Shown here: positions 1 to 52,653 of the stretch, piece by piece
Position numbering within the stretch: the first letter of the stretch is position 1
How the letters are laid out: each line of letters opens with the position of its first letter
NCBI GenBank assembly: GCA_017428055.1
Contig: JAFRRN010000003.1
Location: 1 to 52,653 of the forward strand
DNA length: 52,653 nucleotides
Origin: Prevotella sp.
Lineage (GTDB): Bacteria > Bacteroidota > Bacteroidia > Bacteroidales > Bacteroidaceae
Direction: 5' to 3'
The notes under the pieces: model-generated
What the model was told of the DNA's origin: nothing
What the model saw: the letters and a program-made list of their open reading frames with translations, nothing else
Database searches by the model: none
Made by a program: the position numbers and the translations under genes

Positions 1-2
1 AT

Positions 3-406
3 GTCTTAATCCTTGTTGTAATGGAAGATACTCAATGAGTAATGGAATTTTCATATTTAAAGAAATAATCGATAGGTCTTAATCCTTGTTGTAATGGAAG
101 ATACTCAATGAGTGTTGCAAGCCGCAGACGGCGCACTTTATCCCGTAGCTAGTCTTAATCCTTGTTGTAATGGAAGATACTCAATGAGGGGAACTTACTC
201 GAGCCTGCCGTCTCCCAATGGATGTCTTAATCCTTGTTGTAATGGAAGATACTCAATGAGATAGCTTTAGTCACCGTAATAGCAAAGGACGAATGTCTTA
301 ATCCTTGTTGTAATGGAAGATACTCAATGAGATGTCTGGGAAGAGAATTATTTAAGTGCTGAAAATGCGGTCTTAATCCTTGTTGTAATGGAAGATACTC
401 AATGAG
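3..406. CRISPR. CRISPR array end: 6 repeats, 5 spacers
   Basis: Six identical 37-bp repeats lie at 3-39, 76-112, 152-188, 224-260, 295-331 and 370-406. Each begins GTCTTAATCC and ends ACTCAATGAG. The spacers (40-75, 113-151, 189-223, 261-294, 332-369) are 34-39 bp, all different, and none matches the rest of the window by eye. The array probably continues past the left edge. No cas gene is present, so subtype is uncertain. Read on the minus strand the repeat ends GGATTAAGAC, which resembles the conserved 3' ends of type I-B/III repeats, so transcription toward lower coordinates is plausible (inference). No AT-rich leader is seen at 407 onward; coding sequence begins there at once. Confidence 0.97.
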
Positions 407-1870
407 CGCATTGAGGAAGGCACCGCTGCCACAGGCGGGGTCAAGGATGGTGAGTTGCAAGAGCCACTCCCGGTATTCCCTTAACCGCTCCAATGACCGC
501 TTCCGCTCCTCCTTTTGCCGCAAGGGGGTGGCTCCTCCGATGGGTGGGAGCGAGATTGCCTCGATGTCTAATTCCCGTTTCTTCTCCGCGCAGAGCCTCC
601 CGATGGTCTGCTCCACGATGTATTTGGTGATGTGTCGCGGCGTGTAGTACACGCCGTCTTGCTTGCGTTTGGAGGATTGAAGATGGAAAATGGAAGATGG
701 AAGATTGTCTGATACACGACGGGTTGGCGCAATGGAATCTTCAATTTTCAGTCTTAAATCTTCAATCTCCGAGAGTGAATGCTCGAAGATGTGGCCGAGG
801 ATGTTCACGTCGACATCGCTCTCGAAGTCGTAGGCGGCGAGTCGGCGGGTGTGTTCCTCCAACACGCCATCGGAGATAATCAACCTGTCAAGCACCTCGT
901 CGGGCTTGAAGAGGCCGCCGTTGTAGGCGAAAATCTCGGAGTCCTTGCCCTTGTGTCCCTTGTCGAGGTAGCCAAAGAACTTCTTGACGCGGTCGTAGAG
1001 AGGCCTGTATTCGTCCCACTCCTTCATCTGTCGCCACCGTTGAATGATGCCGAGCATCGAGTTGGGCGGCAGCAACCCACAGTCTTCCGCGAAGAGGATG
1101 AAGAGGAAACGGTCGAGCAGTTTCTGGGTCTTCTTGAACAGCAGCAACGTCCATTCCCGCCCGTCCATGCCCTGGGTTTCCATAGGGCGCTCATCCGCGT
1201 TTTGCGGAGGCACGGTCGGCAGTGGGTTGTTGCGAAGGATGTCGTTGAAGAGTGCGTCCTTAAACTGCGAGTAGTCACGGTATAGTGCCTGCGTGACTTG
1301 GTTTTCTGAGGAGAGGGAGTCGCCTTTCATCATCGCCGGGATGCCCCTTTCCACCTGTTCCCATGCCAAGCAGAGGTAGAGTTCGCGGAAGTCGTCGGCG
1401 GTCATGGTGAAGAGGGACCACTCGCGATAGTCCACCGCGTTGTCGATATAGAGTCGCAACTTCTCGAAATTGGAGGTGACGACATAGCGGCAATGGCGGT
1501 GCTGGCTCTTGTAGCCAAATGCCTGTTGCTCGATTTTCGCGAGGTCGGCGGTCTTGTGGTCTTTCAGTTCGATCACGCCGATGACATTTCCGTCGACGAT
1601 GATGGCACCGTCAGCCTTCTTGGTGTTGGCCTCATTCTTCCGTTCGGTGATGAGGTTGTAGTTGGGCGATGGATTGAGCGTATAGCCCAGCACATTGACA
1701 AACAGCTCGCGAAGAAATCCCTCCTGGAACTGCTCTTCCTTGCTTTCGCGAATGTTGGCTTGTATGTCGGGGTTATGGAAATAGGATTGGAACGTCCTCC
1801 AAGCCTCGTCGGTCTGCCCTGCCGATAGGGTTGCCGCATGTTTTTTGATGATGCTCTTCTGAAACAACAT
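407..1870 (-). pseudogene. Type IIG restriction-methylation protein, 3' truncated at the CRISPR array
   Basis: This encodes the N-terminal part of a combined restriction endonuclease/N6-adenine methyltransferase. Residues about 85-105 carry a PD-(D/E)xK-type site (KKADGAII then GVIELK). The middle is helical, and an N6-MTase domain begins with GVYYTPRHITKYIVE and reaches SAM motif I (DPACGSGAF) before the frame enters the CRISPR repeat at 406. The catalytic NPPY motif and target-recognition domain are absent, so this copy cannot methylate. The frame happens to stay open through the repeats to about 227, but that tail is array sequence. Residues encoded by 675-767 are an in-frame palindromic insertion. 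The gene starts at ATG 1870. The truncation may be a real rearrangement or a contig chimera. Confidence 0.85.
675..767. repeat. GGAAGAT-type palindromic element, copy 1, in frame within the type IIG gene
   Basis: The arms 675-706 and 736-767 are inverted repeats, 25 of 32 positions pairing, around a 29-nt loop. Both arms are made of GATTGAAGAT/GGAAGAT-like units. The element is 93 bp (31 codons), keeps the host frame open, and falls in the linker just before the methyltransferase domain. Related copies are at 17838-17917 and 18825-18903. Confidence 0.8.
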
Positions 1871-1992
1871 GGTGGTATATAATAATAGGTGTAGTTGTGG
1901 CGGTACGCCAACGATTGTTTATCATCATTGGCAAAATTAATAAAAACCGTGGGAATTAACCCATAAAAGGGTAGATTTTCGTGGAAAATCAT

Positions 1993-2000
1993 TATCTTTG
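1993..2000 (+). promoter_or_regulatory. Bacteroidetes -7 box upstream of ndk
   Basis: TATCTTTG matches the Bacteroidetes -7 consensus TAnnTTTG and lies 35 bp before the ndk start. No clear -33 TTTG was seen. Confidence 0.6.
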
Positions 2001-2034
2001 TGGCATCAACTATTTACCCTAAACAGTTTTTTAT

Positions 2035-2499
2035 ATGGAAACAACACTCGTTTTATTGAAACCCAGTTGCGTACAACGGCAACTGATTGGAGAGATTGTC
2101 AACCGCTTTGAGCGGCGCGGACTGCGTATCGCGGGCATGAAGATGATGCAACTCGACGACCAAATCCTGCGCGAGCATTATGCGCACCTCGCCGAAAAAC
2201 CCTTCTTCCCCAAACTGGCAGAGTCGATGAAGGCTTCCCCCGTGGTGGCTCTCGCCCTCTCCGGCGTGGATGCCGTGCAAGTGGTGCGCACCATGACGGG
2301 CTCCACCAACGGTCGCGAGGCCGCCCCCGGCACCATCCGCGGCGACTATTCGATGAGCAACCAGATGAACATTGTCCATGCGTCGGACTCCACGAGCAAT
2401 GCCGCCATCGAGTTGGCTCGCTTCTTCCGCCCCGAGGAGGTGTTTGAGTATACCGCAGGCACACAGGGGTTTGTCTACGGAGTGGATGAATGCCAATAG
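2035..2499 (+). CDS. ndk: Nucleoside diphosphate kinase
   Basis: The product transfers the gamma phosphate from ATP to NDPs through a phosphohistidine, maintaining NTP and dNTP pools in the cytoplasm. The 154-aa protein starts TLVLLKPSCVQR (the family's LIKPDxVxR nucleotide site) and carries the active-site motif NIVHASDS with His115, preceded by the GTIRGDY loop. Length is normal for the family. ATG 2035 follows a -7 box at 1993-2000. The next gene, rhaM, starts 16 bp downstream and is probably cotranscribed. It is the first of several nucleotide-metabolism genes in this window. Confidence 0.97.
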   Translation: METTLVLLKPSCVQRQLIGEIVNRFERRGLRIAGMKMMQLDDQILREHYAHLAEKPFFPKLAESMKASPVVALALSGVDAVQVVRTMTGSTNGREAAPGTIRGDYSMSNQMNIVHASDSTSNAAIELARFFRPEEVFEYTAGTQGFVYGVDECQ

Positions 2500-2515
2500 G
2501 AAAACCACCTCGACC

Positions 2516-2896
2516 ATGACAGAAGGATATATCAGCAAGCAGCATGGGCAACCCGTGAAGCGGTATTGCCAGACAATGGATTTGAAAGACCGCCCCGACC
2601 TCATCAAGGAATATCGGAGAAGACATAGCGAGAAGGAGGCATGGAAAGAAATCCTGGAAGGCATTCGCGAGGTGGGGATCTTGGAAATGGAGATTTATAT
2701 CTTGGGCTTCCGCCTGTTTATGATAGTAGAAACGCCCCTCGATTTCGAGTGGGAAACGGCGATGGCAAGGCTCGCCACCCTGCCCCGACAACAGGAATGG
2801 GAGGAGTATATGGCAATCTTCCAAGACTGCGACCCCTCGGCGACATCCGACGAGAAATGGAAAATGATGGAGCGGATGTTCCATCTATATGATTGA
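2516..2896 (+). CDS. rhaM: L-rhamnose mutarotase family protein
   Basis: The 126-aa protein matches the L-rhamnose mutarotase family (DUF718): an acidic/basic helix with YRRRHSEKEAWKEIL, then a strand region GILEMEIYILGFRLFMIVE. The C-terminal half has W-E-E-Y-M. Members interconvert the alpha and beta anomers of L-rhamnose using a conserved His; His37 fits that role. I chose ATG 2516 because it gives the family N-terminus and follows the ndk stop by 16 bp; a longer frame start at 2372 would overlap ndk. It is slightly longer than the E. coli enzyme (about 104 aa). No other rhamnose genes are nearby, so the true substrate may differ. Confidence 0.8.
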   Translation: MTEGYISKQHGQPVKRYCQTMDLKDRPDLIKEYRRRHSEKEAWKEILEGIREVGILEMEIYILGFRLFMIVETPLDFEWETAMARLATLPRQQEWEEYMAIFQDCDPSATSDEKWKMMERMFHLYD

Positions 2897-2959
2897 AAGC
2901 CTTGCCCGCAACGGGACAAGGGGGCATTCCTTTTTCTGTAAAGACATCGGTCATGGGCC

Positions 2960-3020
2960 GTCCAAAGGCGTTGGACACCTCGTCCAAGCCCCTTGGACGA
3001 CCCGTCCAAGCATCTTGGAC
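2960..3020. repeat. Three 17-bp palindromes with 22-bp period
   Basis: Three hairpins lie at 2960-2976, 2982-2998 and 3004-3020. Each is GTCCAA(G)-loop-(C)TTGGAC, with loop cores AGGCG, CCC and CAT. They are spaced by ACCTC and GACCC, giving an exact 22-bp period. They sit between the convergent ends of rhaM and the gene at 3092-3541, so they may act as a two-way terminator or protein-binding array. Confidence 0.85.
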
Positions 3021-3091
3021 TGCGGGGGAATGCCGCTTTTAAGTGTGCGAAAAGCCCTCTCCCCTTCCTTGAGGGCATTCATTGGCGAACA

Positions 3092-3541
3092 TCAAAGGTC
3101 TTTGTAATCGGGAATATCGGGCAGCAACTGGTATTCCCTTCGGTCGTCGGAAAGCTTGTAGCAATGGTGCTCCAAGCCATTGCTGATGACCATATACCCC
3201 ACATGGAGCAACATATTGTAATGGTTGGCTTGGTCTAACACCTGTTGGGAGAGGCGGATGGAGGGTGCTTTGTATTCAATCACCATGCGCGGACGCAAGA
3301 GGCGGTCGTAAAGGACAGTGTCGGCGCGGAGGCTCTTGTCGCCCACCCGCAGCGGCACCTCGTTGGCAAGGAGGGAAGCGGGGTAGCCCTTGTGTTCCAA
3401 AAGGTAGTGTACAAAGTGCTGCCTTACCCACTCCTCGGGTGTCAATGCCACGTATTTTCGTCGCAAGACATCGAAAATGGCGGGTTTCTCGCGTGTCCCC
3501 GACAATTTTATGGGATAACTTGGTAGGTTGAGTGAAATCAT
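3092..3541 (-). CDS. HsdR N-terminal-domain-like nuclease protein
   Basis: This 149-aa protein has the N-terminal domain of type I restriction R subunits but no helicase. A PD-(D/E)xK-like core is visible: RADTVLYD followed by PRMVIEYKAPS (Asp and Glu-x-Lys). It begins MISLNLPSYPIKL and contains the conserved block PEEWVRQHFVHYLLEHKGYP. Such stand-alone proteins are common in Bacteroidetes, frequently divergent from holA as here. ATG 3541 gives the family start; an upstream in-frame ATG at 3655 would run into holA. Its cellular role is unknown. It need not be part of a restriction system. Confidence 0.85.
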   Translation of the reverse strand: MISLNLPSYPIKLSGTREKPAIFDVLRRKYVALTPEEWVRQHFVHYLLEHKGYPASLLANEVPLRVGDKSLRADTVLYDRLLRPRMVIEYKAPSIRLSQQVLDQANHYNMLLHVGYMVISNGLEHHCYKLSDDRREYQLLPDIPDYKDL

Positions 3542-3546
3542 TTTAT

Positions 3547-3554
3547 TATCTTTG
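3547..3554 (+). promoter_or_regulatory. -7 box upstream of holA
   Basis: TATCTTTG fits TAnnTTTG and lies 28 bp before the holA ATG, in the divergent spacer. Confidence 0.55.
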
Positions 3555-3581
3555 CCAACGACATGCAAAGATAATAAAAAA

Positions 3582-4628
3582 ATGGCAGAAAAGAAAAATG
3601 TGCAGACATTTGACGCGATTATGCGCAACCTGAAGGCGGGGAGATATGCGCCCATCTACTTCCTGATGGGCGATGAACCTTATTACATCGACCTCATATC
3701 AGACTATATCGCCGACCATGTGCTGCCCGAAAGCGAGCGCGACTTCAACCAGACCATCACCTATGGGTCGGATGTCAACATGTCGCAGGTGGTAGACCTC
3801 GCACGTCGATACCCAATGATGGCAGAGCACCAAGTGGTCGTCGTCAAGGAGGCGCAGAACTTACGCGACCTCACGCCCTTGGAGAAATATGCCGAGAAAC
3901 AAGTCATGGCATCCACCATCCTCGTGCTATGCCATAAGAACGGTGCCCTGGACCGCAAGAAGAAAGGCGTGAACAGCCTCTTCACGAAGATAGAGAACAT
4001 CGACGGCATCATTTTCGAGAGCAAGAAGAAGCGCGAGTCGGAGCTGCCGGCGTTCATCGAGGGCTACCTCAAGGAACAGAAGGCAAGCATCGACTATAAG
4101 TCGTGCCAAATGATAGCAGACCACATCGGGGCAGACCTGAGCCGCCTGGCATCGGAATTGGACAAGGTACTGATCTCCATGCCGGAGGGCAAGCGGCGCA
4201 TCACCGCCGACGTGGTGGAGCGCGAGATAGGGGTGAGCAAGGAGTTTAACCTGTTTGAGTTGCGTAATGCCATCATCAACCGCGATGTATTCAAGGCAAA
4301 CCAGATTATCAAATATTTTGACAATAATCCCAAGACGGGCTCCATCTACGCCTTTCTCCCAAATCTCTTTAATTACTTCCAAAACCTGATGATAGCCTAT
4401 TACGCACCCGACAAGAGCAACGAATATGCACTGGCACAGTACTTGGAACTGAAGGGAAGTTGGGCGGCGAGAGACTATATGACGGGTATGAGAAACTACT
4501 CTGGGATGAAAACGATGCAGATTATTTCCAAAATAAGGGAAATTGACGCTAAATCCAAGGGGTTAGACAACCCAAATACGGGTCCCGGGGAGTTGATGAA
4601 GGAGTTAATTTTCTTCATTTTGCACTAA
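3582..4628 (+). CDS. holA: DNA polymerase III subunit delta
   Basis: This is the clamp-loader delta subunit, which opens the beta clamp at the replication fork. The 348-aa protein shows family features: an N-terminal PIYFLMGDEPYYIDLISDYI block, then the degenerate AAA+ segment with VVVVKEAQNL and STILVLCHKN, and a C-terminal helical collar with FNLFELRNAI and KTGSIYAFLPNLFNYF. I chose ATG 3582 (MAEKKN), just after the -7 box; the in-frame ATG at 3528 lies upstream of that box. It is divergent from the HsdR_N-like gene and followed at once by a strong terminator. Confidence 0.95.
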   Translation: MAEKKNVQTFDAIMRNLKAGRYAPIYFLMGDEPYYIDLISDYIADHVLPESERDFNQTITYGSDVNMSQVVDLARRYPMMAEHQVVVVKEAQNLRDLTPLEKYAEKQVMASTILVLCHKNGALDRKKKGVNSLFTKIENIDGIIFESKKKRESELPAFIEGYLKEQKASIDYKSCQMIADHIGADLSRLASELDKVLISMPEGKRRITADVVEREIGVSKEFNLFELRNAIINRDVFKANQIIKYFDNNPKTGSIYAFLPNLFNYFQNLMIAYYAPDKSNEYALAQYLELKGSWAARDYMTGMRNYSGMKTMQIISKIREIDAKSKGLDNPNTGPGELMKELIFFILH

Positions 4629-4658
4629 AAAAGGGGGTTTTTTCGCCCCCTTTTTTTC
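4627..4658 (+). terminator. Rho-independent terminator after holA
   Basis: An A-run, GGGGG, a T-rich loop, CCCCC and seven Ts form a classic hairpin with T-tract. It overlaps the end of the holA stop codon. Confidence 0.9.
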
Positions 4659-5407
4659 TATTTCGCAATTTTTCATGAACAACTTTTTTCGACCTAACTT
4701 ATTGGTTTCTCAATGGGTTAGGTCATTTTTGACCCCAAAATTAAGCCCACTTTTTCAAAATTTTCGACCGTCGGGGCGAAAACCGCAAATAATGGCGATT
4801 TTTTTGAAAAATACGGTCATTGGATTTGGAATTGTAAATTCTTTTGGGCTACAAACATACAAATGATTGTTGGTTTGCAAATCTGAATCGGTTTACAAAC
4901 GTAAACTTTTGTATATTCCTTATTGGTTTACAAAAAGATATTTATCCCTCGCGTTTAGTTTTCGGATTGTAAATATTTACGTATCAATATATAAATGTAT
5001 AAATATGCAAAACCTATTTTTTGTTTGTAAGTATCTCTGTATAAGGCATTTATATATGTATATGAAAGTGATTATCAAGAAAATGGCGCATTTTATATGG
5101 TAATTCACCAAACAAACGCCGTTTTTAGCCTTTTTCAAGCATTTTAAGGCACTGAAAACCAAATATTTATATGAAACCCCAAAACCATTTAAATGTCAAG
5201 ACTTTTGCTTAATAATTTACATTTCCAAACTAAACCGCTGTGCTTTCACATATCAAAAACAACAAACCAAAATATTCACCTTTTAAAACTTGCCTATCGA
5301 AAATTAAATTTTTGTCTACAAATGTTGCGTGTTCGGAATTTTTGTTTTACCTTTGTAAAATCTTAATAAAATGCCCCTTTTTGGGCTATCTTTAACGCCA
5401 AAACAAC
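4659..5407. other. AT-rich gene-free region
   Basis: About 750 bp with much lower GC than its flanks and no convincing gene; the open frames at 4675-4866 and 4867-5103 have no recognisable features. A hairpin lies at 4691-4724 (GACCTAAC / GTTAGGTC with an inner ATTG/CAAT). From 4845 to about 5040 there are many near-copies of TTTACAAA/TTTGCAAA/TTGTAAAT. The stretch ends in the promoter of the XRE gene. Confidence 0.6.
5325..5355 (+). promoter_or_regulatory. Promoter of the XRE gene
   Basis: TTG at 5325-5327, a 20-bp spacer and TACCTTTG at 5348-5355 fit the Bacteroidetes -33/-7 layout, 52 bp before the ATG. Confidence 0.6.
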
Positions 5408-5869
5408 ATGAAAGATCGCATCAAGGCCCTCATGGAGAGCCAGCACATGACACAACAAACCTTTTCCCAGTTCATCCAGGTGTCGCCAGCCACACTGAGC
5501 AGCATCTTTAATGGACGCACCCGCCCCACCCTCAACATGGTGGAGGCCATCAAAAACAAGATCCCAAACCTCTCCATGGAATGGCTCATGTTTGGGAAGG
5601 ACCCCATGTATTTAGATGCCCCACCCGCCTCGGAACAGCCCAAAGAACCCTCCACAGCCGACACCACCCAGCAATTCTTGGAATTTGATGCCCCCACCAC
5701 CCCACAAAAGAGCAAACAAGAGGCCACTTTCCAGCCGAGTGTATCAAATACACCCATAAAACAGCCCGAAACCATTGTCAAATATCTTGACAAACCGCAA
5801 CGTCAAATCACGGAGATTCGCATCTTCTACGATGACCAGACGTGGGAGACATTTGTCCCTAAGAAATAA
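5408..5869 (+). CDS. XRE-family helix-turn-helix regulator
   Basis: This 153-aa protein has an N-terminal Cro/CI-type HTH (residues about 1-60): MTQQTFSQFIQVSPATLSSI then the recognition-helix part NGRTRPTLNMVEAI. A Pro/Thr/Gln-rich linker (residues 70-125) leads to a short C-terminal strand region ending TEIRIFYDDQTWETFVPKK. The architecture is typical of a Bacteroidetes regulator family with unknown targets. It stands alone between the AT-rich region and pyrK. The TTTACAAA-like words upstream could be its operators (inference). Confidence 0.85.
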   Translation: MKDRIKALMESQHMTQQTFSQFIQVSPATLSSIFNGRTRPTLNMVEAIKNKIPNLSMEWLMFGKDPMYLDAPPASEQPKEPSTADTTQQFLEFDAPTTPQKSKQEATFQPSVSNTPIKQPETIVKYLDKPQRQITEIRIFYDDQTWETFVPKK

Positions 5870-5921
5870 GGTCAATGCCAAAAATGTTGACAGAACAGGC
5901 AAAAATGTAAGGATAAAACAT

Positions 5922-5929
5922 TATCTTTG
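5922..5929 (+). promoter_or_regulatory. -7 box upstream of pyrK
   Basis: TATCTTTG fits the consensus TAnnTTTG and lies 15 bp before the first possible pyrK ATG (24 bp before the second). Confidence 0.6.
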
Positions 5930-5943
5930 CAACATATTTATAT

Positions 5944-6732
5944 ATGGTTGCCATGCAAAAGTATTGTTTAGACCTACGCATACGTTCCATCCAACAAATC
6001 CATGAACGATATGCCTTGATTCGGTTGACCGACGACAACGCACCCCTGCCCCCTATGCTTCCCGGGCAATTCGTGGAAGTAAAGGTGGAGAACTCACCCT
6101 CCACCTTCCTCAGAAGACCCATCTCCATCAACTTTCTCGACCCTGCCAACAACGAACTATGGTTGTTGGTGGCGGCTGTTGGCGAGGGCACACGCCACAT
6201 CGTGCAGATGCGGGAGGGCGAGACGTTGAACTGCCTCTTGCCGCTGGGCAAGGGCTTCACTCTCCCCCAATCGCCGCAGGAGCGTGTCTTGCTCATCGGT
6301 GGTGGCGTGGGAGTCGCACCCCTGTTGTTCCTTGCCAACGAGATACAGGCGATGGGTGGCACGCCCACGATACTCTTAGGTGCGCGTACCGCTAAGGACT
6401 TGTTGGAAGTAGACATGTTTCAAAAGGCAGGGAATGTGGTATTTACCACTGAAGATGGCAGCGAAGGGGAGAGAGGATTTGTCACCAACCATTCCATTCT
6501 CACCAAGGAGAGGTTTGACAGGATATGCACTTGCGGCCCGCAACCAATGATGGCAGCGGTGGCAAGGTATGCTGCCCAAGCCCAGATAGACTGCGAGGTG
6601 TCGTTGGAAAACATGATGGCATGTGGGCTGGGTGCCTGCCTCTGTTGCGTAGAGAAAACCACCGAGGGCAACCTGTGTGTATGCAAAGACGGTCCTGTAT
6701 TCAATACCAAGAAACTTTTATGGCAAAACTGA
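5944..6732 (+). CDS. pyrK: Dihydroorotate dehydrogenase electron-transfer subunit
   Basis: PyrK passes electrons from the PyrD FMN to NAD+ through FAD and a [2Fe-2S] cluster in UMP synthesis. The 262-aa protein has the FAD-binding barrel (PGQFVEVKV, then LRRPISI), an NAD-binding fold ([17 protein letters not shown]) and the C-terminal cluster motif [13 protein letters not shown]...CVCKDGPVF supplying four Cys ligands. The start is ATG 5944 or ATG 5953 (MQKYC). It overlaps pyrD by 13 bp, implying translational coupling of the two subunits. Confidence 0.95.
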
Positions 6733-7625
6733 ACGTAAACATCAAGAACCTCAAGCTGAAAAACCCCGTCATGACCGCATCGGGAACATTCGGGTATGGG
6801 CTTGAGTTTGCCGACCTCATCCCCTTGGACGGGCTGGGAGGCATCATCGTGAAAGGCACAACACTCCACCCGCGCGAGGGGAATGACTATCCCCGAATGG
6901 CAGAGACGGCTTCGGGGATGCTCAATTGCGTGGGACTGCAAAACAAAGGCGTGGACTATTTCTGCAAGCAGATCTACCCGCAAATCAAGGATATTGACAC
7001 GAACATGATTGTCAACGTGAGCGGCAACTCGCCCGAGGACTACGCCGAATGCGCTGCCCGCATCGACGAACTGGTGCGGATTCCCGCCATCGAGCTGAAC
7101 ATCTCCTGCCCGAATGTCAAGAAGGGAGGCATGGCTTTCGGCGTGACACCCGAGGGGGCTGCCAGCGTCGTCCGCGCCGTAAGGGCGAGCTACCACAAGA
7201 CACTCATCGTGAAGCTCTCGCCCAACGTGACAAGCGTCACAGACATTGCGAATGCCTGTGAGGACGAGGGGGCAGATGCTGTCTCGCTCATTAATACATT
7301 GATGGGAATGGCCATCGACATCGAGAAGCGGAAACCGCTCTTGAGCATCGGCACGGGAGGACTCAGTGGCCCCGCCATCAAGCCCGTTGCCTTGCGGATG
7401 GTGTGGCAGGTAGCCCATGCGGTGAAGATTCCCGTGATTGGCCTGGGCGGCATCTGCAACGCCAAGGATGCCATCGAGTTTCTCATGGTGGGAGCCTCCG
7501 CCATTGAGATTGGCACCGCCAACTTCATCGACCCCACAGTCAGCATCAAGGTGAGGGACGGCATCAACGACTGGCTTGATGCCCACGGTTGCCAGTCGGT
7601 GGATGAAATCATCGATTGCCTGTAA
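6720..7625 (+). CDS. pyrD: Dihydroorotate dehydrogenase, class 1B catalytic subunit
   Basis: It oxidises dihydroorotate to orotate using FMN. The 301-aa protein has the class 1 landmarks [44 protein letters not shown] (the region holding the catalytic Cys) and [23 protein letters not shown] for FMN phosphate binding. ATG 6720 sits inside the end of pyrK; the frame is open further upstream but only within pyrK coding sequence. The pair forms the NAD-linked heterotetramer. Confidence 0.96.
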
Positions 7626-7631
7626 TTGGTT

Positions 7632-7643
7632 TTCGTATACGAA
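7632..7643. promoter_or_regulatory. 12-bp perfect palindrome upstream of the AICAR formyltransferase
   Basis: TTCGTATACGAA is self-complementary and lies 24 bp before ATG 7667, in the 41-bp gap after pyrD. It could be a regulator site. Function is unproven. Confidence 0.4.
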
Positions 7644-7666
7644 CATTATTTAATTATACAGATAGC

Positions 7667-8848
7667 ATGAAAGAACTTGCATTGAAGTACGGATGCAATC
7701 CGAACCAAAAGCCTTCGAGAATCTTCATGAACGAAGGCGAACTGCCCTTGGAGGTCATCAACGGCCGTCCTGGGTATATCAATTTCCTCGATGCCCTTAA
7801 TTCCTGGCAATTGGTAAAGGAACTGAAAGCCGCCACGGGATTGGCATCGGCAGCCAGTTTCAAGCACGTCTCGCCCGCCGGGGCCGCCGTGGGCTTGCCT
7901 TTGGGCGACACGCTGAAGAAAATCTATTTCGTGGATGACATCGAGGAAGACCTCTCTCCCATCGCCTGTGCTTACGCCCGGGCACGAGGAGCCGACCGCA
8001 TGAGTTCGTATGGAGACTTCGTCGCGTTGAGCGATACGTGTGACGCGGTGACTGCGAAACTTATCAAGCGCGAGGTTTCCGACGGCGTTATCGCACCCGA
8101 CTACACGGATGAAGCCATCGAAATACTCAAGGCAAAGCGCAAGGGTACATATAATGTCATCAAGATAGATCCAACGTATGTGCCGGCACCCATTGAACAC
8201 AAGGAAGTGTTCGGCATCACCTTTGAGCAGGGGCGCAACGAGATCCGTCTCGATGACCCTGCCCTGTTCGAGAATATCCCCACACAAAACAAGCAGTTCA
8301 CCGAGGAGGCGAAGCGCGACCTCATCATCTCGCTCATCACGTTGAAGTATACGCAGTCGAATAGCGTGTGCTACGTGAAAGACGGACAAGCCATCGGCAT
8401 CGGCGCGGGACAGCAGAGCCGCATACACTGCACACGCTTGGCGGGCAACAAGGCTGACATCTGGTGGTTGCGCCAGCATCCCAAGGTGATGGCGTTGCCC
8501 TTCGTGGACGGCATCCGTCGCGCCGACCGCGACAACACGATAGACGTATACATCAGCGAAGACCATGACGATGTGTTGCGTGAGGGTACGTGGCAACTCT
8601 TCTTCAAGGATAAGCCCGAAGTGCTGACCATGGAGGAAAAGAAAGCCTGGATAGCCCAAAACACCCGTGTGGCATTGGGTAGTGACGCTTTCTTCCCCTT
8701 TGGCGACAACATCGAGCGCGCCCATAAGAGCGGTGTGGAATACATCGCGCAGGCAGGAGGCTCCGTTCGCGACGACCATGTGATAGCAACATGCGACAAG
8801 TATGGTATCGCCATGGCATTCACAGGCATTCGCTTATTCCACCATTAA
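7667..8848 (+). CDS. AICAR formyltransferase, stand-alone
   Basis: The 393-aa protein corresponds to the AICAR-transformylase half of PurH, which transfers a formyl group from 10-formyl-THF to AICAR to make FAICAR in purine synthesis. It contains SFKHVSPAGAAVG (the family Lys-His catalytic block), QSNSVCYVKDGQAIGIGAGQQSR and a C-terminal SDAFFPFGDNIERAHKSGV...GGSVRD block. The N-terminal IMP cyclohydrolase (MGS-like) domain is absent, so IMP cyclisation needs another protein. Lone versions are known in Bacteroidetes. The start is ATG 7667 (MKELALKYG). Confidence 0.93.
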   Translation: MKELALKYGCNPNQKPSRIFMNEGELPLEVINGRPGYINFLDALNSWQLVKELKAATGLASAASFKHVSPAGAAVGLPLGDTLKKIYFVDDIEEDLSPIACAYARARGADRMSSYGDFVALSDTCDAVTAKLIKREVSDGVIAPDYTDEAIEILKAKRKGTYNVIKIDPTYVPAPIEHKEVFGITFEQGRNEIRLDDPALFENIPTQNKQFTEEAKRDLIISLITLKYTQSNSVCYVKDGQAIGIGAGQQSRIHCTRLAGNKADIWWLRQHPKVMALPFVDGIRRADRDNTIDVYISEDHDDVLREGTWQLFFKDKPEVLTMEEKKAWIAQNTRVALGSDAFFPFGDNIERAHKSGVEYIAQAGGSVRDDHVIATCDKYGIAMAFTGIRLFHH

Positions 8849-8864
8849 TAATGCTTCATTGAAC

Positions 8865-9062
8865 ATGGATGATTTTGACATCATATTGGAAAACGGGATT
8901 CATTTTGGCCGCGGGGGCGACAAGTCTGCCTCCAAAGACGGGAAAGTGAAGACCAAGGCGAAGAAGAAAGGCTACGTAACGGGTGCGCACGGCAGCGGCT
9001 CGGCGAGGCAAAAGGCTAAATACCGCACACAAAGAGCCAACAGGCACAAGGGAAATCCCTGA
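8865..9062 (+). CDS. Small basic protein of unknown function
   Basis: A 65-aa protein starting MDDFDIILENG. The first 15 residues are acidic and hydrophobic. The rest is Lys/Arg/Gly/Ser-rich (KTKAKKKGYVTGAHGSGSAR), likely disordered and nucleic-acid binding. It starts 16 bp after the AICAR formyltransferase stop, suggesting one transcript. The last codons and stop lie in a strong hairpin (9035-9074). I do not recognise a family. It might not be translated, but its position and regular start favour a real gene. Confidence 0.6.
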   Translation: MDDFDIILENGIHFGRGGDKSASKDGKVKTKAKKKGYVTGAHGSGSARQKAKYRTQRANRHKGNP

Positions 9063-9074
9063 TGCCTGTTGGCT
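9035..9074. terminator. Hairpin at convergent gene ends
   Basis: The arms AGCCAACAGGCA (9035-9046) and TGCCTGTTGGCT (9063-9074) pair perfectly, with an inner AGGGA/TCCCT stem. There is no T-run. It overlaps the stop of the 65-aa gene and lies 18 bp from the end of deoD, so it probably terminates both. Confidence 0.6.
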
Positions 9075-9092
9075 ATTCGATAACGATAAGAA

Positions 9093-9809
9093 TTAAGTGA
9101 GGAGTGAGAATGCCACGTCCATCATCCTCGTGAAGGTGGTCTGCCGCTCCTCTGCCGTTGTCGCTTCACCAGTTATCAAATGGTCGGAGACCGTGCAGAT
9201 GCCCAGTGCGCGGTTGCCCGAGCGGGCGGCATTCATATAGAGGGCGGCAATCTCCATCTCCACGGCAAGCACCCCCATGTTGATCCACTTGTCAGAATGT
9301 GGGTTCTCGCCATAGAACACGTCTGACGAGAACACGTTGCCCACCTTGTAGGGATAGCCCATCTGCTCACAGGCATCAACGGCGCGACGGGCAAGTTGGA
9401 AGTCGGCAATGGGCGAGAATGTGCCAGGCAACTCAAACTGTGCCGCATAGTTGGAATCGGTACATGCCCCCAAGGCAATCACAATATCGCCCACATGGAG
9501 GTCTTTCTGGTAAGAACCCGCAGAGCCTACGCGAATGATGGTCTTTACCCCATAGAAATGGAAGAGTTCGTAGGTGTAGATGCCGATGGAAGGCATCCCC
9601 ATGCCATGCCCCATCACGCTCACCCGCTTGCCTTGGTATGTACCCGTGAAGCCGAGCATACCGCGAACGTTATTGAACTGCACGGGGTCGTCCAAGAACC
9701 TCTCTGCCATAAATTTCACACGAAGAGGGTCGCCCGCCATGATGACGGTCTCGGCAATCTCGCCGAAAGTTGCCCCGATGTGGGGTGTTGGTGTCTTTGT
9801 CTCTTTCAT
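9093..9809 (-). CDS. deoD: Purine nucleoside phosphorylase, DeoD type
   Basis: It cleaves purine (deoxy)ribonucleosides with phosphate to free base and (deoxy)ribose-1-phosphate for salvage. The 238-aa protein has the hexameric PNP motifs [50 protein letters not shown], the ribose-binding [10 protein letters not shown] and catalytic Asp in CTVSDHL. ATG 9809 gives the family N-terminus ([11 protein letters not shown]) and follows its own promoter. Confidence 0.96.
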
Positions 9810-9832
9810 AATTGTTGCTTTTAAATACTCGA

Positions 9833-9863
9833 CAAATATAACCAAATTATCCTAAAAAAGCAA
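9833..9863 (-). promoter_or_regulatory. deoD promoter
   Basis: On the minus strand TTG (9861-9863), a 20-bp spacer and TATATTTG (9833-9840) match the -33/-7 arrangement. Confidence 0.6.
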
Positions 9864-9926
9864 TTTTTTGACACTTAATTCTTCATATATAATGCTTAAC
9901 GCCCTTGTAGCAGCCCTATTAAGCAT

Positions 9927-12900
9927 TCACTTATTTCTTTTTCGGTTGTTTGTTCCACCGCCATACGGCATGAAGGAGGAGATAGCGGGGCATGGTATTA
10001 GACCATGTCTCGGTGCGCCCCTGGCATTGATGGAGCGCGAGAAATGGGAGCGTTGCATCAAGAGGTCAAAGCCGTCGAGCATCACGAGAAGGCTCCCTTT
10101 GAGGAAGGGTCGCGAGAGGCGGGCATTCCACACCCACTCGTTGGTGTTGAGCGTGGGGTCGTTGTACCCCCGGCGCATGTAGAGGCTTATGTCTGTGTCT
10201 ATCTCTATCTGCCACGGCAGCTTGAGTTGGGCGGCGAGGGTGGTCTTGTAGTCGGCAACGTTGAAGTCTTGGAAGTCGTCCCGCCTACTGCCGACGTGCT
10301 GCCACGTATTGTCCGAGGCGATGCGGAAGTGGTGGTTGGCGAGTTTGTATGTCAGCTCCACCGTCTGCCCATACATGGATGTACCCACCTTGCTGCGTTC
10401 AAGGATGCCATTCGTTCCCATGAGGTCTACGCTCTTGGCGTATGAGAGTTGGGGAGCGAAGGTGATTGCCGACTTTCGCGCCTTGTCGATGGGTGTCGAG
10501 ACATAGTAGTTCACGTTCCCTTGCCAGTTGCCGTTGACATTGTAGGGGCGATAGGTGCGCACTCCCGTCGCCCCATCGTATAGGCAACTCATGGCGAGGG
10601 CGTTTTGCGTGTACTTGTAATCGATGCCGAAGCCTTGGCTCGCTTGCTTCTCCCGTAGGGTCTTGCGCACCACGAGCCGCAGGCTATAATGGTAAGCGTC
10701 GCGCAGGTCACCGTTTCCCTCGTGGATGTTGAGCGGGTCGGTGGCATCTTGGATGTTGACGAAGTGGGTGAGCGAGGGCGGCGTGGCGGACAGGCGCGGT
10801 GCGAGGAACACGATGTATTTCCTATCGTCGCTGGTCCATTGGGCATACCCCCAATCAGGATGGAAGAGCAGGGTGCGGCGCGTGATGAGCGTGTCAAGAG
10901 TACCGCGCCGATATTGCAGCCGCTGGCGGAGATAAGTGAAAGGAGCGCGGAGGCTGATGCTGACGGTGCCTTTGCCGACCTTGGGAAACCACCAGAGGAT
11001 GGCGGAGAAGTCATGGGCATATTCCGTGAGGCGGCTGTCGTAACTGTTGGCGAGGTCCATCGTACGTTGGTAGTCGTAGACGGAGGGCAGCTGTCTCATC
11101 GTGTCTGTCTCATTCTCGAATGCCAAGAGCGTGTTTTCCCGCCTCTGCTCCTGTCTACGGAAGCCGTAGGTCGTTTCCAAAGACATGCCTTTCTTGATGG
11201 TATAGTTGTAGGTGAGCGTCCCTTTGTACTCGTGGGAGCGGTCGGGATGGATTTTGAAAGATTGGTCGCGGTAGGTGTTGGGATATGGGGAGGCTACGCC
11301 ATAGCGGACGAGCTGGCGGTTAAGACGGTCATCATCCTTGTCGGTATGGGTAGTGGCGACGGCAATCTCGATGTTATCGGTGTGGTTTTCCGACAATTTG
11401 ATGGTAGCATTGGCATGGAGCGAGCCGTTGAGTTCATGCCCTCGCCCAGCCCCCTGTTGGCTGTTTCGGTAGAGCAAGGAGTCGTTGGCGGTGAATGCTG
11501 TCGCTTCATATTGCGAGCGGTTGTCCCAATGATGATATTTGAGCGACGGGTTGATGGCAAGCCTCACCATCTTGCGGTTGAGATGGAGGGTGTGGTTGGT
11601 GCCAATCTTGACGGCATGGTCGCGAGTGGAAGCCTCCATCCGCTCGTAGGTGTTGCCCGCAGGGAGGAAGTTGGTGCGGTCGGTATTTGTCAGCAGGTTG
11701 TTGTCGGTATGCTCCCATTGGGCATTCCCCTCCACCTTCCATAGCTTGTCGCGGTCGTCAATGGCGTAGTCGAAACCCGCCTTTTGCCGTGTCTGCCGCC
11801 CGCTGTTGGTATTGGGCGACCATTGGTTGTTCTCGCCGGGCGTGCCGTTGTCATTAAGATTGTTGGCGTTGGCATACGCTCCGAGGCGAGAGTGGTCGGT
11901 GAAGCGCAGGGCGAAGAGCCGCGCGAGGAAGCGGTCATCGATGCCCCCTCCTGCCTCAATGTTGGCGAGGATGCCGATGGCATACTCTTTTTTCAGTTGC
12001 ACGTCCATGACATAGTATTTATCGTTTGGCATATCGCTGCCAAGCCATTCCGCCTTTTCGGTGAGCTTGTCGTACACCTTGATTTCCTTCACCGTGTACG
12101 AGGGCAGGTTGTCGAGCATCACGCGGCTGTCGCCACGGAAGAACTCCTTTCCATTGAGCAACAGGCTCTGCACGAACTTCCCGTTGTGGAAGATCTGGCC
12201 GTTGTCCTTCAACTCCACGCCCGGCAACTGTCTGATGAGGGCATCGAGCATACTCCCCTCTGCCAGTTGGAAGGCATCGGCATTATAGACAAGGGTATCG
12301 CCGCGGTAATAGAACATCACTTTCGATGCCGTGACCGTCACCTCATGGAGCATATTGCGCTCCTGCTTGAGGTAGAGGGGCGGCAACTGGCGCAAGAACT
12401 CCCGTTTGTGGAGGTTGTTGATGGCAAGGGGGAAGTGGGTGGTCTCATATCCCACATGGCTCACCCGTAGGATGTATTGGCGTTGCTCCTTGGGAATGAC
12501 GAAATGGAAATAGGCATTGTAGCCCTTCTTGTCACCACTCATCCAGAACGACCGTGCCTCCTGCGTGGCGATGACGGCACTATCGCGGGTGAGCAGTTGC
12601 ACCGTTGCCCCAACGAGTTCATTGTGTGTACGGTTGTCATAGACATATCCGAAGATGCCCATATCGACCGTTTTCTTCCTCTTTTGATACAGGATGTAGA
12701 TGTCGTTTCCTTTCGTCTTGACCTTCACGGGCTGGTTCTTGCAAAGTTCCTCGATGGCTCTGCGCACGGGGAGGTGCTTGATGTTGGCCGACACCTTGAT
12801 GTGTTCCAGCTCGTTGTTGACAAACGTGAGGCGGTATTCCGTCTGCCGTGCCTTGATGAGGGCGAGGGCATCTGCCAAAGACATGTCCTTGAACTGGTGG

Positions 12901-12977
12901 GTAATGAATGTCTGGGCCTGGGCCGACGCCATGGTGGCGAGGCAAACGAATAGCAAAATTGCGATGCGACGTGTCAT
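9927..12977 (-). CDS. Module A outer-membrane receptor (STN + CarboxypepD-reg + barrel), frameshifted near 3' end
   Basis: The 1016-aa protein has a signal peptide (1-21), an STN domain (about 25-95, the domain that signals to FecR-like anti-sigmas), a carboxypeptidase-regulatory-like domain (about 107-205), a plug-like domain (about 215-330 with YRGDTLVYNADAF, ALIRQLPGVE) and a long beta-barrel. It is a paralog of the protein at 14247-17450. It starts within the anti-sigma A stop (4-bp overlap). The last 27 residues do not resemble the paralog, but another frame from about 10025 to a stop at 9931 does (RTETWSNTMPRYLLLHAVW), indicating a 1-base deletion in a G4 run at about 10015-10025. The ligand is unknown. 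Confidence 0.85.
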   Translation of the reverse strand: MTRRIAILLFVCLATMASAQAQTFITHQFKDMSLADALALIKARQTEYRLTFVNNELEHIKVSANIKHLPVRRAIEELCKNQPVKVKTKGNDIYILYQKRKKTVDMGIFGYVYDNRTHNELVGATVQLLTRDSAVIATQEARSFWMSGDKKGYNAYFHFVIPKEQRQYILRVSHVGYETTHFPLAINNLHKREFLRQLPPLYLKQERNMLHEVTVTASKVMFYYRGDTLVYNADAFQLAEGSMLDALIRQLPGVELKDNGQIFHNGKFVQSLLLNGKEFFRGDSRVMLDNLPSYTVKEIKVYDKLTEKAEWLGSDMPNDKYYVMDVQLKKEYAIGILANIEAGGGIDDRFLARLFALRFTDHSRLGAYANANNLNDNGTPGENNQWSPNTNSGRQTRQKAGFDYAIDDRDKLWKVEGNAQWEHTDNNLLTNTDRTNFLPAGNTYERMEASTRDHAVKIGTNHTLHLNRKMVRLAINPSLKYHHWDNRSQYEATAFTANDSLLYRNSQQGAGRGHELNGSLHANATIKLSENHTDNIEIAVATTHTDKDDDRLNRQLVRYGVASPYPNTYRDQSFKIHPDRSHEYKGTLTYNYTIKKGMSLETTYGFRRQEQRRENTLLAFENETDTMRQLPSVYDYQRTMDLANSYDSRLTEYAHDFSAILWWFPKVGKGTVSISLRAPFTYLRQRLQYRRGTLDTLITRRTLLFHPDWGYAQWTSDDRKYIVFLAPRLSATPPSLTHFVNIQDATDPLNIHEGNGDLRDAYHYSLRLVVRKTLREKQASQGFGIDYKYTQNALAMSCLYDGATGVRTYRPYNVNGNWQGNVNYYVSTPIDKARKSAITFAPQLSYAKSVDLMGTNGILERSKVGTSMYGQTVELTYKLANHHFRIASDNTWQHVGSRRDDFQDFNVADYKTTLAAQLKLPWQIEIDTDISLYMRRGYNDPTLNTNEWVWNARLSRPFLKGSLLVMLDGFDLLMQRSHFSRSINARGAPRHGLIPCPAISSFMPYGGGTNNRKRNK

Positions 12978-13504
12978 TCCTCGCCCTCCCTTTCCGTGAC
13001 ATGTTCGACGAGAAGGGTGTCTCCGCAGACGGTGAGACGCAAGCCGTCGAGTTCATTGAGGCTTTCAATGAATGCGCCGAGGGGCAGCGAGCGGTTCCAC
13101 ATCGTGGTGATGCGCCATTCACGAGGCGCGTCTTGCCGGAATGTTACTGCCTTGCCATAGTATGTCGCCACGGTGGCGAGGAGTTGTTCGAGGGGTTGGT
13201 TGTCGAAACTCACGATGCTATCGGCGGGCATGGAGGCGGGAGTTGTCGTGTCTGAAACATTGGCGTGGGCGACGGGAGGGGTCTGCTGCCGGGGCATGAA
13301 GAGGCGCAGGGAGGCATAGACGATGCCTGCGAGGAGGAGGGTGCCGATGACCATGGCGGCGATGCGTCGCCAAGGGAGGGTGCGCTTCGGGGCGATGGCT
13401 CTCACCACCCGCTCCTCAAAGTCGGCGGGGAGCGGCAGCTCTTCGCCGAGGCGTTGGCGGAGGGCTTCGCGGATGTCAGTGTCTTTCTGTGTGTGGGTAT
13501 TCAT
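12974..13504 (-). CDS. Short FecR-like anti-sigma factor A (DUF4974)
   Basis: A 176-aa single-pass protein with a cytoplasmic N-terminus (about 1-45), a TM helix (RIAAMVIGTLLLAGIVYASL, about 47-66), a Thr/Pro/Ser linker and a periplasmic C-terminal domain like DUF4974 (SFDNQPLEQLLATVATYYGKAV ... FIESLNELDGLRLTV). The usual central FecR domain is missing, so it is about half the usual FecR length (around 330 aa). By analogy it holds sigma A and is relieved by the receptor STN domain. It lies 13 bp after sigma A and overlaps the receptor. Confidence 0.82.
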   Translation of the reverse strand: MNTHTQKDTDIREALRQRLGEELPLPADFEERVVRAIAPKRTLPWRRIAAMVIGTLLLAGIVYASLRLFMPRQQTPPVAHANVSDTTTPASMPADSIVSFDNQPLEQLLATVATYYGKAVTFRQDAPREWRITTMWNRSLPLGAFIESLNELDGLRLTVCGDTLLVEHVTEREGEE

Positions 13505-13517
13505 ATCTTAGGCGTGT

Positions 13518-14048
13518 TTAATGGTTTTCCATCTGTTGGATGAGGCGGTAGAGTTTCTTGCGGATGCGATAGAGGCGGTTGGCGAGGGGCATGGGGCGCG
13601 ACTCCATGATGAAGGCGATGTCTGCCAAGGGCAACCCCTCGTGGTAATAGAGGGTGAGCAATGTCTGTTCGTCGGGCGACAGGAGGCCGATGGCGCGGTT
13701 CATGGTGTCGATGCGACGTTGCAATCCCGTGGAGAGACCTGCGTCTAATGCCTCGTCGCTGACGCTGTCGTCAGGCAACGCCTCGTCTATGCTTACCACC
13801 GACGGGCGTTTGCGGCGAAGGTGGTTGAGCGACAGCCGATAGGCGATGAGGCAGAGCCAAGTCCGCACGGATGACTTATCGGGGTCGTAGCTGTCCCATG
13901 AGTGGTAGGCCTTGACGAAGGTGTCTTGTGCCAACTCCTCGGCATCGGCGCGGCTTGTCACCATTCGGGCGATGAAGTTGTAGATGGCGTTGCCATGCTC
14001 CCGTATGAGCTGGCGCACGATTTGCTGGCTGTCGTTCCCTGTTTCCAC
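13518..14048 (-). CDS. ECF sigma factor A
   Basis: A 176-aa sigma-70 family protein. Region 2 is NFIARMVTSRADAEELAQDTFVKAYHSWDSYDP...RTWLCLIAYRLSLNHLRRKR. Region 4 is LLSPDEQTLLTLYYHEGLPLADIAFIMESRPMPLANRLYRIRKKLYRLI. It is the first gene of the sigma/anti-sigma/receptor A unit and presumably drives transcription of the receptor or linked loci. Start ATG 14048. Confidence 0.92.
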   Translation of the reverse strand: METGNDSQQIVRQLIREHGNAIYNFIARMVTSRADAEELAQDTFVKAYHSWDSYDPDKSSVRTWLCLIAYRLSLNHLRRKRPSVVSIDEALPDDSVSDEALDAGLSTGLQRRIDTMNRAIGLLSPDEQTLLTLYYHEGLPLADIAFIMESRPMPLANRLYRIRKKLYRLIQQMENH

Positions 14049-14173
14049 GTTGTTGAGAGTTTTAACCTTTTACTCTTATATACACGCCAAGTGTGTGGAT
14101 ATGTCGCAAAAATACGACTTTTTTTTCAGTGAACATTCTTTTCATTGAACATAGACCATTGCGTGGTGATTGC

Positions 14174-14253
14174 TAATGGTCAATGGGGTTAATGGGGTCA
14201 ATGGGGTCAATGGGGTTAATGGGTTAATGGGGTTAATGGGTTATGGTCAATGG
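14174..14253. repeat. Tandem 8-9-bp repeat between receptor B and sigma A
   Basis: About nine units of TTAATGGGG/TCAATGGGG, some one base shorter, run up to and over the receptor B stop codon (14247-14249). Units vary T/C at one position. It lies just upstream of module A and may be slippage-prone. Confidence 0.85.
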
Positions 14254-17200
14254 CGAATCTTCTTTGGGATATGGCTGAAGTGCCATTGCACATGCAGCAT
14301 GAGATAGGAGGGTACGGCGTTGCGCCATGTCTCTACCTGCCCCAGTGCGTTGATGTTGCTGTAGATGTTCGTGAGTTGGCCGAGGATGTCGAATCCCTCA
14401 AGCTTGACAACCAGTTTGTTTTTCCACAGCGACTTGGCAATGGAGGCATTCCATACCAGGTCGTCGGTGTTAAGGGATTTGTCGGAATAGCCGCGCTTGG
14501 TGTAGAGCATGATGTCGGTCGCCACTTGTACCCCCCTGCCGTAGCTCCCTTGCAAGATGGGAAACTCGTATTGTCCCGACAAGCCATATTGTACGGCGGT
14601 GATGTGGAGGGAGGTGAGCAGCCCCGCCGATGGCGTGCGGTACTTGCTCCATGCCGTGCTGTAATTGACTTGTGGGCTGATGGTCAGCTTTTCCCATTTA
14701 TAGCGTAGGAGGGCGCGTTGCGTGATGTTCCAGTTGTTGGTAACCGCCCGTCCGTCTTGCTCTGCGTTCCCGATGGTGATGCTTCGTGCGACGTTCACGT
14801 AGTGAGTATATCCCAAGCCCGTGCGTGTCTCTATCCATAGCCGTTTCTGCTTGTCGAGCATCCTGCCAAAGCTGAATTGCCCCCAGGTGTCCCAGTTGCC
14901 CTTCACGTTCTCAAACCGATGGTAGGTGACGCCCGTTTGCGGGTCGTATGTCTGCCCGTTCCTCAATGCGTCTTGGTAAATGTTTAACCCGCCGTCGAAC
15001 CGCAGGTATTGGTTGATCTTGTTTCTGCCGACCTTGTAGTTCACTACGAGGCGGTGGTTGAACTGCCGTTTCAACTGTCCGTTGCCTATTTGGACATTCA
15101 ACGGGTCTTGGTCGATGTGAATGTTTACTATCCGCGACATATCGGGTACGATGTATGCCGTCTCGTAATTGACGTAAAGAAAGTTTTGCTGGTTGTTGAA
15201 GGTTGTCTCAAACCTCGCCGATGGCGTGGGTGTCACCTTGCGCCAAGTGAAGGCGGTGTCGGTAGCAAATGGCGATGGAGCCACCGTAGACGGTGTACGG
15301 TAATGGGTGTGTATGCGGTCGATTTGCACGGGGAGGGAGAGGCTGAACCATACGCGGCGCCCATTCTTCATGTTATCGTGTTGGTAATAGACCATTGCCC
15401 CCGGTGCCGCCCGCCGCCGATTGGCAGTGATGTCGTAACTGTTGTTGGCATCGAGAGCCATCAGCAGCGAGTCATAAACGGTGGGCACACCATTCAATGC
15501 GAGCGTGTCGGTAAGGAGGTCAAGACGGAAGTGATCGTTGGTGGCATGTTGGTGGGTGTGGCGGTAACCCACGTATGCGCGGTAGTTCCAATGCGAATGG
15601 CTATGGACGGTGTATTGGATGCCCGCCTCCCATTCTGTCCGTCGGTTTTTCTTCCACGAGTGGGTATGGCGGTTGTCCGTGGTGAGTCCTTCCGTCACCA
15701 TACGGTTGGCATCCTCCCGCCTGTTGTCGTCATAAGAGAGGTTACCCCAAAGGTCGATGTCATCGCCCCAAAGGAACTTATAGCTGATATTGGGCTTGTA
15801 TTCCACCCGCCATTCCGTCTCGCTGTTGCGGGTATCGTCGTTGCGCATATTGACGAGCATGTCCATGAGTTGCTTGCTATAATGGAATGCCGAGTCGAGG
15901 ACTTGCGCGGTGAAGCCGATGCGCGACGGGTCGCCCGTGAAGCGGGCAAGGCGTTCATAGCCGTTGCCTGTGTTGTGTCCGTAGGAAGCCTCCACCCTAT
16001 TGCGAAACCAGAAAGGCTTTCGCAGGGTGAACGTGTTGTTGGCTCCGAACTGGAAGTCTTTATACCTCATGTCGTTGATGGTACGAGAGAACTGGTTGCC
16101 CGTCTGTAGGAAATGCTCCGTGGAGGTATGCTCCTCCTTGTGCTGGCGTATCCATGCCACCTCCACGTTGCCGTCTTCCGTCCATCGCTTGTCCTTATCG
16201 TTGATGTTGAGGCTGATGCCCGCCTTCTTCATATTGATGACTCCCTCCCTCATGCTCTTGGCGGGATCCCATTCGCCATTGTTGCCAGGGTCGCGCATCT
16301 CGTTGGTGTTGTTGGCGTTGACGTAGGCAGAGAGGCGCGAGTGGTCGGTGTATCGCAAGCCAAAGGCTCTCCCCATGTAACACCTCTCGGTGCCTGCCGC
16401 ACCTTGTAGGTTAGCAAGGTACCCGATGCTGTACTCCCGTTTCAGCACCACGTCCATCACATAGTCCTTGGGTGCGTCTGCCACTCCGAGCCATTCGCTC
16501 TTGTCGGTTTGCTTCTCGTACACCTCAATGTGCTTCACGGTGTAATAGGGTAAGTTTTCGAGCATCACCTTGTTCTTCCCCTTGAAGAAGTCCTCGCCAT
16601 TGAGCGTGAGGAAGTCCACCTTGCGCCCATGTACGTAGATTTCGCCGTTGGCGTTCATCTCCACGCCGGGCATCTGCTTGATGAGGGCATCGAGCATGGA
16701 GCCTTCGGGCACGTTGAAGGCATCGGCATTGTACACCAGTGTGTCGCCCCGATATACCATTTGCACTTTCGTTGCCTTCACCACCACCTCGCCGAGGTTG
16801 CCGCCGTCTAATTGCAAGACCTTCCTTTGCATGAAGTGGTGGGGGAGGTCGAAGAAGTCGTTTCGCGCCACATACTTGAGGGCGTATTCGATGGTGGCAG
16901 GTTCATAGTCGGGATGCTCGGCGATGACGGTGTATGTGCGATGCGTCACGGGCACCTCAAAGCGGTATACGGCATCGTCGCGGTCGTTGTTGGGCCGCCA
17001 TGTGCGCATGGTGTCGATGACGACGCTGTCTTCATTGAGCAGGGTAATCTTTGCGCCCAAGATGCCGTGCTTGGTAAACGAGTCGCGCACATGCCCCCAA
17101 AGGGCGATGGTGCGGTCTTTCTCGGGGCGGTACTTCACGAAGATGTCCTTGCCCTTGGCCTTTACTTTCACGGGTTGCCCCTTGCAGACGCGCTCCACGG

Positions 17201-17450
17201 CTTCGGGGATGGTGAGGTCTTTGGCGCGAAGCCTCACTTGGAGATGGTCCAGGTCATTGTGTACGAATGTGATGTTATACTCCGTCGTGTGTTCGCGCAG
17301 GGCGGCGAGCGAGAGCGAGAGGGTCGTGTTGAGGTCGAGGTTGACGAGCCGCGTAGTGTCCCTGCCCTCTTGTTGTACGATGGGTTCTTGCGCGTTGATG
17401 TTCAATGTAAAAAAGTAAAAAGTCAAGGAAATCAAAAAGGTGGTCTTCAT
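14247..17450 (-). CDS. Module B outer-membrane receptor (STN + CarboxypepD-reg + barrel)
   Basis: The 1067-aa protein has a signal peptide (1-20), an STN domain (about 35-110), a regulatory-like beta domain (about 115-215), a plug-like domain (YRGDTLVYNADAFNVPEGSM, DALIKQMPGVE, LENLPYYTVKHIEVYEKQTD) and a large barrel ending PSYLMLHVQWHF, an aromatic C-terminal strand suited to outer-membrane insertion, followed by a short basic tail. It is co-linear with receptor A. No SusD partner or degradative gene is adjacent, so these look like signalling or uptake receptors rather than a classical SusC/D pair. It starts 6 bp after the anti-sigma B stop. Confidence 0.88.
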   Translation of the reverse strand: MKTTFLISLTFYFFTLNINAQEPIVQQEGRDTTRLVNLDLNTTLSLSLAALREHTTEYNITFVHNDLDHLQVRLRAKDLTIPEAVERVCKGQPVKVKAKGKDIFVKYRPEKDRTIALWGHVRDSFTKHGILGAKITLLNEDSVVIDTMRTWRPNNDRDDAVYRFEVPVTHRTYTVIAEHPDYEPATIEYALKYVARNDFFDLPHHFMQRKVLQLDGGNLGEVVVKATKVQMVYRGDTLVYNADAFNVPEGSMLDALIKQMPGVEMNANGEIYVHGRKVDFLTLNGEDFFKGKNKVMLENLPYYTVKHIEVYEKQTDKSEWLGVADAPKDYVMDVVLKREYSIGYLANLQGAAGTERCYMGRAFGLRYTDHSRLSAYVNANNTNEMRDPGNNGEWDPAKSMREGVINMKKAGISLNINDKDKRWTEDGNVEVAWIRQHKEEHTSTEHFLQTGNQFSRTINDMRYKDFQFGANNTFTLRKPFWFRNRVEASYGHNTGNGYERLARFTGDPSRIGFTAQVLDSAFHYSKQLMDMLVNMRNDDTRNSETEWRVEYKPNISYKFLWGDDIDLWGNLSYDDNRREDANRMVTEGLTTDNRHTHSWKKNRRTEWEAGIQYTVHSHSHWNYRAYVGYRHTHQHATNDHFRLDLLTDTLALNGVPTVYDSLLMALDANNSYDITANRRRAAPGAMVYYQHDNMKNGRRVWFSLSLPVQIDRIHTHYRTPSTVAPSPFATDTAFTWRKVTPTPSARFETTFNNQQNFLYVNYETAYIVPDMSRIVNIHIDQDPLNVQIGNGQLKRQFNHRLVVNYKVGRNKINQYLRFDGGLNIYQDALRNGQTYDPQTGVTYHRFENVKGNWDTWGQFSFGRMLDKQKRLWIETRTGLGYTHYVNVARSITIGNAEQDGRAVTNNWNITQRALLRYKWEKLTISPQVNYSTAWSKYRTPSAGLLTSLHITAVQYGLSGQYEFPILQGSYGRGVQVATDIMLYTKRGYSDKSLNTDDLVWNASIAKSLWKNKLVVKLEGFDILGQLTNIYSNINALGQVETWRNAVPSYLMLHVQWHFSHIPKKIRH

Positions 17451-17456
17451 ACTTTC

Positions 17457-18056
17457 TTAAGGTTTAGTTACGATAATGGTATCTTGGCGGATGGTGAGAC
17501 GCAAGCCATCCAGCTCGTTCATCCGCTCGATGAATGTGGGCAAAGGCTCATTCGGTTGCCACGTCGTGGAGACACGCAGGTGGCGAGGGTCGTCGCTTTG
17601 GAATGCCAAAGCATAGTTGTAGCTCTTGGAAACGATGTGCATGAGGCTGTCAAAGCGTATGTTCTCAAAGCGTATAGCCGAGTCTTTCTCCGTGGAGGGG
17701 CGCATCGTGTCGATGGCGACGGGGGCATCGTGGGGCGATTGTGCGACATGCGACTGCTGCGCCTTGTGGAAATACAATGCGGCGATAGCCAATCCGCCCA
17801 TAAGGACGAATGCGAGAAGGGCGGCGGCCATCTTCCTAAATGAAGATGGAAGATGGAAGATGGATGCGGGGGTGGATGGCTCCTCATTTTCCATCTTCCA
17901 TCTTCCATCTTCCATCTCAGCGAATGCCATCCGCAAGGCGACCATCGTGTCGTAGTGCTTGCGCATATCCTCGTCGTCAAGCATCGCCTTGACTTGTTGC
18001 TCGGTATAGAGTTCGGGATGCTCAATCATGTCGAGCAGGGTTTCTAATCTGTCCAT
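17457..18056 (-). CDS. Short FecR-like anti-sigma factor B with in-frame palindromic insertion
   Basis: The 199-aa protein has a cytoplasmic N-terminal helix region (LLDMIEHPELYTEQQVKAML, AALRMAF) typical of Bacteroidetes anti-sigmas, a TM helix (MAAALLAFVLMGGLAIAALYF, about 77-97) and a DUF4974-like C-terminal domain (IRFENIRFDSLMHIVSKSYNYAL ... FIERMNELDGLRLTI). Between the cytoplasmic part and the TM helix lies EMEDGRWKMENEEPSTPAS, encoded by a GGAAGAT palindromic element (17838-17917) that leaves the frame intact. It sits 13 bp after sigma B. Confidence 0.83.
   Translation of the reverse strand: MDRLETLLDMIEHPELYTEQQVKAMLDDEDMRKHYDTMVALRMAFAEMEDGRWKMENEEPSTPASIFHLPSSFRKMAAALLAFVLMGGLAIAALYFHKAQQSHVAQSPHDAPVAIDTMRPSTEKDSAIRFENIRFDSLMHIVSKSYNYALAFQSDDPRHLRVSTTWQPNEPLPTFIERMNELDGLRLTIRQDTIIVTKP
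17838..17917. repeat. GGAAGAT-type palindromic element, copy 2, in frame within anti-sigma B
   Basis: The left arm (17841-17864) has repeated GAAGATG units. The right arm (17887-17917) has repeated CCATCTT units. They pair over more than 20 bp around a 22-nt GC-rich loop. The element encodes part of the cytoplasm-TM linker. Confidence 0.8.
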
Positions 18057-18069
18057 GATATATATGGGG

Positions 18070-18567
18070 TTAAGGGTTGAAACGTCGTTTGAGTTTACTG
18101 ATGGCTTGCGCCAGGTGCTTGTAGACGGCAGCCTCGCTGATGTTGAGCGCCAAGGCTATCTCACGATAAGTCTTCCTTTCGTTGAACCGTAACTTCACCA
18201 CATTGCGTGTCTGTGGCGTGAGTTGCGTCTCGACGAAACGGAGCATTTCCTCCAAGGGGTAGCTTGTCGGTATGTTGTCGTCGTAGGAGGTCTCCTCGCC
18301 GATGGGCAACAGCCGATGCACACGCTCCGCCAATCGTTTCTTTCTCAGTAGGTTAAGGCAACGGTTGCGAACGGCATTAAGCAGATAGGACGTGGGATGG
18401 GTCATCGTTGGAGGTTGCTCGGCGAGTTGCGCGAACACATCGCTTACCACGTCATGGCTTTCCTCGTCATCTGCCAACATCTGTTTCGCCAGGAAGAGCA
18501 TCCTGTCATGATGCTTTTCGTATAACCGTTTGATTTCTTCTTGTTGCATTCCGCCAACCTTTTTCAT
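18070..18567 (-). CDS. ECF sigma factor B (Bacteroidales sigma-70 family)
   Basis: The 165-aa protein has region 2 (RMLFLAKQMLADDEESHDVVSDVFAQLAEQ, SYLLNAVRNRCLNLLRKKR) and region 4 (LTPQTRNVVKLRFNERKTYREIALALNISEAAVYKHLAQAISKLKRRF). Its region 4 is the form common in Bacteroides sigma factors paired with FecR. I place the start at ATG 18567 (MKKVGG) or 18549 (MQQEE); the frame is open to 18693 but the extra residues do not look like sigma sequence. It is first in the sigma/anti-sigma/receptor B unit. Confidence 0.9.
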   Translation of the reverse strand: MKKVGGMQQEEIKRLYEKHHDRMLFLAKQMLADDEESHDVVSDVFAQLAEQPPTMTHPTSYLLNAVRNRCLNLLRKKRLAERVHRLLPIGEETSYDDNIPTSYPLEEMLRFVETQLTPQTRNVVKLRFNERKTYREIALALNISEAAVYKHLAQAISKLKRRFNP

Positions 18568-18824
18568 GGCCTGTTGTGACAACCATTTATTAATAAGACA
18601 TACGAGAGGGCATTTCCCCAACCCCCTATCTTCGATTTTTTCCACAAAAGTAATACTTTTTGATAAAAAATCCCATACCACCCTCACGGGCAATATGGGA
18701 CAGCTGATGCATCATACCTAATTCTAAAATGAAGCTTATGCAACTATCGGGGCCTTTACCCCTCTTATCATATTATACACATATTCTTCAATAATATCCC
18801 TATTTACTGTTTGATATTTAATTT

Positions 18825-18903
18825 GATTGAAGATTGAGAATTGAAAATGAGAAGCCATCTACCCCTACGCCTATTTTCTATCTTCCATCTTCAATCTTCC
18901 ATC
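18825..18903. repeat. GGAAGAT-type palindromic element, copy 3, at the blaI 3' end
   Basis: The arms GATTGAAGATTGAGAATTGA... (18825-18853) and the complementary 18874-18903 flank a 20-nt loop. The right arm encodes the last residues (DGRLKMEDRK) of the BlaI-family protein, and its stop codon (18871-18873) lies at the arm edge. Confidence 0.78.
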
Positions 18904-19272
18904 GTTTTCGATGATTTGTACAATCTCCCTGATTTGCTCCTCGCTCAGGTTTTCTCTCTTGGTAAAGAATGATACGAGGGACGTAAACGAGTCGTCAAAA
19001 AACGTCTTTTTCACATAACGCAAGAAAGACTCTGTATATTCGTCCTTGCTCACAAGCGCAGAGAACAGGTTGCTTTTGCCCATCTTCTCGGTTGCCACAA
19101 AACCCTTATCCTTTAAGATTTTGAGAAAGGTGAGGAGCGTCGTCATCGCTGGCTTCGGCTTTGGCATCCGCTTCATGATGTCAGAAGAGAAGCCTTTCTC
19201 ATCGGGAAGGCTCCACAAGACGTTCATCACTTGTGTCTCGGCCTTGGTCAATTGTTGTTGCTTCGTTGCCAT
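18871..19272 (-). CDS. BlaI/MecI/CopY-family repressor, orphan
   Basis: The 133-aa protein has an N-terminal winged helix (LTKAETQVMNVLWSLPDEKGFSSDIMKRM, KPAMTTLLTFLKILKDKGFVATEKMGKSNLFSALVSKDEY) and a C-terminal dimerisation segment (FTSLVSFFTKRENLSEEQIREIVQII). Members are normally followed by a BlaR1/MecR1 M56 metallopeptidase that inactivates them. None is here: the palindromic element and then sigma B follow. The tail after QIIEN is element-derived. It probably regulates itself through the inverted repeat at 19304-19319. Confidence 0.88.
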   Translation of the reverse strand: MATKQQQLTKAETQVMNVLWSLPDEKGFSSDIMKRMPKPKPAMTTLLTFLKILKDKGFVATEKMGKSNLFSALVSKDEYTESFLRYVKKTFFDDSFTSLVSFFTKRENLSEEQIREIVQIIENDGRLKMEDRK

Positions 19273-19303
19273 TTGTTCTAATAATGTTGACGGCGCAAAG
19301 ATA

Positions 19304-19319
19304 TTCTAAATAATTAGAA
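19304..19319. promoter_or_regulatory. Candidate BlaI operator
   Basis: TTCTAA-ATAA-TTAGAA, 6-bp arms, lies 32 bp upstream of the blaI ATG. A partial copy of the half-site (TTCTAATAAT) is at about 19276-19285. The assignment is inferred from position only. Confidence 0.4.
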
Positions 19320-19462
19320 CGGCAAAGGATTTTCCTCTAAAAGTATAGAACATTAACAGCTTTTAATAATTTATCATCAATAAATTGGATAATTTATCCC
19401 GCATTAGAGAATTGTAACCTATAGTATTCTATCATTCGGGATTACTTGAATGTTTAGTTCAT

Positions 19463-19548
19463 CATGCTTAATAATGGATGTTTAATGTTGGATGGAATGG
19501 CACCGGATGGTCATTAAGCATGAAGCATTCAACATTAAATATTCTTCT
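19463..19548. repeat. Inverted repeat at the M23 gene end
   Basis: TTTAATGTTGGATG (19480-19493) pairs with CATTCAACATTAAA (about 19526-19539), one mismatch. CATGCTTAAT and ATTAAGCATG form a second complementary pair. The M23 stop codon (19535-19537) lies inside the right arm. Confidence 0.65.
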
Positions 19549-20629
19549 TGGATGTCATCCTGCCGTTTGCCAGCGTGATGGTGACATTTTGCAGGGAGTG
19601 GTTGGCATGGTCGAAGATGAAGGCGGGGTCGTAACGCTTGCCCGCATAGAACAACTCGAAATGGAGATGCTCAATGGTGGCTCGTCCCGTGCGCCCCGTC
19701 AGCCCAATGACTTGCCCAGCCTTCACCTTCTGCCCCACCTTCACCAAGTTCTTGGATTGGTGCGAGTAGAGGGTCTCGAATCCGTTGGCATGTCGGATGC
19801 GGATGCAGTTGCCATAGCCATAATAGGGTTCCGAGCGTGTCACCTCGCCGTCGAAAGCCGCGAGGATCTTGTCGTTGGGCACGGTCTTGATGTCCACGCC
19901 CGAATGCCGTCTACTACCTCCGTATGGGCTTATCACATGACTCCCCGGCAGGGGATAAGCCCATTTCGTGGCGGGAAGTTGCGCCAAATTGATGGTGACC
20001 ACCTTATCCATGTCCACATCTTCCATGCCCGCCTTCACGACGGAGACCGCCACCAACGACCCTTTCTTGCGGAACTTCACCACTTGTTTTCTCAAGCGGT
20101 GGCTGTTCATCTCGATGATGGTCGCCGGGTTGATACGCGCGCCATTCACCAACATCATGAAATTGCAATAATCGCTCTTGCCGTCCCCTCCCACGATGGC
20201 AATGGTTTGCCCTGCGCTGACCCGCTCTTTCACCCGCACAAGGTTCTGCGCGTTGTGGGCATAGACGGTCTCCATGCCATTATCATGGCGGATAACGATG
20301 ACGTTGCCATAGCCTGAGATGTTTTTAGACAGACGCACAACGCCAGCAAACATCGCCTTCACCGCATCGCCTTTCGTCGTTGTGATGAGCAGTTCCGACT
20401 GGTTGTTGGTCAGTTCCGCCTTACCCACAGGCAAAGGGAAGGAATAATCCTTGGCTCCCAATGCACCAAAGTCAAAGGTAAACTCACTCGACTTATCGAA
20501 CAAGCCTGGTGTCTCGACGCTAATCGACTGTTGTTCAGCCGCCGTAAACGGCTCGTCGATGGGCATGGATGCCGTGGTCAGCATTGCCAAGCCCACACAT
20601 ATTATTATATATAGCCATCGTCTGTTCAT
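19535..20629 (-). CDS. M23 family metallopeptidase with two LytM-like domains
   Basis: The 364-aa exported protein has an N-terminal signal/anchor (WLYIIICVGLAMLTTA). A first LytM-like domain (about 55-170; GYGNVIVIRHDNGMETVYAHNAQNL) has lost the upstream HxxxD metal site. A second (about 225-340) keeps HSGVDI and HLHFE, the zinc ligands of lysostaphin-type endopeptidases. It probably cleaves peptidoglycan cross-links in the periplasm or regulates amidases. It starts 7 bp after pgeF. Its last codons abut an inverted repeat that holds the stop. Confidence 0.88.
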   Translation of the reverse strand: MNRRWLYIIICVGLAMLTTASMPIDEPFTAAEQQSISVETPGLFDKSSEFTFDFGALGAKDYSFPLPVGKAELTNNQSELLITTTKGDAVKAMFAGVVRLSKNISGYGNVIVIRHDNGMETVYAHNAQNLVRVKERVSAGQTIAIVGGDGKSDYCNFMMLVNGARINPATIIEMNSHRLRKQVVKFRKKGSLVAVSVVKAGMEDVDMDKVVTINLAQLPATKWAYPLPGSHVISPYGGSRRHSGVDIKTVPNDKILAAFDGEVTRSEPYYGYGNCIRIRHANGFETLYSHQSKNLVKVGQKVKAGQVIGLTGRTGRATIEHLHFELFYAGKRYDPAFIFDHANHSLQNVTITLANGRMTSKKNI

Positions 20630-20636
20630 GCCTCCC

Positions 20637-21443
20637 TTACCTTTCCTTCATCATGATACCTGTATAAATCCTTCCGGAATGGATGCCTAACCGCCTCGCG
20701 GAGAAATAATCCCGCACGTTGGCATACGTACAAATGCCCGTCAACTGGATGTTGGGGAGTGAAACCCCCGCCTGGCAGAGCTGTCGGCGGTTGCATTCCC
20801 ATAAGTCTATGTGCCACTTTTCGGAAAGGCACTCTCCCCCACCCTTCGTGGTTAGGTATCTCTTGGCGATACCCTCCATGTCGAAGCCCGCGCTGCGGAA
20901 CGTGTCATAGACCTCATCGCCAACCTCAAAATTCTCCAAGGAGATGCCCGGGCCGATGATGGCATATATGTCTTGAGGGTCTGTAGCGTATGTCTTTCGC
21001 ATCTCTAAGATGACTTTCTGTACGATTCGCCCCACCGTTCCCCGCCAACCGGCATGGATGGCACTCACTACCTGATGGTTGGAATCATAGAGTAAGACGG
21101 GGATGCAGTCGGCAGTAGAGACTCCAATGCATACCCCCCGCATATCAGTCATGAGCGCATCCACGCTTTCCAAATATTCCTTTCGGTATTCTTCTCCTCT
21201 CTCAAAAAACGTTGGGTGGATAGGCTTGACTTCCAAGCCATGTGTCTGATGGGGCATCACCACGCACTCTGCGGCAATACCCAATTGCCTTGCCAGCAAC
21301 TCCTTGTTAGTCGCCACGGCACTCGGCTCATCCCCACAATAGGGATTGATATTAAAACTTGCATATTTTCCTTCGCTTACCCCGCCATGACGGCTCGTGC
21401 TGAAAGCCACGACACCGCCGGGCAAGCTATGATAAGTCATCAT
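20637..21443 (-). CDS. pgeF: Polyphenol oxidase family / purine nucleoside phosphorylase (YfiH-type)
   Basis: The 268-aa protein is of the YfiH/laccase-domain family, shown elsewhere to act on purine nucleosides (phosphorylase and adenosine deaminase activity) and linked to cell-wall precursor editing. Motifs visible: [39 protein letters not shown] and [15 protein letters not shown], giving the conserved His-Cys-His metal ligands. The start at ATG 21443 overlaps the obgE stop by 17 bp; MTYHSLP at 21440 is also possible. The position beside a peptidoglycan hydrolase fits a wall-related role. Confidence 0.93.
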
Positions 21444-22587
21444 CCAACTCTTCCCAATCCTCTATCTCCACATCATCCACATATTCCAGATCGTCGTCCT
21501 CGCCCTCATCCATCAATTCCTTGTTGAATACCGACATGTCCTTGTCGCGGTGGATGAGCGTATCAGTAGACGTGATGACTTTCAACTTATTGCTCTCGCT
21601 ATTCAACTCCTGCCACAACACATCCTTCAATTCCATCAGCCCCATGCCCGTGACGGCGGAGATGAACACCACGGGGAGGTCGTTAGGCAGATGTTCCTTG
21701 AGCATCTCGATGAGTTCGTCGTCCAACAAGTCGCATTTCGTCACCGCCAGCACACGATGCTTGTCGAGCAGTTCGGGATTGAACTTCCTCAATTCATTGA
21801 CCAGTATCTCGTACTCCCGTTTGATGTCATCGGTGTCGCCAGGCACCATGAAGAGCAACAGGGAGTTGCGCTCGATGTGGCGCAGGAAGCGCAAGCCCAG
21901 ACCCTTCCCCTCGCTTGCCCCCTCGATAATGCCGGGGATGTCTGCCATCACAAACGACTTATTGTCGCGATAACCCACGATGCCGAGCGACGGCTCCATG
22001 GTGGTGAAGGGATAATTGGCTATCTTGGGGCGGGCATTCGACAATGCCGACACCAACGTGGACTTGCCCGCATTGGGGAATCCCACCAATCCTACGTCGG
22101 CGAGGAGTTTCAACTCGAGGATGACGGACATCTCCTCCATCGGCTCCCCGGGCTGCGCAAAACGCGGCGCTTGGTTGGTGGCGGTGCGGAATTGGAAGTT
22201 TCCCAAACCGCCGCGCCCGCCTTTCAGCAACACCACCTCTTGCCCATCGTAACTGACATCGCACACGAACTTGCCCGTCTCGGCGTTGTAGGCGACCGTC
22301 CCGGGCGGCACGTCGATGTACAGATGCTTGCCATTCGTGCCGTGGCACTTGTCCTTACCGCCATTCCCACCATGCTCGGCGAAGAGATGCCGCTGGTATT
22401 TGAGATGCAGGAGTGTCCAATAATTGTGGTTCCCGCGCAGGATGATGCTACCGCCGTCGCCGCCATCGCCGCCGTCGGGTCCGCCATTGTAGTTGTATTT
22501 CACGTGCTTGAGGTGCATACTTCCCCGCCCACCCTTGCCAGAACGGCATAGGATCTTCACGTAGTCAACGAAATTCGATTCTGCCAT
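21427..22587 (-). CDS. obgE: Obg family GTPase
   Basis: A 386-aa ribosome-associated GTPase needed for 50S assembly and growth control. The N-terminal glycine-rich Obg fold (about 1-158; [36 protein letters not shown]) is followed by a G domain with G1 [10 protein letters not shown]3 [10 protein letters not shown]4 TKCD and G5 SAVTG, and an acidic C-terminal tail. ATG 22587 (MAESNF) is the family start; an upstream ATG (22644) lies in the repeat element. Part of the hpt-adk-obgE-pgeF-M23 run. Confidence 0.97.
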
Positions 22588-22597
22588 GTTATCACTT

Positions 22598-22672
22598 GTA
22601 GGGGCGGAACAGCGTTTCCGCCCGTCATTTGTCCATAATAGCAAGCGGGCGGATACGCTGATCCGCCCCTAC
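22598..22672. repeat. REP-like nested palindrome between obgE and adk
   Basis: Two 27-bp inverted arms (22598-22624 and 22646-22672), beginning GTAGGGGCGGA, differ at two positions. Each arm is itself a hairpin: GGCGGAA/TTCCGCC on the left and GGCGGAT/ATCCGCC on the right. The two differences swap one A:T pair for T:A, so the inner stems are preserved. Confidence 0.85.
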
Positions 22673-22674
22673 TA

Positions 22675-23250
22675 CTAAACTATATTGTCGATCACTTCGC
22701 AAATGTCCCCAAAGATGCGGTCAAGCTCCCCAAGCCCGTCAATGTGGTTGCGGATGCCCTCCTTCTCATACCATTCAATCAATGGGGCGGTCTGGCTGTG
22801 GTAGACACCGAGGCGCTTCTTGATGGTCTCCTCATTGTCGTCGGAGCGTCCACTCATCTGTCCGCGCAACAAAAGGCGTTTCATCAGCTCCTCCTCCGGC
22901 ACGTCCAACTCAATCATAGCCGCCACGGCATGGCCACGGTCGGCAAGCATCTTCTTCAAGGCTTCCGCCTGCGGGATGGTGCGGGGGAACCCATCGAAGA
23001 TGACACCCTTGTGTTCCTTGCCAAAGCTATCATATACACTTGCCAAGATGTCTATCATCAACTCGTCGGGAATCAATTGCCCCTGGTCAATATAGCTCTT
23101 AGCGGTCTTGCCTAACTCCGTGCCATTCTTGATTTCACTGCGCAGCACGTCTCCCGTGGAAATATGCTCGAAGCCATATTTCTCAATCATTTTGTCACTC
23201 TGCGTGCCCTTGCCAGAGCCAGGAGCACCGAAAATCACGATATTCTTCAT
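22675..23250 (-). CDS. adk: Adenylate kinase
   Basis: It interconverts ATP + AMP and 2 ADP. The 191-aa protein has P-loop GAPGSGKGTQ (8-17), an AMP-binding block STGDVLRSEI, IFDGFPRTIPQAEAL, and a short LID (GRSDDNEETIKKRL) of the non-zinc type, typical of short bacterial forms. The TAG stop lies at the edge of the REP-like element. hpt lies upstream across another palindromic element. Confidence 0.97.
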   Translation of the reverse strand: MKNIVIFGAPGSGKGTQSDKMIEKYGFEHISTGDVLRSEIKNGTELGKTAKSYIDQGQLIPDELMIDILASVYDSFGKEHKGVIFDGFPRTIPQAEALKKMLADRGHAVAAMIELDVPEEELMKRLLLRGQMSGRSDDNEETIKKRLGVYHSQTAPLIEWYEKEGIRNHIDGLGELDRIFGDICEVIDNIV

Positions 23251-23284
23251 CTTATCTTATACTATTAGTTTATATATATATTAA

Positions 23285-23386
23285 AAAGGAGTTCAAGGAG
23301 TTTAGGAGTTTCAAGGAGTTCAGACAATAGTATTCGTTGGCTGAACAAAGCTAATGTCTGGACTCCTGAACTCCTTGAACTCCTTT
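23285..23386. repeat. Palindromic element between adk and hpt
   Basis: The left arm 23285-23325 is built of AAGGAGTT units. The right arm 23356-23386 is complementary, and the left arm carries one extra unit of about 10 bp. The loop is about 30 nt. It lies in the 190-bp hpt-adk spacer. Confidence 0.82.
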
Positions 23387-23440
23387 ATCAATCATGTCAT
23401 AGATATTGAATGGCTGCTTAAAAAAACGTTGTAAATCTAC

Positions 23441-23977
23441 TTATTCCACAATGGTATAAATGTCGCGAAGCCCACGCCCCTCCTGGTCATAGTCGAGACC
23501 ATAGCCCACGATGAACTGGTTGGGGATGCTCATGGCGGCATACTTGATGTCCAAGTCTACCTGTAACTTATCGGGCTTGACAAGCAACGTGCAGATGTCG
23601 ACGGATGCGGGGTTGCGCGTGCCAAGCGTCTCGATCATCCGCTTCATGGTCAAGCCCGTGTCGACGATGTCCTCCACGATGATGACATGGCGATCCGTCA
23701 AGTCCTCATTGATGCCGAAAACCTCCGTGATCTTGCCCGTGGAGGTCGTTCCCTCGTAGGATGCCAGCTTGACAAAGGAGATTTGGCTGGGAACGGTAAT
23801 CATCCTCATCAAGTCCGCGGCAAAAACAAACGAGCCATTGAGCACGGCGAGGAACAGCGGGTTCTTGCCCTCCATGTCCCTATTGATACGGTCAGCCACC
23901 ACCTTGATGCTCTCTAAAATCTGGCTTTCGGGGATAGATGTCTTAAATGTCTTGTCCTTGATTTTTACGACGCTCAT
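23441..23977 (-). CDS. hpt: Hypoxanthine phosphoribosyltransferase
   Basis: It salvages hypoxanthine (and guanine) with PRPP. The 178-aa protein carries FLAVLNGSFVFAADLMR, the PRPP-binding loop VIIVEDIVDTGLTM, LLVKPDKL and the C-terminal IVGYGLDYDQEGRGLRDI. ATG 23977 (MSVVKIKD) gives the family start and follows the -7 box at 24001-24008; the frame is open to 24022. Confidence 0.96.
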   Translation of the reverse strand: MSVVKIKDKTFKTSIPESQILESIKVVADRINRDMEGKNPLFLAVLNGSFVFAADLMRMITVPSQISFVKLASYEGTTSTGKITEVFGINEDLTDRHVIIVEDIVDTGLTMKRMIETLGTRNPASVDICTLLVKPDKLQVDLDIKYAAMSIPNQFIVGYGLDYDQEGRGLRDIYTIVE

Positions 23978-24000
23978 AATATGTTTTCTGTTAGTTTGTG

Positions 24001-24008
24001 CAAAGATA
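24001..24008 (-). promoter_or_regulatory. -7 box of hpt
   Basis: Minus-strand TATCTTTG, 23 bp before the hpt ATG. It heads the hpt-adk-obgE-pgeF-M23 run. Confidence 0.6.
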
Positions 24009-24040
24009 GTCATTTTTTTCATCTTTTTTGTAGTTTTTTA

Positions 24041-24048
24041 TAACTTTG
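24041..24048 (+). promoter_or_regulatory. -7 box of the sigma factor at 24088
   Basis: TAACTTTG fits TAnnTTTG, 39 bp before the ATG. It is divergent from hpt. Confidence 0.5.
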
Positions 24049-24087
24049 TTCGTCAAATGGATAAAAAGATTCAATCAACAAACGACC

Positions 24088-24567
24088 ATGACAACAACAG
24101 AAAAAAGGTTTGCGCAAACCGTGGCAGAGCATAAAAGCACCATCTACACAGTGTGTTATATGTTCTCGAAAGATGAAGACGAGGTCAACGACCTCTTCCA
24201 AGAAGTGTTGGTCAACCTATGGAAAGGGTACGAGGGATTTGAGCATCGCAGCGACATCAAGACATGGATCTACCGCATAGCCCTCAACACTTGCATCTCT
24301 CTCGAAAGAAAGAAGCGACGCACACCCACCGTCCGACTGACCATGGACATCAACCTCTTTGAAGACCGCGACGAGGATACCCGTCAGGTGGACATGCTCC
24401 ACAAGAGGATTTCCAAGTTGCAACCCTTCGACCGAGCGATAGTCCTCCTTTGGCTTGAGGAACTCAGTTATGAGGAAATCGGGCAGATCGTAGGCATCAC
24501 CGCCAAGAATGTCAGCGTCCGTTTGTATCGAATCAAAGAACAATTAAAAAATATGTCTAACCTTTAA
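24088..24567 (+). CDS. ECF sigma factor
   Basis: The 159-aa protein has sigma region 2 (STIYTVCYMFSKDEDEVNDLFQEVLVNLWKGYEGFE, DIKTWIYRIALNTCISLERKKR) and region 4 (LQPFDRAIVLLWLEELSYEEIGQIVGITAKNVSVRLYRIKEQLKNM). ATG 24088 (MTTTEKRF) is preferred over the frame opening at 24046, which precedes or overlaps the promoter. It is followed 12 bp later by a four-TM protein that may be its membrane regulator. Confidence 0.92.
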   Translation: MTTTEKRFAQTVAEHKSTIYTVCYMFSKDEDEVNDLFQEVLVNLWKGYEGFEHRSDIKTWIYRIALNTCISLERKKRRTPTVRLTMDINLFEDRDEDTRQVDMLHKRISKLQPFDRAIVLLWLEELSYEEIGQIVGITAKNVSVRLYRIKEQLKNMSNL

Positions 24568-24579
24568 AACCCACCCATT

Positions 24580-25182
24580 ATGAATAACGAATTTGAAAAC
24601 GACATGAACGAGACCCAATTCGAGGATATGCGTCAGCAGATGAACACCCTCAAGGAGAAACTGGGCAAGCAGGAGATTGTCAACGACCGCATCATCCGCC
24701 ATACAATGGAAAAGGACGCGGGCAAAATCACACGCCGCTACCACTTTATCATAGCTCTTTGCCTGTTGATGATTCCATACACATATTGGGTGTTTGTAAT
24801 GAGCCTTGACCTCTCGCTTGACTTCTGGATTGGCACAAGTGCCTTCATGCTCGTATGCGCAGGAGCCACTTATTACAACAGCCAGAACGTAACAAACGCG
24901 AATATGATGAGTAACAACCTGGTGGCAGTAGGCCAGAAAATGGCGCGCGCCAAGAAGTTTGACGCCAACTGGCTCTTCTTCGGCATACCAGCTGCCATCG
25001 GTTGGTTGGCATGGCTTACGTGGGAACTCTATCAGCAGGACACCGAAGCTGCACGCTATAGCCTTTATGGCGTGGTTTTCGGAGCCATCATCGGAACCCT
25101 CGTCGGCATCAAGATACATGTCAACACCATGCACCAGTACCAGGAAATCATCGACCAGATAGAAGAGCTTTCTGAGCCATAA
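24580..25182 (+). CDS. Four-TM membrane protein, possible regulator of the adjacent sigma factor
   Basis: A 200-aa protein. Residues 1-50 are charged, with a coiled-coil-like stretch (FEDMRQQMNTLKEKLGKQEIVNDRI). Four hydrophobic segments follow: IIALCLLMIPYTYWVFVM, FWIGTSAFMLVCAGATYY, WLFFGIPAAIGWLAWLTW and YGVVFGAIIGTLVGIKI, then a short acidic tail. The spacing from the sigma gene (12 bp) suggests one transcript. An anti-sigma role for the N-terminal cytosolic helix is inference; no known anti-sigma domain is seen. Confidence 0.75.
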   Translation: MNNEFENDMNETQFEDMRQQMNTLKEKLGKQEIVNDRIIRHTMEKDAGKITRRYHFIIALCLLMIPYTYWVFVMSLDLSLDFWIGTSAFMLVCAGATYYNSQNVTNANMMSNNLVAVGQKMARAKKFDANWLFFGIPAAIGWLAWLTWELYQQDTEAARYSLYGVVFGAIIGTLVGIKIHVNTMHQYQEIIDQIEELSEP

Positions 25183-25240
25183 GCATCATCTTCCCACCCT
25201 GACCCGCACATCCGGCTTCCCGCAAGCCATATCCTATCGG

Positions 25241-25295
25241 GATTATAAGCATCATATAAAGGTTTTACATGATGCTTATAATCGTTTTATATGAT
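25241..25295. repeat. Nested inverted repeats in convergent spacer
   Basis: GATTATAAGCATCAT (25241-25255) and ATGATGCTTATAATC (25269-25283) pair perfectly. ATCATATAAA (25251-25260) also pairs with TTTATATGAT (25286-25295), an overlapping alternative stem. It lies between the ends of convergent genes and may be a bidirectional terminator. Confidence 0.7.
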
Positions 25296-25361
25296 ACAGA
25301 TAATCCGATTACTTGCCACAAATAAAAACGAATAATACCATATCGGGCCTTCCCAAACGCA

Positions 25362-25757
25362 CTATTCGCCATTCAAGATCCGCGTGATCTCCGCCATCTG
25401 CCCTTGCCTTGAGAGAGAGAAAGTATGGCTATGGCCTTCCACGAAGTCGAAAAGGGAGAAAGCCTTGTTTAGCAACATGTCGCGCAAAGGATTCTGCAAG
25501 CACTTCCCTTCCACGTAATACAGTTCAGCCAACATCTCCAATCGGTCTACCCGCTCCTCCTCTTTCCATTGCTCGCGGGCATACTGAAACGCCTCGTCCA
25601 CCGTGAGATTGCGTAACAATGAATAGTCGCCCACGTACTGCCGATAGAGGTCTTCCAGGTATTTCTGCCGCTGCTCGCCCTCTTTCTTCTGAAAGAATCG
25701 CGCCAAGGCGGCGGTAAACTCCTCTATGATCCGAATGAAATAATCCCTTTGTAACAT
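25362..25757 (-). CDS. DUF6483-like protein
   Basis: The 131-aa, mostly helical protein starts MLQRDYFIRIIEEFTAALARFFQKK, a pattern I associate with DUF6483 proteins. Two TPR-like helices follow (RVDRLEMLAELYYVEGKCLQ, RDMLLNKAFSLFDFVEG). There are no catalytic motifs or TM segments. Function is unknown and family assignment is tentative. It lies in a cluster of small accessory genes on the minus strand. Confidence 0.65.
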   Translation of the reverse strand: MLQRDYFIRIIEEFTAALARFFQKKEGEQRQKYLEDLYRQYVGDYSLLRNLTVDEAFQYAREQWKEEERVDRLEMLAELYYVEGKCLQNPLRDMLLNKAFSLFDFVEGHSHTFSLSRQGQMAEITRILNGE

Positions 25758-25803
25758 AATAACACTTTTCTAGTGTCAGGAAAAACACAAATGGCACATA
25801 AAA

Positions 25804-26226
25804 CTAATCAAAGAAAATGAAACCGTTTCTCATCACAAGCCGGTTGAAGGGGTTGTTGTCGGCAATCTCCTTCAAGGAGAAATTGGGGTCATAGAAATTG
25901 CTTATCTTCAACAAGTCCTTGATGACTCTTGACTTCTGCGCAATCGTAGAGCCGCTTGCCCCAAAATAATCCGCGATTTCAGAAGATGAAGTATTCAGCC
26001 GTGAGCTCTTGCTGAACATTAAGTTGATGCTGCAGATGGTATATACCGATGCCGCCGCCCAAATCTCCACCCGTCCAGACTGTAACGGACAAGAACGCTT
26101 ACGCCCCAGTTTCTGCACCAGTTTCGTACACAGCTCTGCGCACTCCCCGTCCAAGTGCTCATTGCAAAAAGCCACGGCAAGTTCTATCACCCTTGCTTCT
26201 CTTTCTTTCAGTTGTTGCTTATCCAT
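25804..26226 (-). CDS. DUF6398-like protein
   Basis: The 140-aa protein with AVAFCNEHLDGECAELCTKLVQKLGRKR and GRVEIWAAASVYTICSINLMF resembles DUF6398 domains. An HTH-like stretch follows (TSSSEIADYFGASGSTIAQKSRVIKDLL), comparable to the TFIIB-like cyclin/HTH arrangement. It ends NPFNRLVMRNGFIFFD. Function is unknown. Its upstream neighbour is a decayed stretch (26233-26440). Confidence 0.7.
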   Translation of the reverse strand: MDKQQLKEREARVIELAVAFCNEHLDGECAELCTKLVQKLGRKRSCPLQSGRVEIWAAASVYTICSINLMFSKSSRLNTSSSEIADYFGASGSTIAQKSRVIKDLLKISNFYDPNFSLKEIADNNPFNRLVMRNGFIFFD

Positions 26227-26246
26227 ACCTTTGGTCTTTATGTTCG

Positions 26247-26440
26247 TTTATAATAATTTTTCTAAATCCTCTACAGAAGGAAGGAGTCTCTTCTGTCTAT
26301 CATCCAATATCAGTTGAAGTTTTGTATATTTCTCGTTCATTTCAACGGAAGTTTTTTGATAGCCATTCTCCAATTTGTCAGTTTGAACTGCCGAATTAGA
26401 ACTTTCAAGGCTTCACCATTCTTCGTAAAAGGTTAGCATG
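26247..26440 (-). pseudogene. Possible decayed gene fragment
   Basis: On the minus strand a short frame begins MNMLTFYEEW, meets TGA, then continues in the same frame through SLESSNSAVQTDKLENGY to MNEKYTKLQLILDDRQKR and LLPSVEDLEKLL before a stop at about 26247. The helical C-terminal part looks like real coding sequence (alternating charged and hydrophobic residues). No family is recognised. It may be a small gene with a nonsense mutation or only a 30-aa peptide. Confidence 0.3.
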
Positions 26441-26441
26441 T

Positions 26442-26945
26442 TCATGTCTTCTCCTCATTATCGTCCTTCCCCAAATTCTTCTGTTCCCTTTCAAACTGCT
26501 CCAAAGCCAACAACTCATCGAAATAGTTACCTCCACCAGCCCGTTTCAGGAGGTCATCGTTCAGTGCGAACCCTTTCACGATATATTCTTTCAACACCCT
26601 CGTTGCCCACATACGAAACTGAACACCGCGATAGGAATGTACGCGATAGCCGACGCTGATGATCATGTCGAGGTTGTAATATTCAACCATGTGCGTCTGT
26701 GATTTTCCTTGGATGGCTCCATGCTGAGTGGTCGTTGCAAATTTTGCAACAACCACTTCCTTGTTCAGTTCTCCCTCCTCAAACACATTCTTGATGTGAC
26801 GAGAAATAGTAGACTTGTTACGCTGGAACAACTCTGCCATCTGGTCAAGGCTTAGCCATACGGTCTCGCCTTGTAGCCTTACCTCTATGCGCGACTCCCC
26901 ATCGGGAGTCTGGTAAAGCAATATCTGTCCTCTGTCTTCTTCCAT
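26442..26945 (-). CDS. RhuM-family protein, short form
   Basis: The 167-aa protein has the N-terminal RhuM domain: an HTH-like block (VWLSLDQMAELFQRNKSTISRHIKNVFEEGEL), then the conserved VEYYNLDMIISVGYRVHSYRGVQFRMWATRVLKEYIVKGFALNDDLLKRAGGGNYFDELL. Full-length RhuM proteins (about 330 aa) continue with a second conserved half, absent here and replaced by a short charged tail. RhuM genes are common in mobile and restriction-related loci. A decayed relative lies at 42021-42316. Function is unknown; likely truncated. Confidence 0.8.
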   Translation of the reverse strand: MEEDRGQILLYQTPDGESRIEVRLQGETVWLSLDQMAELFQRNKSTISRHIKNVFEEGELNKEVVVAKFATTTQHGAIQGKSQTHMVEYYNLDMIISVGYRVHSYRGVQFRMWATRVLKEYIVKGFALNDDLLKRAGGGNYFDELLALEQFEREQKNLGKDDNEEKT

Positions 26946-27595
26946 TTTCTAAAAACGGCTCTTGTTTCTTGTCATTACCTTCCCACAGAAAGAGTTGTTC
27001 TGATCCTTTAATTATTTCTTTTCACTTCGCATTCTTCATGTGGGTGTTTCGGCATAGATAGTATTATATTGAATGAAGTCAACTGTTGTTACAAAGAACG
27101 TTGTATTGTATTCTTACAATAGGGCGTTGTATTTTCAATGGCAAAATTACAAAAAAAGGAATGGGAAGACAATAATTGTCAAAATTTTTTCTTCCATTCC
27201 CGATAAATTTGTATCTTTGTAGCGTCTTCAGAGTACAACCAAGTACCGTTTGCCGGCAAAACGGACACTCCAAGGAGACAAACGACATATTGAAAGGCGT
27301 TTACTTCGACGCTTTGTTCTTGACGAATCGAAATCTTGCAACTTTCACACGGTCATGAACATGGCAATGGGTAGATGCTCACATGATATGTAGGTATTAC
27401 TCTTATCTAAATATGAGTGTATATTCATATCAATGTGGGTTCTATGCTTGCCCGTTCTTACCGTGTGGGCATGCAAGAGCCTCGATTCGTGGGACTGGCA
27501 AGGGTATAGTTCCCACATCTTTTTTATGCCGTCATCAATCATCAACAACTTTTTAAAAGCCGAATCTGGGGGCAATAGGCAAATGGTAAAATCGT
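26946..27595. other. Gene-free spacer with promoter and long leader
   Basis: No convincing gene. A -7 box lies at 27212-27219 and the next start codon at 27596. The leader includes a near-palindrome (GTTTGCC/GGCAAAAC, about 27248-27262), a GTGGGA/TCCCAC stem (about 27499-27524) and CTTGCCC/GGGCATGCAAG pairing near 27450-27480. Confidence 0.5.
27212..27219 (+). promoter_or_regulatory. -7 box, leader of the Ig/cohesin/dockerin gene
   Basis: TATCTTTG fits TAnnTTTG but lies about 375 bp before ATG 27596, implying a long untranslated leader if this promoter serves that gene. Confidence 0.5.
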
Positions 27596-29062
27596 ATGAA
27601 AAGATTATTGTTTTGTCTTTGGGGAATTATAGTTCCTTTACTGGTTTATTCATCCTCAGAAATCATTCAAACTTATAATGATACTATAGGAGTTTCTGAA
27701 GGAAAAAGGCTTTATGTACTAAATGATGAGTCTACTTATAACAGATACCAAGAGAATATATCAAATATTTTTTGGGTTGTATCGGGTCCACTTATAATTT
27801 CCACACGGGTTACACCAGGATCAAACTATATTACAGGATTGAAAGCTGGCAAATGTAAGGTAATTGTTACCTATAAGATACGTAAATGGATTACAGGTGG
27901 CTATTATGAATATTATAATTATAAAGACATCCATGAAATAACGGTTATAGATGTAACAAGCATCACCATGCCAAGCACATTAATCTCTGAAATGAGAAAG
28001 GAAACTTATCCCTTGATTCCCCTTACTTTTAACTATAGTAATCTTAAACCTGAATTAACTTGGCATAGTAGTAATCCGTCTGTTGCAACCGTTTCTACTA
28101 TCACTTATAATAATGAAACAGAAATGTATGGGATAGTTACAGCAAAAAACATTGGCTACACTACCATTACTTGTACAGCGAGCAACGGGGTCACCTCAAA
28201 TAAATGTGAGGTGTTTGTTTATTCCATGTCACTCGAACCTGTCTATGAAGTAGGGTTATGGGAAACTTTGAAATTGACACCTATCATAACACCCTCATCA
28301 TCGTACACCATAAACCCATATGTGACATGGAGAAGTACGGATGGAGAAATAGCGAAGGTGGATAAGGATGGCATTGTGACACCTATCAATATTGGGCAAT
28401 GTAAAATCATCATGACAAATAAAAAAAACCAAAGAGACACTTGTATAGTCAAGGTGTTGGATAATTATTTGAGCATTGACAGTGCCATTGGTGTACCGAG
28501 TGGCACCCTTGTTCTTCCCATCCGATTGAACAACACCTCCAACATAACAGGTATGCAATATGAGTTACAGCTGCCCGATGGCGTTTCGGTAGCCCAAGAC
28601 AAATCTGGCAACTTATTGGCAAGTCTTTCCGACCGTGTTGATGACCAGATGATAACAGGTTCGAGACTATCCAACGGCAATTACCAGTTTGTGGTATTCT
28701 CTAAAAACAGCAAGCCACTTTTGGGGAATGAAGGAGCCATTGCATACGTGACATTGAAAATCTCCCCCGACATGGCTATCGGTGACTATTCCATCGGCAT
28801 GAAGAATATTGAACTCACTACGCCAACTGGCAAGGCTATATACAATATGGACAAGTCGGCAAAGCTGACAATCGACGATGTGAAGATGGGCGACGTGAAT
28901 GGCGACGGAAGGGTTACGGTGACCGATGCCGTCTGCATTGTCAACTACATCCATGAGCGTTACCCATCGGTGTTCATTGACAAGGCGGCTGACGTGAATG
29001 GCGATGGGTCGATTACCATTACGGATGCCGTAGGCATTATCAACATGATACAGAATCAATAA
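27596..29062 (+). CDS. Secreted protein with Ig-like, cohesin-like and dockerin domains
   Basis: The 488-aa protein has a signal peptide (MKRLLFCLWGIIVPLLVYSSS), bacterial Ig-like (BIG2-type) repeats (about 30-290; LTWHSSNPSVATVS, TWRSTDGEIAKVDKDGIVTPINIG), a cohesin-like beta domain (about 300-430; GTLVLPIRLNNTSNITGMQYELQLPDGVSV) and a C-terminal dockerin type I pair of calcium loops (GDVNGDGRVTVTDAVCIVNYI and ADVNGDGSITITDAVGIINMI). Carrying a cohesin-like and a dockerin domain on one chain could allow self-assembly. Surface or matrix role inferred; no enzyme domain. It is followed 25 bp later by a second cohesin-like protein. Codon use in the first half is more AT-rich than in neighbouring genes. 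Confidence 0.85.
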   Translation: MKRLLFCLWGIIVPLLVYSSSEIIQTYNDTIGVSEGKRLYVLNDESTYNRYQENISNIFWVVSGPLIISTRVTPGSNYITGLKAGKCKVIVTYKIRKWITGGYYEYYNYKDIHEITVIDVTSITMPSTLISEMRKETYPLIPLTFNYSNLKPELTWHSSNPSVATVSTITYNNETEMYGIVTAKNIGYTTITCTASNGVTSNKCEVFVYSMSLEPVYEVGLWETLKLTPIITPSSSYTINPYVTWRSTDGEIAKVDKDGIVTPINIGQCKIIMTNKKNQRDTCIVKVLDNYLSIDSAIGVPSGTLVLPIRLNNTSNITGMQYELQLPDGVSVAQDKSGNLLASLSDRVDDQMITGSRLSNGNYQFVVFSKNSKPLLGNEGAIAYVTLKISPDMAIGDYSIGMKNIELTTPTGKAIYNMDKSAKLTIDDVKMGDVNGDGRVTVTDAVCIVNYIHERYPSVFIDKAADVNGDGSITITDAVGIINMIQNQ

Positions 29063-29087
29063 GTTTACCATAATCAATCAAGAAAAG

Positions 29088-30308
29088 ATGAAAAAGATAT
29101 TATTTCTATTGACGGCAATGTTCCTCAATATGGGAATTGCCTTGGCTGATAACGTGTCAGTGGAAAGCGTGACCATCCCAAAGGGTGGCACGGCGACGGT
29201 AGTAATTCGTTTGGACAATCCAAACCATGTGTTTACGGGTGGGCAGATGGCCTTGTCGCTTCCCGATGGGATTACGGCTGTCATGAATGCCAATGAAGAG
29301 CCAGACATCAAGGCGGGTGAGCGTTTTGCCGGCACGAACCACAGCTTTGGGTCAAGCCACCAAAGCAATGGAACGGAGCAATTCACCATCTTCTCCATCA
29401 ATAGCGCACCTATCCCAGGTGAGAGCGGTGTGCTGCTTTATGCCACGATAACGGCAGATGCCTCCTTGGCGGTGGGGACAACATTAGAAGGTAGGTTGAC
29501 GGGCATAGAGATGGCTACAGTAGATGCCCAGCCAATCTTGTTCAACGACCAAGCGTTCACCATTACCATTGGCGAGCCATTGGATAGCCGCATCGTTCTT
29601 GACGAGCTGTCAACCATGATGCCCGAAGAGGCCGAGGGAGTGGATGTGCGTGTGAAACGCACCCTTGCCGCCGGTGTATGGAACACCATCGTCTTGCCAT
29701 TCGCCATGACGAGCCAGCAGATGGCGGAGGCTTTTGGCGATGGTGTTTCCTTGGCAGACTTCAAGGGTTATACCACCAGTGAAAACAAGGATGGCGACAT
29801 TGTCAGTATCTCCATTCACTTTCAAAGTGCCAACGAAATCCAAGCCAATTATCCCTACTTGATAAAAGTGGATCATCCCATAGAGGAATTTACCGTGATG
29901 GGTGTTGACATCAAGCCGGAGGAAAGCCCTGTCAATGCGGCTGTCAAGAGGACGAGAAAGCAATGGAGCGAGATGATTGGCACGTATGTTGCCGATACGG
30001 AAGTACCCGAACAATCGTTGTTCCTTAGCAATAACCAACTATGGTATTCTACGGGGAACACAAAGATGAAGGCATTTCGTGCCTACTTCGACTTCTATGA
30101 TGTCTTGACAGAAGTGGAAGAAGCCGGGGCAAAAATCAACATGGTCGTTGACGGCGAGGCAACCGACATCGTTGGCATTGCCACTCGACAAGCCATCAAT
30201 GGCGATGTGTACAACTTGCAAGGCCTACATGTTGGGCAAGACATTGACCTGCGACTATTGCCCAAGGGCATCTACATCGTGAATGGCAAGAAATATACCG
30301 TGAAATAA
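29088..30308 (+). CDS. Secreted cohesin-like protein with C-terminal sorting-type domain
   Basis: The 406-aa protein has a signal peptide (MKKILFLLTAMFLNMGIALA), a cohesin-like domain (about 22-165; VSVESVTIPKGGTATVVIRL, GGQMALSLPDGITAV) parallel to the one in the preceding protein, a Prevotella-type beta-rich middle (AGVWNTIVLPFAMTSQQMAEAF...) and a C-terminal motif VYNLQGLHV...LPKGIYIVNGKKYTVK. That ending resembles the type 9-secretion-like terminal domains of many Bacteroidales surface proteins (family knowledge; export route inferred). Likely cotranscribed with its neighbours on both sides. Confidence 0.8.
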   Translation: MKKILFLLTAMFLNMGIALADNVSVESVTIPKGGTATVVIRLDNPNHVFTGGQMALSLPDGITAVMNANEEPDIKAGERFAGTNHSFGSSHQSNGTEQFTIFSINSAPIPGESGVLLYATITADASLAVGTTLEGRLTGIEMATVDAQPILFNDQAFTITIGEPLDSRIVLDELSTMMPEEAEGVDVRVKRTLAAGVWNTIVLPFAMTSQQMAEAFGDGVSLADFKGYTTSENKDGDIVSISIHFQSANEIQANYPYLIKVDHPIEEFTVMGVDIKPEESPVNAAVKRTRKQWSEMIGTYVADTEVPEQSLFLSNNQLWYSTGNTKMKAFRAYFDFYDVLTEVEEAGAKINMVVDGEATDIVGIATRQAINGDVYNLQGLHVGQDIDLRLLPKGIYIVNGKKYTVK

Positions 30309-30329
30309 GACAGATGGAGGAAAAAAGCA

Positions 30330-30515
30330 ATGAGAAAGAAATATCAATCACCCCAAACAGAGATTGTTTCCATCCGTGCCATACAACTGATGGAAGGGAG
30401 TGGGGTCTATGGCGACGGTGTGGCATCAGACATCACATACGGTGGTGTTGACGGTGGCGAGAATGAACCAGAAGCCAAACCTTTCCAAGGCAATAGCGTA
30501 TGGGATGAAAAGTAA
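30330..30515 (+). CDS. 61-aa peptide linked to the secreted cohesin proteins
   Basis: It starts MRKKYQSPQTEIVSIRAIQLMEGSG and ends PFQGNSVWDEK, with a glycine-rich acidic middle (VYGDGVASDITYGGVDGGENE). There is no hydrophobic signal core. Short proteins with a (K/R)K-Y-x-x-P start and a WDE/WDD end are frequent beside exported proteins in Prevotella, but I know of no assigned function. It starts 21 bp after the second cohesin gene, probably in the same transcript. Confidence 0.65.
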   Translation: MRKKYQSPQTEIVSIRAIQLMEGSGVYGDGVASDITYGGVDGGENEPEAKPFQGNSVWDEK

Positions 30516-30560
30516 GATTGTTTGGTAGAGGGTGTGCAAACACCTACTTTCCGTTTGGTA

Positions 30561-30615
30561 TATCATACGTATACTGAAGGTATATTGCCCATATACCGAT
30601 GGTATACGTATGATA
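30561..30615. repeat. Long hairpin downstream of the 61-aa gene
   Basis: TATCATACGTATAC (30561-30574) and GTATACGTATGATA (30602-30615) pair perfectly. An inner GGTATAT/ATATACC stem closes on a TGCCC loop. There is no T-run. Confidence 0.75.
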
Positions 30616-30724
30616 GACCGATTGTGTTTCTATAATCCTTCTACAAGGAGTTTATTACTTCGGCAGTTTCGATGTGTTCTTTGGGGGAAGTCCTGCACTT
30701 CGCATTGTGAGCCCTACCCAGTTA

Positions 30725-30752
30725 ACCATTTGCGTGAGGTCACGCAAATGGT
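30725..30752. repeat. 13-bp perfect inverted repeat
   Basis: ACCATTTGCGTGA and TCACGCAAATGGT are separated by GG. It lies 54 bp from the end of the helicase gene in a convergent spacer. Possible terminator or protein site. Confidence 0.7.
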
Positions 30753-30805
30753 CATCAATGTTGACTCCCAATGTTTTACACGATTTTCTCCCATACTCTT
30801 TCATC

Positions 30806-32692
30806 TTATGTCGAATAAAACTTTAACCCCTCCACATACTCATACAATTTCTTATAGAACGGATGTCGCATCATCGTGGTCTTGTCGCCAAGGATGATGA
30901 GCTTCATGCGGGCGCGGGTGATGGCAACGTTCATCCTTCGTAGGTCGCGGAGGAACCCTATCTGTCCTTCATCATTGGAACGGACGAGGGAGATAAGTAT
31001 CACGTCGCGCTCCTGTCCTTGGAATCCGTCTACGGTGTTGATGGTGATGAGGCGGCGATAGGGCTTGAAGAAATCCCTTTTCTTCACCAACGAGCGGAGG
31101 TATTGCACTTGCGCACGATAAGGGGAAATCACTCCCACGTCGATTTGCTCCTCCAAGATTCGTGTCTTGCCTATCTTCGTGAAATAGTCTTGCAGCGTCT
31201 TGAGCGTGAGTTCCGCCTCCGCCTTGTTGATGCGGCCAAAGCTCTCGCCCACGAATTGTTCCCTCTCCCCTATCTCCGACGTGTCTATCCACACCATCGG
31301 CGTGTCGTAATCCAATATGCCACGGTACTTGACTTGCGGCGCACTCTCCACCTTCCCATCATAAAACCAGTCAGAGGAGAACCGCATGATGTCTTCATTC
31401 ATGCGATATTGCTCCTTGAGCAACGCCACAACGTCGGGCTTATTCTCCACGATGCGTTCCATGAGGGTCTTTCCCAAGCCCCCTTTCAACGCGGGGAGAC
31501 TCTTGATGGTGGGCGGCAACTGCTGGTGGTCGCCAGCGAAGACGACTCGCGAACACCTACGGATGGGAATCCAACAAGCGGCTTCCAATGCCTGTGCCGC
31601 CTCATCTATAAATAAGGTGGCGAATTTCTGCCCTTCCAACAAACGATTGGCAGACCCAACTAACGTGGAAGCAATCACACGAGCCTCGCCAAACAATTCT
31701 GTATGAATGCGAATCTCTATCTCCGTGGCGCGGCTCTTCAGGCGTTCCATCTTCTGGTGGTAGCTCTCCCCTCCCCGCTTCTTTTGTCCCCGAAGGTCAC
31801 GTATGGCCTTGCGGATTGCCCACAACTGCGGATAATCGGGATGCGACTCAAACCTCCGCTCGTAGGTGAACGACAGCATCTTGTCGTTGACACGTGTGGG
31901 ATTGCCGATACGTAGGACATTTACGCCACGGTCAACAAGTTTCTCGCTTATCCAATCTACCGCCATGTTGCTTTGCGCACACACCAACACCTGACTTTCA
32001 CGATGCAATGTTTCGTAAATGGCCTCCACCAACGTGGTGGTCTTTCCCGTTCCTGGAGGGCCATGCACCACCATGACATCCTTGGAGCGCAACACATCGT
32101 TGACCGCCTTCTCCTGCGAAGGATTCAACCACGGGAAACGCATGGGGTCGAAGGAGAAGCGTTCCACTTTCTTGGATGAATAAAACAAGTCACGGAGATA
32201 AGCCAAGCGATTGTTCTTCGCCTTCATCACTCGGTCGAGCGCATCGAACATCGTGCGGTAGGAAGTCTCGTCAAAAAACAGCTGCAAACCCAATTGCGAG
32301 GCATCTTGCAAGTCGATAACATGGATGTTATCGGGTACGGTAACCACCATGCGGTCGCCATCCACGAATGACACCGTGGCGGTGTAAGACGCATATTGAA
32401 TAGCCTTCCCCTCGCCCTCCTTCACCTTGAAGAAACACACGGGGCGACCAAACTCGAAGTTATGCTCAATGTCTTGGTCTGTGGTGCGAAACACCTCCAC
32501 CGCCAACTGGTTCAATGAGTTATAATAGCTCTTACCCACCTTGACGGGAAACCATGCGTCGCCCCGCTTCACCTTCCGCTGCACACCCATCGTCTCTGTC
32601 TGCTTGCGGAAAGCCTCCTTCTCAAAATAATACTCTATCTCAAGCAACATCCGCTGCCGTTGGAGTTGTAGAATGGGGGATGATTGATTCAT
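30806..32692 (-). CDS. SF1 DNA/RNA helicase, IGHMBP2/Dna2-like
   Basis: The 628-aa protein has an N-terminal beta-barrel region (about 1-165) as in the IGHMBP2/SMUBP2 family, then superfamily 1B motor domains: Q-like WLNPSQEKAV, motif I GPPGTGKTTT, Ia VCAQSNMAVD, II DEAAQALE, III FAGDHQQLPPT, IV/V EQYRMNEDIM and TVDGFQGQERDVILISLVRS, VI RRMNVAITRARMKL. All ATPase motifs are intact. Its role in bacteria is unclear (nucleic acid repair or RNP remodelling). It has its own promoter at 32745-32775 and is divergent from fic. Confidence 0.92.
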   Translation of the reverse strand: MNQSSPILQLQRQRMLLEIEYYFEKEAFRKQTETMGVQRKVKRGDAWFPVKVGKSYYNSLNQLAVEVFRTTDQDIEHNFEFGRPVCFFKVKEGEGKAIQYASYTATVSFVDGDRMVVTVPDNIHVIDLQDASQLGLQLFFDETSYRTMFDALDRVMKAKNNRLAYLRDLFYSSKKVERFSFDPMRFPWLNPSQEKAVNDVLRSKDVMVVHGPPGTGKTTTLVEAIYETLHRESQVLVCAQSNMAVDWISEKLVDRGVNVLRIGNPTRVNDKMLSFTYERRFESHPDYPQLWAIRKAIRDLRGQKKRGGESYHQKMERLKSRATEIEIRIHTELFGEARVIASTLVGSANRLLEGQKFATLFIDEAAQALEAACWIPIRRCSRVVFAGDHQQLPPTIKSLPALKGGLGKTLMERIVENKPDVVALLKEQYRMNEDIMRFSSDWFYDGKVESAPQVKYRGILDYDTPMVWIDTSEIGEREQFVGESFGRINKAEAELTLKTLQDYFTKIGKTRILEEQIDVGVISPYRAQVQYLRSLVKKRDFFKPYRRLITINTVDGFQGQERDVILISLVRSNDEGQIGFLRDLRRMNVAITRARMKLIILGDKTTMMRHPFYKKLYEYVEGLKFYST

Positions 32693-32744
32693 AGCATAAC
32701 AAAGTATGGGAACTCCATACCGTTATTTTATTTCTAAAACTCTG

Positions 32745-32775
32745 CAAATATACAGATTTTTGGAAACAAAAGCAA
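32745..32775 (-). promoter_or_regulatory. Helicase gene promoter
   Basis: Minus-strand TATATTTG (32745-32752) with TTG 20 bp upstream (32773-32775), 52 bp before the ATG. Confidence 0.55.
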
Positions 32776-32933
32776 TAAAAACAGACAAAAAGCAAGCCCT
32801 ATCGTGCATTTCTTCTCCCATAATTTGCATGGTAACAAGATTTTTGAGGGAAAATGTACATCAACCATTATCCATTTCAGATGTCATTATCAGAAAAACA
32901 AAAAGAAATGGCTCTTATTCCAAGAAAAAGTTG

Positions 32934-32941
32934 TAAATTTG
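32934..32941 (+). promoter_or_regulatory. -7 box of fic
   Basis: TAAATTTG fits TAnnTTTG, 71 bp before the fic ATG. Transcription would begin near 32948. Confidence 0.5.
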
Positions 32942-32951
32942 CGGCGAAAAG

Positions 32952-32966
32952 GTGGTAACTTACCAC
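32952..32966. promoter_or_regulatory. 15-bp palindrome just downstream of the fic promoter
   Basis: GTGGTAA-C-TTACCAC is perfectly symmetric and lies at the predicted transcription start, where a repressor would block transcription. The Fic protein's own C-terminal winged helix is a candidate binder (inference). Confidence 0.45.
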
Positions 32967-33012
32967 TTTTAAGGGCAATTTTTGCAATTTCAAACTTAAC
33001 AAACCATACAAG

Positions 33013-34095
33013 ATGACAAAAGATAGACTAAACAATCTGTATAAACGATGGATGGAACTGCAGCCACTCAGCGAGGCTCAACAAAACGGCTTGAGCAGGC
33101 GATTCACCATAGAATACAATTACAACAGCAACCACATCGAAGGAAATACGCTTACATACGGACAGACAGAACTATTGTTATTGTTTGGCACAGTGAGCGG
33201 CGAAGGACATCTGCAAGACTTCTCTGAGATGAAAGCCAGCCAAGTTGGTTTAGAGATGATGAGCCAAGAGGTGAAAGACGGCAACATGCCTATGACACAG
33301 ACTTTCATTCGCCAATTACACAAAACCCTTTTACGTGAAGATTATACTGTCTATCGCAATTTGCCTGGTGGTGGACAAACCAGTTACGTGATTCATGCCG
33401 GGCAATACAAGACACGCCCCAACAGCGTGATTACTCGCTATGGCGACCGTTTTGAGTATGCCTCTCCTGAAGAGACTCCTTCGCTGATGACAGACTTGGT
33501 GGATTGGTACAATGAGGCAGAAGCATCCAACAAATACTCTGTGGTGGAACTGGCAGCCTTATTTCATTACCGCTATATACGCATTCATCCCTTTGAGGAT
33601 GGCAATGGCCGTATTGCCCGCCTAATGGTGAACTATATCTTGGCTCGTCATGGCTGGCCCATGATTGTGGTGAGAAGCAGAAAGAAACAAGACTATTTGG
33701 AGGCACTTCACAAAACAGACTTGGTGGTAGGATTCATCCCATCGGCCGGAGCCCATGCAAGTCTCACAAAAATAAGAACTTTTGTCAAGTATTTCACCAA
33801 GTTGGTAGAAGATGAGTTGGCATATAACATCGCTTTCATCGAAAACAAAGACCGCAACATGTGGTGGTATGACGGCGAGCAATTGTCTTTCCGTACACCC
33901 AATGCACCAAGGATTTTAAGATTTCTCAATGATGACCCGTATGCAACATACGCCAAGCTCTCTGACGAGATTGGCATCAACGTATCTGCCATACAAAAGC
34001 TCATTGACGGAATGGTAGAAAAAGGATACATCCAACGACGTGACACCGATAAGTCGTGGCACGTATTGGCCTCATCAATCATAAACCCCTCATGA
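33013..34095 (+). CDS. Fic-domain protein (predicted AMPylase)
   Basis: The 360-aa protein has the Fic active-site motif IHPFEDGNGRIAR with catalytic His192, for transfer of AMP from ATP to target hydroxyls. An N-terminal inhibitory helix carries S-x-x-x-E-G (Ser39 to Gly44, in NSNHIEGN), marking a class II self-inhibited enzyme. Residues about 285-360 form a winged helix (PYATYAKLSDEIGINVSAIQKLIDGMVEKGYIQ), which could bind DNA near its own promoter. ZIP and ABC genes follow at 16 and 18 bp, probably one transcript. Confidence 0.93.
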   Translation: MTKDRLNNLYKRWMELQPLSEAQQNGLSRRFTIEYNYNSNHIEGNTLTYGQTELLLLFGTVSGEGHLQDFSEMKASQVGLEMMSQEVKDGNMPMTQTFIRQLHKTLLREDYTVYRNLPGGGQTSYVIHAGQYKTRPNSVITRYGDRFEYASPEETPSLMTDLVDWYNEAEASNKYSVVELAALFHYRYIRIHPFEDGNGRIARLMVNYILARHGWPMIVVRSRKKQDYLEALHKTDLVVGFIPSAGAHASLTKIRTFVKYFTKLVEDELAYNIAFIENKDRNMWWYDGEQLSFRTPNAPRILRFLNDDPYATYAKLSDEIGINVSAIQKLIDGMVEKGYIQRRDTDKSWHVLASSIINPS

Positions 34096-34111
34096 AACCT
34101 CATCAAACAAC

Positions 34112-34891
34112 ATGAATATCCTCATTATTGGACTGCTTATCCCCTTATTAGGCACCATGCTTGGCTCTGCATTTGTATTCTTGATGAAAAGGCAGATGTC
34201 GGTGTTATTGCAAAAGTCGCTATTGGGCTTCGCCTCGGGCGTGATGGTCGCCGCATCCGTATGGTCTCTGCTTATCCCTTCCATGGAGATGGAAACAGAC
34301 AAGGGGGCTTGGTCGGTACTTCCCGCTGCGATAGGTTTTTTATTAGGCATCGGTTTCCTACTGCTCATTGACGAGCTGACACCACACCTCCACCTCGGCA
34401 CAAGCCAACCCGAAGGACCCCGCTCACGCCTGTCACGCACGGCGATGCTCACCCTTGCGGTCACCATCCACAACCTACCCGAGGGCATGGCGGTAGGCGT
34501 GGTGTTTGCAGGAGCCGAGCATGGTGCCACGGGCTTATCCCTTGCCAGTGCCATTGCCGTCTCCTTGGGTATCGCCATACAAAACATCCCCGAGGGAGCC
34601 ATCATATCCATGCCCATGCGGGCGGAGGGCAATTCCAAATGGCAGTCGTTTGCCATCGGCAGCCTTAGTGGTATCGTCGAACCCATCGGCGGACTTGCCG
34701 TCATCATCCTTGCGTCATGGCTACTGCCCATCCTCCCCTATATGCTCGCCTTCGCCGCCGGTGCCATGTGCTATGTCGTGGTGGAAGAGCTAATCCCGGA
34801 GGCTTCCACGGGCAAGCACACCAACCTCAGCACCATCGGCTTTGCCTTGGGTTTCGTCTTGATGATGGTACTTGACGTGGTCATGGGATAA
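34112..34891 (+). CDS. ZIP family divalent metal transporter
   Basis: A 259-aa inner-membrane protein with about eight TM segments. TM4 has VTIHNLPEGMAVGV and TM5 has IQNIPEGAIISMPM, the His/Glu metal-binding signature of ZIP transporters. The cytosolic loop (ELTPHLHLGTSQPEGPRSR) has His residues. It most resembles the GufA-type bacterial ZIPs that import zinc and other divalent ions. It lies between fic and an ABC ATPase gene. Confidence 0.93.
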   Translation: MNILIIGLLIPLLGTMLGSAFVFLMKRQMSVLLQKSLLGFASGVMVAASVWSLLIPSMEMETDKGAWSVLPAAIGFLLGIGFLLLIDELTPHLHLGTSQPEGPRSRLSRTAMLTLAVTIHNLPEGMAVGVVFAGAEHGATGLSLASAIAVSLGIAIQNIPEGAIISMPMRAEGNSKWQSFAIGSLSGIVEPIGGLAVIILASWLLPILPYMLAFAAGAMCYVVVEELIPEASTGKHTNLSTIGFALGFVLMMVLDVVMG

Positions 34892-34909
34892 CGAAACGAG
34901 AAGAGTTTT

Positions 34910-35746
34910 ATGGAAACAATACGCTTAGAAGGTCTCGCCATCGGTTACCGCAACAAGAATGGGGCGGCAAAAGTGGTGTTTGAAAACATCAACGCATCCA
35001 TTCACAGTGGCAAGATGACATGTCTGATTGGCGAAAACGGCGTGGGTAAGTCCACCCTACTCCGCACCCTCGCCGCCTTCCAACCTCCGTTGGGTGGCAT
35101 GGTATTACTTAATGGCGAGGACATCCATGCGCTGTCACCACAAGAAAGGGCAAAGACCATCAGCGTAGTGCTGACCGACAAGCCCGACATCCTGAACATG
35201 AAAGCCGAGGAACTGGTGGGATTGGGTCGGTCGCCCTATACGAACTTCTGGGGTTCATTGTCGCAACATGACCACGAGATGGCTGAAAAAGCCATGCAAC
35301 AAGTAGGCATAGAAGCCCTCAAGACCCATCCCTTCAACACCTTGAGCGACGGAGAGCGGCAAAAAGTGATGATTGCCAAGGCGTTGGCGCAAGAGACCCC
35401 CATCATCCTCTTAGACGAACCTACTGCCTTTCTCGACTATCCCAGCAAGGTGGACATCTTGCAACTATTACGGAAATTGGCACACGAATTGGACAAGACC
35501 ATCTTCCTAAGCACACACGACTTGGAATTGGCGTTGCATATCGCTGACACCATCTGGCTGTTGGACAAGCAAAAAGGACTCATTACAGGCACTGCCGAAG
35601 AACTCAATGCCCAAGGTCTGATTCGCCAATTCGTGAATCGAGACGAGATTTACGACAAGATTTACGAGACCTTATTTAATAATGGAAAGCACGTCACTGA
35701 TGGAGCGGTCAAACGGTCCCGAGTGTTCGAGTTTCAACGTACATAA
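34910..35746 (+). CDS. FecE/BtuD-type ABC transporter ATPase, without permease
   Basis: The 278-aa protein has Walker A GENGVGKST, Q-loop region, signature LSDGERQKVMIAKAL, Walker B PIILLDEPTAFLD and H-loop STHDLELAL. It belongs with siderophore/cobalamin importer ATPases. No FecCD-type permease or binding protein is adjacent; the upstream gene is the ZIP transporter. The last 75 bp (35672-35746) run antisense through the 3' end of the PfkB gene. Confidence 0.9.
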   Translation: METIRLEGLAIGYRNKNGAAKVVFENINASIHSGKMTCLIGENGVGKSTLLRTLAAFQPPLGGMVLLNGEDIHALSPQERAKTISVVLTDKPDILNMKAEELVGLGRSPYTNFWGSLSQHDHEMAEKAMQQVGIEALKTHPFNTLSDGERQKVMIAKALAQETPIILLDEPTAFLDYPSKVDILQLLRKLAHELDKTIFLSTHDLELALHIADTIWLLDKQKGLITGTAEELNAQGLIRQFVNRDEIYDKIYETLFNNGKHVTDGAVKRSRVFEFQRT

Positions 35747-36541
35747 TGCGGCGGCAAACTTCCCTGCCTCCTCATAGCCCGCGCCTTGCTGCCGCATATA
35801 GAGATACCCCGTGGAATACGTGTCGCCACAGCCCGTGGCATCTACCACCTCCTTGGGCTTGTAGGCGGGAATCTCATAAAACTTACCCTCCGCATAGATG
35901 AGCGAGCCATAGCTGCCAAGGGTGATGACCACCTCCTTCACGCCATGCTCTGCCAGTTTTAATGCCACGGTACGCGGGTTCTTCGAGTTGGTGATGACTT
36001 CCATCTCATGCTCATTCAGCTTGACAATGTCGGTAAATTCTAATAAGTCCACCTTGTCCCGCCAATCCACGGCATACACTTTCTCGCCTCTCACCTCGCG
36101 TAAATAACCCTGAACGTCTATGGAAATCCTGCCTCTCGTGGAAAGGAACCTCACCACCTCTGGCGAAAAGTCATCGGCAAGCAACGACCCCAAATGGAAC
36201 ACCTTGGCATCCAGTCCCTTCATCTCGTCAATCGTGAAAGGGTCAGCCTTCGCCAACACACGCTGGGTGCGGTTGTTGGAGTTGCTGCCATATTTGTTCT
36301 CGAAAAAGACAGTATGCCTACTGTCAAAGCATCTCACGTCAATGCCCGCATTCCTCATCCTCTCAATCTCCGGCAAAGAGCCTTTCCCAACTTTCGTGAC
36401 CAACTGGAAAGAAACATCTTTCGGCAGATGGCTGATGCCCCAAGCAAAATAAAATGATGTCCCACCAGCCATCTGAAACTCATCTTTGGGCGTGATAATC
36501 TTGTCGCGCGTGAGATGCCCGATACAGCATATATCCTTCAT
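35672..36541 (-). CDS. PfkB-family carbohydrate/nucleoside kinase
   Basis: The 289-aa protein has the ribokinase-like fold: N-terminal GHLTRDKIITPKDEFQMAGGTSFYFA, substrate Gly-Gly motif, and the C-terminal anion-hole and catalytic motif VVDATGCGDTYSTGYL (catalytic Asp in GCGD). Bacteroidetes homologs are annotated only as PfkB kinases; the substrate is unknown. ATG 36541 (MKDICCIGH) follows a -7 box; the frame is open to 36616. The 3' end overlaps the convergent ABC gene by 75 bp. Confidence 0.9.
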   Translation of the reverse strand: MKDICCIGHLTRDKIITPKDEFQMAGGTSFYFAWGISHLPKDVSFQLVTKVGKGSLPEIERMRNAGIDVRCFDSRHTVFFENKYGSNSNNRTQRVLAKADPFTIDEMKGLDAKVFHLGSLLADDFSPEVVRFLSTRGRISIDVQGYLREVRGEKVYAVDWRDKVDLLEFTDIVKLNEHEMEVITNSKNPRTVALKLAEHGVKEVVITLGSYGSLIYAEGKFYEIPAYKPKEVVDATGCGDTYSTGYLYMRQQGAGYEEAGKFAAALCTLKLEHSGPFDRSISDVLSIIK

Positions 36542-36560
36542 TTCAAAAAACTTTAGGCTG

Positions 36561-36568
36561 CAAAGATA
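36561..36568 (-). promoter_or_regulatory. -7 box of the PfkB gene
   Basis: Minus-strand TATCTTTG, 19 bp before the ATG. Confidence 0.55.
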
Positions 36569-36672
36569 ACGATTATATAAGAAAACTGCAAATGTTATCA
36601 CAGTTTTTTCAAACAACCCTATTGGCTGTAGTGAAAAAGTGGAATAATAAAAAAACTATCCGTCTGCCTTTT

Positions 36673-37356
36673 TTACCTTTTTACGATTTCCAGCCTATAC
36701 CCCCGTTTCTTCAATGACACGATGGAGATGGTGGTGTCTGCTTTGAGGATTTTGCGGAGATAAGTTATTTGCACATTGAGGGCAAGAGAATTGGCGTAAC
36801 TGTCATTACCCCAGACCGTTTGCAGGATGGCATCACGCTCTATGGTCTTGTCGGCATTCTGCGCAAGGATGGTGAGTATTTCCGATTGGCGGGCAGAAAG
36901 GTGCTGTACCACCCCGTCAATCTCCACGGTGGAAAGATTGCGGTCGAAGATGGTCTTCCCTATGGCGATGCGCAAAGGTATCGATGGGTAGCGACGTTCG
37001 AAACGCTCACGAATCTTGGCAATGAGTTCTTCGGGATAGAAAGGCTTAGGGATGTAGTCGTTGCCTTTCAAGGAGAAGCCTTTAAGACGGTCGGACTTTT
37101 CCGTGCGGTCGGTCAGGAAGAATATCAACACATCCCTATTTTGCTCGCGGATAAACCGTGCCAACTCAAAACCATTCATTTCGGGCATATTGACATCCAG
37201 CAACACCAAATCAGGCGATACGGCAGGAAACATGTCCCATGCCTTGCGCCCATTCTCGGCATAGCTGACCTCGTAGCCCTCTACCTCTAAGAACTTCCGC
37301 AGAAAAACGGAGTTCTGTCGGTCGTCATCTACAAGCAGAATCTTAATCCTTTCCAT
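36673..37356 (-). CDS. OmpR-family response regulator
   Basis: The 227-aa protein has a receiver domain (1-120) with acidic pocket Asp10/Asp11, phospho-acceptor Asp54 (LVLLDVNMPEMNG), Thr82 and Lys104 (IPKPF), then a winged-helix DNA-binding domain (about 130-227; HLSARQSEILTILAQNADKTIERDAILQTVWG, SLALNVQITYLRKIL, VSLKKRGYRLEI). It overlaps the upstream kinase gene by 14 bp. Confidence 0.95.
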   Translation of the reverse strand: MERIKILLVDDDRQNSVFLRKFLEVEGYEVSYAENGRKAWDMFPAVSPDLVLLDVNMPEMNGFELARFIREQNRDVLIFFLTDRTEKSDRLKGFSLKGNDYIPKPFYPEELIAKIRERFERRYPSIPLRIAIGKTIFDRNLSTVEIDGVVQHLSARQSEILTILAQNADKTIERDAILQTVWGNDSYANSLALNVQITYLRKILKADTTISIVSLKKRGYRLEIVKR

Positions 37357-38854
37357 TCGTCTGCGGTATTAAAAGGGTGAATGTCGTACCCTCGCCCTCG
37401 ATGCTTTCAAAAGCAATCGTGCCATCGTGCGCCTCCACCAACAGCTTCACATAACTCAATCCAAGGCCAATGCCGGGAATGGCCCTGTCCTTCGCCGTCT
37501 TGCTACGATAGAACTTATCAAACACATATCGCTGGTCGGCTTTCGCTATGCCGATGCCATTATCTGCCACGGTAATTTTCAACCGCCCATCCATACACAT
37601 TTGGTAGTCAATCTTGATGGTCACCGTCTCCATGGAATACTTGATGGCATTCTCCAAAAGGTTGCAGACGATGTTTGCCAGGTGCATCCGGTCGGCATGG
37701 ATCTCCAAATCACTATTTGCCACTTCTTCCATCCTCACCTCCTTGCCGACAGGGATGTTCTGTTTGCCGATACATTCCCTCATCAGTTCATGCAAAGAGA
37801 AGTCAGTCTTTACCAATGGGATTTCCCCTGCGTCGCTAAACGTGATGTCGCGAAGTTTTGAGAAATATGAGGTCAAGTTATCCAGTTCATGATGCGAACT
37901 GCCGAGTATGCGCTGCTTGCCCTCCCCGTCCTGCATCATCCGCTCGTTACCCATGAACGACACGCACATTTTCAGCGTCGAGATGGGTCGCTTCAGTTCG
38001 TGAATCATCGTGTATAGAAATTCCTGCCGAATGGTCTCAATGTGCCGTTGCTTACGGATGGTCAGTATCTGATAGACCAAACAGAAGATAAGGAAGAACG
38101 AAAGTAGCACCGTCATCAGTAGTGCATAGACCATTCGCTTGATGATGGGCGACATACCAATGGCCGTCGTCACCACAACCTGTTGCCCCTCAAAGATATC
38201 GTATGGGAACGAAGTCGTCATAACAGGTTGCCAAATGGAGGTATGCGGCAGCATCGATGGTTGCCACACCATCGTGTCGGCCTTCGTTGTCGTAATGCTT
38301 TTGGCGACAATGCCCTTCGAGCGAAGGATGCTATCAAGCCGTTCCGGTTGGAACGGATGCCACTCGTTGATGTAGAAACGGGTGATGGCTTCCATCGATG
38401 TTCCCATCGCCCTGTCGTCATCACCAATATGAAAGCTGTGGAAATCTATTCCGTCGGGCTGCACCACAGAGTAGTTCTTGCTGAGATAGTCAAACAGGAA
38501 GATGCCGTACCTCTCCGCATCTTGCTTGATGGACTCACTGACTTTTGGCAGTTTCACTTTCTGCGTGTCTACCATAAACACAGAGACGCCCCAGTCCAAC
38601 TTCTTCCTCAAGCCTTTTTTGTCTTGCCGATAGTTTATATTCATCTTCGAGCATGTCTGCCGGGGAGGGCGTATCAGGTTTTCACGTACCTTGATGTCCT
38701 CTTCTGCCGCCTCCACGATGACCGCATAAAGTTCCCGCTCGCACTCGCCAATCGACAACTGGTAGCGGCTGTATAGCCAATAGCCCTGCATCACGACAAA
38801 AGCGACAATGGCACAGATGGTCAGCCCGTGTATAAACTTGATTCTTCGTTCCAT
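37343..38854 (-). CDS. Sensor histidine kinase
   Basis: A 503-aa membrane kinase. TM1 (about 9-28) and TM2 (about 240-262) flank a periplasmic sensor of about 210 residues with no domain I recognise. HisKA follows with phospho-acceptor His285 (TMIHELKRPISTL), then HATPase with N box (LANIVCNLLENAIKYS), G1 VADNGIGI and G2 GIGLGLSYVKLLVEAH. It partners the overlapping response regulator. The divergent outer-membrane gene at 38999 is a probable target. Confidence 0.95.
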   Translation of the reverse strand: MERRIKFIHGLTICAIVAFVVMQGYWLYSRYQLSIGECERELYAVIVEAAEEDIKVRENLIRPPRQTCSKMNINYRQDKKGLRKKLDWGVSVFMVDTQKVKLPKVSESIKQDAERYGIFLFDYLSKNYSVVQPDGIDFHSFHIGDDDRAMGTSMEAITRFYINEWHPFQPERLDSILRSKGIVAKSITTTKADTMVWQPSMLPHTSIWQPVMTTSFPYDIFEGQQVVVTTAIGMSPIIKRMVYALLMTVLLSFFLIFCLVYQILTIRKQRHIETIRQEFLYTMIHELKRPISTLKMCVSFMGNERMMQDGEGKQRILGSSHHELDNLTSYFSKLRDITFSDAGEIPLVKTDFSLHELMRECIGKQNIPVGKEVRMEEVANSDLEIHADRMHLANIVCNLLENAIKYSMETVTIKIDYQMCMDGRLKITVADNGIGIAKADQRYVFDKFYRSKTAKDRAIPGIGLGLSYVKLLVEAHDGTIAFESIEGEGTTFTLLIPQTNGKD

Positions 38855-38962
38855 GCTGCAAAGTTACTCATTTTGTGGCGAGTCGTACCCAAAGGATTCC
38901 CGAAAATGCGAGACAGTAATAATTCAGTAATAATTATTTTCATCCACAAGCCTGAATCATCC

Positions 38963-38970
38963 TACCTTTG
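38963..38970 (+). promoter_or_regulatory. -7 box of the outer-membrane barrel gene
   Basis: TACCTTTG fits TAnnTTTG, 28 bp before ATG 38999, in the spacer divergent from the kinase. Confidence 0.55.
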
Positions 38971-38998
38971 CATCCGATTTCTACAACAAAATTCTGTT

Positions 38999-41206
38999 AT
39001 GCAAACAAAAAGACTTTTCCTCGTTCTGGCAACGCTGCCACTGACAACATTCGCAATGGCACAGACAGACAGCACGGCTGTCAAGAACGATTCCGTGGCT
39101 TGGAGCCAAGAGATAGAAGGCGTGACCGTCAAGGCTCAACGCCAGTTCATCAAACAAGAAATCGACCGCATAGGCTACGATGTGCAGCATGATGAAGACG
39201 CCAAGACTGAGAATGTTCTCGACATGCTGCGCAAAGTGCCGATGGTGACCATCGACGGCGAAGACAATATTCTCGTGAAAGGCAGCAGCAACTTCAAGAT
39301 TTACAAGAACGGACACCTCGACCCCAGCATGACCAAGAATGCCAAGGAAATCCTGAAGGCAATGCCCGCAAGCAGCGTGAAGCGCATCGAAGTGATTAGC
39401 GACCCAGGTGCTCGCGAAGATGCCGAGGGTGTTGGTGCCGTGTTGAACATCGTCATGATGGACGGCAGGATGATGGATGGGGTGACGGGGTCGTTGACAG
39501 CCACGCATAGCTCCTTGAAGAGTACTGGCATAGGAACCTATCTCGCCACACAACTGGGCAAGGCCATCCTCTCGGTGAACTACGGATATAACTCCATGAC
39601 GAAGAAATCCACCGCTAACAATAACTATCTGGAACGCACCTTTGTCGAGTCGGGCAACACCTTGCGGGCCATTACCAACGGCAAGAACCCTGGGTACATC
39701 CACCATGCCAGCATCGATGCCAGCTACGACATCGACACGCTCAACCTCCTGTCGGCATCCTTCGGCGGTTATTTCTACAAGGTGGACGTACAGGGCAATG
39801 CCAGCCAGACGATGTTTGACACCAAAGGAAGCCAGCTCTACCACTTTGACAGCCGTTACTGGCTACCCAGCTATAACCACCATTCGTGGAACGGACGATT
39901 AGACTACGAACACAAGACGCGTCGGAAGGGCGAGCAGTTCACTCTCTCTTACATGCTCGCCCTGACACGTCAACACTCACAACAGGAGGATAACTACACC
40001 AATATGCAGGGCACACCGTTCAACTATACAGGCTTTCTCCTGAACACCCGCGAACGCTTCACGGAGAACACCTTTCAAGCCGATTACGTTAGACCGCTAT
40101 GGAAAGGACACAAATTGGAAGTAGGAGCCAAGTACATCGACCGTAGGAACAGCAGCGACAACAGACAGGATTTTTACCAATCCCCACAAATCCCCTCATC
40201 CACCACCGCCTTTGAGCATACCATGCAGATAGCAGCCGCCTACGCCGATTATATGTATCATGTAGGCAGGTGGTCTGCACGTGCAGGACTTCGCTACGAA
40301 TACAGCTACATGAGTGGCCACTACCCCGATGCAAAGGGAACTGACTTCGACAAACATCTCAACGACTGGGTGCCACAGGCCAGCGTGAAATACCAGATGG
40401 ATGCCCGTCAGTCGCTGAAGCTTGGCTATACAACGAGCATCACCCGCCCCGGTATCACCTATCTCAACCCCGCCGTCCTCAACAGCCCCTCGCGTGTGGA
40501 TTATGGCAATCCCCACCTCGAATGTTCCACCAATCAAACATTCAGCCTTACCTATTTATATGTAGGACAGAGGCTGACGCTGCAATTCGTCCCCCAATAC
40601 CATATCTGCAACAATGCACTCGGCTCCGTCGTCCATGCCCAAGACGACATACGCTATGGCACATACGACAACATCATTCGCTACCGTAGATTGCAGATAG
40701 AGGCATACGCCCAATGGAAACCGTTAGACGGCACGACCATCGTCGCCAACCTCAATTATCGCCATGACATACAAGAAAACCCAAAGATGAACCTGAAACT
40801 GACTTGCGACCCCATGAATTATTATGCGTACCTCAGTCAGAAGCTGCCGTGGAAACTCCTTGCCACTGCATACATCTTCGGGCAATTAGGGCATAGCCAG
40901 ACGGACATCTATGCCTATACCCGTTCCTGGAACCGATACGCTTTCACCCTCCAACGTTCATTCCTCGGCGACGACCGCCTCACCGTACGTCTGACTGCAA
41001 ACTCGCCTTTCCACAAAACCCAGCATTACAAGACCCGCACGGTGCAAGGCGACATCATCGGTTGGGGCGACAACATCAGCAGTCCTAACGGCCGTTTCTT
41101 CAAACTCACCCTCTCTTATCGTTTCGGCAAGCTCAAAGCCAGCGTGAAAAAGACCGACACCACCATTGAGAACAGCGACGTGGTGGGCGGCATCACGAAA
41201 AACTAA
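38999..41206 (+). CDS. Outer-membrane beta-barrel family receptor
   Basis: The 735-aa protein has a signal peptide (MQTKRLFLVLATLPLTTFAMA), a plug-like domain (about 30-150; IEGVTVKAQRQFIKQEIDRIGYDV, NVLDMLRKVPMVTIDGEDNILVKG, VKRIEVISDPGAREDAEGVGAVLNIV) and a barrel of about 580 residues (PF14905-like). It lacks an STN domain and the regulatory beta domain, unlike the receptors at 9927 and 14247. ATG 38999 gives the signal peptide; the frame opens at 38828 inside the divergent kinase. Probable target of the adjacent two-component system; ligand unknown. Confidence 0.9.
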   Translation: MQTKRLFLVLATLPLTTFAMAQTDSTAVKNDSVAWSQEIEGVTVKAQRQFIKQEIDRIGYDVQHDEDAKTENVLDMLRKVPMVTIDGEDNILVKGSSNFKIYKNGHLDPSMTKNAKEILKAMPASSVKRIEVISDPGAREDAEGVGAVLNIVMMDGRMMDGVTGSLTATHSSLKSTGIGTYLATQLGKAILSVNYGYNSMTKKSTANNNYLERTFVESGNTLRAITNGKNPGYIHHASIDASYDIDTLNLLSASFGGYFYKVDVQGNASQTMFDTKGSQLYHFDSRYWLPSYNHHSWNGRLDYEHKTRRKGEQFTLSYMLALTRQHSQQEDNYTNMQGTPFNYTGFLLNTRERFTENTFQADYVRPLWKGHKLEVGAKYIDRRNSSDNRQDFYQSPQIPSSTTAFEHTMQIAAAYADYMYHVGRWSARAGLRYEYSYMSGHYPDAKGTDFDKHLNDWVPQASVKYQMDARQSLKLGYTTSITRPGITYLNPAVLNSPSRVDYGNPHLECSTNQTFSLTYLYVGQRLTLQFVPQYHICNNALGSVVHAQDDIRYGTYDNIIRYRRLQIEAYAQWKPLDGTTIVANLNYRHDIQENPKMNLKLTCDPMNYYAYLSQKLPWKLLATAYIFGQLGHSQTDIYAYTRSWNRYAFTLQRSFLGDDRLTVRLTANSPFHKTQHYKTRTVQGDIIGWGDNISSPNGRFFKLTLSYRFGKLKASVKKTDTTIENSDVVGGITKN

Positions 41207-41245
41207 TTATTTTCCAAAACCCATGTGTTTGTCGCGAAAAATGAT

Positions 41246-41253
41246 TATCTTTG
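41246..41253 (+). promoter_or_regulatory. -7 box of cobB
   Basis: TATCTTTG fits TAnnTTTG and lies 30 bp before the cobB ATG. Confidence 0.6.
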
Positions 41254-41283
41254 CGATGGCAAACAATATTATAATAAGGTGTT

Positions 41284-41979
41284 ATGAAGAAAATCGTGTT
41301 TTTGACAGGAGCGGGAATGTCCGTGGAGAGTGGTTTCAAGACATTCCGGGGGTCTGACGGGCTATGGGAGAACTATCCCGTGGAGCAAGTGGCAAGCCAT
41401 GAGGGGTGGTTGGCCAACCCGAAATTGGTGACGGAGTTCTACAACATGCTGCGCAAGAAGCTCTATGCGGCGCAGCCCAATGACGGGCATCGTCTCGTGG
41501 CTGAGTTGGAAAAAGACTATGAGGTGTGCGTCGTGACGCAAAACGTGGACAACCTACATGAGAAAGCTGGGTCTACCCATGTCATCCACCTACACGGAGA
41601 ACTGACGAAAGTATGCTCCAGCCGCGACCAATTTGATGAGCGGTATGTGCGCGAACTACCCGAAGACAACTGCGAAGTACCCGTTGGTGCCAAGGCTGAC
41701 GACGGTTCGCTGCTCCGCCCCTTCATCGTGTTCTTCGGCGAGAGCGTACCGATGATTGCCCCCGCTGCCGAGGAAGCCTCCACCGCCGACATCTTCGTCA
41801 TCATCGGGACGAGCCTCAACGTCTATCCTGCCGCTGGCTTGGTTCAATATGTCCGCAAGGGAACGCCCATCTATCTCATCGACCCCAACCCCGTGGTAGG
41901 CAGCGGTTTCACCAACTTCAAGCACATCCGCAAGGGTGCCTCGGAGGGAATGCGCGAGCTGAAGCAGCTCCTCGGCTGA
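41284..41979 (+). CDS. cobB: Sirtuin NAD-dependent protein deacylase
   Basis: The 231-aa protein removes acyl groups from lysine using NAD. It has GAGMSVESGFKTFRG (NAD binding), TQNVDNLHEKAG, catalytic His104 in HLHGEL, VFFGESVP and GTSLNVYPAAGL. The zinc-ribbon CxxC pairs found in most sirtuins are absent: only Cys111 and Cys130 lie in that region, well short of a tetrad. The start is ATG 41284. Confidence 0.93.
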   Translation: MKKIVFLTGAGMSVESGFKTFRGSDGLWENYPVEQVASHEGWLANPKLVTEFYNMLRKKLYAAQPNDGHRLVAELEKDYEVCVVTQNVDNLHEKAGSTHVIHLHGELTKVCSSRDQFDERYVRELPEDNCEVPVGAKADDGSLLRPFIVFFGESVPMIAPAAEEASTADIFVIIGTSLNVYPAAGLVQYVRKGTPIYLIDPNPVVGSGFTNFKHIRKGASEGMRELKQLLG

Positions 41980-42020
41980 CCCTCGATGTCGAGCCATATT
42001 TCGCCCTGTTTGTGCATCTT

Positions 42021-42316
42021 CTAAAGATAGCCAACGGCGATAATCATATCAAGATTGTAGAAATCTATCTGTTCCTCAACCTCACCTCTTACGCCTCTAT
42101 TTACGACGGTTGCAATTTTTGCAACTGTCGTGTCTTGGTGTAGTTCCCCGTCTTTGAAGATGTTGGCTATATGCCGACTAATTCCAGACTTGTCTACACC
42201 AAACAATTGCGCCATCGCCTTCTGCGTAGCCCATATCGTCTCATCCTTTATCACCACCTGCACCCTGCCTTCATCATCTGCAATTGATACAGGATAAATT
42301 GTATCTCGTTGTTCAT
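42021..42316 (-). pseudogene. Decayed RhuM-family gene
   Basis: ATG 42316 begins MNNEIQFILY. A one-base loss near 42280 shifts frame, and the RhuM domain resumes as IADDEGRVQVVIKDETIWATQKAMAQLFGVDKSGISRHIANIFKDGEL ... VEEQIDFYNLDMIIAVGY before ending early at 42021. The rest of the family is missing. It lies just downstream of hsdM, a frequent position for RhuM genes. Confidence 0.8.
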
Positions 42317-42389
42317 ATCTTCTCTTTACATCCTATCACATCGTGCCTGACCCCATGTTACTACTAAATTGCCCTCAAAATCTCCCATA

Positions 42390-43976
42390 TTATACCAATG
42401 GCGGCAATCCTAATTCTTTCAAGAACTCATTATGCTTATCACGAGCCTTGACGATTTCTTTTTCTATCTCTACCAACTTGTCATGTACCTCTTGCAAGTC
42501 AATGGGCTTTTCTTCCTGTGCAAGACTGACATAACGGGTGATATTCAGATTATAGTCATTCTCCTTAATCTCCTGCAAAGATACTTGACGAGAATAGCGC
42601 GGTAATTCCCTGCGGTATTGATAGGTCTCTACAATGTCATTTACATCCTTATCGCGAAGAACATTCTGGCGTTTCCCTTTCTCGTAATGCTCATCAGAAC
42701 TTGCATTGATAAAGAGTATCTTCTCATTCTTACGGCACTTCTTCAGCACAAGGATACAGACAGGAATACCCGTTGAATAGAACAAATTGCTTGGCAACCC
42801 AATAACAGCGTCTATGTTGTCATCTTCCAACAACTTCTTCCTGATAGCCAGTTCCTTACCACCACGGAAGAGGACGCCGTGAGGCAGGATGATAGCCATT
42901 GTACCCTCATCACTCAGGAAATGGAAACCATGCAACAGAAAGGCAAAATCAGCAGCAGACCTTGGGGCCACACCATAACGGCTAAAACGGAAGTCTTTGG
43001 CTGTCTCCTCTGAAGGATCCCAACGAAGGGAGAATGGAGGGTTAGCCACTACTGCGTCAAAGGTCATCTTCTTAGCAGGGTTGTCTTCATTTAGAATATC
43101 CCAGTCATTGGCAAGAGAGTCGCCATGATGTATCTCAAACTCCGTATCCTTCACACCATGCAGCAACATATTCATTCGGGCAAGGTTATAGGTCGTGATG
43201 TTTTTCTCTTGGCCATAAATCTTGCCAATGCCACTTTCTCCCATCTGATTGCGGACATTCAGGAGCAGAGAGCCAGAGCCACAAGCAAAGTCAAGCACCC
43301 TGTTTATCCTGTTTTTCTTACCCGCTTTAGGGTCTTGGCAGTCCAAAATAACTATGCGTGAGAGAATGGTTGAAATCATCTGAGGTGTATAGAACTCACC
43401 CGCTTTCTGTCCAGACCCGGCAGCAAACTGTCCTATCAAATATTCGTAGGCATCACCCAATGAATCATTATCTGCGGAAAACTCTTTCAAGCCATTGGCA
43501 ATCGTTGTAATGACCTTCGTAAGTAACTCGTTTCGCTCTGTGTAGTTCTTGCCCAACTTCTCCGAACTCAGATTGATTTCCGAGAACAAGCCCTTAAAAG
43601 AACTCTCAAAAGATTTATCTTCTATATACTTGAATCCTTCTTCCAACGTACTCAGCAATTCGTCGCTCTGCACTCTTGCCAACTCTACGATATTATCCCA
43701 CAGGAATTGAGGCTCTATGACGTAATGAATCTTACGCCTCATCTGCCGTTCAAACAACAATGTATCATCTGGATTCTCTTTATACCAGGTTTGTAGGGTG
43801 GTATAGTCAGAGCCCAATTCTTTCTGTGCGGCAATGATATAGTTGTCCGACAGATACTTCCAAAACAGGAACGACAGCATATAGTCACGGAAATCATCCG
43901 CCATCATCGCACCACGCAGGTTATTGGCTATGCCCCAAAGGGTCTTACCTAATTCTTGTTGTTTATTCGTTATCAT
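42390..43976 (-). CDS. hsdM: Type I restriction-modification methyltransferase subunit
   Basis: The 528-aa protein has an N-terminal helical domain (LGKTLWGIANNLRGAMMADDFRDYMLSFLFWKYLSD), SAM motif I VLDFACGSGSLLLNV and catalytic motif IV NPPFSLRW for N6-adenine methylation, preceded by KAGEFYTPQMISTILSRIV. It forms M2S with HsdS and R2M2S2 with HsdR. It is 12 bp downstream of hsdS in the same direction. Length and motifs are intact. Confidence 0.96.
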   Translation of the reverse strand: MITNKQQELGKTLWGIANNLRGAMMADDFRDYMLSFLFWKYLSDNYIIAAQKELGSDYTTLQTWYKENPDDTLLFERQMRRKIHYVIEPQFLWDNIVELARVQSDELLSTLEEGFKYIEDKSFESSFKGLFSEINLSSEKLGKNYTERNELLTKVITTIANGLKEFSADNDSLGDAYEYLIGQFAAGSGQKAGEFYTPQMISTILSRIVILDCQDPKAGKKNRINRVLDFACGSGSLLLNVRNQMGESGIGKIYGQEKNITTYNLARMNMLLHGVKDTEFEIHHGDSLANDWDILNEDNPAKKMTFDAVVANPPFSLRWDPSEETAKDFRFSRYGVAPRSAADFAFLLHGFHFLSDEGTMAIILPHGVLFRGGKELAIRKKLLEDDNIDAVIGLPSNLFYSTGIPVCILVLKKCRKNEKILFINASSDEHYEKGKRQNVLRDKDVNDIVETYQYRRELPRYSRQVSLQEIKENDYNLNITRYVSLAQEEKPIDLQEVHDKLVEIEKEIVKARDKHNEFLKELGLPPLV

Positions 43977-43988
43977 CGTTCTTTCGTT

Positions 43989-45236
43989 CTATGCTTGTGG
44001 AAAAAGTTGCTGCATCAGCCCGCGCTTGTGGTGTCGCAACACGGTTAACTTGTCATTATATAAACGTATCGTTTCGTCAAGAGAGGAAAGGCAATCGGCT
44101 ATTTTGCGCTGTTCGGAAAGCGCTTTCGGCCATGAAACACTTTTCTCTTTTAAGTCTGAAAAATGCCTTTTGTATTCGGTTGGGTTTATAGGTGAAGCGC
44201 ATAAACAATAATAAAGGAACTGCGTGTCAATTTTTTCATGCTCGGACGATTTGCATATCTTAATTCCGTCTGCTCCCTGAATGAAATCAAAATCAATATA
44301 TTTCAATGTACATGTATGGTCACCAAAAACGATAACAGCGTCACCATTTAGTTTTATCAAAGCCTCTGTGTCGTCAGAATAGCCGCAAATATATTGTTGA
44401 GACTGATCAACAATAGGATATTTACCATTCTCATGATAATCCGTAGATGGCAATTTTCTTGTTACTGTTATAGTTGTAATTATTTCCCCCAACTTCTTAA
44501 CCTCCCATCCTTTAGTGTTTTCAAATTCTGGAAATCTTATTTTTGGAATTTGTAACCGATTGATTATCAATGATTTACCCCCCCCATTTAGTGGGGCGAA
44601 CAATTGTTGCATCAGCCCCTGCTTGTGGGATTTCAGCAGCTCCAGCTTATTGCTGGCAGTTTTGATTAACTCTTCAAGCACTAATAAAGACTGTGCTATT
44701 CTCTCCTGTTCAGCAAGGGGTGGAAAGGGAATAAGGAAATCTCTCAGCATTTGTAGGTTTAATCCACCTCGTGAACCATCTCCTGACGATATTTCCCGCA
44801 GGTTTTCATATTGGCTACTTAAATAAAGGTAGAGATAATCGCTATTGTAATTGTCATTGGGAATAATAGAACACAACGATTGGTTGGTACACAATGGAAT
44901 TCTTGTGATTGCGACTGTTCCTCTCGTCTTTCCTTGGCCAGCTAATGCAACTACAACTGAATTTGCAGGAATCATTTTAGTACTACAGCTATCATAGCCT
45001 AAAGTTGTTATTGCCTTTTCAGTCTTAAATATTTGCCCATTATGGACTTCACCAGAACTCATCCATGGTATTGTTCCATTTTCCCAATATTCAGCAACAG
45101 TAGTTAAAGGAGTTGCACCTGCATATAATTCTGCTATATCCCCCAACCGTTTTACTTCCCATTCCCCATCATTTATAAACTCTGGGAATCGGAGGGCTGG
45201 TATGCGGTTATATGTTTGTGGATTGGCCATAGTCAT
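43989..45236 (-). CDS. hsdS: Type I restriction specificity subunit
   Basis: The 415-aa protein has two target-recognition domains, each opening with a similar motif (ALRFPEFINDGEWEVKRLGDIAELYAG and IRFPEFENTKGWEVKKLGEIITTI). Each closes with a helical spacer ending HKQGLMQQLFAP or HKRGLMQQLFPQA. This duplicated layout is typical of full-length HsdS and sets the bipartite DNA target. It overlaps the upstream DUF1016 gene by 4 bp. A partial hsdS start is present at about 46407-46510. Confidence 0.95.
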   Translation of the reverse strand: MTMANPQTYNRIPALRFPEFINDGEWEVKRLGDIAELYAGATPLTTVAEYWENGTIPWMSSGEVHNGQIFKTEKAITTLGYDSCSTKMIPANSVVVALAGQGKTRGTVAITRIPLCTNQSLCSIIPNDNYNSDYLYLYLSSQYENLREISSGDGSRGGLNLQMLRDFLIPFPPLAEQERIAQSLLVLEELIKTASNKLELLKSHKQGLMQQLFAPLNGGGKSLIINRLQIPKIRFPEFENTKGWEVKKLGEIITTITVTRKLPSTDYHENGKYPIVDQSQQYICGYSDDTEALIKLNGDAVIVFGDHTCTLKYIDFDFIQGADGIKICKSSEHEKIDTQFLYYCLCASPINPTEYKRHFSDLKEKSVSWPKALSEQRKIADCLSSLDETIRLYNDKLTVLRHHKRGLMQQLFPQA

Positions 45237-46225
45237 TTGCGGGATAATAGTTGCTTTAATTCTTCTTCGGTGGGCATATACAACATGTATTGCGAGGCAA
45301 AGAGTTGGCGGCTTTCGGCCAGCATAGAATACTGCACCACCGTTTCGTCGTTCTGGGAGCAGAGTATAATGCCAATGGTGGGATTGTCCGTCTCTGTCCG
45401 TTTCAGTTTTTCATATAGTCGCACATACAAGTCCATCTGCCCAACATCCTGCGGTGTCAGCGTTCCAATCTTTAGGTCAATCAGCACAAAGCACTTCAGC
45501 AGATAGTTGTAGAACACCAAATCGATGTAATAGTGTTTCCCTGCCTCGGTGGTAATACGTTGCTGACGGGCTACAAAAGAAAACCCCTTTCCCAATTCTA
45601 ATAAGAATTCTTGTAGTTTGTTGATTAAGGCTGTTTCTAAATCCACCTCCAAGTAGTCTTTGTTCTCCTTCAGGTCAAGGAACTCCAAGATGTATGGGTC
45701 TTTCAGCACTTCCGCTGGAGTAATTGGCACATTGTTCTGCTCGGCTTCGCGTTTCACCACATCCTGATGCTGGCTTGCCAAGAGCCGCTGATAATAGAAA
45801 GAGTTGATTTGACGCTCCAACTGACGGGAGCTCCATCCACATTCTATAGCCTCGTTTAAATAGAAGGCTCTTGCCTCTTCATTATCAACACGCATCAACA
45901 GCCGATAATGCGTCCAACTCAATTCGCTACGCAGTGCGTAGCGAATTGGGAAAGTAACATAAAACTGCCTGAAATTACGCAAGTTAGGAGAGCTAAACCC
46001 CTTGCCGAAATCCTCAACTAATGCCTTGGAAAGACTCTCAATAATGTACTTCCCATACTCGGCGCGGTTACTGCCATTCTGCTCCTCTTCCACAATGCGA
46101 CGACCTATCTCCCAGTAGGTGATGACCATCACCGTGTTCACGCTGCGCACCACCTGTTGCCGTGCCTCGTTAATTAGGACCTTGATGCCACTAATGAAAC
46201 TATCGTTCTTGATTATATCTGCCAT
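45233..46225 (-). CDS. DUF1016 PD-(D/E)xK nuclease-domain protein, copy 1
   Basis: The 330-aa YhcG/DUF1016 protein has an N-terminal domain (VNTVMVITYWEIGRRIVEEEQNG, LSWTHYRLLMRVDNEEARAFYLNEAIECGWSSRQLERQI) and a C-terminal PD-(D/E)xK nuclease-like core (YYIDLVFYNYLLKCFVLIDLKIG with Asp and Asp-x-Lys). Such genes are common inside type I restriction loci, role unknown. A 29-bp perfect palindrome (45920-45948) lies in the coding sequence at IRYALRSEL. It starts at 46225 and ends over the hsdS start. Confidence 0.9.
   Translation of the reverse strand: MADIIKNDSFISGIKVLINEARQQVVRSVNTVMVITYWEIGRRIVEEEQNGSNRAEYGKYIIESLSKALVEDFGKGFSSPNLRNFRQFYVTFPIRYALRSELSWTHYRLLMRVDNEEARAFYLNEAIECGWSSRQLERQINSFYYQRLLASQHQDVVKREAEQNNVPITPAEVLKDPYILEFLDLKENKDYLEVDLETALINKLQEFLLELGKGFSFVARQQRITTEAGKHYYIDLVFYNYLLKCFVLIDLKIGTLTPQDVGQMDLYVRLYEKLKRTETDNPTIGIILCSQNDETVVQYSMLAESRQLFASQYMLYMPTEEELKQLLSRK
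45920..45948. repeat. 29-bp perfect palindrome within DUF1016 copy 1
   Basis: CAATTCGCTACGCA-G-TGCGTAGCGAATTG. Its core ACGCA-n-TGCGT is shared with palindromes at 46255-46278 and 47676-47692. Confidence 0.9.
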
Positions 46226-46254
46226 AATAACATTCTATTTCTATGTTTTCTAAC

Positions 46255-46278
46255 ATTTTGAACGCATGCGTTCAAAAT
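46255..46278. repeat. 24-bp perfect palindrome upstream of DUF1016 copy 1
   Basis: ATTTTGAACGC-ATGC-type symmetric sequence centred at 46266/46267 (core GAACGCATGCGTTC), 30 bp upstream of ATG 46225. Confidence 0.9.
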
Positions 46279-46282
46279 CTTT

Positions 46283-46510
46283 TCATTCCTCATACGCTGA
46301 AAGCCCAGAAATCTTCTGCCCTGATACCATACGTTTTAACAATGGTATCAAGTCATTCATTAACTCTGTCTCTTTGCGAGTACGGTCACGCCAACCTAAA
46401 TCCAATGGGAGCGAACAATTCGTTCCCGTTAACGTAATCCCATTCCCCATCATTTTGAAATTCAGGGAATCGGAGTGATGGGCTGTGTTATATGTTTGTT
46501 TGTCGGACAT
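46283..46510 (-). pseudogene. Recombination scar: hsdS start fused to a duplicate hsdR end
   Basis: On the minus strand it begins at ATG 46510 (MSDKQTYN). In a shifted frame it reads SPSLRFPEFQNDGEWDY, the opening of an HsdS target domain. At about 46406 it joins sequence nearly identical to the hsdR 3' end (46285-46406 versus about 47731-47853, about six mismatches), encoding LDLGWRDRTRKETELMNDL to the same stop. Neither part is functional. Confidence 0.85.
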
Positions 46511-46514
46511 AAGG

Positions 46515-47651
46515 CTATTCATAATCAATCAGTTTCAATTGTTTCTCCAATTCCTGCGGTGTGGGCAGCGAAGAAATGAGTTCTTTTGGCAATATGTTAT
46601 GTAGCTCGTATCCGGCCACGCCGATGGGCTTGTGTATGTCAGCCAATGCCCATTCCACAAGGGTGTCTTTCTTGGTTTTGCATATCAGCAGGCCAATTGT
46701 CGGCTTGTCGTCATCTTGTTTCAAAAGCCTGTCCACTGCCGTCACGTAGAAATTCAGCTTTCCGGCAAATTCGGGAATAAATTTCACCGTCTTGAGTTCA
46801 ACTACCACATAGCATTTCAGCCTGATGTGGTAGAAAAGCATGTCAATGAAAAATGATTCATCGTCCACTCGTAGTTCCACTTGTCTTCCAACATACGAAA
46901 AACCTTTTCCCAATTCAAGCAGAAATCGGGATATGTTTCGCGCCAAAGCATCTTCCAATTCACGCTCCTTATAGTCATCGGCCAAGGTCAGAAAGTCGAA
47001 ATTGTAAGGGTCCTTCAATAGTTCTTGTGCCAATTGGCTCTGCCGTGCCGGCAATGTGGTTTTGAAATTGGTAATGGCTTTCCCTTGCTTGGCGAACAGA
47101 CCGGATGATATGTTGTTTTCAAGTACGGATCGGCTCCATCCATTGTCGATGGTCTTTTGGATATAAAAAAGGGCTTCGCCAACAGACTGGCAATGGGTAA
47201 TGATTTCTATATGATGTCTCCAAGGAACAAGGCCGAACTTTTCTGGCATTTTGAATTTTTCCACAAGTTGTGGGAGTTTTTCATTTCCCTCTATGTCAGC
47301 ACTTTGAAATTCTCCACCAAGTTGGTGGAGTTTTGCATCGGCATAGAAAAGAAACCATTTTTTGATGTACCACAGGTTAGTTGTGGAAAAGCCCGTCAGA
47401 TTAGGAAAGGCAGATTTAAGGTCGAGGCTCATTTGCTCGATTACACCGCTGCCCCATTTCTGTTCGGCTTTTATTTTGGCCATATCTTTACCTAAGCTCC
47501 AATAAAACTCAAGTAAAGTGCTGTTGACTCTCACGGCGGCTTTTATCTGCATGTTTTTGAGCCTTTGCATCACCTCTTCCATCCAATGGAGATAGTCTGC
47601 GTCAACTTGGAAGTGTCGCTTACTACTGTTTATATCGTTAGTATATTCCAT
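46515..47651 (-). CDS. DUF1016 PD-(D/E)xK nuclease-domain protein, copy 2
   Basis: A 378-aa protein of the same family as copy 1: N-terminal VNSTLLEFYWSLGKDMAKIKAEQKWG, ENNISSGLFAKQGKAITNF, and C-terminal nuclease-like core DESFFIDMLFYHIRLKCYVVVELKTVKF (Asp, Glu-x-Lys). Copies 1 and 2 are diverged, not a recent duplication. I prefer ATG 47651 (MEYTND); a GTG start at 47684 would begin inside the palindrome 47676-47692. It lies between hsdR and the scar. Confidence 0.88.
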   Translation of the reverse strand: MEYTNDINSSKRHFQVDADYLHWMEEVMQRLKNMQIKAAVRVNSTLLEFYWSLGKDMAKIKAEQKWGSGVIEQMSLDLKSAFPNLTGFSTTNLWYIKKWFLFYADAKLHQLGGEFQSADIEGNEKLPQLVEKFKMPEKFGLVPWRHHIEIITHCQSVGEALFYIQKTIDNGWSRSVLENNISSGLFAKQGKAITNFKTTLPARQSQLAQELLKDPYNFDFLTLADDYKERELEDALARNISRFLLELGKGFSYVGRQVELRVDDESFFIDMLFYHIRLKCYVVVELKTVKFIPEFAGKLNFYVTAVDRLLKQDDDKPTIGLLICKTKKDTLVEWALADIHKPIGVAGYELHNILPKELISSLPTPQELEKQLKLIDYE

Positions 47652-47675
47652 TCTATCCTTATATATGAAACATTT

Positions 47676-47692
47676 GGAACGCACTGCGTTCC
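47676..47692. repeat. 17-bp perfect palindrome between hsdR and DUF1016 copy 2
   Basis: GGAACGCA-C-TGCGTTCC, 24 bp upstream of ATG 47651. It shares the core of the palindrome at 46255-46278. Confidence 0.88.
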
Positions 47693-47728
47693 GTTTTGTA
47701 TATCCTACTTGACATACTCATTATACCT

Positions 47729-50700
47729 TTATTCCTCATACGCTGAAAGACCCGAAATCTTCTGCCCTGATACCATACGCTTTAATAATGGAATCAAGTC
47801 ATTCATTAACTCTGTCTCTTTACGAGTACGGTCACGCCAACCTAAATCCAATGGCTCTAACAAGCCATTCAGTTTCTCGCCATCGAATATCTTTCGCTCT
47901 ACGATGTCATCAACAAATGCTTTCATAGAAGCGATGTCTAAATGATGTCTGTCAGCAATATCCATCAGTTCATTGGCAAACTTCTCTGTCTTGAAAAGTT
48001 CGTAGCCGTCTCTGATCTCTTTCTCAGTCTTGCCGTTTACACCTTTTGCATCGAGACTGTCAATATAGGCCATGATGTCCTCACGCTCATCTATCAGATT
48101 GGCACTGGAGCAGACAAGGTCTTTCAATTGGTCTTTGGTCAACTTCATCATCGACGGCGCACCCACATAACGGGTAATGAGTTCCATGATGTAGTCATAG
48201 TCAATCAATGCCGATGCAAACAAAACAAACTCAAAATCCAAGTCTTCTACCTCTGGCGATACTTGTATATCGTTCTTCTCTCGCTTGGTCTTCAGTTCCT
48301 TTGCCACATCAAGGTATGCACCACGGAAAGCCAATAGTTCGTTGTCGTCTCTGAACCCGTATGATGTAACAACTGGCTCACTTGTCATCATTGCTCCCTC
48401 ACCGTTATCAATTTTGACGAGGTCGGTATATTGGTCCAACTGTGTTTTATATCTCTGCACTTCTTTGAAACACTTGATAAAGCCAGCCTTGGCATCGTCA
48501 CCTTTCAGGTTTGCCACTTCGTCTGCCTTAAATTCCAGTTGATGCAGATTCATGAAAGTACGCAGGTTGTTAACTGCCTGACAATATTTCTTGATGATTT
48601 CAGATGCCGGCTCAACAAGCCATACCTGACGAGCAACCTCCCCATTCTTTTCACCAGAGAACAAAGCGATCGCCTCGTCAACAGCCTCTTGTTGTCCTCT
48701 GAAATCGAGAATGTTTCCGTATGGCTTGGTGTCATTCAGAATTCTGTTGGTACGAGAAAAAGCCTGTACAAGACTATGGTACTTCAAGTTCTTATCTACA
48801 TAGAGCGTATTCAGATACTTGGAATCAAAGCCTGTCAACAACATATCCACAACAATCGTGATGTCTATTTTGTTCCTATGTGGATAATCCTTGTTGGTGT
48901 ATTTCTGATTCTTGATTCTCTGTTGCATATCCTGATAATAGGCATCAAACTCTTCTATGAAATGATTGGTGCCATATTGTTCGTTATAGTCTTTGATGAT
49001 GGCCTTTAGAGCCGTCTTTTTCTGGTCTGGCTCTTTCTCATTGTCCAAACGCTCTTGCTGCAAATCCTCCTGAATCTGCATAATGTCCTTGTTACCTTCT
49101 GCTGGTGGTGAGAATACACAAGCAATATTCAACGGCTCAAACGTCTCGTCCGTCGAATGGCGTTCAGCCTGTATCCGCTTGAACAATTGATAGTATTCTA
49201 TTGCTTCATTGATGGAGCCTGTAGCAAAGAGCGCATTGAAGCGTCCCTCATTGGTAGCGGCACGATGCTTTTGCAGAATGGTCTTCACGATAGCCTGTTT
49301 CTTGGCTATACCAATCATATTCGCCTCATCATCCTCTGGCTTGAAATAATCTACATGGAAACGCAACACATTCTTATCATCAATGGCATTGGTGATGGTA
49401 TAGGCATGAAGTTCTTTCTCAAAGACATCTTCCGTTGTCTTGTATTGAGCCTCTTCGCCAGTTATCTGGGTGTAAGTGGCATTCTGCTCAAAAATAGGTG
49501 TTCCAGTAAATCCAAACAACTGAGAGTTGGGGAAGAACTCTTTGATGGCCTTGTGATTCTCGCCAAACTGCGAACGGTGGCATTCATCGAAGATAAACAC
49601 CATCCTCATGTCTTTGACAGGAAGTAAACGCTGCTGATAGTTCTGACGATTCTGAGGGTCTAACGCAATGCCTAACTTCTGAATGGTGGTCACGATAATC
49701 TTGTCAGAATAATCCTCTGACAGCATTCTGCGAACAAGGGCATCAGTATTGGTGTTCTCCTCCACGCAATTCTCCTGGAATCGATTAAACTCCTCACGGG
49801 TCTGGCGGTCAAGGTCTTTTCTGTCAACCACAAACAGACATTTGTCTATCTCAGGATTGTCCTTCAATAACGTTGCTGTCTTGAATGAGGTCAGTGTCTT
49901 ACCGCTACCAGTCGTGTGCCAGATATAGCCATTACCACGATTTTCGTTGATGCAGTTCACGATGGCCTTTACCGCATAAATCTGATAAGGGCGCATCATC
50001 AGTATCTTTTGCTCACTGGCAACGAGTACCATGTAGCGACTGATCATCTCACCCAACTTACACTTTGCCAAAAATGCGTCAGAGAAATCATCAAGATTCG
50101 TTATCTTATTGTTTTTCTCGTCCGCCCACTGATAAACTGGCAAGTAGTTCTCGTCAGCATTGAAATTAAAGTGGGTATTATTGTTGTTGGCAAAATAGTA
50201 GGTTCTCGTTTGGTTGCTGACAATGAATATCTGCATAAAGCAGAGCAATGAATTGGTATATCCATTGCCTATGTCGTTCTTGTAATCGACAATCTGCTGC
50301 ATGGCACGGCGAGGACTCACATCAAGTGTCTTCAACTCAATCTGAACAACAGGCAAACCATTGATGAGCAGAATTACATCATAACGGTGGGAACTATACT
50401 TAGTATTCATCCGTAACTGGTGAATCACCTCATAATCGTTTTTACACCAGTCTTTGATGTTGACCAACGTATATTGAAGTGGAGTGCCATCTTCACACAT
50501 AAACGTATTGCGTTCACGCAACCTTTTTGAAGTAACAAACACGTCTGAATCCGTGATCTCTTCCATCAAGCGGGTGAACTCGGCATCTGTAAGATGTACC
50601 TTATTCAACGTCTGGAACTTCTCTCGGAAATTACGCTCAAGGCTCTGTCTATCATGAATGTCATCACGGTAAACATACTTTAAGCCTGCTGTCAGTTTCT

Positions 50701-50734
50701 TGATGAAACTATTTTCTATTTGGCTTTCTAACAC
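47729..50734 (-). CDS. hsdR: Type I restriction endonuclease motor subunit
   Basis: The 1001-aa protein has an N-terminal nuclease domain (about 100-180; YDVILLINGLPVVQIELKTLDV, Asp and Glu-x-Lys), an SF2 helicase with Walker A HTTGSGKTLTSF, DEAD-like DECHRSQFG, motif III GFTGTPIF and later DMLLTGFDSKYLNTLYVDK and QAFSRTNRI, and a C-terminal helical HsdM-contact region. All motifs are intact. It is the first gene of the locus, with its own promoter. Its last 41 codons are duplicated at 46283-46406. Confidence 0.96.
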   Translation of the reverse strand: MLESQIENSFIKKLTAGLKYVYRDDIHDRQSLERNFREKFQTLNKVHLTDAEFTRLMEEITDSDVFVTSKRLRERNTFMCEDGTPLQYTLVNIKDWCKNDYEVIHQLRMNTKYSSHRYDVILLINGLPVVQIELKTLDVSPRRAMQQIVDYKNDIGNGYTNSLLCFMQIFIVSNQTRTYYFANNNNTHFNFNADENYLPVYQWADEKNNKITNLDDFSDAFLAKCKLGEMISRYMVLVASEQKILMMRPYQIYAVKAIVNCINENRGNGYIWHTTGSGKTLTSFKTATLLKDNPEIDKCLFVVDRKDLDRQTREEFNRFQENCVEENTNTDALVRRMLSEDYSDKIIVTTIQKLGIALDPQNRQNYQQRLLPVKDMRMVFIFDECHRSQFGENHKAIKEFFPNSQLFGFTGTPIFEQNATYTQITGEEAQYKTTEDVFEKELHAYTITNAIDDKNVLRFHVDYFKPEDDEANMIGIAKKQAIVKTILQKHRAATNEGRFNALFATGSINEAIEYYQLFKRIQAERHSTDETFEPLNIACVFSPPAEGNKDIMQIQEDLQQERLDNEKEPDQKKTALKAIIKDYNEQYGTNHFIEEFDAYYQDMQQRIKNQKYTNKDYPHRNKIDITIVVDMLLTGFDSKYLNTLYVDKNLKYHSLVQAFSRTNRILNDTKPYGNILDFRGQQEAVDEAIALFSGEKNGEVARQVWLVEPASEIIKKYCQAVNNLRTFMNLHQLEFKADEVANLKGDDAKAGFIKCFKEVQRYKTQLDQYTDLVKIDNGEGAMMTSEPVVTSYGFRDDNELLAFRGAYLDVAKELKTKREKNDIQVSPEVEDLDFEFVLFASALIDYDYIMELITRYVGAPSMMKLTKDQLKDLVCSSANLIDEREDIMAYIDSLDAKGVNGKTEKEIRDGYELFKTEKFANELMDIADRHHLDIASMKAFVDDIVERKIFDGEKLNGLLEPLDLGWRDRTRKETELMNDLIPLLKRMVSGQKISGLSAYEE

Positions 50735-50756
50735 TTCTTTTAATAGTTTTATGGCA

Positions 50757-50788
50757 CAAATTTAATATTTTGTTCGTAAGAATACAAA
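50757..50788 (-). promoter_or_regulatory. hsdR promoter
   Basis: Minus-strand TTTG (50785-50788), 20-bp spacer, TAAATTTG (50757-50764): a full Bacteroidetes -33/-7 match, 22 bp before the hsdR ATG. Confidence 0.75.
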
Positions 50789-51096
50789 TATTCAGAGCTT
50801 TTCTAAATATAAAATCAAGTTTTATGATAATTTCTTTTCTTTCCTAATCTCATAAGCGAGGACATTTTACCTCTCGTTTCTGAGGTTACTTGTTGCTCAT
50901 ATTATTGGCGATATTGCTGGATGATTTGTTTACCTAATTGCATATTACATATAGTTTTTCACATCTGTTGCCACAATGCCACACCTAATATAACCCTCTG
51001 AATGTCAACGCTTTGAGGTGTGGCATTGAGGTGGCATTGGTGGCAACAAATACGGAAAATCGAGAATTTCCGTGTCGTTTTGGAGCGAAAAACATA
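50789..51096. other. Gene-free spacer between hsdR and vapE-like gene
   Basis: About 300 bp with no convincing gene, RNA or repeat. The left half is AT-rich and the right half returns to the GC content of the VapE-like gene. Confidence 0.5.
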
Positions 51097-52653
51097 CTAT
51101 TTTGGAGCCACAAGATACTCCGTTCCGCGACGGGTGCGACGGCGGACAAGCCCTTCCATGTTGGCGAGGATACGCCCGAAGGCCCGCAGGTCGCCTCGCG
51201 GAATGGCGGAGCCGGCACGGCGTTTCACTTCGGCAAAGATGGCCGTCGGGGTCATAAACTCTCCTTTCTCCTTGTCGGAGGGGATGGAGAAGCACTCGTG
51301 GAAATAGAGTTCCTCGGGCAACCGTAGCTGGAACTGCCTGTTCGATGCCATCACGCGCTGCGTCTGCTCATCGTCGAGCCAGTAGGGAACGCCCTGCTCG
51401 AGGAGGGCCATCGCCTGGGCATAGAGTTGCGTGTGGTTGATGCGCTGGCGGACATCGATGGGAGCCGTCAGCTCGATGCCGATGAAGCGGCGGTTGCCCG
51501 ACGGGTCGCTGAGGACATCGGTCATGTTGGATGTGGCGATGAACGATGCCAGACGCGGCAGGTCCTCCACGTGTTTCGCATACGGGCGTTTCACTTTCAC
51601 CGATGCCAACTGGATGATGTTCTTCAGGAATCCCTGCTGCACCCTCGGCGAGATCTGGTTGAACTCGTCGAGATTGATGAGCAGGAACTGGCTCATGGCT
51701 TGCAAGACGCTCTTCCTCTCGGAGAGCACGAGGTTGTCGTTGTAGCCCCATTGCAGTTCCTTCGGGATGAGCGAGCGGCAGAACGTGGACTTGTTATACC
51801 CTTGTCGCGAGATGAGGAGCGGAGTGATGGAGTTGCCGTAGCGCGGATTCTTCCCCAGCCATTGCGCCACCATTCCCAAGAACCACGTCTGGAACCAGAG
51901 GGGCCAGTTCTCGTTGTCGGTGGGCACGGTACGGGCGAGGTTTCCGATATGGTCGCGACCGTCCCATTTGTCGCGAATGTTCCAGAGGTATTCCTCGATG
52001 GGGTTGTAGGTCTTGATGAAGTTCGACTTCAGGAAGCGCGACACGTCGAGGTCCCACACGTTGACACCGGCGAGGCGCGCCTCCATCGTGAATCCTTTTT
52101 GTGTACGTTCATCGACGGGTCGCCAACCGAAGTGCCACTTCTTTTTAGAGCGGTATTCCGTGTAGCCCATCACCGTATTCTGGCGGAGGGAATAATGCTG
52201 GTCCATGTATTTCACCAGTTCGCGTGTCTCATGCCCCACCCCGTTCTCCGCCTCCTCCGCATGGGTCTTGGGGGCGACGTGTTCCTCTGTTGCGACGAGG
52301 TAGTTGTTGTCGGTGACAAGCAGGCTTTCCGTTTCTTCCCGATAGTAGGGATTCTTGTCGAATGTCATGCGGAAACCAGCCCACAGCAACTGGCTCTCCT
52401 CATGGCACAGGGCGGGTTGTACCGTGATGCTTTCGCTTGTACGGGCGAGGCTCAGCAACCCCTGGTAGGCATGGGTAGCAAGTGGATAGGCCTGACGGCA
52501 GAAGGCTTCGGCACCCTCGTCGTCTTTGGGCAGGGAGCCGTCTGGCCGCGTGGCGGCGACGATGACCTTCACCGTCCGTCCGCTGCAGCCCCTGAAGGCT
52601 GCCACCGTCGTGGGCAACACGGCAGCGAGCCTTTTCACCATCTCCACCTCCTC
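51097..52653 (-). CDS. VapE/BT4734-type primase-helicase-like protein, 5' end beyond the window
   Basis: At least 518 codons; the frame is open to the window edge, so the N-terminus is missing. The visible N-terminal part (GCSGRTVKVIVAATRP, FCRQAYPLATHAYQGLL) fits the BT4734-like domain. The middle is the virulence-associated E ATPase region with P-loop-like SRQGYNKSTF, Walker B LLINLDEFNQ, and SGNRRFIGIEL. The C-terminus (FMTPTAIFAEVKRRAGSAI...RRRTRRGTEYLVAPK) looks like a small DNA-binding domain. Such proteins are common in Bacteroidetes integrated elements. Confidence 0.85.
   Translation of the reverse strand, partial: EEVEMVKRLAAVLPTTVAAFRGCSGRTVKVIVAATRPDGSLPKDDEGAEAFCRQAYPLATHAYQGLLSLARTSESITVQPALCHEESQLLWAGFRMTFDKNPYYREETESLLVTDNNYLVATEEHVAPKTHAEEAENGVGHETRELVKYMDQHYSLRQNTVMGYTEYRSKKKWHFGWRPVDERTQKGFTMEARLAGVNVWDLDVSRFLKSNFIKTYNPIEEYLWNIRDKWDGRDHIGNLARTVPTDNENWPLWFQTWFLGMVAQWLGKNPRYGNSITPLLISRQGYNKSTFCRSLIPKELQWGYNDNLVLSERKSVLQAMSQFLLINLDEFNQISPRVQQGFLKNIIQLASVKVKRPYAKHVEDLPRLASFIATSNMTDVLSDPSGNRRFIGIELTAPIDVRQRINHTQLYAQAMALLEQGVPYWLDDEQTQRVMASNRQFQLRLPEELYFHECFSIPSDKEKGEFMTPTAIFAEVKRRAGSAIPRGDLRAFGRILANMEGLVRRRTRRGTEYLVAPK

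Follow-up and report, generated by a model that had tools for sequence, protein, structure and literature searches.

Tandem heptamers dispersed in genomes are known from cyanobacteria as STRR sequences, and palindromes located inside conserved protein genes are known as the Rickettsia palindromic elements. Mrazek 2007, as cited in PMC4679880 and PMC4692102, is the source for heptamers being over-represented and, in many bacteria, the preferred class of long simple repeat. The consulted part of Rehm et al. 2015 (PMC4692102) describes repeats of GGGAATC and GGGGA(C/T)T in Xanthomonas and Nostoc; the Xanthomonas arrays are located near gene ends, with 70 and 75 convergent inverted pairs, and intragenic repeats amount to 11% and 7%, partial overlap included. 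Direct repeats of the heptamer TAACTGA are, in the sections used of MacGregor 2015 (PMC4679880), patchily distributed across unrelated bacteria including some Bacteroidetes, and the same article relays Mrazek's suggestion that polymerase contact favours slippage by seven bases. Excerpts of Di Nocera et al. 2013 (PMC3733652) place REPs inside uvrA and other repair genes, and triplex motifs are described in the corresponding part of Holder et al. 2015 (PMC4666352).

The window analysed here is a stretch of 52,653 nucleotides from Prevotella sp. (assembly GCA_017428055.1, contig JAFRRN010000003.1), in which facing arrays of the unit GAAGATK occur inside an anti-sigma factor gene. A literature search for this unit, and for heptamers or palindromes in connection with Bacteroidetes, Prevotella or MutY, with most subscription papers outside its scope, gave no article that by its title and abstract seemed to describe the present case.

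A paired heptamer array in an anti-sigma factor gene

The inverted repeat at 17838-17917 (E2), as read from the sequence, consists of (GAAGATG)x3, a centre of about 25 nt and (TTCCATC)x4. The purine arm on the forward strand, (GAAGATG)x3 plus GA (GAAGATGGAAGATGGAAGATGG), occupies about 17842-17864, the centre about 17865-17888, and the pyrimidine arm, the complement of the purine arm, 17889-17916 on the reverse strand. A further partial unit, CCATCTTCC, read directly at 17828-17836 on the reverse strand, codes for the juxtamembrane residues RKMA. With up to three mismatches allowed, the pattern (GATKGAA)3 gave 13 matches in the window, compared with a mean of 0.01 and a maximum of 1 after shuffling, and these matches clustered at 675-767 (E1), 17838-17917 (E2) and 18825-18903 (E3). 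All three copies touch open reading frames (ORFs).

E2 lies in frame within the ORF 17457-18056 on the reverse strand, which encodes an anti-sigma factor of 199 amino acids identified by a Pfam match to FecR_C and a predicted transmembrane (TM) helix. The element is situated in the linker, reads EMEDGRWKMENEEPSTPASIFHLPSSFRK immediately ahead of the TM helix, and encodes the peptide DGRWKMENEEPSTPASIFHLPSSF directly N-terminal to it. The preliminary description had taken this stretch for a second coding copy of a GGAAGAT element, placed in frame where the cytoplasmic domain is joined to the TM helix. The inverted repeat and the excess of unit matches establish the hairpin element as real, the common unit pattern assigns it to one family with the copy at 675-767, and the ORF reading and TM prediction confirm the placement. 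When folded, the linker carrying E2 had a z of -5.2. A scan against Rfam returned 17 matches at E up to 1, mostly to miRNA hairpin models, and none at the gathering score. A single-sequence AlphaFold2 model of the protein, poor overall (mean pLDDT 55.9), faintly suggests a loop between two helices.

The partner ECF sigma factor gene, recognised by domain matches, is located at 18070-18693 on the reverse strand and is syntenic in another genome of the genus, G207, with 62% identity over residues 50-207. Two proteins of about 1000 amino acids (9927-12977 and 14247-17450) each adjoin a sigma/anti-sigma pair and have syntenic relatives in G207 at 56-60%; neither matched NCBIfam, and the one at 14247-17450 had no Pfam match. 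A nine-base tandem array (GGGGTTAAT-like) at 14170-14248 is intergenic between a sigma factor gene and one of these large ORFs.

The paralogous FecR_C anti-sigma factor at 12974-13504 on the reverse strand had been proposed as an internal comparison without the insert. It does lack E2; as a control it is nevertheless poor, since it aligns (36% identity) only to residues 71-196 of the E2-bearing protein, and its cytoplasmic part, where there is no alignment, is shorter, the TM window starting at residue 47 rather than 77. Among 299 genomes of the genus searched with the anti-sigma protein, 122 matched at 1e-10, and the best match, at 43% identity (42% in a second comparison), was in G207, where the ortholog sits in a syntenic cluster of sigma factor, anti-sigma factor and large protein. 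Its TM window begins at residue 78 as against 77 here, so that the length ahead of the helix is equal, and its spacer is unrelated and without hairpin excess (z +0.2 versus -5.2). The fold z of the other 30 sequences compared ranged from -3.0 to +2.8. The hairpin is thus peculiar to the E2 gene among the sequences compared, yet the protein is no longer for it.

This equally long, unrelated and hairpin-free spacer in the nearest ortholog is the very outcome that the preliminary description had named as refuting, and it speaks against a simple insertion. An insertion with target duplication was set aside, the best homolog being, at 43% on the protein level, too distant for the ends to be placed. 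The identity of E2 as a dispersed repeat is unaffected by the equal length of the ortholog, because its basis is the presence of copies throughout the genome and of a centre, itself not a repeat, that recurs at 18825-18903.

Another anti-sigma homolog (L086) also has arrays of the E2 unit family in its linker, where the arms match poorly and the fold z is -0.8, and a third (L090) has a different heptamer there. Self-similarity at lag 7 was found in 3 of 32 anti-sigma linkers, those of E2, L086 and L090, and at the other lags from 4 to 12 in none. By eye, the linker of one further homolog (L082) contains another type of palindrome, CCCCTCTCC-GAT-GGAGAGGGG.

Copies of the repeat in the genome and in other bacteria

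E1 (675-767) is in frame in an MmeI-like ORF (227-1870, reverse strand), between the MmeI_hel and MTase matches. E3 (18825-18903) extends across the stop codon that ends a BlaI-like ORF (18871-19272, reverse strand); one arm codes for the C-terminal tail, the Penicillinase_R match ending at residue 122 of 133, and the other arm lies past the stop codon. At the start of the contig (3-414), six copies of a 37-base repeat spaced by 71-76 bases form a CRISPR-like array, and the MmeI-like ORF continues into this array at its 3' end (LIEYLPLQQG repeated). Either this ORF is truncated at the array or the contig end is misjoined.

A portion of the E2 centre (17866-17891) recurs as the reverse complement in E3 (18843-18868). 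This segment of about 26 bases, present in opposite orientation in the two elements, had no other occurrence in the genome at up to 3 mismatches, and it is therefore very likely that a whole element has been copied at least once. A common centre was also found in the elements C20 and C25.

In the whole assembly of 4.2 Mb, the unit pattern with up to 2 mismatches gave 62 matches, compared with 0 for the reversed control, in 28 clusters on 21 contigs. Thirteen clusters are two-armed and 15 one-armed, and a search for two-armed elements added one more (C21). By our own reading against mechanically called ORFs, 17 clusters include an ORF end or are at most 30 nt away from one, 7 are contained entirely in an ORF, and the remaining 4 belong to neither group. 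In the 13 two-armed clusters and C21 taken together (n = 14), the unit variants of the two arms co-vary (Spearman 0.69, permutation p 0.004). Periodicity was scanned in the window and nineteen 19-kb stretches chosen regardless of the repeat (413,666 bases). Period 7 gave 14 array matches versus 0 in a block shuffle, six of them inside the window, period 9 gave 15 versus 1 and period 6 gave 11 versus 2. The eight period-7 arrays outside the window consist of several different units.

The exact two-armed pattern, GAAGAKKGAAGAKK-N(4-34)-MMTCTTCMMTCTTC, was detected in 101 stretches of a collection of 84,980 species, corresponding to 103 elements in 64 assemblies as counted by accession prefix. 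By record title these include Bacteroidota, Chloroflexota, Gemmatimonadota, Acidobacteriota, Campylobacterota, Desulfobacterota, Oscillospiraceae and a cyanobacterium. Four records with several elements (L121, L139, L147 and L190) are titled Bordetella parapertussis MAG, which may be a mislabel. Phage carriage was set aside, the exact two-armed pattern occurring in 0 viral contigs; a one-strand GAAGATK array was present in 10 stretches.

Within the genus, pairs of the GAAGATK unit are purine-first. This arrangement was found in 12 of 398 genomes (18 elements, 5 of them in the genome studied here; control 0), and the pyrimidine-first arrangement, searched with a slightly looser pattern, in 0 of 378. 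The reversed control of the latter search, which is a purine-first pair of another unit, gave 9 elements in 7 genomes. A scan of 612 kb that presupposed no unit yielded six inverted period-7 pairs, five of them purine-first and all five from MutY loci. The sixth (L233), the only pair from the stretches of the same genome chosen regardless of the repeat, is pyrimidine-first with a mixed unit, and a purine-first rule for every unit is consequently not upheld. Nor are plain tandem heptamers specific to the GAAGATK unit, because the reversed tandem control exceeded the pattern across the phylum (27 versus 13 of 296 genomes), and the tandem pattern was rejected as a marker. In one genome (G456, loci L223-L225) with 175 matches to the tandem pattern, all three loci inspected hold (GAAGAGT)n arrays with a single arm, two of which by eye seem to begin behind a stop codon and to be followed by a GC-rich hairpin and a T-run.

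The first 80 of the 101 stretches contained 81 elements. Inside ORFs of at least 90 codons there were 21, although some of these ORFs look spurious (for instance in L104). Among the remaining 60, by our count 52 include an ORF end or come as close as 30 nt to one; 33 of the 60 have tandem ORFs on their two sides, 16 convergent ones and 6 divergent ones, and 5 are at contig edges. Seven of the 21 ORFs with an element inside were scanned with Pfam and six had matches, namely to a SpoU methylase, a CoA-ligase-like protein, UvrA, TRCF (Mfd), MutY and an acyltransferase. The product of L174 resembled FolC in motifs recognised by eye, had no Pfam match and was left out of the counts.

In all 103 elements the two arms concurred in unit variant at 0.716, compared with 0.295 when shuffled across assemblies. 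For the 17 assemblies with several elements (n = 56), the concordance of 0.737 hardly differed from the 0.719 obtained by shuffling within assemblies, and 273 of 2000 permutations reached the observed value. Since concordance within assemblies is no higher than expected, arm-to-arm copying is unsupported outside the genome studied here, and homogenisation as a general rule was abandoned. The unit is thus characteristic of the genome, and this suggests either that it spreads inside genomes or that each genome has a bias of its own.

As seven is not a multiple of three, a tandem array of about three GATTGAA or GTGAAGA units holds a TGA in every frame, whereas GATGGAA arrays, read directly, are open in all frames. 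Both arms of E2 have GATGGAA as their full unit, and the sense-strand units of E1 depart from GATTGAA where a TGA would fall in frame. The choice of units in E1 and E2 fits translation through both copies.

Recurrence of heptamers in MutY linkers

The MutY gene of another genome of the genus (G304, L137) contains an in-frame element inside its NUDIX_4 match. MutY homologs matched at 1e-60 in 130 of 199 genomes; 52 loci from the top of the ranking were used, and 50 linkers were readable after two loci (L267 and L285) with no recognisable MutY linker had been left out. At a self-similarity of at least 12/14, lag 7 was detected in 14 of the 50 linkers and lags 3-6 and 8-13 in 0 of 50. At 11/14, lag 7 was found in 17 and any other lag in at most 3. 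The fraction of linkers with arrays may be inflated, because the query of the ranking itself bears an array and the four best matches align with it through the linker; with these and G304 excluded, lag-7 arrays remained in 10 of 45.

The units vary by species and include GAAGATK, GAGAGGA, TGAGAGG, AGGTGAG, GAGTCAG, CAACTGT and others, some forming full hairpins and others only a single arm, which may be on one strand or the other. Linkers free of arrays can have as few as 16 residues, and the array-bearing spacer is longer than that of many array-free species. Seeding of the arrays from native codons found weak support, such a heptamer being present at the start in 2 of 33 array-free linkers. 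Rebuilt from different heptamers, and with no other period at threshold in 50 linkers, the MutY linker is a natural experiment on the process that makes units of seven bases and facing pairs. In one MutY linker (L295) yet another palindrome type, CCCTCCTCCAAAGGAGGGG, was noticed by eye, and together with the palindrome in the anti-sigma linker of L082 it suggests that these spacers may collect several kinds of repeats.

Origin of E2 and relation to known repeats

The origin of E2 may be depicted as follows: E2 is probably a simple-repeat palindrome of heptamers that arose by slippage in steps of 7 bp and fold-back copying and was tolerated in the linker. Arrays of a purine-rich seven-base word, GAAGATK in this genome, would have grown via 7-bp tandem duplication, and the purine strand would then have served as template for the facing pyrimidine array through fold-back (strand-switch) copying; both steps are what we infer of the mechanism. 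Whole units including the centre may occasionally have been copied to other places in the genome, as with E2 and E3. The linker that connects the sigma-binding domain with the TM helix would tolerate unrelated sequence, and copies in genes would persist at such tolerant linkers only. This tolerance, together with GATGGAA being open in all frames, may explain why E2 persists inside the gene. In all likelihood E2 does not contribute to anti-sigma signalling and would be neutral there. This origin is favoured by the clusters of the unit throughout the genome, the unit variant that each assembly keeps, the period of seven in MutY and anti-sigma linkers with units varying by species, the purine-first pairs of GAAGATK, the centre common to E2 and E3, the co-variation of arms in this genome and the similar behaviour of the Xanthomonas arrays.

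The main rival is a mobile palindromic element of the REP, MITE or Rickettsia-palindromic-element sort, moved by a transposase such as RAYT and inserted into the gene. A genome-wide family with a genome-specific unit, copies placed at ORF ends, in-frame copies within conserved proteins, and the common centres of E2/E3 and of C20/C25 would all suit such an element, and transposition would account just as well for the unit shared by 28 clusters and for the centre that E2 and E3 have in common. Several observations nevertheless make it unlikely. By reading, no core is common to all copies and the centres vary, 15 of the 28 clusters are one-armed, the unit differs among species at one and the same MutY site, and viral contigs are free of the exact two-armed pattern. 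The sole Y1_Tnp match in the genome is moreover in a 2.2-kb locus reaching to the contig edge and without any two-unit heptamer match, and RAYT mobilisation was discarded on this ground. In that locus (L300:1-2214), the RAYT-like Y1 transposase gene is flanked on both sides by short GTAG-bearing palindromes, noticed by eye and unrelated to the heptamer.

The strong fold in a sigma/anti-sigma operon could also be thought to reflect selection for a hairpin, of RNA or DNA, by which the balance between sigma and anti-sigma factor is tuned. This is very improbable, as the same linker shows z values of -3.0 to +2.8 in 31 related sequences, the hairpin is missing from the syntenic ortholog, the same kind of element occurs in unrelated genes and no Rfam family was reached at the gathering score; it was rejected for its lack of conservation among related linkers. 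An ordinary evolved linker resembling the repeat by chance would agree with the equal length of the nearest ortholog's linker, yet it is scarcely credible in view of 13 unit matches where 0.01 were expected and 62 matches in the genome where the control had 0.

Having preferred slippage and fold-back for E2, we also put forward, tentatively and as a rather doubtful extension, that a general copying process in bacteria, stepping by 7 bp, builds purine-first hairpins, and that those reaching tolerant sites become new protein spacers. The MutY and anti-sigma linkers would then have been rebuilt from differing heptamers, and the polarity, being that of strongly purine-rich units, could be a trace left when fold-back copying is primed on the purine strand. 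The rebuilt MutY linker also shows a way in which growing repeats may give rise to protein segments in frame, including in the DNA-repair proteins MutY, UvrA and Mfd.

The repeats resemble the cyanobacterial STRR, by their description, in being dispersed tandem heptamers. With the REPs, as excerpted from PMC3733652, they have in common palindromes in conserved protein genes, including uvrA and uvrB, and many copies behind genes; those REPs differ in following a family consensus and bearing a tag, GTAG or CGTC, whereas here only the seven-base unit is common. Like the TAACTGA repeats in the part of PMC4679880 used here, they are restricted by stop codons in their position in genes; unlike the GAAGATK pairs, TAACTGA arrays are described there as direct, mostly ahead of start codons, with one indirect repeat reported. 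The closest likeness is to the Xanthomonas repeats, as far as the consulted part of PMC4692102 describes them: a purine-rich tandem unit of seven bases, genome-wide, often at gene ends, for the most part shortly behind a gene, and rarely intragenic, in convergent pairs that we read as the same geometry as the GAAGATK pairs. That part of the description does not mention spacers that recur in frame at a single site of a protein. The unit GAAGATK is not GGGANTN and has no G-tracts for a G-quadruplex, and it is thus not the Xanthomonas repeat itself. Paired heptamer arrays were in this way already published for Xanthomonas (PMC4692102, same part), and E2 is of that general kind with a different unit.
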